DNA of 38,600 nucleotides from Candidatus Zixiibacteriota bacterium (GTDB taxonomy: Bacteria; Zixibacteria; MSB-5A5; GN15; FEB-12): the NCBI GenBank assembly GCA_024276275.1, contig JAJRXM010000053.1:1-38600 (forward strand), read 5' to 3'. The notes below the pieces were generated by a model that made no database searches, was not told where the DNA came from, and saw only the letters and a program-made list of their open reading frames with translations. A program made the translations under genes and the position numbers. This document shows positions 1-38,600 of the stretch, one piece after another. Every line of letters begins with the position of its first letter. Position 1 is the first letter of the stretch.

Positions 1-165
1 GAGGGTCGAATGCTGACAAGAGTCGAGGTAGAATCTCTCCGCAAAGCAACCGATTGCCCTATGGAGTTTTCGCTTACCGGCAATGTTCAGATAATTATAG
101 ATTTGAGCAAAACAGAAAAAAATTGTCGTCTTTCTGATTTATGGGGCATCTTAGGGAAAGTGTAA
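1..165 (+). CDS. C-terminal end of an unidentified protein (partial)
   Basis: The window opens inside an open frame that reads 54 codons to a TAA. The fragment ends in LWGILGKV and contains a short strand-rich stretch (VQIIIDLS). A short beta strand followed by 'L.elLG' is reminiscent of the extreme C-terminus of DNA polymerase III alpha subunits (DnaE), but the fragment is too short to assign and this is only a guess. The next gene begins 41 bases later behind its own Shine-Dalgarno-like sequence, so nothing here indicates a shared operon. Confidence 0.5.
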   Translation, partial: EGRMLTRVEVESLRKATDCPMEFSLTGNVQIIIDLSKTEKNCRLSDLWGILGKV

Positions 166-206
166 TTGTAAACTATGAGTTAATAATTTAATATGGTAGG
201 GTAAAA

Positions 207-680
207 ATGTGTAAGAAATTTATTATTATTCTGATTCTTCTAATGCTGTCAAGTACAGCAATTTATGCTCAAACAATGCAGAGCCAAGTTGCTTTATCAG
301 ATGATTATTCTTATAGAGATAAGTGGTATAATATCACCGGCGAGTCAGTCCCGTTTATCAGAGACGTTTCTGAAATATATAGACATCAAAAATTTTTCAT
401 AATCCATATGCTTGGTGGATTTAAAGTCGATAAAGCGAATATCCCTCATGTTTCATATAGTGTGAAAGCACTTACACCGAATGGGGATTCAATTTTCTCA
501 TACGATTCTATTAATGCTATATCATATGAAGTCCCAAATCAAAATATGTTCCTGTTGAGTAATACTGAATTAGGAATGTCTTTTAATAATAAAGATTTAT
601 TAGGAGTATATACTATTACAGGCATCATTACAGATAATATAACAAAACAAAAAATAAATTTTGAAAAAAAATTGAATTGA
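207..680 (+). CDS. Exported protein of unknown function
   Basis: A 157-residue protein with a clear signal peptide: basic MCKK, a hydrophobic stretch to about residue 18, and a likely cleavage after IYA (before Q22). The mature part is polar and looks strand-rich, ending in a segment (GVYTITGIITDN) like the edge of an immunoglobulin-like or beta-sandwich fold. The start is supported by TAGGG five bases upstream of the ATG. The stop overlaps the TTG start of the next gene by four bases, so the two are probably translationally coupled. Similar small-secreted plus cytoplasmic pairs of unknown function occur in other bacteria from memory, but I cannot name a family. Confidence 0.75.
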   Translation: MCKKFIIILILLMLSSTAIYAQTMQSQVALSDDYSYRDKWYNITGESVPFIRDVSEIYRHQKFFIIHMLGGFKVDKANIPHVSYSVKALTPNGDSIFSYDSINAISYEVPNQNMFLLSNTELGMSFNNKDLLGVYTITGIITDNITKQKINFEKKLN

Positions 681-1372
681 TTGAATTCTTAGAAAAAGAA
701 GCGTTCACAAATGATTCATTATTTGGTGACTGGATGCAGAATTATTTTACAACACCTAAACCAGAATATGCTTTAAGCAATTATTTAAAATTTATCTCAA
801 GTAAGAATAATACAAAAAACGAGGGTATGCTATATTCATTTTTTATTGAACTCTTTAAAAAGAACGATTTTCTTTTAATTCATCTCATTAATCAATTCAA
901 TGACCATCCAAAAGAATTACAAGATGAAATTCTTAAAATGTATGCATATACAAACTTTAAGGACAGTGATTTTCTGAAATCTTTAAGTAGAAAGCAAAGA
1001 AAAAAAGTAAAAACTTTACAAAAAAGAAAAAACCCCTATATCATTAATGCTGTTACTCGCCCTGAACATTTGGATATGCTTTGGGCAAAGTTTTTTGCAA
1101 GTGGTAGTTTTGAACCTATACAAAAAATTGTTAGTACTTTTTCAAATAGCTCATTCCTTGGTTCTTTAGAAAAACTTGGTACGGTAAAAAATGAGAGTGA
1201 AATAAACGAAGACAGTTGGAAAGAACTGATATTTAATGCTGCAACATGGTCTGTGAATTCAAATCTGAATACTCATACTTTAGTAAAGGACTATTGTACT
1301 TTTATCTATTTCGATAAAAAAACACCTACAGGTACAAAAAATATATTAGCAATTTTCTTGAATAATGAATAA
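677..1372 (+). CDS. Protein of unknown function, alpha-helical
   Basis: A 231-residue protein starting at TTG inside the stop of the preceding gene (TTGA overlap), so the pair is probably one transcription unit. It has no signal peptide or membrane segment and looks largely alpha-helical. The central part (about residues 115-160) holds INAVTRPEHLDMLWAKFFASG followed by a helix around IQKIVS, a pattern I have seen in uncharacterised bacterial proteins. About 30 residues later comes AATWSVNSN. No catalytic motif is evident. Because its partner is exported while this protein lacks an export signal, a direct contact between them is doubtful unless this one is exported another way. Confidence 0.75.
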   Translation: MIEFLEKEAFTNDSLFGDWMQNYFTTPKPEYALSNYLKFISSKNNTKNEGMLYSFFIELFKKNDFLLIHLINQFNDHPKELQDEILKMYAYTNFKDSDFLKSLSRKQRKKVKTLQKRKNPYIINAVTRPEHLDMLWAKFFASGSFEPIQKIVSTFSNSSFLGSLEKLGTVKNESEINEDSWKELIFNAATWSVNSNLNTHTLVKDYCTFIYFDKKTPTGTKNILAIFLNNE

Positions 1373-1436
1373 CCTTTTAAAGTTTTACTCCAAGTCTATT
1401 AAAGTAGATAGAGACCGAAAGATAGTTTTGTTATTA

Positions 1437-1463
1437 GTAGGTCAGGAGGTCTGTCCTCCTGAC
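1437..1463. repeat. Palindromic intergenic repeat (GTAGGTC type)
   Basis: GTCAGGAGG and CCTCCTGAC form a perfect 9-bp stem (1441-1449 with 1455-1463), preceded by GTAG. The same 'GTAGGTC + palindrome' design recurs near 4821, 7311, 8091, 35591 and 35995, so this is one copy of a dispersed family rather than the terminator of the upstream gene (no T-run follows). Confidence 0.7.
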
Positions 1464-1609
1464 TATGTAAAGAGAAGTAAAAATGTGCACCGTTCCAAGT
1501 TGGGGAGGTGGAGTGTGGCAATCTCATCTTTCAAATTGACAAATTATAGCATAGATTACATATTGTACTTTATAAATTGTTCAAAAGTTTATTAACCGTC
1601 GAGGGATAG

Positions 1610-3349
1610 ATGAAAATTTTTATACTAATATTTTTAATAGTCGTACCAATGACATTCTTATCAGCATCTGTAGAATCTGATAAAGCAAAAGCATATGAAC
1701 TGTACAGCGAAGGATTATCCTATTATAATGCCACAGGTGTTAACCAAGACCTTCCCAAGGCTGCCGAACTTTTTTTGCAGGCAGCAAAGTTGGGCGATGT
1801 ATCAGCTCAATATGTTCTTGCGGGTATGTATTTAAAAGGTAAGGGAGTTTCAAAAGACTATGCAAAAGCATATCATTGGTTTGAAAAGTCAGCTAATAAA
1901 AACTTTACTATGTCTCAATATAATCTTGGTTTGTTGCTGATGCAGGGTAAGGGAACAGAAAAAAATTACACCAAAGCCTTAGAGTGGTTTATTAAAGCGA
2001 GTGGAGATGACCATGAAAAATCTACCTACATGATAGGAATAATCTATAAAAAAGGATTAGGTGTAGAAAAAGATATTACCAAGGCGGTTATCTGGTTTAT
2101 ATCCGCAGCAGAGTTGGGCGTAGCCGAAGCACAATATGCTTTAGGTAAAATGTATTACAATGGTGAGGGGGTGCAACAAAATTATAAATCTGCAAATATC
2201 TATTTTATGATGGCCGCTAAAAATAAATATTTAAAATCGTATTATTATCTGGGGGAGATGTATTACAACGGTTATGGCGTTAAAAAAAATTATCATAACG
2301 CATTTCTCTTCTATAAAGAATCAGCAGAATCAGGTGATAAAAAATCTTATTTTGAATTGGCATCAATGTATCGCTATGGAATCGGAGTTGAAAAAAACAT
2401 TCAATTAACAGAGAAATGGCTTGCAAAATCACCAAAACAAGGAAATCAAAATACCGATTATGTTCAGGCAAAAAAATATTATTATGGCGAGGGTACAAAA
2501 GTTGATTTTGTAGAAGCAAAAAAATGGTTGATGAAGTCGGCAAAACAAAACCATCCTAATTCTCAATACCTTCTAGGAATGATATATTTTAATGGAGACG
2601 GTACCCGAGTTGATTATAAAAAATCTTCACAGTGGATTTCCAAATCAGCAGAACACGGATATGCCAAAGCACAATATGTTTTGGGCAATATGTATTTTGA
2701 AGGAAAAGGTGTCGAACAAAATAATACAAAATCCTTTGCATGGTATAAAAAATCAGCAGAACAAGGGTACAACGAAGCGGTTTATGCACTTGGTCTTATG
2801 TATAACAAAGGGATCGGTGTTGAGAAAAATTATTCTAAAGCGGTTACTTATTTTAAGTCTTCTGCCTCAGACGGGAATGCGAAGGCTCAATTTGCCTTAG
2901 GACAAATGTATTATCTTGGCAAAGTCGTAGAAAAAAATATTGATAATGCCTTAAATTTATATATGAAATCAGCAAAAAATAACTATCATAAAGCTCAGTA
3001 TGAATTAGGTGAACTTTATTATAACGGTGAAGCTGTTGATAAAAATTATGCTTCTTCTATTGCCTGGTTACTCAAAGCTGCTACTCAAAATAATCTTTCG
3101 GCTCAATATTTACTTGGTGTTGTCTACAGTCTAGAAAGTAACATACAAAATTATATCGATGCCTTTGCCTGGCTTTCAATTGCTTCAGTCAATGGACACG
3201 AAAAAGCAGTTACTAAATTAGATTATGTAAAACAGAAGTTATCAGCAGATAGTATTACCCTCGCAAAAAAACGTATCGATGAATTATTTTCGATAATAAA
3301 AAAGGGGCGGTTCGCGAACCGCCCCTTTTTGTCAAGACTACAACCTTAA
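1610..3349 (+). CDS. Exported Sel1-repeat (SLR) protein
   Basis: A 579-residue protein with a signal peptide (MKIFILIFLIVVPMTFLSAS) and about 13-14 Sel1-like repeats of about 36 residues from about residue 40 to 550. The repeats have the typical pattern 'A..LG.MY..G.GV..n...A..w...AA..G...A'. Sel1/TPR-like solenoids generally act as protein-interaction scaffolds in the periplasm or at the surface; the partner here is unknown. One repeat near residues 280-290 is degenerate. The last 12 codons run through a perfect 16-bp palindrome that looks like a terminator, so the C-terminal tail may be an accidental extension past the ancestral stop. Internal repeats in the DNA create long false frames on both strands. 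Confidence 0.9.
   Translation: MKIFILIFLIVVPMTFLSASVESDKAKAYELYSEGLSYYNATGVNQDLPKAAELFLQAAKLGDVSAQYVLAGMYLKGKGVSKDYAKAYHWFEKSANKNFTMSQYNLGLLLMQGKGTEKNYTKALEWFIKASGDDHEKSTYMIGIIYKKGLGVEKDITKAVIWFISAAELGVAEAQYALGKMYYNGEGVQQNYKSANIYFMMAAKNKYLKSYYYLGEMYYNGYGVKKNYHNAFLFYKESAESGDKKSYFELASMYRYGIGVEKNIQLTEKWLAKSPKQGNQNTDYVQAKKYYYGEGTKVDFVEAKKWLMKSAKQNHPNSQYLLGMIYFNGDGTRVDYKKSSQWISKSAEHGYAKAQYVLGNMYFEGKGVEQNNTKSFAWYKKSAEQGYNEAVYALGLMYNKGIGVEKNYSKAVTYFKSSASDGNAKAQFALGQMYYLGKVVEKNIDNALNLYMKSAKNNYHKAQYELGELYYNGEAVDKNYASSIAWLLKAATQNNLSAQYLLGVVYSLESNIQNYIDAFAWLSIASVNGHEKAVTKLDYVKQKLSADSITLAKKRIDELFSIIKKGRFANRPFLSRLQP
3299..3330. terminator. Bidirectional intrinsic terminator
   Basis: A perfect 32-bp palindrome with a GGGGCGGTTCG stem, flanked by A5 on the left and T5 on the right, so it can work on both strands. 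It sits between two convergent genes: the Sel1-repeat gene on plus, whose last codons overlap it, and the MmgE/PrpD gene on minus, whose stop lies 34 bases away. Confidence 0.85.
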
Positions 3350-3364
3350 CCCTGCGTAGTTTTA

Positions 3365-4732
3365 CTACACTACCATCTTAGCCATGAAGTCTTTGCATGA
3401 CATTTTTTCGCAATTGAAAATTGTTTCTTTCATTTCTGTCTGACGGGACGAATCTAGAAGCTGGTCTGTCAATGAATTAAACTTGGCATCAAGATCATCT
3501 TGTGTCATAGGTTCTCTCGGGTCGCCTTTCGGATATTCAAGATACGCTTCAAAGCTGTCACCTTTGGTTGTTTTGATAACTACTTTCGACGGTTGTTTTG
3601 CCGGGAACATCGCTTCGAATTCTTCCGATGCTATCCCTTTGATTTTATCAATAGTTTCCCAGATAGCAGGGTCTTTCATCTTTTCATCAGAGAATGAATT
3701 GGTAGTAATCTTACCGTCGACAATCGCCGTGGCAATACAATACGGCAATGAATGGTCGGCAGTTTCTCGAGATTCAGGACGGTACTTATGCGAATCAAAC
3801 AAAATATCACACGCCCGTGCGATAGTTGTTACCGAAACCTCTTCAACATCTTTGTATGTCAGGTTATTTGACTGCATGACAGTAAGAGCCGCAGAAATAT
3901 GAGTATGGGTAAGTGCTTCAGTCGGGAATGCTTTCATTGAACATTCTAAGATTTTGAAATCTTTGCCGAGATTACCGACTAACGCTTCGTCGTCCCATCC
4001 TTCGCCGAAACAATCTTTGAACCCTTCTTTCCCTTCGATAACTGCTTCGGTACCGGAGTATCCTTTTTGTGCCATCAACGCGGCAAAGACTCCTGACTGC
4101 ACCGCCATTGGGTCAACCGTGTTTTTCATCATGGTCAGTTTACCGGCTGTAGGACAACCGATAGTATGGTTATGACAACCGGAGATACCGATAGCGTTGA
4201 CCATCTGGTCTTCTGTGAGACCTAAAAGTTTCCCCGCAACGATTGGCGAAACAAATTGTGTGAGTGTAGCGTGGTGCCATTTACGTTCACGAACACCCGG
4301 AGTAGCAAACAAACACATCCGCTGTTCAAACTCATAAGCGAGAACTATGGCAACGATGACATCTTCCATCGATGCGTCGACCATCTCGCCGACCGCAAGA
4401 GCGGCAGGGATAATGTCTGACGGATGCGAAGGGTCTTCTTTCCAATAGATATCGTTAAAATCCAAAGCACGCACCATGAGTGAGTTTACAAGAGTCGCAT
4501 TGACGGCAGGGATTTTATCACCGAAACCGATAACAGTTGCTTCGCCTTTGCCGGCCATATCTTTGTAGATGTCACGAATCATATTCAAATCTTTGGTGTG
4601 GTAACCGCCGTATGCACATCCTACTGAGTCATAGAGATACCGCTTAACTTCGTGGACGACATTTTCGGGTAAGTCTGAATACTTGAGTTGTATGGCGAAC
4701 TTCGCCATCTGTCTTGAGAGAGTGTTTTCCAT
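3365..4732 (-). CDS. MmgE/PrpD family protein
   Basis: A 455-residue cytoplasmic protein, full length for the family. The N-terminal all-alpha domain has the family signatures LYDSVGCAYGG and NATLVNSLMVRALDFND near residues 30-95, then DPSHPSDIIPAALAVGE, then the C-terminal alpha/beta domain with KAFPTEALTHTHISAAL near residue 270. Known members are 2-methylcitrate dehydratase (PrpD), cis-aconitate decarboxylase and immune-responsive gene 1. The actual reaction cannot be read from sequence. A homoaconitase/aconitase-like gene lies directly upstream, so both probably act on tricarboxylic acids. No citrate or methylcitrate synthase is in the window. AAAGGAAC lies upstream of the chosen ATG. Confidence 0.88.
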   Translation of the reverse strand: MENTLSRQMAKFAIQLKYSDLPENVVHEVKRYLYDSVGCAYGGYHTKDLNMIRDIYKDMAGKGEATVIGFGDKIPAVNATLVNSLMVRALDFNDIYWKEDPSHPSDIIPAALAVGEMVDASMEDVIVAIVLAYEFEQRMCLFATPGVRERKWHHATLTQFVSPIVAGKLLGLTEDQMVNAIGISGCHNHTIGCPTAGKLTMMKNTVDPMAVQSGVFAALMAQKGYSGTEAVIEGKEGFKDCFGEGWDDEALVGNLGKDFKILECSMKAFPTEALTHTHISAALTVMQSNNLTYKDVEEVSVTTIARACDILFDSHKYRPESRETADHSLPYCIATAIVDGKITTNSFSDEKMKDPAIWETIDKIKGIASEEFEAMFPAKQPSKVVIKTTKGDSFEAYLEYPKGDPREPMTQDDLDAKFNSLTDQLLDSSRQTEMKETIFNCEKMSCKDFMAKMVV

Positions 4733-4820
4733 TGTGTGTTTTGTTCCTTTATGTATGTTATGTAATCTAGTTTTCTATTTTGAATTTGTAGTGGAGATAC
4801 ATGTAACGCCACGACATTGT

Positions 4821-4883
4821 CAGGTCTCAGGGAGACCTGACCTACAACTTTTCTTGTGCATACTTCGACAAGCTCAGTATGAC
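4821..4883. repeat. Palindromic repeats between MmgE/PrpD and aconitase-like genes
   Basis: Two units lie side by side. CAGGTCTC...GAGACCTG (4821-4839) is followed by ACCTAC. Then 4859-4883 is an inverted copy of the GTCATNCTGAGCTTGTCGAAGTATG unit that also occurs at 22142-22166. The second is a well-known kind of sequence that litters many bacterial genomes, and its two copies here differ at one base. Confidence 0.75.
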
Positions 4884-4886
4884 TTA

Positions 4887-6854
4887 TTATAACTTACTTT
4901 TCACCCAGTTTTCGAGACCACCGATAATAATCAGTTCCTGTGCGGCGGCACCGACAGGTGAAAGAGAGTACTCTTTATCATTATAACTCAACTTCGCCGT
5001 TGCAAAATCAATCGCTATTTCTTTTTTAGTATATACTGTTAGTTTTTCTGCACCGTGTTCGGTTTTTAAATCGTTTACAAGTTCAGGACATTCAATCGCT
5101 AAGAAACCGTTATTGATTGCGTTTCGTTTATACGTTTCAGAAAAAGAACCTGCAATCACCAAACGAATACCTCGATGTAAAAGTGCTGTTGCTGCTTGTT
5201 CACGCGAGGAACCCGAACCGAAATTATATCCACCAACTAAGATATCACCCTCGCTGACATTTTTAGCAAAGTCAGGGTCGTAGTTTTCCATGACAACTTC
5301 GGCTTGTTGTTCAGCGGTGAAATCATCAATGTATGTATATTTCCCGGGATAGATACCGTCGGTATTTAAATTATCCAAATGACAAAAGGCACAAGTGCCG
5401 CTTATTTTATTCGGGAAACCGTCAACAATATTTACTGCTGCGGCTGAAGCCGCTCTTTTATTTTCTTTGACAGCTGCCTTTATTTCGGCAACATCCATAT
5501 CAAACGGCATAGTGATATATCCTGCCAGTGCCGAGGCAGCAACAACAGCCGGCGATGCCAAATATGCTTGAGCCGACTTGGAACCCATACGTCCTTTAAA
5601 ATTTCTATTTGTGGCAGAGATACCTACTTCGTTGTCTTCTAAAAGTCCGACACCCAAACCGATACACATTCCACAACCTGGAGCGAGAACCTTGGCACCC
5701 GCATTAACAAGCTTCTGCCAGTCACCTCGTGCTTCTGATTCTGCCTGTACTTCCGATGATGCTGCAGCGATATAGAACTCAACTGAACTTGAGACTTTTT
5801 TTCCATCGACAACTTCTGCGGCTTGAGCTAAATCTTCAACCCGACTATTTACACATGAAACCAAATATGCTTTTTGAATTTTAATGTCAGACATTTTAGA
5901 AATCGGGGTCATCACTTTTACATGGTCGGGACCTGATGCGTGGGGAGTGACAGTTGACAAGTCAAGAGTCAGTTCTTTGGCATAAAATGCATCGCTGTCT
6001 GCCTTCAAGCTGTCTGTTTTTAATTTTTCAAGTCGAGTTTTGTTCAAACGGGGATGTACACCTTCAATAGCATCAGCATCGGATGGAACCCCCGCTAAAC
6101 CACGCTTAGCAACAAAGTTAATTCTCTTTTCAATCCATTCGTAAGTAACATTATCAATAGGGAATAGTCCGACCAAGGCACCCCACTCGGTTGTCATGTT
6201 GGCAATAGTCAATCGTTCTTCTATCGAAAGTTCAGCGACACCATCTCCACAGAATTCAAGAGCATGATTCAAAACTTCATCTTTGTTGAAATGACCGCAA
6301 AGAGTAACGATAACATCTTTACCGGTGACACCTTTTTTCAGTTTACCAGTGAGAGAAACTTTGGCAACAGGTGGAACCTGCCACCATGTACGAGATGTTG
6401 CCCATAGAGCGGCAGCATCTGTACGTACTATCGGAGTTCCCAATACACCGAGTCCGCCGTACATATTGGAGTGCGAGTCCGATGCAACGACCATCGTACC
6501 GGGGAAAGCGTAGCCTTCTTCGCACATAATCTGATGTCCGATTCCTCGACCGGCGGGGTAAAAATCATGCCCCATAGATTTGGCGAATGCTTCGATTTTT
6601 TTATACTTGGCAACATTTGCTTCGCTTGTGTCTTGTACGTTATGGTCAAGAGTGTTTACAACCTGACGGTTGTTTGCAATTTTCGTTGCACCGATAGATT
6701 GAAATTTAGGAATAACTGCTCCGGTGTTATCATGTGTCATAACATGAGCAGGGGAGATAGAGAGGTAGTCACCGGATTGTACTGTGTGACCGTCTTCAAG
6801 CCCGACAGCAAAACGCTGGGCTATTTTTTCTACAAGATTTTGTTTTGGTTTCAT
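4887..6854 (-). CDS. Homoaconitase/aconitase-family hydro-lyase, Lys4-like
   Basis: A 655-residue [4Fe-4S] dehydratase carrying both aconitase domains in one chain. The N-terminal substrate and cluster region has HVMTHDNTG, YPAGRGIGHQI and ASDSHSNMYGG. Cluster cysteines sit in SCVNSR and APGCGMCIG. The C-terminal swivel domain starts after a linker with CAFCHLDNLNTDGIYPGKY and carries NFGSGSSREQAA. The segments WQVPPV, KGVTGKDVI and NTDGIYPGKYTY are what I recall of fungal mitochondrial homoaconitase (Lys4) more than bacterial AcnA/AcnB. No other alpha-aminoadipate pathway gene is present. With MmgE/PrpD downstream, it may isomerise or hydrate another tricarboxylate, so substrate is undetermined. 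Class is certain. Confidence 0.88.
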   Translation of the reverse strand: MKPKQNLVEKIAQRFAVGLEDGHTVQSGDYLSISPAHVMTHDNTGAVIPKFQSIGATKIANNRQVVNTLDHNVQDTSEANVAKYKKIEAFAKSMGHDFYPAGRGIGHQIMCEEGYAFPGTMVVASDSHSNMYGGLGVLGTPIVRTDAAALWATSRTWWQVPPVAKVSLTGKLKKGVTGKDVIVTLCGHFNKDEVLNHALEFCGDGVAELSIEERLTIANMTTEWGALVGLFPIDNVTYEWIEKRINFVAKRGLAGVPSDADAIEGVHPRLNKTRLEKLKTDSLKADSDAFYAKELTLDLSTVTPHASGPDHVKVMTPISKMSDIKIQKAYLVSCVNSRVEDLAQAAEVVDGKKVSSSVEFYIAAASSEVQAESEARGDWQKLVNAGAKVLAPGCGMCIGLGVGLLEDNEVGISATNRNFKGRMGSKSAQAYLASPAVVAASALAGYITMPFDMDVAEIKAAVKENKRAASAAAVNIVDGFPNKISGTCAFCHLDNLNTDGIYPGKYTYIDDFTAEQQAEVVMENYDPDFAKNVSEGDILVGGYNFGSGSSREQAATALLHRGIRLVIAGSFSETYKRNAINNGFLAIECPELVNDLKTEHGAEKLTVYTKKEIAIDFATAKLSYNDKEYSLSPVGAAAQELIIIGGLENWVKSKL

Positions 6855-6901
6855 AAGTTCTTTATATTTTCATTTTTTTATTAACTAAGATAATAGTTTA
6901 A

Positions 6902-7270
6902 TTAAGTAAGGTTAATAGTCAAATCAAGTATAGCGCAAATCCCTGTTCCTGTTATGAGTATCCAGGAAAATGCAGATTTGAATAAATTATTTTTATGACG
7001 CAAAAATCCGAGATGCAGAAAGAAATGAACAATAAAAGAAATATCCAGCCAAAAAATCAGGGTTGTGTTCACTTCGTTTGGATAACTTCCGTAGAGTCCC
7101 CAAAAGAGCAGAATAAAAAGTGGGATATGTAAAGCTATGAAAATATAATATCCGGTTTGTTCTTTTAGTATTGATAAAATCGGAACCATTTTCCATTCTT
7201 TCATTTTTACAGCATCTAATTCGTGAGTGAATATGAAACTTAACCCTACATAAAAAAAGAAATAATCCAC
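6902..7270 (-). CDS. Small polytopic membrane protein with an HELDA motif
   Basis: A 122-residue protein with about four transmembrane helices. It starts at GTG, with AGGA upstream. The first helix is followed by FTHELDAVKMKEWK, and a second histidine-rich helix reads FIVHFFLHLGF. A membrane protein family with a similar HELDA...EW signature (which I recall only tentatively as DUF6713) has no known function. The gene lies on the same strand as the aconitase-like gene but nothing links their roles. Confidence 0.7.
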   Translation of the reverse strand: MDYFFFYVGLSFIFTHELDAVKMKEWKMVPILSILKEQTGYYIFIALHIPLFILLFWGLYGSYPNEVNTTLIFWLDISFIVHFFLHLGFLRHKNNLFKSAFSWILITGTGICAILDLTINLT

Positions 7271-7310
7271 AAGTTATTTTTTCCTAAAACTTATCAACTC
7301 TTATAATATT

Positions 7311-7337
7311 GGCAGGTCTCGGGGAGACCTGCCCTAC
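7311..7337. repeat. Palindromic intergenic repeat
   Basis: GGCAGGTCTC and GAGACCTGCC form a perfect 10-bp stem with a 3-base loop, followed by CTAC. It is closely related to the unit at 4821 and the second unit at 8091. Confidence 0.75.
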
Positions 7338-7376
7338 TTGATTAATAATTCTACAAGATTTTGCTTTGGTTTCTTA

Positions 7377-8039
7377 TTAATTATATAATCCATTCACATA
7401 AAATGAGAATTTAATTCCGACACCTTCATTTTGGTTGTCACCATCAAAATTTATAAAACTGCTATTTATCAACGAAAAAGTATAAACACCTTTATCAATA
7501 TTATTACCACCTGTGTGAATTGAGAACTCTATTGCAGGTGTGAAGAGTATTCCTCTACTGTGATTGTTTTTTTTATCAAGTAAGTAGTCGGTTGTAGTTC
7601 TAAGCCCGATGGAAAATTTTGGATTTAGCTTATACTTTATTGAACTGTTTGGAGCAAACAGTATATAGTCAATTATATCTGGGTTTGCTGTAAACGATTC
7701 TGTGTGATTAGGATAAAAAAGTTTTTCTATACCTACTCGTAAGAGTAAAATACCAACAGTTATAGGACCGCTATAGCTATATCTCTGCTTATCATCAGAT
7801 TTTCTTTTTACAAGATTTGTAGGGAGCAGTGGATAACTATATTCAAGCTTAGAGTTATGACTGTATATAGCATGGTCAAAAGAAAAATTTAGTATTCGTA
7901 TATTATCGCCATATAAAAATCCCATGTTCAACATCAGTCTGCTTTTTTTATTATCAAAACTATATGTAGAATCAGTTTCTCCCATAACTGAAAGAGAAAA
8001 ACAACTAACCAATAGTATTAATAATATTATTTTTTTCAT
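7377..8039 (-). CDS. Exported protein, probable small outer-membrane beta-barrel
   Basis: A 220-residue protein with a standard signal peptide (MKKIILLILLVSCFSLSVMG). The mature part has alternating polar and hydrophobic residues in short strands (SIKYKLNPKFSIGL, GIKFSFYVNG) and ends close to an aromatic-flanked strand, which suggests a small beta-barrel or an outer-membrane surface protein. I do not recognise a family. It stands alone between two repeat-rich gaps. A weak AAAGAG lies upstream of the ATG. Confidence 0.65.
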   Translation of the reverse strand: MKKIILLILLVSCFSLSVMGETDSTYSFDNKKSRLMLNMGFLYGDNIRILNFSFDHAIYSHNSKLEYSYPLLPTNLVKRKSDDKQRYSYSGPITVGILLLRVGIEKLFYPNHTESFTANPDIIDYILFAPNSSIKYKLNPKFSIGLRTTTDYLLDKKNNHSRGILFTPAIEFSIHTGGNNIDKGVYTFSLINSSFINFDGDNQNEGVGIKFSFYVNGLYN

Positions 8040-8059
8040 TTAATTCAAATTCTCTTTTC

Positions 8060-8121
8060 GTAGAGGGGTTTTGCGAAACACCCCTACATTGGCAGGTCAC
8101 AAAAGCGAGACCTGCACTACA
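8060..8121. repeat. Two adjacent palindromic repeats
   Basis: The first unit is TAGAGGGGT...ACACCCCTA around TTTGCGAA. The second is GGCAGGTC...GACCTGCACTAC. Both match unit types seen elsewhere in the window (compare GGCGTTTCACGAAACGCC near 38254 and the copy at 7311). Confidence 0.7.
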
Positions 8122-8141
8122 AAGTTATTATCTTTCTAAAT

Positions 8142-8687
8142 TTATCTCACTAAATCAAAATCAATAAAATCACAATGATGGAAAATAATTGATTCGGGCA
8201 GTAATTTCTCGCCGTGTCCTTCTTTTGAATGTGTTGCGATAACATGCATTACTTCAGACGGTAAGTCATGTTTAAAGGCCAAGCCGACACCGGAAAACGG
8301 ATGACGAATATGTTTACCGTAGTCTGATTTTTGCGGTTTACCGTCAATAATTTCAAACTCTAACAGTTTGCCGACATCGGCAAGCAACGCACCGGAGATT
8401 AAATAATCGCGGTTGACTTTTGTTTTTAAATCACCGTGGACTTCATCGAGAACCTTATCGCAGGCAATACACATCAGGGCACATGCTTTTACATGATCAA
8501 TAAATGTGATTTTACAATTTGGTGCTAAGAGAGTAAAGGGGATATTGCGGAGTAGTTCTTCAGTCCATCCCCGAAACTTGATTGCCTCAATCCAACAGGC
8601 AATTGTTTTATTTCTCAGGTTTTCGTCCTGAATCATTTCCATTTCCGGAAATAAACGGAGGACGATTTCTTGCTGTGGGTTGCTCAT
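8142..8687 (-). CDS. HD-domain-like protein with an altered HD motif
   Basis: I place the start at 8687 (MSNPQQEIV), not 42 bases upstream, because AGAGGT lies eight bases before this ATG. The 181-residue product resembles HD-superfamily phosphohydrolases: IDHVKAC (first metal His), GALLADVGKLLEFE at the place of the usual HDVGK, RHPFSGVGLA, ATHSKEG and a C-terminal HHCDFIDFD. The histidine of the HD doublet is alanine (codon GCC), so metal-dependent hydrolysis may be lost or the site may be built differently. It is co-directional with the MmgE/PrpD and aconitase-like genes but separated from them by two unrelated genes. Confidence 0.75.
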   Translation of the reverse strand: MSNPQQEIVLRLFPEMEMIQDENLRNKTIACWIEAIKFRGWTEELLRNIPFTLLAPNCKITFIDHVKACALMCIACDKVLDEVHGDLKTKVNRDYLISGALLADVGKLLEFEIIDGKPQKSDYGKHIRHPFSGVGLAFKHDLPSEVMHVIATHSKEGHGEKLLPESIIFHHCDFIDFDLVR

Positions 8688-8921
8688 AATTTCGTACCTC
8701 TGACTTTCATTTTTTGTAAGATTTATCAATTTTATTTATCATACAATTATTGCTTCAAATAGTCCAGAAATTTGTTTTTAAAGAGGTTCGATTTTAGAGC
8801 ATTTACCCTATTATTTTTTACTGGTAAAGCAAATATAATATAACTAAGTTTATCTAAGATACTATTTTAAACGTCTAAACTAAATGGTATTAGCATGTTA
8901 AGACATTGTGAAAAAAAGAAC

Positions 8922-8949
8922 TTGATTTGTTTTGTTTTTACTATATACT
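8922..8949 (+). promoter_or_regulatory. Candidate sigma70-type promoter for the ImcH/NapC-like cytochrome
   Basis: TTGATT (8922-8927), a 16-bp spacer and TATACT (8944-8949) lie about 60 bases ahead of the cytochrome start. The rest of the 320-bp divergent gap (8688-9008) shows no gene, repeat or riboswitch that I recognise. GAGGT at 8997-9001 is the ribosome binding site of the downstream gene. Confidence 0.45.
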
Positions 8950-9008
8950 AACTCAAAGTAAGTGGAAAAGATAACTATATGTTATTTAAATTGATTGAGG
9001 TATAGATT

Positions 9009-10526
9009 ATGATGTCGGAAATAAAAAAACGTTCTTTATTAAGAAATCCTTTAGGAGGTATCGGTGCGGCATTATTTGTAGCCGGGCTCTTACTCTTTTT
9101 TGTTCTTTTATTAATTGATTTAACCGGCGGTGCATCTGAAAACCCGTACCGTTCATTGGTTACATTTGTAATTGCTCCGATGTTTGCGGTATTTGGTTTT
9201 GGACTTTTTATGGTTTCCGTTTGGCTTCAAGTTCGAAAAGCAAAAGCAAAAGGTGAAAAATTTGCATTTAACCTTACATTTGATACAACTGACCCCCATT
9301 ATATTCGTAATATCGGTTTATTTCTGTCTGTGTTAGGTGTATTGATTATTTTAGTTATTTATTCAGGTACAAAAGCATACGAGGCTACCGATTCGGTAAA
9401 TTTCTGTGGTGAAACATGCCACGAGGTTATGTCTCCTCAATTTATAACCTATCAAAATTCAGCTCACGCCCGTGTTCCTTGTGTGGAATGTCATATAGGA
9501 CCGGGAGCATCATTTTATGTAAAGGCAAAAATTGACGGTATGCGTCAGTTATATGCGATGGCAGCAAATTCATTTAGTCGTCCGATTCAGACACCGGTGC
9601 ATAATCTTCGTCCTGCTCAGGAAACTTGTGAAGGATGCCATTGGCCTCAGCAGTTTTATGGCGAAAAAATGGTTACCAATACATATTATAAATCTGATGA
9701 AGACAACACTCCCTGGACAATTAAGCTGTTAATGAATATCGGCGGTGGAAACCCGAGAACCGGAAAACTTGAAGGTATTCACTGGCACATGTTAGGCTCA
9801 ACAGTAGACTATGTTGCCAATGACTATAAACGGGAAGAAATAAATTGGGTAAGAATTATAAACAAAGAAACCGGTGATACTCTTATTTATACTGACCCGG
9901 ATGAAAAACAGCCGGATTTTGATAGTCCGTTAACCGAGGTTCGCAGATTTGATTGTATGGATTGTCATAACAGACCTTCTCATTTATTTAATCCACCGGC
10001 AAAACTTATCAACTTGGCAATTTCAACCAGACGTATTTCGCCTGAACTCAAGTCAATTCGTGAAGTCGGTTTGGAACTACTCAATGCTGAATATGAAACA
10101 AAACAGCAAGCTGTTGATTCTATACGTTCAAAATTAGTAGCATATTATCAAGAGAATTACCCTGAAATAGCAGAAGCTAAACGTCCTTTAGTTATACAAG
10201 CTATAAAAGAACTAGTACAAATATATGAACAGAATTTCTTCCCGGAAATGAAAACAGACTACCGTGACAGACAAAATAATTTATCCCATTTTGTTAATGA
10301 CGGATGTTTCAGATGTCATGACGGGGTAATGAAAAATCAGTACGGTAAAGTTCTTTCCAATGAATGCTCTACTTGTCATCTTATTGTGGCACAAGGACCT
10401 TCAGAGAATGTTCATGAGTTGGAACATGATTTGGCAGGGATTCAATTTACCCATCCCGAAGATATAGACCAAGCTTGGATGGAAATGAAATGTACTGAGT
10501 GTCATACTCCTGAATCAGGATATTAA
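9009..10526 (+). CDS. ImcH/NapC-like inner-membrane multiheme cytochrome c (seven haem sites)
   Basis: A 505-residue protein with three predicted membrane helices (about 17-38, 50-73 and 101-118), then a periplasmic domain. Six canonical CXXCH motifs start at C158, C207, C316, C433, C453 and C495. An unusual CX3CH (CGETCH) sits at C133. The signature FCGETCHEVMSPQF...HARVPCVECHIGPG is typical of a NapC/NirT branch that oxidises quinol and reduces periplasmic cytochromes. Seven sites with an N-terminal membrane anchor recall Geobacter ImcH, needed for electron transfer to high-potential acceptors. It opens the cytochrome block and is followed by a hairpin and a separate promoter, so it may be regulated apart from the five genes downstream. 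Quinol oxidation is inferred, not shown. Confidence 0.85.
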   Translation: MMSEIKKRSLLRNPLGGIGAALFVAGLLLFFVLLLIDLTGGASENPYRSLVTFVIAPMFAVFGFGLFMVSVWLQVRKAKAKGEKFAFNLTFDTTDPHYIRNIGLFLSVLGVLIILVIYSGTKAYEATDSVNFCGETCHEVMSPQFITYQNSAHARVPCVECHIGPGASFYVKAKIDGMRQLYAMAANSFSRPIQTPVHNLRPAQETCEGCHWPQQFYGEKMVTNTYYKSDEDNTPWTIKLLMNIGGGNPRTGKLEGIHWHMLGSTVDYVANDYKREEINWVRIINKETGDTLIYTDPDEKQPDFDSPLTEVRRFDCMDCHNRPSHLFNPPAKLINLAISTRRISPELKSIREVGLELLNAEYETKQQAVDSIRSKLVAYYQENYPEIAEAKRPLVIQAIKELVQIYEQNFFPEMKTDYRDRQNNLSHFVNDGCFRCHDGVMKNQYGKVLSNECSTCHLIVAQGPSENVHELEHDLAGIQFTHPEDIDQAWMEMKCTECHTPESGY

Positions 10527-10541
10527 TCACAAATTATAATC

Positions 10542-10575
10542 TTTCACAAAGAGAGTTAATCCTCTCTTTGTGAAA
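10542..10575. terminator. 14-bp hairpin after the ImcH-like gene (weak terminator or processing site)
   Basis: TTTCACAAAGAGAG pairs perfectly with CTCTCTTTGTGAAA around a TTAATC loop. It is followed by A-rich rather than T-rich sequence on the plus strand, so classical intrinsic termination is doubtful. mRNA stabilisation or processing is equally possible. Confidence 0.4.
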
Positions 10576-10583
10576 AAAATAAC

Positions 10584-10611
10584 TTGCAGTCAGCTAACTT
10601 TTATATATATT
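10584..10611 (+). promoter_or_regulatory. Candidate promoter of the cytochrome operon
   Basis: TTGCAG (10584-10589), a 16-bp spacer and TATATT (10606-10611) lie about 90 bases ahead of the first operon gene. The same TATATT -10 recurs in other candidate promoters of this window. Confidence 0.4.
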
Positions 10612-10699
10612 ACACCGACAATAAAGATAAATTGGTATACGTTAAGGAGCTAATTTTTCTCTTGTTTAGACTAATCTTTCGATAAGGTTTGGGTGTTAT

Positions 10700-11500
10700 A
10701 TGAAATATTATGTATTAATAATTATACTATTATCAGCAGTAATTATATCTGCCGACGATTCTGATTGTTTAAAATGTCACTTGTCGATTGGTGAACAGGC
10801 AGATGAAGCAATAAATCATATAGATACATCAATTATCAATATCTCTGTACATAAAAAATTGTATTGCTCTGATTGTCATGATATTAATCCGAAAGAAGAG
10901 CATGCTTTTAAAACAGATGTAGACTGTGGTTCGTGTCATGATGACATTTTTGCGATATATAATGAATCGGTTCATGGAGTTGCTTTAGCAAATGGCATTA
11001 AAGAGTCGCCGGATTGTACTGATTGTCATGGGGGGCATAATATCATATCGCATTTTAATCCGGAATCAAAAGTATATTCAATTAATATTCCCAAAATCTG
11101 TTCAGAATGTCATACATCAGAAAGAATAGTAGGTAAGTATGGTTTAAAAGCTGATAGGATTGCAACCTTTAAAGAATCGTTTCATGGTATTGCCAACGAG
11201 CTTGGCGAGGCATCAGCTGCCAATTGTGCATCTTGCCATGGAGTCCATAATATTTTTCCACAAGTTAATCCAAAATCATTAATCCATAACGATAATATTG
11301 AGACAACCTGCGGTAAGTGTCATACTGATTTACCCCCGGATTTCGCTCATGGTACAATTCATACATCAGCAAAAGATGAAGAATCCGGTGGGCAGTTTTT
11401 TGTAAGAAAATTTTATTACTTTTTTACAACAATTGTAATATTGGCTTTTATTCTCTATCGTGTTTTAGAATACAAACGTCGTGTGAAAAGGGTGGAGTAA
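10700..11500 (+). CDS. Seven-haem c-type cytochrome with C-terminal membrane anchor
   Basis: A 266-residue protein: signal peptide (about 1-18), periplasmic domain with CXXCH motifs at C23, C56, C76, C106, C134, C176 and C204, and one C-terminal helix (about 238-256) followed by a basic tail. Blocks such as ESVHG...GIK.SP.CTDCHG.H, KYGLKADR and SFHGIA recur in the 351-residue and the fused cytochromes downstream, so the three are paralogues. Extra histidines after the CXXCH motifs can serve as distal ligands. It has its own upstream candidate promoter, and the next gene starts four bases after its stop. Probable role: electron carrier tethered in the cytoplasmic membrane. Confidence 0.88.
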   Translation: MKYYVLIIILLSAVIISADDSDCLKCHLSIGEQADEAINHIDTSIINISVHKKLYCSDCHDINPKEEHAFKTDVDCGSCHDDIFAIYNESVHGVALANGIKESPDCTDCHGGHNIISHFNPESKVYSINIPKICSECHTSERIVGKYGLKADRIATFKESFHGIANELGEASAANCASCHGVHNIFPQVNPKSLIHNDNIETTCGKCHTDLPPDFAHGTIHTSAKDEESGGQFFVRKFYYFFTTIVILAFILYRVLEYKRRVKRVE

Positions 11501-11504
11501 AAGT

Positions 11505-12560
11505 ATGAAACAACTTTGTATAACTATTACTACTACTATATTGCTAGTTCTATTATTTCCCGGCAGAGACCTAAATGCTTTAGAAAAATGTCAGATTTGT
11601 CACAGTAAAAAAGAAATTCACCGTTCAGAAATGACCGGACGGAAAATCCCTTTATATGTTGATGAATCAATTATTGCAAGATCAGTACATCATGATAAAG
11701 AATGTACTGACTGTCATTCTGATATAAATGAAATCCCACATCAAACAGTAAAAAAAGTAAATTGCCGCCGCTGTCATTATTCAGGTAATTTGGTTGGAGC
11801 TCCCGACGGTCAGATGTATGACCAATATGAACATTCGGTTCATGGTATTGCAGTTTTAGCAGGCAACAAAAAAGCACCTGTCTGTCAGGATTGTCATGGG
11901 ACGCATAATGTATATTCACATGAAACAGTAGAGTCTAAATTCTATTGGCAGAATATACCAAAGACATGCGGAAGCTGTCATATTGAAGTTTATGCCGTTT
12001 ATAGTGAATCAGTCCATGGTCGGGCAGTTGCTGCTGGAATCAAAGATGCTCCTGTATGTACGAATTGTCACGGGGAACATAATATAAAAAAACATGATAA
12101 TGATGAGTCTCGCGTTTCATTGGCACGTGTGTCACAAACATGTACTGAATGTCACGGACCGCAGGGAGTTGTTAATAAATATAATGTAAAAACTGACCGT
12201 ACTGCTACATTTGAACATTCCTTTCATGGTATAGGACAACAAATGGGAAGTAAAACTGTGGCAAACTGTGCTTCCTGTCACGACTATCATGATATTCGAG
12301 GTGAGGATGATCCAAAATCATCGGTATATCCTGATAATATTCCACAAACATGTGGTAAAAAAGGGTGTCATCCGGGAGCATCAGCTGAATTTGCATCCGG
12401 GCAGCAAATTCATATCAACCCGAAAAGTGAAGACTCCGGGATTATTTATTATATTTCAAAAGCTTTCCTAATCTTAACGGTGTTGGTTCTAGCCGGTCTT
12501 TTTTCTTTTATCATTATGGATCTATTCCGCAAGGCAAAAAATGCAAGAGCGAAAAGGTAG
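11505..12560 (+). CDS. Nine-haem c-type cytochrome, membrane-anchored (c-module of a split CbcL-like unit)
   Basis: A 351-residue protein with a signal peptide, eight CXXCH motifs and one CX4CH (CGKKGCH near residue 284), then a C-terminal helix (about 313-338) and a basic tail. GGTGGAG lies a suitable distance before the ATG. It is paralogous to the 266-residue cytochrome and to the N-terminal half of the fused protein at 15110-17011. The next gene, six bases on, is a cytochrome b matching the C-terminal half of that fused protein. The two neighbours therefore look like a split version of the same c-plus-b electron-transfer unit. Confidence 0.88.
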   Translation: MKQLCITITTTILLVLLFPGRDLNALEKCQICHSKKEIHRSEMTGRKIPLYVDESIIARSVHHDKECTDCHSDINEIPHQTVKKVNCRRCHYSGNLVGAPDGQMYDQYEHSVHGIAVLAGNKKAPVCQDCHGTHNVYSHETVESKFYWQNIPKTCGSCHIEVYAVYSESVHGRAVAAGIKDAPVCTNCHGEHNIKKHDNDESRVSLARVSQTCTECHGPQGVVNKYNVKTDRTATFEHSFHGIGQQMGSKTVANCASCHDYHDIRGEDDPKSSVYPDNIPQTCGKKGCHPGASAEFASGQQIHINPKSEDSGIIYYISKAFLILTVLVLAGLFSFIIMDLFRKAKNARAKR

Positions 12561-12566
12561 TGACAG

Positions 12567-13514
12567 ATGAATGACAAAAAATTAAATCTTGATAAAAGAG
12601 AGTCTTATATAAAAAGTCTATCTAATAATATTATTGAGTCAGCGGTTGATATTGTTAAAATTGAACCTACTGTTGAACAAATAAATGAGATAAGAGAAGA
12701 AGTAACCGAAAGACTGCAGTATGAATCGTCAAGCCTGCTCAACGAGGCAGTAACAAAACTTCACCCAACTTCTTTAAGTGAAATGATGCCTGAAGAGCGT
12801 GAGGAGAGAAGTTTTGAACGGTTTGGAAAAAATTTCAGATACCAGCATATGCTTATGTTTGTTTCGGTAATTACTCTTATTGTTACCGGAATGCCATTAA
12901 AGTTTCCTGAGTTTGATATATCAAAATTTATTGTAATAGATTTACTTGGAGGACTTCATAACTCAACATTAATTCATCGTATAGGTGCAGTTGGTTTGAT
13001 TATTGTTGGAATATGGCATTTGATATACAGCGTAGGTTCTAAAGTTGGACGGAGAGATTTTTTCCTGATGATACCGAATTTAAAAGATGCATCCGATTTT
13101 ATGTGCCGAATGCGGTATTATATTGGTAAGGAAAAAAACGGTCCAAAATTCGGTCGGTTTTCTTTTATCGAAAAATTTGACTATTGGGCTGTCTATTGGG
13201 GAATGGTTATCATGATTGGCTCCGGGGCAATTATGTGGTTTAAAGAATTATTTCCGAAATACTTTTATGATATAGGACGGGAGATGCATTCCGATGAAGG
13301 GCTTCTTGCTACTCTATCAATTATTATTTGGCATTTTTACAATGTGCATTTTAATCCTGAAGTATTCCCGATGAGCTGGACATGGTGGCACGGACAATTA
13401 ACCGAAACCGAAATGAAACACCATCACCCTTTGGAATATGAGGAGATAATAAAAAAAGAATCTCTAGAAATTATAAAGCAGGCAGAGAAAATTAATGAGG
13501 AGGAAAACGGATGA
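12567..13514 (+). CDS. Membrane cytochrome b subunit (FdnI/HydC-like b-module)
   Basis: A 315-residue protein with a soluble N-terminal stretch of about 85 residues (helical, no recognised domain) and a four-helix membrane domain (about 94-112, 135-155, 207-224 and 246-263). Histidines in or near the helices (H94, H137, H151, H241, H256, H261) are candidate haem b ligands. The tail VFPMSWTWWHGQLTE.EMKHHHP is nearly the same as in the fused protein downstream. This type of cytochrome b exchanges electrons with the quinone pool. It follows the nine-haem cytochrome by six bases, and its last four bases overlap the start of the next gene (ATGA), indicating one operon. Confidence 0.85.
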   Translation: MNDKKLNLDKRESYIKSLSNNIIESAVDIVKIEPTVEQINEIREEVTERLQYESSSLLNEAVTKLHPTSLSEMMPEEREERSFERFGKNFRYQHMLMFVSVITLIVTGMPLKFPEFDISKFIVIDLLGGLHNSTLIHRIGAVGLIIVGIWHLIYSVGSKVGRRDFFLMIPNLKDASDFMCRMRYYIGKEKNGPKFGRFSFIEKFDYWAVYWGMVIMIGSGAIMWFKELFPKYFYDIGREMHSDEGLLATLSIIIWHFYNVHFNPEVFPMSWTWWHGQLTETEMKHHHPLEYEEIIKKESLEIIKQAEKINEEENG

Positions 13515-15079
13515 CTAAGTTATTCAAAGATTTCGGAATACTTCTCAAACAAAACATCAAAGGCTTATTCCTGTTTGCGGGTCTTGTAATTCTAGCGCTG
13601 ATTACGATATATGCATTTGCTGAGTATCAAACAACAAATTCCGAATTTTGCGGTTCATGTCATTATATGGATCCGTATGTTCGTCATTGGCAAGCATCAG
13701 AACATGCCGATGTAGATTGTGTAGCGTGTCATGATTACGACGGTGGTGACTTGATTCTGTCGGCTGTAAAATATGCAACAGAAGTATATAATACGAGACC
13801 GCAAACAAGAGTCCTCGATGAAAACTGTTTGGCTTCTGATTGTCATGATGTAGAAACTCTTGACAAAGCTTTAGTTTATAAAGAGGATATTTTCTTTCAG
13901 CATAAAACTCATTTAAATAAAATATTACGAAGCGGTAAACTGCATTGTACATCGTGTCATAATCAAATGGGACAGTATGAGGAAGAAACACAAGTTCACA
14001 TGAAAGTGAACGACCAAACCTGTTTTGTCTGCCATTTTAAAGATGCCGGTGAGGGTGAAGCTATTACCGGTTGTTATTCCTGTCATGGAAATCCAAAAAC
14101 TGAAGTCGAACATGCCGGTTTTATGTTTAGCCATGAACCATATCTTGAGTTAAATGTTGAGTGTAAACAATGTCATATAAAAATTGTACAAGGGGATGCA
14201 TCGGTACCTAAAGGTAAATGCTATTCTTGTCATGTGGAGCGTTTACAAAAAGATTACACCGAAGCAGAATTGCACGGTGTACATGTAACAACAATCGGCA
14301 TTGATTGTCAGAAATGTCATGATAGAATAGAACATGGAAACTTTCAGATGGTTGGAGCTTTAGAAATTCAATGCGAAAATTGTCATCTTAGAGAGCATAA
14401 TAAACCTAAACAGCTCTACATGGGAATCGGTGCCAAAGATGTTAATGAGATGCCGAGTGCTATGTTTCAGACACAAGTTACCTGTACCGGATGCCATACC
14501 CATATTACACCTGAAGGCGAAATAATGGCTGACCAAGAGAAAAAAGAAGCATCGCGCAGTTCTTGTGTTACCTGTCATGGAGAGAGCTATGACCTGATGT
14601 TTGACAATTGGAAATCAGGTTCACAGCTTGCAATAAAAGATTATAAAACATTTATGAAAAAATGTTATGCTGACTTCAAAACTATCGGCGGTTCAAAAAA
14701 ACAGAGAAGAACAGTACAGTCAACATATACCAAAATGAAAGAGAATTTTTCTCTGGCATCTGAAGGACATATGGTTCACAACATACAGTATGCCGTTCAC
14801 ATGTTAAATCATGCTGCCAGCGAGTTTGAAAAAGCAATGCAGGTAATACAAAAATCATATCAGGCACCTTCAAGAGGTGATGCTCTGTCACCTGAGAAAA
14901 CCTGTCAGGTTTTTTGTCATGGAAAAGCATTTTTCCCTGAAGTTGTAAGCTACGATGACGGTGAGCTACCCCATGAATTACACACAGAAGATATGGAACT
15001 TGCCTGTTCTTCATGTCATTCATTAACGGAACATGGGAAAACGAAAATAAACGACTCGGTTTGTATCGAATGTCATTAA
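13511..15079 (+). CDS. Large periplasmic multiheme cytochrome with N-terminal anchor (15 haem sites)
   Basis: A 522-residue protein with one N-terminal helix (about 17-37), probably uncleaved, and a long periplasmic domain. I count thirteen CXXCH, one CX4CH (CLASDCH) and one CX3CH (CQVFCH). The first motif, FCGSCHYMDPYV..W..S.H.DV.CVACH, resembles the start of NapC/NrfH proteins, where a Met can ligate the first haem. A haem-free stretch of about 110 residues (about 355-463) near the C-terminus is helical. The final residue is the haem-ligating histidine of CIECH, so the chain ends exactly on a motif. AGGAGG precedes the ATG. Inferred role: takes electrons from the membrane b/c units and passes them into the periplasm. 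Confidence 0.87.
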   Translation: MTKLFKDFGILLKQNIKGLFLFAGLVILALITIYAFAEYQTTNSEFCGSCHYMDPYVRHWQASEHADVDCVACHDYDGGDLILSAVKYATEVYNTRPQTRVLDENCLASDCHDVETLDKALVYKEDIFFQHKTHLNKILRSGKLHCTSCHNQMGQYEEETQVHMKVNDQTCFVCHFKDAGEGEAITGCYSCHGNPKTEVEHAGFMFSHEPYLELNVECKQCHIKIVQGDASVPKGKCYSCHVERLQKDYTEAELHGVHVTTIGIDCQKCHDRIEHGNFQMVGALEIQCENCHLREHNKPKQLYMGIGAKDVNEMPSAMFQTQVTCTGCHTHITPEGEIMADQEKKEASRSSCVTCHGESYDLMFDNWKSGSQLAIKDYKTFMKKCYADFKTIGGSKKQRRTVQSTYTKMKENFSLASEGHMVHNIQYAVHMLNHAASEFEKAMQVIQKSYQAPSRGDALSPEKTCQVFCHGKAFFPEVVSYDDGELPHELHTEDMELACSSCHSLTEHGKTKINDSVCIECH

Positions 15080-15109
15080 TATATGTATTATTTTAACTGG
15101 AATTATAAA

Positions 15110-17011
15110 ATGAAAAAAATTAAAAATGTTATTTTTCTTTTAAGCTTTATTTTATGCCTAAATTTACCTGCTTTAGCAGATGAAGATAACGAAACCTGTC
15201 TTTCTTGCCACGATGATAATGAGCTTACCGGAATTGATCGTTATGGTGAAGAAATTCTTATGTATGTTACGTCGGATTCGACTGATTTATCTGTCCATGC
15301 CGATATGTTATGTGTCGATTGTCATACTGATTTAGAGGATTTTGATGATTTTCCGCATGAAGAAGAGTTAGCGTTGGTGGATTGTGGTGGATGTCATAAC
15401 GACGTAGCCGAAATATTTGCTGCATCTGCTCACGGAAAGGTACGTCATAACGGATTGACTCCTCATTGTGCTTCTTGTCATGGAACCCATAATATCAGAT
15501 CATCAGAAAATATCGATGCGATGACATCAAAGCATAATCTTTCCCTTACTTGTGCAAACTGTCATGAAAAGAAAATGCTTTCAAATGACCCTGATATCAA
15601 ATTAACATCTACATCAGGTCGTTATATGAAAGGAATCCATGCCAGACGTTTATCAGAGGGGGTTGAAGAGGCGGCAACCTGTAATGACTGTCATGGAGTA
15701 CATGATCTAAAAATATCATCGCATTCAGACTCAAGAGTTAATAAAACCAATATCCCTAAAACCTGTTCAAAATGTCATGAAGAAGTGTATGTTAAATACA
15801 GTAGAGGTATACATGGTAAAGCATTAGCAGTAGGAATTTTGGATGCTCCAAACTGTACTGACTGTCATGGTGAGCATGAAATTTTAGGAGTAGATGACAG
15901 AGATTCACCGGTGAATTATGCTCATCTTTCAGATTATGTCTGTGGAAAATGTCACAATGATACACATATAACCGAGAAATATGGATTAGGTAAAGATAGG
16001 TATTCAACGTATCAGGACACCTATCACGGATTGGCAATACATGGCGGTTCTATAAAAGCAGCAACCTGTGCATCGTGTCACAAAGCTCATGATATTCTTC
16101 CGGCAACCAATCCCGCATCTTCTCTGCATCCAAATAACCGTACCAGAACCTGTCAAAAATGTCATCTTGATGCCAACGATGTTTTTGCGGCAAGTTATAC
16201 ACACCAAAGTAAATCTGATGAATATGGTCAACTGAATAATATTATAAAAGTTATATATATAATTCTTATTGTTGTCGTCATTGGTGGTATGCTGATACAC
16301 AATGCGATAATTTTTATTCGGTACTTAATTATAAAAAGAAAATATTTAAAATCAGCTAAATCGATTAACCGACTAAATGGAAATCTTATTTTTCAGCATA
16401 TAATTATTACAATCACATTTATAACATTAGTCTTATCAGGTTTTGCTTTAAAATATCCACAAGCTTGGTGGGTGGAAATTTTAAAGTTTGTAGGTATGTT
16501 TGAATCTATCCGTGGGATTATTCATCGTGTTGCCGCGCTTCTTATGATATATATTTCTATTCATCATGTTGTCTATATAATGGTTACCAAAGATGGACGA
16601 AAAAAAATTATCCAGATGCTACCTGCCTGGTCAGACCTTGGCGAAATAAAACAGAATATCTTATATCATTTAGGAATGACAAAAGAGAAACCTCAGTTTG
16701 GTTACTTTGATTACACCATGAAAGCGGAGTATTGGGCATTGGCATGGGGAACATTTGTCATGGTCTTCACAGGTACAGTACTATGGTATCCTACATTTTA
16801 TACAACTTATTTCCCATCATGGATTGTATCAGTATCAGAAACGATACATTTTTACGAAGCGTGGCTAGCGATGCTTGCTATCGGAGTCTTCCATTTCTTC
16901 TTTGTAATATTCCATCCTGATCAATATCCGATGTCATTCACTTGGCTCAATGGTGATATGACAGAGGAAGAGGTTAAGCATCATCATCCAAGGTGGTACA
17001 AAGAACTATAA
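15110..17011 (+). CDS. Fused multiheme cytochrome c-cytochrome b protein, CbcL-like
   Basis: I prefer the ATG at 15110, which begins a good signal peptide (MKKIKNVIFLLSF...ALA), over one nine codons earlier. The 633-residue chain has eleven CXXCH motifs in its first 365 residues, a linker helix near residue 380, and a C-terminal four-helix cytochrome b domain (about 425-625) with histidine-bearing helices and the tail PMSFTWLNGDMTEEEVKHHHP. The order haem-c array then HydC/FdnI-type b domain is that of Geobacter CbcL, an inner-membrane quinol oxidase used with low-potential extracellular acceptors. The protein is the fused counterpart of the two-gene unit at 11505-13514. It closes the operon and is convergent with the PDZ gene. 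Confidence 0.87.
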   Translation: MKKIKNVIFLLSFILCLNLPALADEDNETCLSCHDDNELTGIDRYGEEILMYVTSDSTDLSVHADMLCVDCHTDLEDFDDFPHEEELALVDCGGCHNDVAEIFAASAHGKVRHNGLTPHCASCHGTHNIRSSENIDAMTSKHNLSLTCANCHEKKMLSNDPDIKLTSTSGRYMKGIHARRLSEGVEEAATCNDCHGVHDLKISSHSDSRVNKTNIPKTCSKCHEEVYVKYSRGIHGKALAVGILDAPNCTDCHGEHEILGVDDRDSPVNYAHLSDYVCGKCHNDTHITEKYGLGKDRYSTYQDTYHGLAIHGGSIKAATCASCHKAHDILPATNPASSLHPNNRTRTCQKCHLDANDVFAASYTHQSKSDEYGQLNNIIKVIYIILIVVVIGGMLIHNAIIFIRYLIIKRKYLKSAKSINRLNGNLIFQHIIITITFITLVLSGFALKYPQAWWVEILKFVGMFESIRGIIHRVAALLMIYISIHHVVYIMVTKDGRKKIIQMLPAWSDLGEIKQNILYHLGMTKEKPQFGYFDYTMKAEYWALAWGTFVMVFTGTVLWYPTFYTTYFPSWIVSVSETIHFYEAWLAMLAIGVFHFFFVIFHPDQYPMSFTWLNGDMTEEEVKHHHPRWYKEL

Positions 17012-17037
17012 GAAGAAAAATCTGTAAATGAACTTTT

Positions 17038-18213
17038 TTAATTCTCAGAATCTGGCGGAAGCGTGTCAATATACAGGGTATCATCGAGATTGTATTCATC
17101 CAGGTAGTACTCATCATCTAAATAATCAATCTCAAGCGGTTGTATAATTATTTCCATTGGCTGCCCCATCCGATTTATTTCTACAACAGACCCACCGTCG
17201 TTAAATTTTTCTAACAGATACTCGATAATTTGTCTATGATTCCGAGCAAGTTTACCGTCGATTCGTCTAATAACATCATCACTGCGAAGCCCACAGGCAT
17301 AGGCAAGACGGTATGAATCTATCTCGGTAACAGCAGGATGACCGGCATCATTGAGTTTGACCGCAAACCCGAATTTTCCTTTTAAAGGAAGGTCCTCGAG
17401 AAAAGTCTTTTTCTCAACATATATGTCAGTTTTTTTAATACGAGGTGTACGGGTTACAGATACCAACCGTGAACGGGTCGGTTCACTTGCAATATAGTCG
17501 GCCAAAGTTTTTTCAGGAGTTAAAATCCAGTCACGTTCAAAGTACTTTTCAAAAATCTTTCGCCCACGGAAATTGTTTTTCCAAAAGGCAGATTGTGTAA
17601 TATCGTAAGTTGTATCTACACCCATAATTGAATATGATGTTGTTAGTGCTAACAGCATGCCTAAATTATCAAACCGATATGGTGTCTTACGCATCAGTGG
17701 GTGGTAACTTATAGAAAGTCTAATAGAATCATTAGGACGGTCTGCCTGAAGCAGCATCCTTTTGGCAAGTTGATAGATCAGCAGCAGTTTAAGTTTTTGC
17801 ATGTCGGGTGCGGATTCTATATATCTTTCTTTGTTGGTACCTCCCAAAGGAAGTATAAGCGGGTCAGATGAACCTATCTCGGTGTAATATCTGAGTAAAT
17901 ATAAATCCAACTCTTTTTCGACCCATTCAATACCTGAGAGTTCGGTTAATACATGTAATATTGTGTCACCCTGTATTTCCCAAAAAGAAATTAAGGCAGA
18001 ATCATTTTCCTGCACCCATCGAATATCTTTTGCGAGTGAACGGTTTTTGTACATTTTCGGAAAGAGAGATTGCTGCAAATCATAGGCACGGTCGTTGATT
18101 GTCAGTTTAGGGATTTCGGAGCTGTATGAAAACAGCGAATAAAATGTATCTTGGGCAGAAACTGTAGAAAAACAGAATGCCAAAAGTAGTAGGATATATA
18201 TTTGTTTTTTCAT
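17038..18213 (-). CDS. Exported protein with C-terminal PDZ domain
   Basis: A 391-residue protein with a signal peptide cleaved after VSA. About 270 residues of unrecognised helical sequence come first. A PDZ-like domain follows at about 275-355: GKFGFAVKLND, YACGLRSDDVIRRIDGK, VEINRMGQPMEIIIQ. The last 30 residues are very acidic and Tyr-rich (DYLDDEYYLDEYNLDD). No protease triad is visible, so it is more likely a periplasmic binding or scaffold protein than a DegP-type protease. It is convergent with the cytochrome operon and upstream of nothing obviously related. Confidence 0.8.
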   Translation of the reverse strand: MKKQIYILLLLAFCFSTVSAQDTFYSLFSYSSEIPKLTINDRAYDLQQSLFPKMYKNRSLAKDIRWVQENDSALISFWEIQGDTILHVLTELSGIEWVEKELDLYLLRYYTEIGSSDPLILPLGGTNKERYIESAPDMQKLKLLLIYQLAKRMLLQADRPNDSIRLSISYHPLMRKTPYRFDNLGMLLALTTSYSIMGVDTTYDITQSAFWKNNFRGRKIFEKYFERDWILTPEKTLADYIASEPTRSRLVSVTRTPRIKKTDIYVEKKTFLEDLPLKGKFGFAVKLNDAGHPAVTEIDSYRLAYACGLRSDDVIRRIDGKLARNHRQIIEYLLEKFNDGGSVVEINRMGQPMEIIIQPLEIDYLDDEYYLDEYNLDDTLYIDTLPPDSEN

Positions 18214-18264
18214 ACTCAGGAAATAATAGTTTTCATCCCTGAAAGCAAGGTAAAATATGCAGTA

Positions 18265-19173
18265 TTAAATCATAGGCGGATTGTTGCCCTGTTCCGGTGT
18301 TTGCTGAGAATATACCGTTTCTTCTTTTGGCTCTACCAGTTCGATATAAAAAAGAGTCATAAATGATTCAGAAAACAGACCAATTAACCCTGCTAATACA
18401 AATGATACCGGTAGTCCCAAAATAAGGGCAGCAAACATTGCTAGGAATGAATTTAAATTTAATCCCTGAATAACAGAGTCGATAGGGAAATTTAATGCTA
18501 ACCAAATAATCATAGAAGAAATGCCAAACAAGATAGTGAAAGCAAATACGATAAAAAATGCAGCAATATTTTTCCCAAAATGCATTTTTACAAGTTGAAC
18601 TCCTTCACTAATAGAATCCATGATACCGCTATCACGGATAACTACTACTCGTTGAGCAAGGTTCATAACTTGTGTCAAACCGATAAAAAATATGAAGCTT
18701 ATAAAAAATCCTATAAATCCGACAATAATTGCTAAAGCTACATGGATATAGCTTGATATAGCAATTATGATAAATGCGATGAGCATATATGCAATCCATA
18801 CTACAAAAAATATTATTCCGAGCCCTATAAATCGTAAGAAAAAATCAATTCCTGCTGAAAATGCTGTTGAAAAAGAATATGTGCCGCCTCTTTCAATTCT
18901 ATTGACTGAATCAATAATTGCACCTTTGGCGAATATAATCATCAATCCCATAATAATAAGAATAGGTATAAGACCGGCATATAATGCTATTATTGCATTA
19001 GGGTCAATAAATGTATTGTTGGAAAAATCAAACGGATTTGTTGGGGAAGTACCAATTAGATATTCAAATTTCAAGTTAAACCCGGTTCCTGCGGCAAACA
19101 TGCCGAATATCCACAACCATTTGTGTTGCCATGCTATTTCAAATGAACGGCTAACTATTCTTCCGTAATCCAT
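18265..19173 (-). CDS. Polytopic membrane protein, unknown function
   Basis: A 302-residue protein with six predicted membrane helices. It begins MDYGRIVSRSFEIAWQHKWLWIFGMFA, an opening shared by a widespread group of bacterial membrane proteins loosely related to the membrane domain of glycerophosphodiester phosphodiesterases (DUF975-like). AGAGGAAA is well spaced before the ATG. The C-terminal tail is short, Glu/Gln-rich and cytoplasmic. No transport or catalytic motif is evident. Confidence 0.75.
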   Translation of the reverse strand: MDYGRIVSRSFEIAWQHKWLWIFGMFAAGTGFNLKFEYLIGTSPTNPFDFSNNTFIDPNAIIALYAGLIPILIIMGLMIIFAKGAIIDSVNRIERGGTYSFSTAFSAGIDFFLRFIGLGIIFFVVWIAYMLIAFIIIAISSYIHVALAIIVGFIGFFISFIFFIGLTQVMNLAQRVVVIRDSGIMDSISEGVQLVKMHFGKNIAAFFIVFAFTILFGISSMIIWLALNFPIDSVIQGLNLNSFLAMFAALILGLPVSFVLAGLIGLFSESFMTLFYIELVEPKEETVYSQQTPEQGNNPPMI

Positions 19174-19285
19174 ATATGATTTCCTCTTGTCAGTTATTAG
19201 TTATATAATAAAAATCGGTTGTAATATCTTAAAAATCAACTTTTATTTATAGAAATAATGCAAATACAAAAACAAGGATTTTTCA

Positions 19286-19693
19286 ATGAATAAGTTATTG
19301 ATATATAAAATTATGGTAGTTACAGCTCTGATGGTTTTGACTACAGGATGTGGGAAAAAAGTAGAAGACAGTACGCAAACAAAAATAGATATACCGACAG
19401 AAATGAAAGATTCGGTTGTTATTGTTACAGTCGGGATTGATTCATTAAACGCCCTGGAAGTTCTCAAGGCTGAACATGAAGTAGATGAAGTATCCTCGGC
19501 GATGGGGACTTTTGTCAAGGGAATTGACGGTGTCGAAAATAATAGACGTACTTTTTGGTTTTTTGAAATCAACGGTGATATGGCAAGCAAGGCGGCAGAT
19601 AAGATATTGACAACAAGTTCTGATACCATAAAATGGTATTTTCGTCAACCCGGGACCGAAAAACCGACTCAAGAAAACAATGACGAAGAATAA
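19286..19693 (+). CDS. DUF4430 lipoprotein
   Basis: A 135-residue protein with a lipoprotein signal (lipobox LTTGC, Cys near residue 22). The DUF4430 fold (transcobalamin C-terminal-like, about residues 40-120) carries the family pattern NALEVLKA...GTFVKGIDGVENN...WFFEINGDMA...DTIKWYF. In this family the domain binds ligands or caps larger surface proteins, but the ligand is unknown here. AAGGA lies seven bases before the ATG. The C-terminal tail is acidic. The gene stands alone at the start of the metal-handling region, divergent from the membrane protein. Confidence 0.82.
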   Translation: MNKLLIYKIMVVTALMVLTTGCGKKVEDSTQTKIDIPTEMKDSVVIVTVGIDSLNALEVLKAEHEVDEVSSAMGTFVKGIDGVENNRRTFWFFEINGDMASKAADKILTTSSDTIKWYFRQPGTEKPTQENNDEE

Positions 19694-19748
19694 GTATATT
19701 AGTTTTTCGCAAGGTAACGGCTTGTCAGTTCACCCTTTATCTTTCTAA

Positions 19749-19777
19749 TTGGTTTTTTACCCCAATTGCTTTATATT
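19749..19777 (+). promoter_or_regulatory. Candidate promoter placed for a leaderless mRNA
   Basis: TTGGTT (19749-19754), a 17-bp spacer and TATATT (19772-19777) end seven bases before the ATG at 19785, where transcription would be expected to start. No Shine-Dalgarno sequence fits between them. Confidence 0.4.
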
Positions 19778-19784
19778 CTATTCC

Positions 19785-20201
19785 ATGAATATACATTGTA
19801 AGAAAATTTTTGTCTGGTCAATATCTCTTTTTCTGCTTGTAGGCTTTACGACAGCGGGACACAATCACACTCTTTGTATTGGTACCGATAGGGAAATTGA
19901 GAAAATTGACAGACCTTGTTGTGTTGCCGATGCTGATAATTCTAATAAAAAAGAGCGAAAAGTTACTCTTGATGATTGTGAAAATTGCACCGACATTGAA
20001 CTGGATTCAAATTTTTGGACTCAACGGACTAAAAAAATAAACTCTAATATATTATTAAAAATTACATTACACCATGAGTTTAATTCTATCTCCAACAAAT
20101 TTACTTCTGATCAAATAAGTTTTTATGTAATAAAACCTGATAAAAATAATAATAGAAAAAACTATTCAGAATATCTATCCTCAATCATTCTTCTTTGTTG
20201 A
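19785..20201 (+). CDS. Small exported Cys/His protein, probably metal-related
   Basis: The start is set at 19785 (MNIHCKKIFVW), which begins a proper signal peptide; the 12-codon upstream extension is unlikely. The 138-residue product is exported and contains AGHNHTLCIGTD near residues 25-36, PCCVAD, and DCENCTDIEL. Small proteins with an 'H.H.LC.G.dG.ieie..CC...C..C.DI.L' layout occur beside heavy-metal genes in proteobacteria from memory, but I cannot name the family. The neighbours support a metal role: an HMA-domain lipoprotein and a transporter-like barrel follow. Confidence 0.65.
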   Translation: MNIHCKKIFVWSISLFLLVGFTTAGHNHTLCIGTDREIEKIDRPCCVADADNSNKKERKVTLDDCENCTDIELDSNFWTQRTKKINSNILLKITLHHEFNSISNKFTSDQISFYVIKPDKNNNRKNYSEYLSSIILLC

Positions 20202-20293
20202 TTTCCCTCTTTCTTTACAATCAAATAATTAAGTGCCTAATCATTTTTGTATGATTTAGGATATTATATATTTATCAAAAAAAGGTTTAAACT

Positions 20294-20629
20294 ATGTCTA
20301 AAAAAAATAAAATACTGTTTGTATCAATACTATCTGTCTTTATTCTTGTCAGTCTGTTAGGCTGTGCCTCGAGTGGTAAAAATTTATCAGAATTTATGAC
20401 CAAAGATACCGAACTGAGAGTTTACGAAATATTCGGGATGGACTGTCCGGGATGTCACGGCGGATTGGAAAATCTTATCAATATGATTCCCGGAGTGGTA
20501 GCATCAAAAGCAAATTGGGAAAAACAACAACTGCAAGTAGTGGTTACATCGAAAACGAATGTAACTGATCAGCAAATTTTTGATGCGGTCAAAGAGGCAA
20601 ATTTCACTACCGGAAAAAGGTTAAAATAA
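20294..20629 (+). CDS. HMA-domain lipoprotein (metal-binding)
   Basis: A 111-residue lipoprotein (lipobox LLGC, Cys near residue 24) whose mature part is a single heavy-metal-associated (HMA) domain. The metal site GMDCPGCHGGLE is in the expected loop after the first strand (EIFG), followed by the second-strand region GVVASKANWEKQQLQVVV. CxxC HMA domains bind Cu(I) or similar soft metals. The CPGCH also matches CXXCH, but the fold context argues for metal rather than haem. AAAGG lies before the ATG. The stop is four bases from the next gene. Export as a lipoprotein suggests metal sensing or sequestration in the periplasm. Confidence 0.85.
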   Translation: MSKKNKILFVSILSVFILVSLLGCASSGKNLSEFMTKDTELRVYEIFGMDCPGCHGGLENLINMIPGVVASKANWEKQQLQVVVTSKTNVTDQQIFDAVKEANFTTGKRLK

Positions 20630-20633
20630 AATT

Positions 20634-21506
20634 ATGAAAACATATAAAATTTCTTTGGGACTGTTATTCGTGTTCATATTTTTCTTAGCAATAAACCTGT
20701 TTAGGGTAGACACCGTTTCAGCTAGTGGGATAAGTGCCGATGCCGGGCTGACTCCTGCTGCCAACCGGTGGATTTTCAGAACACAGTTCCGAGCTATGAA
20801 ACGGGATAACCATCCGACTATGACTCAAAATGAAATGAAAACAAACATGTATCCGATTGTGATAGCCTACGGTTTAAAATCAAACTTTACTCTCATGATT
20901 CGGCAAGCTGTGATTAAAAAAGAAATGTCGATGATTGGGCAGACTAATTCATTCTCCGGTCTTGGTGATTTACTTATTATGTCAAAATACAGATTAATCA
21001 GAATTAACAATGCTAAATATACTCTTGGAATTGCTCCGACTTTTGGATTGGAATTACCTACCGGGAAAGATAATGTTACCTCTAATAGCTATGACTTACA
21101 TATAGGTACATATATTTCAGGGCGAGCTCGCCGGTTAAGTATGGATATGAACTTTACTTATATTGTAAACGGATTAGCTAAAACAACTGACGATGGTTTT
21201 TCAATCGGTAATCAGTTTTCTGTTATATCTGCCTTAGGTTATCAATTTAGCTTGGGTTCAGAGGGAAATTTTTCTCTAACTCCTGTTATGGAATCATCTT
21301 ATCTGAAAATTGTATCTGACAGTCAAGACGGTATATCAGTAACGAATTCCGGAGAATCTCTGTTTTTTGTATCTCCGGGGTTCAAAATAACCTGGTCATC
21401 ATATATTTTTGAAAGTCTAATACAATTTCCGATATGGCAAAATCAGAATGGATTACAAACTGAAAGAACTCCAAGTCTTTTAGTCGGTATAAGACTAATG
21501 AATTAA
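20634..21506 (+). CDS. Outer-membrane transporter-like beta-barrel
   Basis: A 290-residue protein with a signal peptide (about 1-31) and a strand-rich mature part. The pattern SGLGDLLIMSKYRL...TLGIAPTFGLELPTGK followed by long alternating strands (GTYISGRARRLSMDMNFTYIVNG) resembles the 'MetA-pathway of phenol degradation' / putative transporter family, which often sits in copper and other metal clusters. It follows the HMA lipoprotein by four bases with no ribosome binding site of its own, so it is probably coupled. A strong terminator follows. Function is inferred from context. Confidence 0.75.
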   Translation: MKTYKISLGLLFVFIFFLAINLFRVDTVSASGISADAGLTPAANRWIFRTQFRAMKRDNHPTMTQNEMKTNMYPIVIAYGLKSNFTLMIRQAVIKKEMSMIGQTNSFSGLGDLLIMSKYRLIRINNAKYTLGIAPTFGLELPTGKDNVTSNSYDLHIGTYISGRARRLSMDMNFTYIVNGLAKTTDDGFSIGNQFSVISALGYQFSLGSEGNFSLTPVMESSYLKIVSDSQDGISVTNSGESLFFVSPGFKITWSSYIFESLIQFPIWQNQNGLQTERTPSLLVGIRLMN

Positions 21507-21526
21507 CTCTGTTTAGACGATTAATA

Positions 21527-21561
21527 GGGTAGTAGCTTTAATAAAATTGCTACCCTTTTTT
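21527..21561 (+). terminator. Intrinsic terminator after the transporter-like gene
   Basis: GGGT(AGT)AGC pairs with GCTACCC across a 12-base A/T-rich loop, followed by six Ts. The stem has a three-base bulge. It closes the HMA lipoprotein-transporter unit and separates it from the His-rich gene downstream. Confidence 0.7.
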
Positions 21562-21611
21562 AGGTATTTATTAAATTGACTTTTACTATAATATAGCTGA
21601 ACTTTTCTTAT

Positions 21612-22067
21612 ATGAAGAATAATTGTAAAAACATAATGACCTCTCGCTACTTAAGAGCATTTCTACTGCTGTTTCTGGTTTACTTTAGTCAGGTAACGCC
21701 CTTTCATCAAAAAAACCATTTTCATGAAAACGGTTTAATTAAGCAGGCCGAAAAAACTGTCTCTTTTGAAACTGAATCTTCTCATTCGTCTGACCACCAC
21801 CATCATGACCAAGATCAGTCTCATACTGATGACCACCAACATACTAATGATCATCAGCATTCGTATGACAATCAAATTGACTGGCATGTAGTAAGAACTC
21901 AATCACAAAAAACTCTCTCATTTGAAAATCAATATGTCTTATCTTCTGTTGTTACTATTCTGTCCGAAGATAACAGTGTTTCTGATTTTATCTTTCAAGA
22001 ACCTCCCGACATAGATAGTTACGAAAATTCTATTTTAATCATTCGCGGACCTCCGTTTATTGCATAG
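21612..22067 (+). CDS. Histidine-rich exported protein (metal-binding candidate)
   Basis: A 151-residue protein with a hydrophobic N-terminal segment (about residues 12-27) and a His/Asp/Gln-rich stretch (about 55-85) with HSSDHHHHDQDQSHTDDH and further HQH repeats. WHVVRTQS follows and the chain ends in IIRGPPFIA. Short exported proteins with an RGPP tail are often met in heavy-metal loci (recalled, not checked). The His repeats would suit Ni, Zn or Cu binding. No clear ribosome binding site precedes the ATG; a second ATG lies eight codons in. It precedes the HupE/UreJ gene. Confidence 0.7.
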   Translation: MKNNCKNIMTSRYLRAFLLLFLVYFSQVTPFHQKNHFHENGLIKQAEKTVSFETESSHSSDHHHHDQDQSHTDDHQHTNDHQHSYDNQIDWHVVRTQSQKTLSFENQYVLSSVVTILSEDNSVSDFIFQEPPDIDSYENSILIIRGPPFIA

Positions 22068-22140
22068 CTTTTTTGTGTACTTCACAATACAATATTAAAA
22101 AAAATTATTTTCTCTCTTAGCAGTTGTACTCTGTACAATT

Positions 22141-22166
22141 TGTCATGCTGAGCTTGTCGAAGTATG
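22141..22166. repeat. CTGAGCTTGTCGAAG-type dispersed repeat
   Basis: TGTCATGCTGAGCTTGTCGAAGTATG differs by one base over 25 from the inverted copy at 4859-4883. This is the kind of short repeat found in very many environmental bacterial genomes; no gene or terminator role is evident. Confidence 0.7.
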
Positions 22167-22233
22167 CTCATTTGACGAAAGGGATTTCAACAAGCCCGTA
22201 CGCGGAGATAAAAATTATTAATGAGGTCTAACA

Positions 22234-22953
22234 ATGCTTGAAAATTTAAAACAATCTTTACACAAAAATAATCTGCTGTTCCTGTTCGGTCTAATGGCTG
22301 TAGTTTTAGCAATTATGCCGGAGGCGTATGCCCACGGTGTCACCGACGGCGATAAAGGGTATATTCAGGAAAGCTCCGGACGGATGATTATTCCGTTTAT
22401 CTATCTCGGTGCCAAACATATGGTAACAGGATATGACCATCTGCTCTTTTTATTCGGGGTCATCTTCTTTTTGTACCGTCTAAAAGATGTCAGTATTTAT
22501 GTAACACTTTTTGCCGTCGGCCATTCTGTTACGTTATTGTCGGGAGTTCCTTCTGAAACTGCTATTAATGCTTATATTATTGATGCTATAATTGGTTTTT
22601 CAATTGTCTATAAAGCACTGGATAATATGAAAGCATTCCAAAGTTGGTTCGGGTTTCAACCGAGTACAAAACTCGCCACCCTAATTTTCGGTCTGTTTCA
22701 CGGTTTTGGTTTAGCGACTAAGATACTAGAATACAAAATATCGCCCGACGGGTTAATACCGAACCTGTTTGCTTTTAATATAGGAGTAGAGCTAGGACAA
22801 ATTATGGGACTGGTGATTATTCTTATAATGATAAATTTCTGGCGACGTTCGGGGTCTTTTATGAAGCAGGCATATAATGCCAATGTAGCTCTTATGGTCG
22901 GCGGCTTTATTTTTGTCGGCTATCAGATGACAGGATATTTTATAAATAAATAA
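22234..22953 (+). CDS. HupE/UreJ-family membrane protein
   Basis: A 239-residue membrane protein with a cleavable or anchoring N-terminal segment ending AYAHG and about six helices. The core has the HupE/UreJ_2 family pattern: GAKHMVTGYDHLLFLFGVIFFL, FAVGHSVTLLSG, LIFGLFHGFGLA and FNIGVELGQ. Conserved His and Asp in the GYDH, GHS and FHG motifs probably bind metal. Relatives are nickel or cobalt permeases; many cluster with metal-resistance genes. The metal here is unknown. GAGGT precedes the ATG. The anchor-protein gene follows by 14 bases with its own AAAGGA, and the pair recurs together in other bacteria, as I recall. Confidence 0.85.
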   Translation: MLENLKQSLHKNNLLFLFGLMAVVLAIMPEAYAHGVTDGDKGYIQESSGRMIIPFIYLGAKHMVTGYDHLLFLFGVIFFLYRLKDVSIYVTLFAVGHSVTLLSGVPSETAINAYIIDAIIGFSIVYKALDNMKAFQSWFGFQPSTKLATLIFGLFHGFGLATKILEYKISPDGLIPNLFAFNIGVELGQIMGLVIILIMINFWRRSGSFMKQAYNANVALMVGGFIFVGYQMTGYFINK

Positions 22954-22967
22954 AAAAGGAAAAGATA

Positions 22968-23285
22968 ATGACAAATAATAACATAGAGCCAAACCAAGAG
23001 CTTCCGTCAATGGCAAAGCTTATAAAATCTACAATTTTAGCAGTCTTTTTAGCTGCTGTTATTTTAATAACGGTGGTGCTTCCGGCTGAATATGGAATCG
23101 ACCCGACCGGTGTCGGTAATATGATCGGTCTGCTTAAAATGGGTGAGATAAAAGTATCCCTTGCCGAAGAAGCTGCCGCAGAAAAAGTAGCTCAACACAC
23201 AACACTATCTGAAAACTCTACGGAATCTCAAACAGCAAAAGAACCTGCACTAATAGATAATAGCACTCAATCTGAAGTAACCTAA
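22968..23285 (+). CDS. Transmembrane anchor protein, N-terminal part (interrupted by an in-frame TAA)
   Basis: A 105-residue product with one helix (about 19-41) followed by LPAEYGIDPTGVGNMIGLLKMGEIK, the hallmark of the 'transmembrane anchor protein' family found beside HupE/UreJ genes. A low-complexity linker follows. In the family the chain goes on to a periplasmic beta domain. Here a TAA ends the frame at 23283-23285, and the missing domain continues in the same frame immediately after it. AAAGGAAAAG precedes the ATG. Either a nonsense mutation, readthrough or a consensus error has split one gene of 211 codons. Confidence 0.8.
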   Translation: MTNNNIEPNQELPSMAKLIKSTILAVFLAAVILITVVLPAEYGIDPTGVGNMIGLLKMGEIKVSLAEEAAAEKVAQHTTLSENSTESQTAKEPALIDNSTQSEVT

Positions 23286-23297
23286 AATTCTGATGAA

Positions 23298-23603
23298 ATG
23301 ACAATCAGGCTTAAGCCAAACGAAGGCAAAGAAATAAAACTTACTATGAATAAAGGGGAGGCTGTTAATTATGTCTGGTTTACTGACAGGGGAAAAGCTA
23401 ATTTTGACGCACATGCTGACTCCAAAAAGCTGAAGATAAAATATCACGGTTACGGTAAAGGTAAATTAGAACGAAGTGACGGTATTATGATAGCAGAGTT
23501 TGACGGGAAACATGGCTGGTTTTGGAGAAACCGAACATCTGAAACTATGGTAGTTACTTTGCAAGTAAATGGCAGTTATTCTGATATTAAGCTGATGGAA
23601 TAA
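23298..23603 (+). CDS. Transmembrane anchor protein, C-terminal part (same frame after TAA)
   Basis: A 101-residue segment in the same frame as the preceding piece, beginning four codons after its TAA. It is the periplasmic domain of the transmembrane anchor protein: IRLKPNEGKEIKLTMNKGEAVNYVW, then YHGYGKG and FDGKHGWFWRNR. No ribosome binding site precedes the ATG, so separate initiation is unlikely. Without readthrough this part would have neither the membrane helix nor an export signal. Confidence 0.75.
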   Translation: MTIRLKPNEGKEIKLTMNKGEAVNYVWFTDRGKANFDAHADSKKLKIKYHGYGKGKLERSDGIMIAEFDGKHGWFWRNRTSETMVVTLQVNGSYSDIKLME

Positions 23604-23619
23604 GTCAGTAGTTGTAATC

Positions 23620-23681
23620 GTAGGGCAGAACCCTTTAGCGGTTCTGCCATTATTGATTGTAGGGAACAGGCTTGCCTGTTT
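23620..23681. repeat. Two palindromic intergenic repeats
   Basis: GGCAGAACC...GGTTCTGCC (stem 9 bp) is preceded by GTAG. It is followed by GGGAACAGGCTTGCCTGTTTC, a unit resembling the ends of the 87-bp repeats at 27364 and 29251. The ORF that would start within this region (before 23770) is an artefact of the repeat. Confidence 0.7.
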
Positions 23682-23769
23682 CTTTTTTACTCTTGCGGTG
23701 GGTTCATTAGTCCTTTACATTATTTCAAAGTGGATTGGCTATAAATTTATGAAAAAGTTAAGGGAAGTA

Positions 23770-24492
23770 ATGAGAAAAATAATAATTTTAAATCTTTTTA
23801 CATGTTGTATTTTATTGATTGGTTGTAATAATAACGATACTGAGATGGTAAAAGAAAGTATTGTTGAAGAAAAAATTGAATCAAAACAAATCGTAAAAGT
23901 TGATTATTATATTAAATTATCGGCAACATCTATATCAGAATACGTTGTGAAATACGAAATTAATACTAATATCCCGTTACCAGTTGAAGTTATGGCAAGT
24001 ATTAACTTAAAAGACCAAAACCCAGATGATTTATATATTGGATATTCTGAAAAAGTAGTTTTAAAAGATTCTATACAGACTGTTGTTCTGAATTTAGCAT
24101 ATAAAAAAATACCGAGTGGTAATTATACCGCTGAGATAACTTATTACCCTCGATGGGGTGCTGAAAATGGTAATCCTAAAGCTTTAGAAATAAAAAAGAC
24201 TTTAAAAGGCAAATACGATGTTTTATTAAAAGGAAGTGGTGTTTCTGCTACTGATTTTCTACAAAAGAAAAATAAACAGTTTTGGGTTATGGAAAATGTT
24301 TGGACAGGAATTAATTGGGATAAGAACTCAGTTGTAAGTGAGATAGGAACGTATCAAGAACTTGTAGTTACTTGTATGAACCCTGATATAATAAAAGCAT
24401 ATTATTTTACTGACGCAGATATGACTATTTTTGTAAGAGCCAATAAACAAACAGTATTGACATGGGAAAAGGGACAAGCGACATGTCCATGA
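23770..24492 (+). CDS. Lipoprotein of unknown function
   Basis: The start is placed at 23770 because AAGGGAAG lies just before the ATG and the first 39 codons of the longer frame run through repeats. The 240-residue product has a lipobox (LLIGC) at about residue 19, a strand-rich middle (about 45-150) resembling an immunoglobulin-like sandwich, and a Trp-containing C-terminal part. I recognise no family. The next gene begins inside its stop (ATGA overlap or six bases before it), so the two are probably co-transcribed. Confidence 0.7.
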   Translation: MRKIIILNLFTCCILLIGCNNNDTEMVKESIVEEKIESKQIVKVDYYIKLSATSISEYVVKYEINTNIPLPVEVMASINLKDQNPDDLYIGYSEKVVLKDSIQTVVLNLAYKKIPSGNYTAEITYYPRWGAENGNPKALEIKKTLKGKYDVLLKGSGVSATDFLQKKNKQFWVMENVWTGINWDKNSVVSEIGTYQELVVTCMNPDIIKAYYFTDADMTIFVRANKQTVLTWEKGQATCP

Positions 24493-24920
24493 TAGAATGT
24501 CTTATTACTTGTTTTTTGAAACGAGATGATAAATTGATAGATATTGAGTGGAGTGATGAGCTATCTTTTTCTAAAGAAAGTATAAAGTTAGCTCCTAAAA
24601 CATCTGGAGTATACGAAATTTTACAATCAAAACACTATCGTCGTTACAATGGTAAAACAAGAACTGTAAAGTTTGGGTATAGTAATAAAAGTCTATCAGA
24701 AGAGATTTTGAAACATTTGAATATTCACCATAATGCTAATATGATAAATCAAATACGAAAAAATTGTAAAATAACTTTTAGATATTGTATCTTAGATGTA
24801 GGTAATACAAAAAAGACAGAAGATGAACTTTTAAGGGCTTTTGAAGATATTCATTTTGATTTACCAGTATGTAACTTTACAAGAGGTTATTCGCGTAATG
24901 AGGATGAGCATTACAAATAA
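24483..24920 (+). CDS. GIY-YIG-like nuclease-fold protein
   Basis: Starting at 24483 (AAAAGGGA eight bases upstream), the 145-residue protein has a GIY-YIG-like core: SGVYEIL in place of the GIY strand, TVKFGYS in place of YIG, then helices with ILKHLNIHH, and near the end EDELLRAF and LPVCNFTRGY, a typical C-terminus for some GIY-YIG proteins. The catalytic Arg and Glu cannot be placed confidently, so activity is uncertain. It overlaps the preceding lipoprotein gene. The pair sits directly upstream of kdsA and interrupts nothing visible. Confidence 0.65.
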   Translation: MSMIECLITCFLKRDDKLIDIEWSDELSFSKESIKLAPKTSGVYEILQSKHYRRYNGKTRTVKFGYSNKSLSEEILKHLNIHHNANMINQIRKNCKITFRYCILDVGNTKKTEDELLRAFEDIHFDLPVCNFTRGYSRNEDEHYK

Positions 24921-24948
24921 ACCCCTCCCCCCTCCCAAATCTTTCTCG

Positions 24949-24977
24949 TTGCCTGAACCGACTGACCGCTTTATATT
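24949..24977 (+). promoter_or_regulatory. Candidate kdsA promoter, leaderless placement
   Basis: TTGCCT (24949-24954), a 17-bp spacer and TATATT (24972-24977) end seven bases before the kdsA ATG. The predicted transcription start coincides with that ATG, and no Shine-Dalgarno sequence is present. Confidence 0.45.
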
Positions 24978-24984
24978 CCAAACT

Positions 24985-25788
24985 ATGAATATCGATATAC
25001 AAAAAATACAAAACGACCCAAAATCATTTTTCTTAATCGCTGGTCCATGTGTAGTAGAGTCTGAAGAAAACTGTATGCTTATCGCTGAAAAAGTCAAAGG
25101 TATAACTGATAAACTACAAATTCCATATGTATTTAAGGCATCTTTTAAAAAAGCTAACCGATTATCGGCTGGTTCGTTTTCGGGAATCGGCGATGATAAA
25201 GCTCTTGAAATTTTGCAAAAAGTAAAAGAGAAATTCAATCTTCCTATTTGTACCGATGTTCACGAAACAATAGAAATAGATAAAGTCGACAAAGTCGCAG
25301 ATATATTACAAATCCCTGCTTTTTTGTGCCGTCAGACAGACTTAGTTATCAAAGCTGCCGAATCGGGGTGTTGGGTTAATATCAAAAAAGGACAGTTCTT
25401 GGCTCCCGAAGATATGGCTAAAATTGCAGGTAAAGTTGACAACGGAAAAATTATGTTGTGCGAACGAGGCTCTTCATTCGGCTACCGTAATTTAGTAGTC
25501 GATTTTCGGTCGCTTCTTATAATGGCAGAAACCGGATGTCCGATAGTGTACGATGCCACTCACTCGCTCCAACTTCCGGGAGGTGGCGGAGCTGTTTCAA
25601 CAGGGCAGCCTCAGTATATTATCCCAATGGCAAAAGCTGCCGCATCGATTGGCTTTAACGGGTTGTTCGTCGAGACACATCCGAACCCAAAAGAAGCTCT
25701 CTCCGATGCAGGAGCAATGCTTCCGCTTGACCAATTAGAAAAACTCTTGATAGAAGTTTCAGAAGTTATGAAAGCATCACACAAATGA
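24985..25788 (+). CDS. kdsA: 3-deoxy-8-phosphooctulonate synthase (Kdo-8-P synthase)
   Basis: A 267-residue cytoplasmic enzyme that condenses phosphoenolpyruvate and arabinose-5-phosphate into Kdo-8-phosphate for lipopolysaccharide. Family motifs: LIAGPCVVES, FKASFKKANR, TDVHE, IPAFLCRQTDL, NIKKGQFLAPEDM, CERGSSFGY, DATHSLQLPGG and FVETHPNP. The start at 24985 gives the canonical length; the upstream in-frame extension is discarded. It begins an operon with kdsC and kdsD, with a 4-base overlap (ATGA) to kdsC. kdsB is not in the window. Confidence 0.96.
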   Translation: MNIDIQKIQNDPKSFFLIAGPCVVESEENCMLIAEKVKGITDKLQIPYVFKASFKKANRLSAGSFSGIGDDKALEILQKVKEKFNLPICTDVHETIEIDKVDKVADILQIPAFLCRQTDLVIKAAESGCWVNIKKGQFLAPEDMAKIAGKVDNGKIMLCERGSSFGYRNLVVDFRSLLIMAETGCPIVYDATHSLQLPGGGGAVSTGQPQYIIPMAKAAASIGFNGLFVETHPNPKEALSDAGAMLPLDQLEKLLIEVSEVMKASHK

Positions 25789-26354
25789 ACAAACTTTCAC
25801 CGGAACAACTTATAGAACGGTTTAAAAATATAAAACTGCTGGCACTTGATGTTGATGGTGTCTTAACTGATGACTCTATATATTTTGGACCTGATGGTTT
25901 AGAGTTGAAAAAATTTAATATCTCCGATGGACTCTTTATGGTTCTGTCTATGAGAGCAGGGCTTGAACTTGCTATAGTGTCAGGCAGACATTCGGCGGCA
26001 ACTGATTCGCGTATGCATGATTTAGGTGTGAAGCATGTTTTGCAGGCTAAACTTGAAAAATCAAATGACGGTAAAGTTCTCAAAGGAACTCAAAGCAAAG
26101 TAGCGATGATGAAACCTCTTTTAGAAAAATTAAACCTTTCGTTTGAACAGGTTGCATTTGTCGGTAATGAGATATTAGATATCAAACTTGCCAAAGAATG
26201 TGGGCTTTCAATTGCGGTGGCTGATTCAACAAAACAACTCATTGATGTTGTCGATTTCGTGACTGAAAAAAAAGGCGGTCATGGTGCCGTCCGTGAAGTT
26301 ATAGAATATTATTTTGAAGCTATAAACAAAGATGCGAATGATTATTTAATATGA
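25785..26354 (+). CDS. kdsC: 3-deoxy-8-phosphooctulonate phosphatase
   Basis: A 189-residue HAD-family enzyme that removes phosphate from Kdo-8-P. It lacks a cap domain, as is normal for KdsC. Motif I is LDVDGVLTD (nucleophile and acid Asp), followed by FNISDGLFM. Motif II is IVSGR. Motif IV reads VGNEILDIKL rather than the common GDDxxD, a tolerable variation. The 4-base overlaps with kdsA and kdsD fit one operon. The tail (GGHGAVREVIEYYFEA) matches the family. Confidence 0.93.
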   Translation: MNKLSPEQLIERFKNIKLLALDVDGVLTDDSIYFGPDGLELKKFNISDGLFMVLSMRAGLELAIVSGRHSAATDSRMHDLGVKHVLQAKLEKSNDGKVLKGTQSKVAMMKPLLEKLNLSFEQVAFVGNEILDIKLAKECGLSIAVADSTKQLIDVVDFVTEKKGGHGAVREVIEYYFEAINKDANDYLI

Positions 26355-27316
26355 ATGAATATAAAAAACAGGCAAAAGAGGTTATCCTTTCAGAAGCCGA
26401 AGCGGTCAAAGCGATGGCTGATAGACTCGATGAAAATTTTGAGCGAGCTGTAGAATCTATACTGTTGTGCAAGGGTAGAGTGATTGTCGCAGGGATGGGG
26501 AAGTCAGGGCTTATCGGCAAAAAAATTGTCGCAACATTTAACTCAACCGGTATATCATCATTCTTTTTACATCCTGCCGAAGCAATGCATGGCGATTTGG
26601 GATTGATGCGTGATGATGATATTTTACTGCTTATCTCAAAATCCGGTCGTTTGGGCGAGATGGAACAACTTATCTCTACTGCCCGTAGGCTTGCTGTTCC
26701 GATTATTGTGTTGTGTGGAACTGTCGATTCAGAACTATACCAACGGGCTGATATGCCATTGGATTGTTCGGTCGAACGGGAAGCCTGTCCCAATAATCTT
26801 GTGCCGACCTCATCATCGACTGCAGCACTTGTCATGGGCGACGCTCTGGCAGTGGCACTACTTCAGGCTCGGAATTTCTCTGCCGAAGATTTTGCTACGT
26901 TTCATCCGGGCGGTTCTTTAGGGCGAAGACTGCTTACAAAAGTTTCCGATGTACATCACGATGGTAACGAACTTCCGATTGTCAAACAGGATGCATCGAT
27001 GAATGATATGATTTTACAAATGACTTCAAAACGACTCGGCTGTGTTGTTACTGTTGATGATTCAGGGAAACTGCTGGGGATTTTTACCGATGGTGATTTA
27101 CGACGTATAGCCGAACAGTCCGATTCTTTTTATAAGTTGAAAGCATCTGATGTAATGATTCAGAACCCAAAAACTGTCGATGCCGAGGCACTTCTTGATA
27201 GAGCCTTACAGATGATGGAACAATTCTCAATCAGCCAACTCCCGACTGTTGATGCTACCGGCAAACTGTGCGGTGTGGTACATCTGCATGATATTCTCAA
27301 ATCCAAATTGGTGTAG
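26351..27316 (+). CDS. kdsD: Arabinose-5-phosphate isomerase
   Basis: A 321-residue enzyme that converts ribulose-5-phosphate to arabinose-5-phosphate for the Kdo pathway. The SIS domain (about 35-170) carries VAGMGKSGLIGKKI, LHPAEAMHGDLG and ISKSGRLGE...PTSSSTAALVMGDALA. Two CBS domains follow (about 205-321), the second ending in GVVHLHDILKSKL. It completes the kdsA-kdsC-kdsD operon; the ATG overlaps the kdsC stop. No terminator is apparent before the repeats downstream. Confidence 0.94.
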   Translation: MNEYKKQAKEVILSEAEAVKAMADRLDENFERAVESILLCKGRVIVAGMGKSGLIGKKIVATFNSTGISSFFLHPAEAMHGDLGLMRDDDILLLISKSGRLGEMEQLISTARRLAVPIIVLCGTVDSELYQRADMPLDCSVEREACPNNLVPTSSSTAALVMGDALAVALLQARNFSAEDFATFHPGGSLGRRLLTKVSDVHHDGNELPIVKQDASMNDMILQMTSKRLGCVVTVDDSGKLLGIFTDGDLRRIAEQSDSFYKLKASDVMIQNPKTVDAEALLDRALQMMEQFSISQLPTVDATGKLCGVVHLHDILKSKLV

Positions 27317-27363
27317 ATTTTTATAATCAATTAATAAACGATTTTCTTTATAAATTATTGTTT

Positions 27364-27450
27364 TGTAGGGTTCAGGCCTGCCTGAACCTAATATTTGTAG
27401 TGACAAGTTATTGCCCTGTCATAAGAGGAACAGGCAGGCCAGTTCCCTAC
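27364..27450. repeat. 87-bp compound repeat, copy A
   Basis: It comprises three palindromic blocks: GGTTCAGG-CCTG-CCTGAACC, a GTGACA...TGTCA block, and GGAACAGGC...GCCAGTTCC, ending CCCTAC. It is 84/87 identical, in the same orientation and with no gaps, to copy B at 29251-29337. The two enclose the tRNA-bearing islet. Confidence 0.9.
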
Positions 27451-27500
27451 ACTACCAACCACAATATTATTGCTATACTACATTCGATATCATATCAACA

Positions 27501-27527
27501 CCTCCCCGTGCTTGACACGGGGTCCAG
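27501..27527. repeat. CCGTGCTTGACACGG-type repeat
   Basis: CTCCCCGTGCTTGACACGGGGTCCAG is a perfect palindrome arm pair (CCCCGTG/CACGGGG) of a type recurring near 38299. The rest of 27528-27861 shows no gene; it includes an 11-bp perfect palindrome (27638-27659) and a purine-rich stretch. Confidence 0.7.
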
Positions 27528-27637
27528 TAAATGGGTTCGTTTCTCATATAAAGGGAACCTACTTTTCTAGTTTTTCTCATTATTGTCAAGATAATTTAGT
27601 CTCACACAGTGAGTTACAGTAAAATGGCTTTGCTTGA

Positions 27638-27659
27638 AAAAATGGCTTAAGCCATTTTT
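27638..27659. terminator. AAAAATGGCTT-AAGCCATTTTT palindrome (terminator-like)
   Basis: A perfect 22-bp inverted repeat with A5/T5 ends, able to act on either strand. No gene ends within 300 bases on either side, so what it would terminate is unclear. It could be a remnant of a lost gene. Confidence 0.35.
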
Positions 27660-27861
27660 GATAATATTAACTGTAGTCTTTTTGTATGGCATATTTTTCT
27701 CCATTTAGTAAAGGGTGGAAGTTGTAATATAGGTTGAATATGTAGGTTTTTTGTTAGGGGGTAAGCAAAAAGCACCATTTAAGATAAATAAATGCAACTT
27801 TACTATCAATAAGCCAGTTAACCCCCTTATAGAAAAAAGTTAAATATTTACAAGAAACTTC

Positions 27862-27889
27862 TTGATATTTTGTCAGGGGTTATTATATT
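27862..27889 (+). promoter_or_regulatory. Candidate promoter of the winged-helix gene, leaderless placement
   Basis: TTGATA (27862-27867), a 16-bp spacer and TATATT (27884-27889) end six bases before the ATG at 27896. No ribosome binding site fits in between. Confidence 0.45.
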
Positions 27890-27895
27890 AAACCC

Positions 27896-28324
27896 ATGAG
27901 CAATAAATATGAACACATTAAATTGATAATCAAAGAAATTCAAGATGAAATTCTTGAAACTGAAGAACGGTTAAAAGTCTTAAATAATGACTTAAATCAT
28001 ATGAATAGTATGGCATTACGTCATGCCTCGCAGGTTAGCCTAAATTTGGATGTAGATTCAGTTGCACATCCAAGATTTAGGTTTAAGGGAGTTAATCTGA
28101 GAAATACAATTCTTACGATATTAAAAGATCGTGAAGGTCAAAAAGTTAAAGCAAGACAAATTTTAAAAATTGCTTTGGACGGTGGCTATGAGACAAGTTC
28201 GAATAATTTTGAATCAGCTATTTATGGCATGATAGGTCGCTTGATAAAAGATAAGCAAATTGTTAAAACTGGAGCCGGGGAATACATGTACCCTAAAACA
28301 GGAGCAGTAGCCCCTTGGCTTTAA
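27896..28324 (+). CDS. Coiled-coil plus winged-helix DNA-binding-like protein
   Basis: A 142-residue protein. The first 45 residues form a heptad-like helix (IKEIQDEILETEERLKVLNND). From about residue 60 a winged-helix-like domain follows: LRNTILTILKDREGQKVKARQILKIAL, a second helix with SNNFESAIYGMIGRLI, and a wing (KTGAGEYMYP). Such domains occur in HARE-HTH-like and restriction-associated DNA-binding proteins. Here it stands alone in the islet between the 87-bp repeats. A dimeric DNA-binding role is inferred. The target is unknown. Confidence 0.72.
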   Translation: MSNKYEHIKLIIKEIQDEILETEERLKVLNNDLNHMNSMALRHASQVSLNLDVDSVAHPRFRFKGVNLRNTILTILKDREGQKVKARQILKIALDGGYETSSNNFESAIYGMIGRLIKDKQIVKTGAGEYMYPKTGAVAPWL

Positions 28325-28331
28325 AAGAAAA

Positions 28332-28355
28332 AGACACTCGCTGTAACGAGTGTCT
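28332..28355. repeat. Hairpin cassette, copy 1
   Basis: AGACACTCG and CGAGTGTCT pair over 9 bp around CTGTAA, preceded by an A-rich run and followed by CAAATT. It is the likely 3' end of the winged-helix transcript, but no T-run follows. A related cassette lies at 28654-28686, just before the tRNA. Confidence 0.6.
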
Positions 28356-28653
28356 CAAATTCACCGTTTCCCACTATCGCTTAAACAGAAAGAAACCTTG
28401 TGATGTTTATAAGATATAATACATTTAAACCCTTGTCAAGACTTATGTTGCACGGTTTTGTCTCTCGTCGTAAGCTTATTAATTGTAACAGCTTATGTCC
28501 TCAGCATCTCAAAATATGCAAAATGGTAAAAATACCGTATAGAGATATGTCAAGTAGAGCTGTTTATGGAGGGGACAGCTATCTGTTCAGGCTATTAGTA
28601 GGAGGTTCTCTTTCCAAAACAAGAGGAATAGAAAAATGTGTATAATATGGTAT
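28356..28653. other. 298-bp gap without a supported gene
   Basis: The short frames here lack ribosome binding sites. An AGCTGT...ACAGCT hairpin near 28558-28580 exposes GGAGGGG in its loop, and a GGTAAAAATACC hairpin lies near 28523. A good -10 (TATAAT, 28641-28646) lies about 50 bases before the tRNA. A short structured RNA is possible but not demonstrated. Confidence 0.4.
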
Positions 28654-28686
28654 AAAAAAGACTCGACCTGTAGCCGAGTCTCAAAT
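28654..28686. repeat. Hairpin cassette, copy 2, upstream of the tRNA
   Basis: A6, then AGACTCG pairing with CGAGTCT around ACCTGTAGC, then CAAAT. It shares its A-run, CTGTA loop and TCAAAT tail with copy 1, 322 bases upstream. It ends eight bases before the tRNA, so it could be the tRNA leader or its processing signal. Confidence 0.6.
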
Positions 28687-28694
28687 CTTAAAAT

Positions 28695-28781
28695 GGAAGC
28701 GTTGTTTAGTGGTTTAAAACAGCGGTCTTATAAACCGCCGATGCCGTCCCGCATCCGAGGGTTCAAATCCCTCCGCTTCCG
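28695..28781 (+). tRNA. Class II tRNA, serine-type body with UAU anticodon
   Basis: All arms pair fully: acceptor GGAAGCG/CGCTTCC (28695-28701), D arm GTTT-AGTGGTTTA-AAAC, anticodon arm GCGGT-CTTATAA-ACCGC with anticodon TAT at 28729-28731, long variable arm GATGC-CGTCCC-GCATC, T arm GAGGG-TTCAAAT-CCCTC, and discriminator G (28781). The long arm and G73 fit tRNA-Ser, as does the AGTGGTTTAA...GCGGTCTT..AAACCGC body. Yet UAU would read the isoleucine codon AUA, which this genome uses for Ile in conserved proteins. The 3' CCA is not encoded. Charged by SerRS it would misread AUA, so it may be a non-standard tRNA or a decayed copy, although the intact stems argue against decay. Confidence 0.85.
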
Positions 28782-28948
28782 TTTAATAATTATAATGGAT
28801 TATCGGCTTTTTAGCAAGATAATTTAATGGAGCAGAAAGGTTGTATGTTTCTCCTTAATAGTAGAAAGTAGTTAGCATATGAATATTTGGACAGGAATTT
28901 TTACAAATCCTCGGGAATGGGGAAATAAAATTGAAAGGAGGAGCTGTT

Positions 28949-29059
28949 ATGCCTTGTAAAAAAGTTACAAGAACAGAGCGGACTGGTAAAAAACCAGGAC
29001 CGAAAACAGTTCCGGTGAAAGGTCATAAAAGATCTACACCGAAACCGTGTAAGAAATAG
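28949..29059 (+). CDS. 36-residue basic peptide with flanking cysteines
   Basis: A very strong ribosome binding site (GAAAGGAGGAG, about seven bases from the ATG) precedes a 36-codon frame. The product is highly basic, with Lys and Arg throughout, KKPGPKTVPVKGHKRSTPKP in the second half, and Cys at position 3 and near the end (PCKK at both ends). It has no hydrophobic stretch. The composition suits nucleic-acid binding or a ribosome-associated peptide. I recall short basic proteins with a 'GPK.V.V..HKRS.P' core but cannot place them in a family. It lies 168 bases after the tRNA within the 87-bp-repeat islet. Confidence 0.65.
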   Translation: MPCKKVTRTERTGKKPGPKTVPVKGHKRSTPKPCKK

Positions 29060-29187
29060 AATAGTGATACTTTAACTTTTTATCCTGTCCATTTATTTAT
29101 ATACTTTTTTATTACTTAAATGATGTTGTGTTTTTTGAATTTACTATACTCTTGTATCAATTATGAAGATATTATTAGTATCAAGTG

Positions 29188-29210
29188 CTGGACTCCTGCC
29201 TTCGCAGGAG
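29188..29210. repeat. Palindromic repeat (CTCCTGCCTTCGCAGGAG type)
   Basis: CTCCTGC pairs with GCAGGAG around CTTC, flanked by CTGGA, a variant of the unit at 35944. Between the peptide's stop and yeiH (29060-29448) only this unit and copy B of the 87-bp repeat are apparent. Confidence 0.65.
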
Positions 29211-29250
29211 AGGGGGTGTGGAAATATTTGAGTAATAAATAGAAATATTG

Positions 29251-29337
29251 TGTAGGGTTCAGGCCTGCCTGAACCTAATATTTGTAGTGACAGGGTATTG
29301 CCCTGTCATAAGAGGAACAGGCAGCCCAGTTCCCTAC
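29251..29337. repeat. 87-bp compound repeat, copy B
   Basis: Same orientation and length as copy A (27364-27450), with three mismatches. Copies A and B frame 1.8 kb containing the winged-helix gene, the hairpin cassettes, the tRNA and the small peptide. Confidence 0.9.
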
Positions 29338-29448
29338 AAAAACAACGAGAAACGAGCTAGTTCATTTAAAAATTATAAACTTATATATATTGTGTTCGTG
29401 TAACTATTTTAGTATCAATCAAGACGCGTAAAACAGGAAGATAGTAAG

Positions 29449-30438
29449 ATAGATTTTTTAAAGACAACATACGGTATTGCTCTCTGCACTCTCATCGGTA
29501 TAGTTTCTGTTGTATTATCAACGTACATTCCAATCGGTGCTGTTGTCATTGCAATTATTTTAGGCATTATTGTCGGCAATGTCGCAAAAATCTCTGATAC
29601 CTTTCAACAAGGGATAACTTTTAGCGAGAAACAGATTTTATCATTTGCTGTCGCACTCATGGGTGTGAATTTAAATTTTCTCATATTAGAAAAACTCGGC
29701 TATAAATCTATTCTAATATTATTTGTGATAGTATTAACTGCAGTATTGTCATCGCTTCTGTTTGCAAAACTTTTTAAACTTAATTCAAAATTTGCTCTTC
29801 TCATAGGAATCGGCAACGGTATCTGCGGAAGTTCCGCAATAGCGGCAACAGAGCAGATTATTGGAGCAAAAAAAGAAGAGGTCGGGTTATCTATTGCGAT
29901 TGTAAATTTCTTAGGTACAATCGGTATTTTTATTCTTCCGTTTCTCGGTTCTCTTTTCTTACAACTTACTGATATAAACTCAGGGATACTTATCGGTTCT
30001 ACTTTGCAGGCGGTCGGTCAGGTTGTTGCTGCAGGGTTTTCGGTCAGTAATCTTTCGGGAGAGACCGCGACTATTGTAAAGATGGTGCGAATACTGATGC
30101 TGACCCCTCTTGTATTTGTTCTGATGTTTATCTTTTTAAAGAAGAACAACAATGATGCCGAGAAGAAAAACAGTAAAAAAGCAGGAATACCGTTATTCAT
30201 AATCGGGTTTGTTCTGTTTTCTCTCATCCCAACTTTTAGTTTACTTCCTAAAGAATATATAAACATCATAAGCCAAATAAGTCACTACACTCTTATAATT
30301 GCAATGGCAGGCATAGGACTGAGAATTACATTCGGCTCAATTTTAAAAGACGGCAGAGCGGCACTTTTGGTCGGAAGTTTGATTTTTTTACTACAAATAA
30401 TACTGAGCAGTAGTCTGATAATTTTATTTTTAAAATAG
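29449..30438 (+). CDS. yeiH: YeiH/UPF0324-family membrane protein
   Basis: A membrane protein of about 329 residues with roughly ten helices. The family signature is present: GAVVIAIILGIIVGN near the N-terminus, LSFAVALMGVNLNF, GIGNGICGSSAIAATEQIIGA and the C-terminal AMAGIGLRITFGSILKDG. The first ATG, at 29659, would remove two conserved helices. Family-like sequence extends upstream to 29449, where an in-frame ATA lies eight bases after AGGAAG; no ATG, GTG or TTG exists in frame between the upstream TAG (29410) and 29659. The start codon is thus either ATA or has been lost. Substrate unknown; some relatives are implicated in sulfur-compound transport. Confidence 0.85.
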   Translation: MDFLKTTYGIALCTLIGIVSVVLSTYIPIGAVVIAIILGIIVGNVAKISDTFQQGITFSEKQILSFAVALMGVNLNFLILEKLGYKSILILFVIVLTAVLSSLLFAKLFKLNSKFALLIGIGNGICGSSAIAATEQIIGAKKEEVGLSIAIVNFLGTIGIFILPFLGSLFLQLTDINSGILIGSTLQAVGQVVAAGFSVSNLSGETATIVKMVRILMLTPLVFVLMFIFLKKNNNDAEKKNSKKAGIPLFIIGFVLFSLIPTFSLLPKEYINIISQISHYTLIIAMAGIGLRITFGSILKDGRAALLVGSLIFLLQIILSSSLIILFLK

Positions 30439-30454
30439 ATGATAATTTTATATT

Positions 30455-31003
30455 TCAGCTTTGGACAGGAGGTTGTTCAGTTGACTCTTTAGTTTCATCG
30501 ACCTGTTCGGAAGCTATTGCATATCTAAATCCGTAATAGACCGCAAGTCCATAGAACAACAGATCCATTGGTGAAAATGTTTCTATCATTATTTCTGTTA
30601 TAATAGAAAAATCCAATTGCATGAGAATATCAATGATTCCTATTGATTCAATGTTGGAAATATAAATTGCGGAAGTAAGCAGATTACCGAATAAACAGCC
30701 AAACAGAGATAATACAGCCCCGGCAAGTCCAAAATGTATTTCGGTACTTTTACCTATTTTGTTAATAGTGATTCCGACAAGAAAACCGATACCGATAGCC
30801 ATAAAACCGATTTGATAATCTGTGAAATAAGTTACAACCGCCCAAATAATAGCACCGACAAGAGCAGCAACAAACCCTGCCATCATTGCCATAGGAAAAT
30901 TTTGTTCGTTTTGTTTACCTTGATTTATCAATTGTTTTTGCAGTTGTTCAATAGATACAGAACTATCAATTTTGGGAATTTGATTATTAGGTTTTTGCGA
31001 CAT
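30455..31003 (-). CDS. Four-helix membrane protein, unknown function
   Basis: A 182-residue protein: a polar Gln-rich N-terminus of about 35 residues, then about four membrane helices (about 40-60, 66-84, 92-113 and 148-166), with a short polar tail. GGAGGA lies seven bases before the ATG. The sequence FYGLAVYYGFRYA is common in uncharacterised membrane proteins. It is convergent with yeiH; no domain is recognised. Confidence 0.75.
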   Translation of the reverse strand: MSQKPNNQIPKIDSSVSIEQLQKQLINQGKQNEQNFPMAMMAGFVAALVGAIIWAVVTYFTDYQIGFMAIGIGFLVGITINKIGKSTEIHFGLAGAVLSLFGCLFGNLLTSAIYISNIESIGIIDILMQLDFSIITEIMIETFSPMDLLFYGLAVYYGFRYAIASEQVDETKESTEQPPVQS

Positions 31004-31224
31004 CTGACATCCTCCAAAAGTATATTTTAATTTTCAATTACAATAGCTTAACCAGTATGTATATCATGGTTTTAGTTGTCAAACTTAAAAAAGAATAGAC
31101 TTTAAGAGTAGTTAAAACATCTCATCAACTCAAAATAAATCAATAATTCTGTAACCTGTTGTTATTCATTGGCTAGAAGCAGCTTCAAAGCCTGAGAAGC
31201 CTAACGTTTTAGCTGATTAATTAC

Positions 31225-31252
31225 TTGCCTAAAAGCTGAATTTTGCTATATT
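31225..31252 (+). promoter_or_regulatory. Candidate promoter upstream of the ffh leader
   Basis: TTGCCT (31225-31230), a 16-bp spacer and TATATT (31247-31252) predict a transcript starting near 31259, about 225 bases ahead of ffh. The gap from 31004 to 31224 shows no gene or repeat. Confidence 0.45.
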
Positions 31253-31258
31253 GTTGGG

Positions 31259-31470
31259 CTAAATCAGTTGGAGCAGCTTAGGCTGCTGCGTCTGAATGAG
31301 AAACAACTACGCCCTGTGTATTATCGATTATTACAGGCTCAGGGTAGTCATTGTGAAGTAACGTGTTACTTGTGGCATTATCTGCTTGGGAAAAAAACCG
31401 AGAGAGCCACGTTGTCCTATAGGACTTCTTGCGATGCTGATTACAGTCACACATATTTATTGCGTGTGAA
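31259..31470 (+). ncRNA. Structured RNA candidate (ffh 5' leader or independent ncRNA)
   Basis: Downstream of the candidate promoter, several complementary segments can nest: AATCAG (31262-31267) with CTGATT (31437-31442), ACAAC (31303-31307) with GTTGT (31411-31415), CCCTG with CAGGG (31312-31344), GCAGC-TTAG-GCTGC (31273-31286), AAGTAAC/GTTACTT, GTCC-TATA-GGAC, and CACAC/GTGTG near 31448-31468. The long-range pairing recalls a 6S-like rod, but I cannot match 6S, SRP (4.5S), tmRNA or RNase P signatures. Small frames inside have no ribosome binding sites. Confidence 0.4.
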
Positions 31471-31485
31471 AAATTAGAGAAAGAA

Positions 31486-32807
31486 ATGTTTGACTCGTTA
31501 TCTGACAAATTAGACTCCGCCTTTAAAAAACTCCGTGGTAAAGGTATTCTATCTGAAAAGAATATCAAGGATGCTATGCGAGAAGTTCGGCAGGCTTTAC
31601 TTGAAGCAGATGTTAATTATAAAGTCGCCAAAAACTTTATTAAATCTGTAGAAGAAAAAGCAGTCGGAACCGAAGTCTTAAAAGCTCTCGACCCATCTCA
31701 ACAAGTTATTAAAGTTGTACATGATGAGTTGGTGGCATTGTTAGGTACAAAAGCAGAACCTATTGCTCCGATTGACAAAACACCGACAGTCTATATGATT
31801 TGCGGACTACAAGGTTCGGGTAAAACAACTCTTTCAGGAAAACTGGCTTTACAGGCAAAACGTAAAAAGAAAAAACCGCTTTTAGTTGCCGCCGATATAA
31901 ACAGACCTGCTGCAGTTAAACAACTGCAAGTTTTGGCTGACTCTATTCAAGTCGAACATTTTTTCTTAGAGGGAAAACAACCACCGGAAATTTGTCGTGA
32001 AGCGGTTAAGTATGCCGAAAAGAATTTTATAGATTTAGTTATTTTAGATACTGCCGGACGACTTCATGTTGATGATGAACTGATGGTAGAGCTTGAAAAT
32101 ATCAAACAAAATACAAAGCCGGATGAAATCCTTTTGGTTGCCGATGCGATGACCGGACAGGATGCGGTTAATGTTTCTCAATCATTTAACGACCGACTCG
32201 GTATTACCGGTGTTGTGCTTTCCAAAATGGATGGCGACGCTCGCGGTGGTGCTGCTCTTTCGATTCGAGAAGTAACAGGATGTCCGATAAAGCTTGCCTC
32301 GATGGGTGAAAAACTTGCCGATTTAGAACAGTTCCATCCCGACAGGATGGCATCCCGTATTTTAGGCATGGGTGATGTTCTTTCTCTTGTTGAAAAAGCT
32401 CAGGAAAATATAGATTTAGACCAAGCTGCCCAAATGCAGGAAAAACTTCTGAAACAGAAATTTGATTTTGAAGATTTTCTGGCTCAAATGGAACAGCTAA
32501 AAAAATGGGACCGCTTGAATCGCTTTTAGGTATGATTCCGGGAGCAAGTAAAGCTCTCAAGGGGGTTAAAGTTGATGAGCGGGGCATGGAACGAATGGTT
32601 GCGATTATTAAATCGATGACAATAAAAGAACGACGGAACCCGAATATTATTGACGGTTCCAGAAAAAAAAGAATTGCTGCTGGCTCTGGTAATACTGTTC
32701 AATCGGTGAACCAACTACTGAAGCAATTTCACCAAATGCAAAAAATGTTTGGAAATTTTAATAAAAAGAAGATGCGTGGAATCCCGGGCGGGATGCCTCG
32801 TTTCTAA
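31486..32807 (+). CDS. ffh: Signal recognition particle protein Ffh (needs -1 frameshift)
   Basis: SRP54-type GTPase that targets nascent membrane proteins. The N domain and G domain are complete: G1 [20 protein letters not shown]-type KMDGDARGG, and the [15 protein letters not shown] closing motif. At the start of the methionine-rich M domain, frame 1 hits a premature end ([10 protein letters not shown]-stop at 32529). The expected continuation [16 protein letters not shown]...[10 protein letters not shown] lies in the -1 frame to 32807. The switch falls precisely at an A7 run (32499-32505) read as A AAA AAA. With the shift the protein has 440 residues, the normal Ffh length. Without it, the RNA- and signal-binding M domain is missing. 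First gene of the rpsP-trmD block. Confidence 0.92.
32499..32505 (+). other. A AAA AAA slippery heptamer in ffh
   Basis: In the zero frame the codons are CTA AAA AAA TGG. A -1 slip re-reads the last A and gives ATG GGA CCG, restoring the Ffh sequence. I see no strong pseudoknot downstream and no good Shine-Dalgarno-like stimulator about ten bases upstream. A one-base deletion in an A8 run, in nature or in the consensus, would look the same. Confidence 0.8.
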
Positions 32808-32832
32808 AAAAACTTTTAAGGAGGTTTTTTAA

Positions 32833-33315
32833 TTGGCTGTAAATGTTAGATTACTAAGAATGGGCAAAAAGAAACAAGCGTACTATCGTATTGTTACTGC
32901 CGATTCACGCCGTGCCCGTGACGGTCGCTTTCTGGAAATTATCGGAACATATAATCCGATAACAAATCCGGCTGAAGTGAAAATTAACGAGGACAAATTG
33001 ACTAAATGGTTAAATGATGGTGCCACTCCAACCTCTACCGTGAAAACTCTTTTAACCCAAATAGGCTTTATTGAAAAATATAATAAAGCAAAAAAGGGTG
33101 AAGATGTTTCCGCTATTGAACTAAAAGGAACTATCAACGAACGGAAAAAGAAAACCCGTAAGATTAAAAAAGCTGCTATAGCCGCTGCCGAAACTGCTGC
33201 TGCTGAAGCCGCCGCAAAAGAAAAAGAAGCCGAAGAAGCTGCTGCAAAAAAAGCTGAAGATGCTAAAGCTGCTAAAGAAGCAAAAGCTACCGAAGGTGAC
33301 GCTCCTGCTGAATAG
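32833..33315 (+). CDS. rpsP: Small ribosomal subunit protein bS16 with long tail
   Basis: 160 residues; bS16 is usually 75-100. The canonical part (about 1-85) has [37 protein letters not shown] and a terminal [17 protein letters not shown]. It is followed by about 75 residues rich in Ala, Lys and Glu, with a charged coiled-coil-like pattern and a pI that switches from basic to acidic. It begins at TTG, with AAGGAGG at the proper distance. The tail resembles the extended bS16 forms of some FCB bacteria. It follows ffh and precedes khpA. Confidence 0.96.
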
Positions 33316-33399
33316 CAGGGTGAGTTGCTGCATAGCAGATTTAAATGAAAGTGAAATGTCAAAAACGATACCTGATACACACATTGAAAAGGACGTAAG

Positions 33400-33630
33400 A
33401 TGAAAGATTTTGTCGGATTTATAGTAAAATCGTTAGTAGATAACCCGGATGCGGTTGATATAAAAGAAGTCGAAGGAAGTCGTACAACAGTTTATGAATT
33501 ACGAGTAGGTGAAGGCGATCTTGGAAAAGTAATAGGTAAACAAGGTCAAACAGCTAAATCAATCCGTACTTTGCTTGCAGCAGTATCTGCCAGACAAGGT
33601 AAAAGAGCGGTACTGGAAATTTTAGAATAA
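33400..33630 (+). CDS. khpA: KH-domain RNA-binding protein KhpA
   Basis: 76 residues, a single KH domain. MKDFVGFIVKSLVDNPDAV and the RNA-contact loop GKVIGKQGQTAKSIRTLL are standard for KhpA (YlqC), which pairs with KhpB in some bacteria and binds RNA. The gene sits between rpsP and rimM, its normal place. AAAGGACG precedes the ATG. The stop is followed by the rimM coding frame with almost no gap. Confidence 0.93.
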   Translation: MKDFVGFIVKSLVDNPDAVDIKEVEGSRTTVYELRVGEGDLGKVIGKQGQTAKSIRTLLAAVSARQGKRAVLEILE

Positions 33631-33649
33631 TTTTGTTAATGATACATAT

Positions 33650-34147
33650 ATCATAATCGGTAAACTTGGACGTACCAGAGGATTAAACGGTGATTTGTAT
33701 ATTACACCGGTCAGCGATGATATCGAACGGTTTTTAGACTTAGATGAGTTCTTTGTAAAGAGCAAATCAAAGTGGAAGAAATTCGAAATTATCAATACGA
33801 CTCTTATCGGAAACCGTCCTGTGGTGAAATTGAAAGGTGTCAACAACCCGGAAAATGCCGCAGTCTTTACCAATCGTGAAATTGCTCTTTTAAAAGATGA
33901 TTTAGAAGAGTTGCCTGAAGAATCGTTTTATGTGTTTGATATAGTAGGGTGCCAAGTAAAATCTGTTAACACAGATGAAACAATTGGTGAAATTATTGAT
34001 GTAGAACAGTACCCGGCAAATGATGTCTATCTTATCAAAACAGCAACAGATGAGTTGATTCGTTTTCCGGCTGTAAAGCATTTTGTTAAGTCGATTGATA
34101 TCGACAACAAACTTGTATTGATAGACAAAGCCGGCTTAATAGATTAA
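33650..34147 (+). CDS. rimM: Ribosome maturation factor RimM (start codon unclear)
   Basis: RimM binds uS19 and assists 30S head assembly. The N-terminal PRC-like barrel starts with IIIGKLGRTRGLNGDLYITPV, then FFVKSKSKWKKFEI; the second domain carries SFYVFDIVGCQVKSVNTDETIGEIIDVEQYPANDVYLIK. The first recognised start codon in frame, TTG at 33695, would delete the conserved GKLGRTRGLNG. Between the upstream in-frame TAG (33623) and 33695 no ATG, GTG or TTG exists. ATC (33650) or ATA (33653) at the expected position are the only near-cognates. I report the extended form. It lies between khpA and trmD as expected. Confidence 0.88.
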   Translation: MIIGKLGRTRGLNGDLYITPVSDDIERFLDLDEFFVKSKSKWKKFEIINTTLIGNRPVVKLKGVNNPENAAVFTNREIALLKDDLEELPEESFYVFDIVGCQVKSVNTDETIGEIIDVEQYPANDVYLIKTATDELIRFPAVKHFVKSIDIDNKLVLIDKAGLID

Positions 34148-34162
34148 ACCGGTTAGGTAAAA

Positions 34163-34909
34163 ATGAAATTTGAAATTATCACTCTCTTTCCCGATTTTTT
34201 CAGCTTGTCGCTGAAACAATCACTTATAGGGAAAGCGGTTGATAAAAAGCTCTTTGACATCGAAATAATAAATCTCCGCGAGTTTGCTTTTGACAAACAT
34301 AAAACGGTAGATGAAACACCCTTTGGCGGCGGCGGCGGTATGGTTCTTAAAGTTGAACCGATTGATGCCTGTTTGAGATCGCTAGGGTATGTTCATAAAT
34401 CTGAAAATGTCAAAAACGAAAAAGAAAAAATAATTCTTACTTCTGCGGCAGGTAAACAATTTTGTCAACCGACTGCGATTGAAAACTCTCTTTGTGAAAG
34501 ACTGACTATTATCTGCGGACATTATCTTGGCGTTGATGAACGAATTTTACAGCTGTACGAGATTGATGAATTATCTATCGGTGATTATATTCTGACAGGC
34601 GGTGAACCTGCTGCGATGGTTATGATTGAAGCGGTCGGAAGATTGATTCCCAAAGTGCTCGGGAATTTTGAATCGGCACTTGACGATTCATATATGGACC
34701 AGATAACAGGAACCCCCTGTTATACACGACCGGCCGAATATAATGATATAGCGGTTCCAAAAGAACTACTAAGCGGAGACCATAAAAAAATAAAAAGTTT
34801 TAGAAGATTTGAAGCGATAAAAAAATGTATGACCAATCGCCCCGACCTTTTAAAAAATGCTGATTTAACTGATGATGAATTAAAGTTTATAGAAGATAAA
34901 AAGAAATAA
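34163..34909 (+). CDS. trmD: tRNA (guanine-N1)-methyltransferase TrmD
   Basis: 248-residue SPOUT enzyme that makes m1G37 in tRNA with a G at position 36. MKFEIITLFPDFF at the start, PFGGGGGMVLKVEPI near residue 55, HYLGVDERI, and the trefoil-knot signature IGDYILTGGEPAAMVMIEAVGRLIP match the family. The C-terminal domain contains YTRPAEY. It starts 15 bases after rimM, with only a weak GGT-type ribosome site. Position between rimM and rplS is conserved in bacteria. Confidence 0.97.
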   Translation: MKFEIITLFPDFFSLSLKQSLIGKAVDKKLFDIEIINLREFAFDKHKTVDETPFGGGGGMVLKVEPIDACLRSLGYVHKSENVKNEKEKIILTSAAGKQFCQPTAIENSLCERLTIICGHYLGVDERILQLYEIDELSIGDYILTGGEPAAMVMIEAVGRLIPKVLGNFESALDDSYMDQITGTPCYTRPAEYNDIAVPKELLSGDHKKIKSFRRFEAIKKCMTNRPDLLKNADLTDDELKFIEDKKK

Positions 34910-34936
34910 TATATAGAGATTGAAAGGAATGATTTC

Positions 34937-35371
34937 ATGAAAAGAATTGCCCAAATCGAAAAGAGTTATATGAAGGATGATCTTCCTGATTTTAACTCGG
35001 GCGACACTCTTCGTGTCCACGTAAAAATCAAAGAAGGCGACAAAGAGAGAGTGCAGGTTTTTCAAGGCACTGTTATTGGAACTCGTGGAAGCGGAACCAA
35101 CTCGACATTTACTGTTCGGAAAATGTCTAACGGTATAGGTGTTGAAAGAGTCTTTCCGACTCATTCACCGAATATTGAAAAAGTTGAACTAATCCGTTCC
35201 GGTAGAGTCCGTCGTGCAAAATTGTATTACTTACGCGACTTAACCGGTAAATCCGCTCGTATCAAAGAGAAAATTGTTGATACTCCAAAGGTTGTTAAAG
35301 AGAAAAAAGCTGATAAAGCTAAGAAGGCTCCAAAAGCCAAAGCGGAACCTAAAGCGGAAAAATCAGAATAA
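34937..35371 (+). CDS. rplS: Large ribosomal subunit protein bL19 with basic tail
   Basis: 144 residues. The bL19 core (about 1-115) carries [47 protein letters not shown] and [21 protein letters not shown]. The remaining 30 residues are Lys/Ala/Glu-rich, like the bS16 tail in the same operon. GAAAGGAA precedes the ATG. A strong terminator at 35468 ends the ffh-to-rplS block. Confidence 0.97.
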
Positions 35372-35375
35372 TCAT

Positions 35376-35403
35376 GTGAGCGGCAGACGCCCTCGTCTGC
35401 CCT
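35376..35403. repeat. Palindromic repeat after rplS
   Basis: GGCAGACG pairs with CGTCTGCC around CCCT. A second small hairpin (TCCGCC-TGG-GTGGA) lies about 15 bases on. Both resemble the dispersed palindromes of the window. Confidence 0.65.
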
Positions 35404-35467
35404 AATGTGTTGTCAGTCCGCCTGGGTGGATTTCCTGCCAATAAGTATTTTCTGAATTTGTAAAATT

Positions 35468-35497
35468 AAAACGCCTGTTAACTCAGGCGTTTTTTTT
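35468..35497 (+). terminator. Intrinsic terminator of the ffh-rplS block
   Basis: ACGCCTG pairs with CAGGCGT around TTAACT; A residues before and T residues after lengthen the stem, and eight Ts follow. Standard for a ribosomal-protein operon end. Confidence 0.9.
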
Positions 35498-35590
35498 GCC
35501 TGTTTTATAGTTTCGATAGTTCCTGATTTTGATTTATCAAAATTGAGAACTGTCGACAAAGTGTCAGTTCACAATTCACTTTTAGTTTTA

Positions 35591-35732
35591 GTAGGTCGGG
35601 TTCTGACGAAATAGAATCGTTAGATTCTCTTGAGGAGAAACCCGACATTGTGAAACCCAAAATTTTTTTATATCATGTCGGGTTTCTCGATTTTGAAATC
35701 TGGCGATTTCAAACCAACGGAACCCGACCTAC
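35591..35732. repeat. 142-bp compound palindromic element
   Basis: The outer inverted repeat is GTAGGTCGGGTTC (35591-35603) with GAACCCGACCTAC (35720-35732). Inside are a perfect 14-bp inverted repeat (35635-35648 with 35675-35688), AGAATC/GATTCT, and TTTGAAATC/GATTTCAAA. No coding capacity. It looks like a miniature element built from several short palindromes, with termini that match the GTAGGTC family. Confidence 0.75.
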
Positions 35733-35830
35733 AAGAACTTAATCCCCTCTTAAAAGAAGGGAAATGACAATTATAAAAAGATTAAAACAATGCTGGCACC
35801 TTTTGTAAATTATACAAACGATATTAGTAC

Positions 35831-35877
35831 TGTAACAGATAACTGTTACTGACTCCCCGAGGGGTCGGGGGTGTTTT
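35831..35877 (+). terminator. Two hairpins followed by T5 (terminator or small-RNA end)
   Basis: GTAACAG-ATAA-CTGTTAC is followed by a G/C-rich segment that folds as CTCCCC...GGGGG or CCCC-GA-GGGG, then TGTTTTT. No gene ends nearby; the region from 35760 could be a small RNA. Confidence 0.5.
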
Positions 35878-35943
35878 TCTTTATGGTTTTAGTAGATATA
35901 CAATATCTTCTGTATGAAAGATTTTACCTACAACTAAAGCATT

Positions 35944-36068
35944 CTGGACTCCGGCTGAAGCCGGAGAGGAGTGGTGGAAGGATGTAAAATATCAGTAGGT
36001 CGGCGTTCCAAGCACGCCTTGGCGTGCAGAACCCGACAGCAGTCAGGAGGACTGACCTCCTAACCTAC
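35944..36068. repeat. Palindromic repeats, two units
   Basis: CTCCGGCT-GA-AGCCGGAG (35949-35966) comes first. Then 35995-36068 is a compound unit opening GTAGGTCGG and closing CCTAACCTAC, with internal hairpins GCACGCC/GGCGTGC and GTCAGGAGG/CCTCC, the second matching the unit at 1441. Confidence 0.7.
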
Positions 36069-36073
36069 AAAAT

Positions 36074-36205
36074 TTAATTAAGATCATTTTCTTTATAACA
36101 ATAAGGACAGATAAAAATTTTAGATTCTCTCTCACTTTTTTCCAGCCCAACTTTATTAGAACAATAGATACAAAGATAGTCTTCGGTCTCTGTCGTTAGT
36201 TTATC
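36074..36205 (-). other. Zinc-ribbon coding extension downstream of an in-frame TAA
   Basis: Directly after the stop of the small membrane protein below, the same frame stays open for 43 more codons and encodes YLCIYCSNKVG...FICPYCYKEN, a typical treble-clef/zinc-ribbon pair (CxxC...CxxC). No start codon or ribosome site lies at its beginning. It is therefore the C-terminal half of a 102-codon gene broken by one TAA (36206-36208), or a readthrough product. Confidence 0.6.
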
Positions 36206-36382
36206 TTACTTTATTTTTTCAGCAAAATCTTTTTGATAATAGATGTTAATTATTTTGTTTAGATTTTTTACGTGAGATGACATTTCAAAGAAACGAACAA
36301 TTATCATTACGTTTAAAATAATACTGCCTAATAATATTAGTATTCCTAAGATACCGATTGAACCGATTATGTTTTCAAACAT
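36206..36382 (-). CDS. Small single-helix membrane protein, possibly the N-terminal half of a longer gene
   Basis: 58 residues with one membrane helix (about 9-30, IGILGILILLGSIILNVMIIV) and a basic cytoplasmic segment (HVKNLNKIINIYYQKDFAEKIK). GGAGGT is well placed before the ATG. It ends at a TAA after which the same frame continues into a zinc ribbon. It lies upstream of nothing conserved, on the same strand as rsmD. A 'membrane helix plus zinc ribbon' layout is common among small bacterial proteins of unknown role. Confidence 0.6.
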   Translation of the reverse strand: MFENIIGSIGILGILILLGSIILNVMIIVRFFEMSSHVKNLNKIINIYYQKDFAEKIK

Positions 36383-36413
36383 TAAACCTCCAATGATTAT
36401 TTAATTAATACAT

Positions 36414-37016
36414 TCACCCCAACCGCATGACCGTAAAAGTTGTGTTGCCGTATTTGCGTTGTTGTTCTATTGCAAAACCGTCAAAAGATATTTCTTTTGT
36501 CTCCGATGTATCATGCTGACATAGTATCAGATGGTCATCCGATACTATACGATGTTCCCGAAGGGTCGATAAAGTTTGGTCGATAATTCCCAGATATTGA
36601 GGAGGTGCTATCATAATAATATCAAATTTTCTTTGCTGTCTTTCAAATCTCGGAATAGCTTTAAAAACATCCTCAGAAATACAACTTAGTCTATCGGTAA
36701 CTAAAAACCGTTCCGCTTGTTTGTTTATAGATTCAACTAACTGTTTTTCAAGTTCGACACCTGTGGCACTTGTAACGCCACGCGAGACCGCCTCAAAAAG
36801 ATACGAACCTGTTCCGGAGAAAAGGTCCAAGTAATGGGCATCCTCTAGGTACGGTTTCAAAAAATCAAAAATAGATTTTCGTAGTCGGGTTAAGGGAGGG
36901 CGTGTAACCCCTAAATTAGGAGCCTTAATAGTCCTGCCTTTGAGCGTTCCGGCAACTATTTTAAACTTGAAAGGCTCATTTATATCTTTCTTTTCATTGT
37001 TTTTTGTTTTTTTCAT
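36414..37016 (-). CDS. rsmD: 16S rRNA (guanine966-N2)-methyltransferase RsmD family
   Basis: 200 residues. The family pattern is clear: FKIVAGTLKGRTIKAP, TRPPLTRLRKSIFDFL, then the SAM-binding motif LDLFSGTGSYLFEAVSRG, VELEKQ, and in the motif IV position IIMIAPPQYLG. The usual (D/N)PP(Y/F) is APP here, so the catalytic acid or amide is absent; a divergent branch with this motif may exist, which I cannot verify. The N-terminal 15 residues are Lys/Glu-rich. It is divergent from rnhB and separated by about 60 bases. Confidence 0.87.
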   Translation of the reverse strand: MKKTKNNEKKDINEPFKFKIVAGTLKGRTIKAPNLGVTRPPLTRLRKSIFDFLKPYLEDAHYLDLFSGTGSYLFEAVSRGVTSATGVELEKQLVESINKQAERFLVTDRLSCISEDVFKAIPRFERQQRKFDIIMIAPPQYLGIIDQTLSTLREHRIVSDDHLILCQHDTSETKEISFDGFAIEQQRKYGNTTFTVMRLG

Positions 37017-37114
37017 AACATTCTAATATTACAATACTTTTAAGCCGATAACAATAATATAAATTATTTTGTTGCATGCTCAGAAAAAAGAAAATATCAT
37101 ATAGGCAGATAACA

Positions 37115-37768
37115 ATGAAAACCAAAAAGAATAGTCAGTTTAATGCGATGCTAGAAAATTTAGAAGATATGCTTCACAATCAGGGATATAGTTCTGTATG
37201 CGGAGTTGATGAAGTCGGACGGGGTCCATTGGCAGGTCCGGTTGTCGCAGCTGCCGTTATTTTGCCTCATGATGTTACAATTGAGGGGTTGACTGATTCC
37301 AAAAAATTGTCACCCGCAAAACGTGACCGTATTTTTGATGAGATTGCTCAACTCGGTTTAGTGTGTGCCATCGGTATTTTAGATAATGAAGATATCGACA
37401 AAATAAATATTTTACAGGCATCCCTCATGGCGATGCGTAAGGCTGTTTGTGATTTAAAAGAAAAACCGGATTTTATTATTGTAGACGGTAACTATCCTAT
37501 CCCCAAAATTTCACATCCGCAATATGCTGTTATCGGCGGTGATGCCTTATGTCAATCTGTTGCGGCAGCATCGGTAGTTGCCAAAGTTACCCGTGATAGA
37601 ATTATGGACCGCTATCAGGCACTCTATCCGTCGTTTTCATTTGCAAAACACAAAGGCTATCCGACCTCAGCACATATTGCCGAGCTAAAAGAATTTGGTC
37701 CGACAGATATTCACCGGAAAACTTTTAAGCCGGTCGCAGAAGTTTTAAATCAGTATGCCCTTTTCTAA
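37115..37768 (+). CDS. rnhB: Ribonuclease HII
   Basis: A 217-residue enzyme cleaving RNA in RNA:DNA hybrids. The active-site motif is CGVDEVGRGPLAGPVVAAAVIL (Asp, Glu), followed by TDSKKLSPAKR, DGNYPIP, GGDALCQSVAAASVVAKVTRDR (second Asp) and a His/Lys region FAKHKGYPT. The start is set at 37115, preceded by AGGCAG six bases upstream; an ATG at 37076 is possible. It overlaps yraN by 14 bases. Confidence 0.95.
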   Translation: MKTKKNSQFNAMLENLEDMLHNQGYSSVCGVDEVGRGPLAGPVVAAAVILPHDVTIEGLTDSKKLSPAKRDRIFDEIAQLGLVCAIGILDNEDIDKINILQASLMAMRKAVCDLKEKPDFIIVDGNYPIPKISHPQYAVIGGDALCQSVAAASVVAKVTRDRIMDRYQALYPSFSFAKHKGYPTSAHIAELKEFGPTDIHRKTFKPVAEVLNQYALF

Positions 37769-38135
37769 AAAGAATAATTATAGCAAAGATAACAGAGAAC
37801 GAGGTCGTCAGTTTGAAAAACTAGCCGGAGACTATTTTGAATCTCTTGGCTATGAGATTTTAGAAAAAAACTGGCAGGCAGGTCGTAATGAAATAGACCT
37901 TATTGTAAAAAAAGATAATCTGATTATTTTTGTCGAAGTAAAGTCGGCATCATCAAAAAAATTCGGACACCCCTCAGAACGTGTTAACCAAAAGAAAATT
38001 ATAAACCTTTCAAATGCCGCCAATCAATATATACTTGTAAACAATTTAACCGATATAGATATGCGGTTTGATGTTGTCACATATGTTGACGGAAACTTAG
38101 AGCATTATGAAAATGCTTTTGATGCGATAGAATAA
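37755..38135 (+). CDS. yraN: YraN/UPF0102 family endonuclease-like protein
   Basis: 126 residues of the YraN family. The nuclease-like fold has the core E...GYEILEKNWQAGRNEIDLIVKKDNLIIFVEVKSASS, with the conserved Asp and EVK triad of restriction-enzyme-like folds. It starts inside rnhB (14-base overlap), as is usual. Biochemical role in bacteria remains unclear, probably DNA/RNA processing during repair or recombination. It ends near a repeat-rich gap. Confidence 0.93.
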   Translation: MPFSKKNNYSKDNRERGRQFEKLAGDYFESLGYEILEKNWQAGRNEIDLIVKKDNLIIFVEVKSASSKKFGHPSERVNQKKIINLSNAANQYILVNNLTDIDMRFDVVTYVDGNLEHYENAFDAIE

Positions 38136-38166
38136 ATTAATTATATTCCAAATATAACGAACAATA

Positions 38167-38322
38167 AGTAGGTCGTAAATTCTTTTTCTTTGTGCTGTAA
38201 GGCGAAACGCCTGACAGACAAGAATGTCTGTCCTACAGATGTTGTATCAAAAAGGCGTTTCACGAAACGCCCCTACAAACTGCCACTCCCGTCACTCCTC
38301 TCCGTGCTTGACACGGAGTCCA
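38167..38322. repeat. Cluster of palindromic repeats downstream of yraN
   Basis: Several units: a degenerate GTAGGTCG, GACAGACA/TGTCTGTC (38213-38232), GGCGTTTC-AC-GAAACGCC (38254-38271) and CTCCGTG...CACGGAG (38299-38318). The last is the second CCGTGCTTGACACGG unit of the window (the other is at 27501). Confidence 0.7.
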
Positions 38323-38378
38323 GTGCAGAAAAGTATACATGCTTTTTCGTTGCTATGTCCTCGTCTGCCAAAGATTAC

Positions 38379-38600
38379 CTACATAATCACCACAAACTTG
38401 CCCATCTGCACTTCACCGTCTGGAAACTCGACAGTCCAATAATAAAGCCCGCTTACAACCATCTGCGTATTTCGTGTTATCAAGTTCCAACTGTCGCGGC
38501 TATAAGTCGGGTCGGAAATATCTTTGTCATGTAAAAGATGTCGAACCAAATCACCGTCCAATGAGAATATCTTTATGTCGCATCTCGGAGGTAAATTGGC
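38379..38600 (-). CDS. C-terminal part of a secreted protein with a sorting/FlgD-Ig-like tail (partial)
   Basis: The gene runs off the window; only its last 73 codons are visible. They encode a beta-sandwich tail: CDIKIFSLDGDLVRHL, a variable loop, SWNLITRNTQMVVSGLYYWTVEF, then GKFVVIM at the terminus. Tails of this kind (FlgD-Ig-like/secretion-associated) close many exported proteins in FCB-type and related phyla. The upstream function cannot be inferred. Confidence 0.8.
   Translation of the reverse strand, partial: ANLPPRCDIKIFSLDGDLVRHLLHDKDISDPTYSRDSWNLITRNTQMVVSGLYYWTVEFPDGEVQMGKFVVIM

What the first reader, a model, noticed from the sequence alone, without database searches (positions are those of the whole stretch)
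28695..28781. Serine-type class II tRNA carrying a UAU anticodon
The molecule folds cleanly as a class II tRNA with a long variable arm, G73 and a Ser-like body, but its loop CTTATAA gives UAU, which pairs with AUA (Ile). SerRS recognises the body rather than the anticodon, so this could insert Ser at AUA. AUA is used for Ile in conserved proteins here (for example the VIGKQG loop of KhpA), so it would mistranslate widely unless it is not charged, is modified, or serves a non-translational role. Its stems are intact, which argues against a dead copy.
Basis: partly seen in the sequence, partly recalled or inferred. Interest (0 to 1): 0.8.

Follow-up and report, generated by a model that had tools for sequence, protein, structure and literature searches.

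The report
Serine-type tRNA reading an isoleucine codon
The window really does hold an intact tRNA gene that looks built to carry serine but reads the isoleucine codon AUA; similar tRNAs turn up one by one in unrelated bacteria, mostly beside antiviral or mobile genes, so it may be a small poison kept under guard rather than an ordinary translation tool.

Summary
Confirmed: 28695-28781 (+) is an intact 7/5 class II tRNA, loop CTTATAA (anticodon UAU), G73. Its closest tRNA in its own genome is Ser(UGA), and it keeps the bacterial serine signals (G1-C72, G2-C71, A3-U70, G73, long variable arm). AUA is a common Ile codon here, and tRNA-Ile2(CAU) plus TilS are present, so nothing is missing that this gene would supply. 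It is found in none of the other 131 genomes held from the phylum.

Scans found about ten other Ser-type UAU tRNAs in distant bacteria. Most lie same-strand beside defence or mobile genes: between cas genes (twice), behind Gabija, beside OLD-TOPRIM/methylase genes, beside an IS1-like transposase, in prophage. In one CRISPR operon a repeat-like element carries a spacer-like stretch whose start matches, over 13 nt, the sequence upstream of the tRNA promoter, which is the layout of CreTA toxin-antitoxin RNAs.

The window copy lies in a variable cassette: coiled-coil/winged-helix-like gene, hairpin, tRNA, tiny basic gene. Relatives of that cassette carry degenerate tRNA-like RNAs.

Best reading (0.45): a normally silent, Ser-charged RNA toxin that mistranslates AUA. 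Charging, expression and toxicity are untested.

The parts
28695..28781 (+). Class II tRNA, serine-type body, anticodon UAU (28729-28731), G73, no encoded CCA
   Evidence: ARAGORN, Rfam 60.7 bits, fold z -4.6, feature table
28658..28682 (.). Hairpin just upstream of the tRNA; on the minus strand it is followed by a T-run and is a good intrinsic terminator
   Evidence: Terminator scan. Hairpins in this place also in G001, G032, L103, L155, L159
28641..28646 (+). TATAAT -10-like box upstream of hairpin and tRNA; no -35 box at normal spacing, so any sense promoter is weak or needs an activator
   Evidence: Sequence; best site within 60 nt upstream scores 7/12, while many own tRNAs score 9-12
28789..28817 (-). 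Promoter-like site TTGCTA-17-TATAAT pointing back into the tRNA; would give an RNA antisense to it, ending at the hairpin 28658-28682
   Evidence: similar site in G001 and G031 and in distant L103; 10/12 against 2 of 35 control tRNAs at that level or above: suggestive only
28331..28439 (-). Second minus-strand unit: TTGACA-17-TATCTT (28439-28411) to terminator (28356-28331), a possible small RNA of about 75 nt converging on the upstream gene
   Evidence: similar layout in G001 and G032 read
27896..28324 (+). 142-aa protein, N-terminal long helix and probable C-terminal winged helix; candidate regulator or antitoxin
   Evidence: Homologs only in G031 and G032 among 129 genomes, each with a tRNA-like RNA downstream on the same strand; no Pfam, NCBIfam or PADLOC family; AlphaFold pLDDT 59.5, topology only
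28949..29059 (+). 36-aa basic protein MPCKKVTRTERTGKKPGPKTVPVKGHKRSTPKPCKK
   Evidence: 58% identical partner in G031 beside tRNA-like RNAs; relatives in viral contigs, one within a phage tRNA cluster

Best explanation
It is an extra tRNA of serine identity whose anticodon has become UAU, carried in a small variable cassette with a 142-aa probable DNA-binding protein, a leader hairpin and a tiny basic protein. Most likely it works as a conditional RNA toxin of an addiction or defence module. When expressed, SerRS charges it, because SerRS ignores the anticodon. U34 pairs perfectly with AUA and competes with the scarce lysidine-bearing tRNA-Ile2, so serine enters proteins at AUA and translation is poisoned. 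Normally it is silent, held down by the upstream protein and/or by antisense transcription from the promoter-like site at its 3' end. Shown: the gene, its Ser features, AUA=Ile, the cassette, and the defence or mobile setting of its counterparts. Inferred: charging, decoding, toxicity, repression.
For: Ser identity: best own match Ser_UGA; G1-C72, G2-C71, A3-U70, R4-Y69, G73, V-arm with one unpaired base on either side, which fits published bacterial Ser determinants. Poisonous potential: AUA is 26.7 per 1000 codons and aligns with Ile 210, Val 41, Leu 27 of 311, Ser not among the eight commonest. Not needed: tRNA-Ile2(CAU) and TilS present. Repeated recruitment: Ser-type UAU tRNAs in distant bacteria lie same-strand next to Cas6/Cas3 (L159), Cas3g/Csx17 (L155), GajA-GajB (L111), OLD-TOPRIM and C5 methylase (L128), an IS1-like transposase (L103), prophage terminase (L388). 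L380: two repeat-like elements flank a spacer-like stretch with a 13-nt exact match upstream of the tRNA promoter, as in CreTA (papers). Cassette: WH homologs in G031 and G032 each have a tRNA-like acceptor/T-arm helix within 600 nt, about 0.2% of shuffles each.
Against: No CRISPR genes were recognised beside the window copy and no CreA-like match was found around it. tRNA-like RNAs in related cassettes (G001, G031, G032) have lost serine features, so the shared function may not need decoding. The antisense promoter is only suggestive. The 142-aa protein and the G001 counterpart show no sequence similarity. L111, L128 and L157 have damaged acceptor stems. The defence-linked set is small and was chosen by one DNA pattern. 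No expression, charging or toxicity data exist.
Confidence: 0.45

Rival explanations
1. A structural, non-decoding tRNA-like RNA of a mobile or phage-derived cassette (an RNase P or SerRS substrate, decoy or transposition signal). The window copy happens to be the least decayed; its anticodon is incidental.
For: Related cassettes carry tRNA-like RNAs that keep the acceptor/T-arm but lose the D-loop GG, the normal anticodon arm or G73. A UAU-type allo-tRNA is reported as transposon-linked and inactive in E. coli. Same IS1-like transposase in G031 and L103.
Against: The window tRNA has every stem and invariant position intact, and most distant UAU copies keep full Ser identity; an incidental anticodon would not be expected to recur as UAU. 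The scans looked only for UAU, however, so its excess over other anticodons was not measured here.
Confidence: 0.27
2. A chance anticodon variant: a duplicated or imported tRNA-Ser that mutated to UAU, is little expressed, and is on its way to loss.
For: Present in one of 132 genomes of the phylum, absent from the same place in two of three congeners, poor sense promoter.
Against: Intact stems; linked genes recur with tRNA-like RNAs elsewhere; several counterparts adjoin defence genes.
Confidence: 0.18
3. Phage-derived translation cargo: a tRNA that once helped a phage read AUA, or replaced a tRNA cut by host defence.
For: Ser-type UAU tRNAs occur in viral or prophage DNA (L327 beside tRNA-Ser, L388); the basic protein's relatives are in phage contigs, one in a tRNA cluster.
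Against: A Ser-charged tRNA does not help read Ile AUA; viral UAU tRNAs of the common kind are A73, CCA-encoding and unlike this one.
Confidence: 0.1

Closest known systems
Allo-tRNAs (Mukai et al. 2017, as reviewed in PMC7609411)
   Same: Serine-identity class II tRNAs with non-Ser anticodons; UAU is among the commonest; one UAU pseudogene overlaps a transposon-related ORF; some were shown to insert Ser in E. coli.
   Different: Defined by an 8/4 or 9/3 acceptor domain; the window tRNA is a normal 7/5. L394 found here is 9/3 with UAU.
CreTA (type VIII toxin-antitoxin RNA pairs; PMC8501985, PMC9458426)
   Same: A toxic RNA within a cas operon, with degenerate repeats and a spacer partly matching its promoter; one known CreT attacks AUA decoding. 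L380 has this layout with a Ser tRNA(UAU) in the toxin's place.
   Different: Known archaeal CreT RNAs sequester a rare tRNA through a mini-ORF; here the RNA is itself a tRNA. The window copy has no CRISPR link.
Nematode nev-tRNA-Ile(UAU) (PMC4300185)
   Same: Class II tRNA with UAU alongside a normal AUA-reading tRNA; misacylated with a non-Ile amino acid in vitro; low abundance in cells.
   Different: Leu identity, eukaryotic, no mobile or defence cassette.
tRNA-ProX with ProRSx (PMC11415595)
   Same: Bacterial tRNA whose body and anticodon disagree; natural mistranslation.
   Different: Proline, class I, with a devoted synthetase; here only one SerRS gene was found in the genome.

Membership tests
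tRNA-Ser (serine identity) | G1-C72, G2-C71, G73, long variable arm | tested here: met
   determinants from PMC9976931
tRNA-Ser (serine identity) | Serine anticodon | tested here: not met
   UAU
tRNA-Ser (serine identity) | Charged with serine | not testable with these tools
   Needs aminoacylation assay
tRNA-Ile for AUA | Short variable loop, A73, C4-G69 and C29-G41 | tested here: not met
   Class II, G73, A4-U69, G29-C41 (sequence)
tRNA-Leu / nev-tRNA type | Leucine body: C2-G71 acceptor, A73, two unpaired bases after the V-arm | tested here: not met
   G2-C71, G73, one unpaired base; Leu scores lower in alignment
Allo-tRNA | 12-bp acceptor domain split 8/4 or 9/3 | tested here: not met
   7/5
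Allo-tRNA | Ser identity elements with non-Ser anticodon | tested here: met
CreTA (type VIII TA) | Next to cas genes, with degenerate repeats and a spacer matching the toxin promoter | tested here: not met
   Window: no matching word found and no cas gene recognised nearby; met by the distant counterpart L380
Toxin-antitoxin module | Toxicity relieved by a linked antitoxin | not testable with these tools
   Needs expression tests

The most novel reading that the evidence does not exclude
tRNA-Ser genes with the anticodon switched to UAU have been recruited many times in bacteria as RNA toxins that mistranslate AUA. They guard CRISPR, Gabija and mobile cassettes, with different antitoxins (CRISPR guide, DUF5343-like or winged-helix-like protein, antisense RNA). 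The window gene is one of them.
Probability: 0.35. Interest if true: 0.92.

Novelty: new variant of a known kind. Interest (0 to 1): 0.8.

Why it matters
Ser tRNAs with wrong anticodons have been known from metagenomes without an agreed role. The link found here with cas operons, Gabija and transposases, with one CreTA-like arrangement, gives a concrete and testable role: a mistranslating tRNA as a guarded toxin. It would explain why UAU is favoured, since AUA is read only by a scarce, specially modified tRNA, and it would add tRNAs themselves to the list of toxin RNAs.

Tried and rejected
AUA reassigned to Ser: rejected, because AUA aligns with Ile/Val/Leu. Needed for AUA reading: rejected, because tRNA-Ile2(CAU) and TilS are present. 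Leu, Tyr or Ile body: rejected on features and scores. Conserved gene of the clade: rejected. Dedicated second SerRS: none found; one SerRS N-domain hit in the genome. CRISPR-guided repression in the window: no CreA-like match. Gene on the minus strand only: a minus-strand promoter and terminator exist, but tRNA sequence signals are on the plus strand, so the minus-strand RNA is treated as antisense. 142-aa protein related to the DUF5343-like genes: not tested beyond family scans. Structure prediction of the 142-aa protein without an alignment was too weak to search with. Viral scan for the 142-aa protein found none. G022 pattern hit L045 and several other pattern hits are not tRNAs by ARAGORN. 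L155: no spacer-like match found despite its place between cas genes. The original allo-tRNA paper is not held; its review was used.

Full report
OBSERVATION. ARAGORN and Rfam (60.7 bits) agree on 28695-28781 (+). The fold is far better than shuffles (z -4.6). It is a 7/5 class II tRNA with loop CTTATAA and G73; no CCA is encoded. The window is a complete contig of a 3.39 Mb draft genome, in which 38 tRNA genes were found. The organism's name is not known to me. The phylum has 132 genomes held.

IDENTITY. Against the genome's own tRNAs it scores best with Ser(UGA) (31.0; other Ser 16.5-18; Tyr 18; Leu 6-10.5; Ile2 11). The acceptor is G1-C72, G2-C71, A3-U70, A4-U69 with G73, and the variable stem has one unpaired base on either side, as in the genome's Ser tRNAs and unlike its Leu tRNAs (sequences). 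The review of identity elements names G1-C72, G2-C71, G73 and the variable arm for bacterial serine, and states that the anticodon is not used. [quoted passage not shown] from general knowledge the Ile discriminator is A73, which is missing here. One Ser signal known to me from E. coli, C11-G24, is U11-A24 here. Serine charging is therefore likely but unproven. The genome shows one SerRS N-terminal domain hit.

CODON AUA. AUA makes 26.7 per 1000 codons in 27 window ORFs. At 311 aligned positions AUA faces Ile 210, Val 41, Leu 27, and Ser is not among the eight commonest residues. The genome holds a tRNA that I read as the usual tRNA-Ile2(CAU) (L001) and a clear TilS. AUA is thus ordinary Ile, and a freely expressed Ser tRNA(UAU) should be harmful.

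DISTRIBUTION IN THE CLADE. No other genome of the order (80 searched) or phylum (132 searched) has the same class II UAU arrangement; the only other pattern hit in the phylum, in G022, is not a tRNA. In the same genus, the interval between the kpsF-like gene and the next conserved gene holds unrelated sequence in G002 and G003. In G001 the same interval holds a tRNA-like RNA (44.5 bits, D-loop GG lost) followed by a 3' flank similar to the window's.

THE LOCAL CASSETTE. Upstream lies a 142-aa ORF (27896-28324). Its only homologs in 129 genomes are in G031 and G032. In both, a tRNA-like helix (7-bp acceptor, 5-bp T-stem, TTCRA loop) lies on the same strand within 600 nt; 4 of 2000 shuffles give as much in each. 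G031 also has a homolog of the window's 36-aa basic protein, two tRNA-like RNAs and an IS1-like transposase. Relatives of the basic protein occur in viral contigs, one of them inside a phage tRNA cluster. A hairpin stands directly before the tRNA in the window, G001, G032, L103, L155 and L159. A promoter-like site pointing back into the tRNA is present in the window, G001, G031 and L103; control tRNAs show such sites often enough that this is only suggestive. The tRNA's own sense promoter is poor.

COUNTERPARTS ELSEWHERE. A scan of 85,000 species genomes for class II UAU tRNAs with the D-loop AGTGG, followed by ARAGORN, left a handful of Ser-type genes in unrelated bacteria. Their neighbours were read and tested against PADLOC and Pfam. 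L159: 92 nt before a Cas3 (5e-80), with Cas6 upstream (1e-69). L155: between Cas3g (3e-251) and Csx17 (1e-231), 35 nt before the latter. L111: 160 nt behind GajB (3e-90) and GajA (8e-156). L128: 8 nt behind an OLD-TOPRIM protein and 185 nt before a C5 methylase. L103: 86 nt before an IS1-like transposase of the same kind as in G031, and behind a 230-aa open frame. L109 is in phage-like DNA and L157 shows no defence neighbour. A further search in Acidobacteriota (396 genomes) gave L394, whose upstream gene matches DUF5343 weakly (4.5e-5, below the curated cut-off) and is 32% identical to the L103 gene, followed by a hairpin and a 9/3 Ser-type UAU tRNA; L388 beside a phage terminase gene; and L395 near other odd tRNAs. 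Eight of twelve tabulated tRNAs keep the full GGA(R) acceptor with G73.

THE CreTA-LIKE CASE. In L380 (the contig of L159) the order is cas6, promoter, hairpin, tRNA, repeat-like element, spacer-like stretch, second repeat-like element, cas3, cas8, cas7, cas5, with cas4 further along. The first 12 nt of the spacer-like stretch, plus the last base of the repeat, match exactly (13 nt) a site 97 nt upstream of the tRNA, abutting its TTGACA box. By my arithmetic about 0.01 such matches would be expected by chance in the stretch searched. CreTA modules are defined by just this layout, and one known CreT acts on AUA decoding by sequestering tRNA-Ile(CAU). A search of the open literature for CreT together with tRNA mimicry found no description of a tRNA-like CreT; a partial library cannot prove absence.

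MECHANISM. The most economical account is a guarded toxin: a host tRNA-Ser copy switched to UAU, charged by the anticodon-blind SerRS, outcompeting the scarce tRNA-Ile2 at AUA, and held silent by a linked antitoxin that differs between loci. For the window the candidates are the 142-aa protein and the antisense RNA. Shown: sequence, identity features, neighbours, and the spacer-like match in L380. Inferred: charging, decoding, toxicity, repression. The chief weakness is that related cassettes in the window's own phylum carry tRNA-like RNAs that are not Ser tRNAs; these may be decayed or may work otherwise. The set of counterparts is also small and came from one exact DNA pattern, which sought UAU only.

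RELATION TO KNOWN KINDS. It works like an allo-tRNA, some of which are reported to insert Ser regardless of anticodon and among which UAU is common, but it lacks their defining 8/4 or 9/3 stem. It resembles nematode nev-tRNA-Ile(UAU) in logic and tRNA-ProX in being a natural mismatch of body and anticodon. I file it as a new variant of a known kind.

Noticed in passing
L189-L302 (viral contigs), e.g. L241, L218, L263; L389, L390: Many viral contigs carry a different class II tRNA with UAU: A73, encoded CCA, variable-arm loop CAGATTAG. It looks like a widespread phage tRNA-Ile(UAU) family.
   Followed up: partly
L366 4678-4856 (-), genome G000 contig C97: In the same genome, an odd class I tRNA with anticodon UAG and A33 adjoins a second tRNA-like element (weak YrlA and tRNA-Sec hits), upstream of a gene I read as slipin/SPFH-like and one that looks NADAR-like; perhaps an RNA-repair type locus.
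   Followed up: partly
window 27366-27455 and 29254-29343: Two near-identical copies of a repeat (TGTAGGGTTCAGGCC...CCCTACA) in direct orientation flank the cassette; possible recombination ends.
   Followed up: no
window 27529-27702: A 157-174 bp non-coding repeat about 77% identical to copies on other contigs of this genome and in congeners, like a MITE or repeated RNA.
   Followed up: no
L394 about 1471-1561: An allo-tRNA-like gene with 9-bp acceptor and 3-bp T-stem, UAU, G73, missed by ARAGORN, downstream of a DUF5343-like gene.
   Followed up: partly
L371, L372, L373 near position 2500: A small basic protein family (KPGPKTVxVKxHKR) in phage contigs, once within a tRNA cluster and once apparently enclosed by a long-range stem.
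   Followed up: partly
L364 2115-2390 (-); L381 upstream of its DUF5343-like gene: A shared small protein with GRLGGLKGGKARA motif lies upstream of both the G031 and the L103 cassettes.
   Followed up: no
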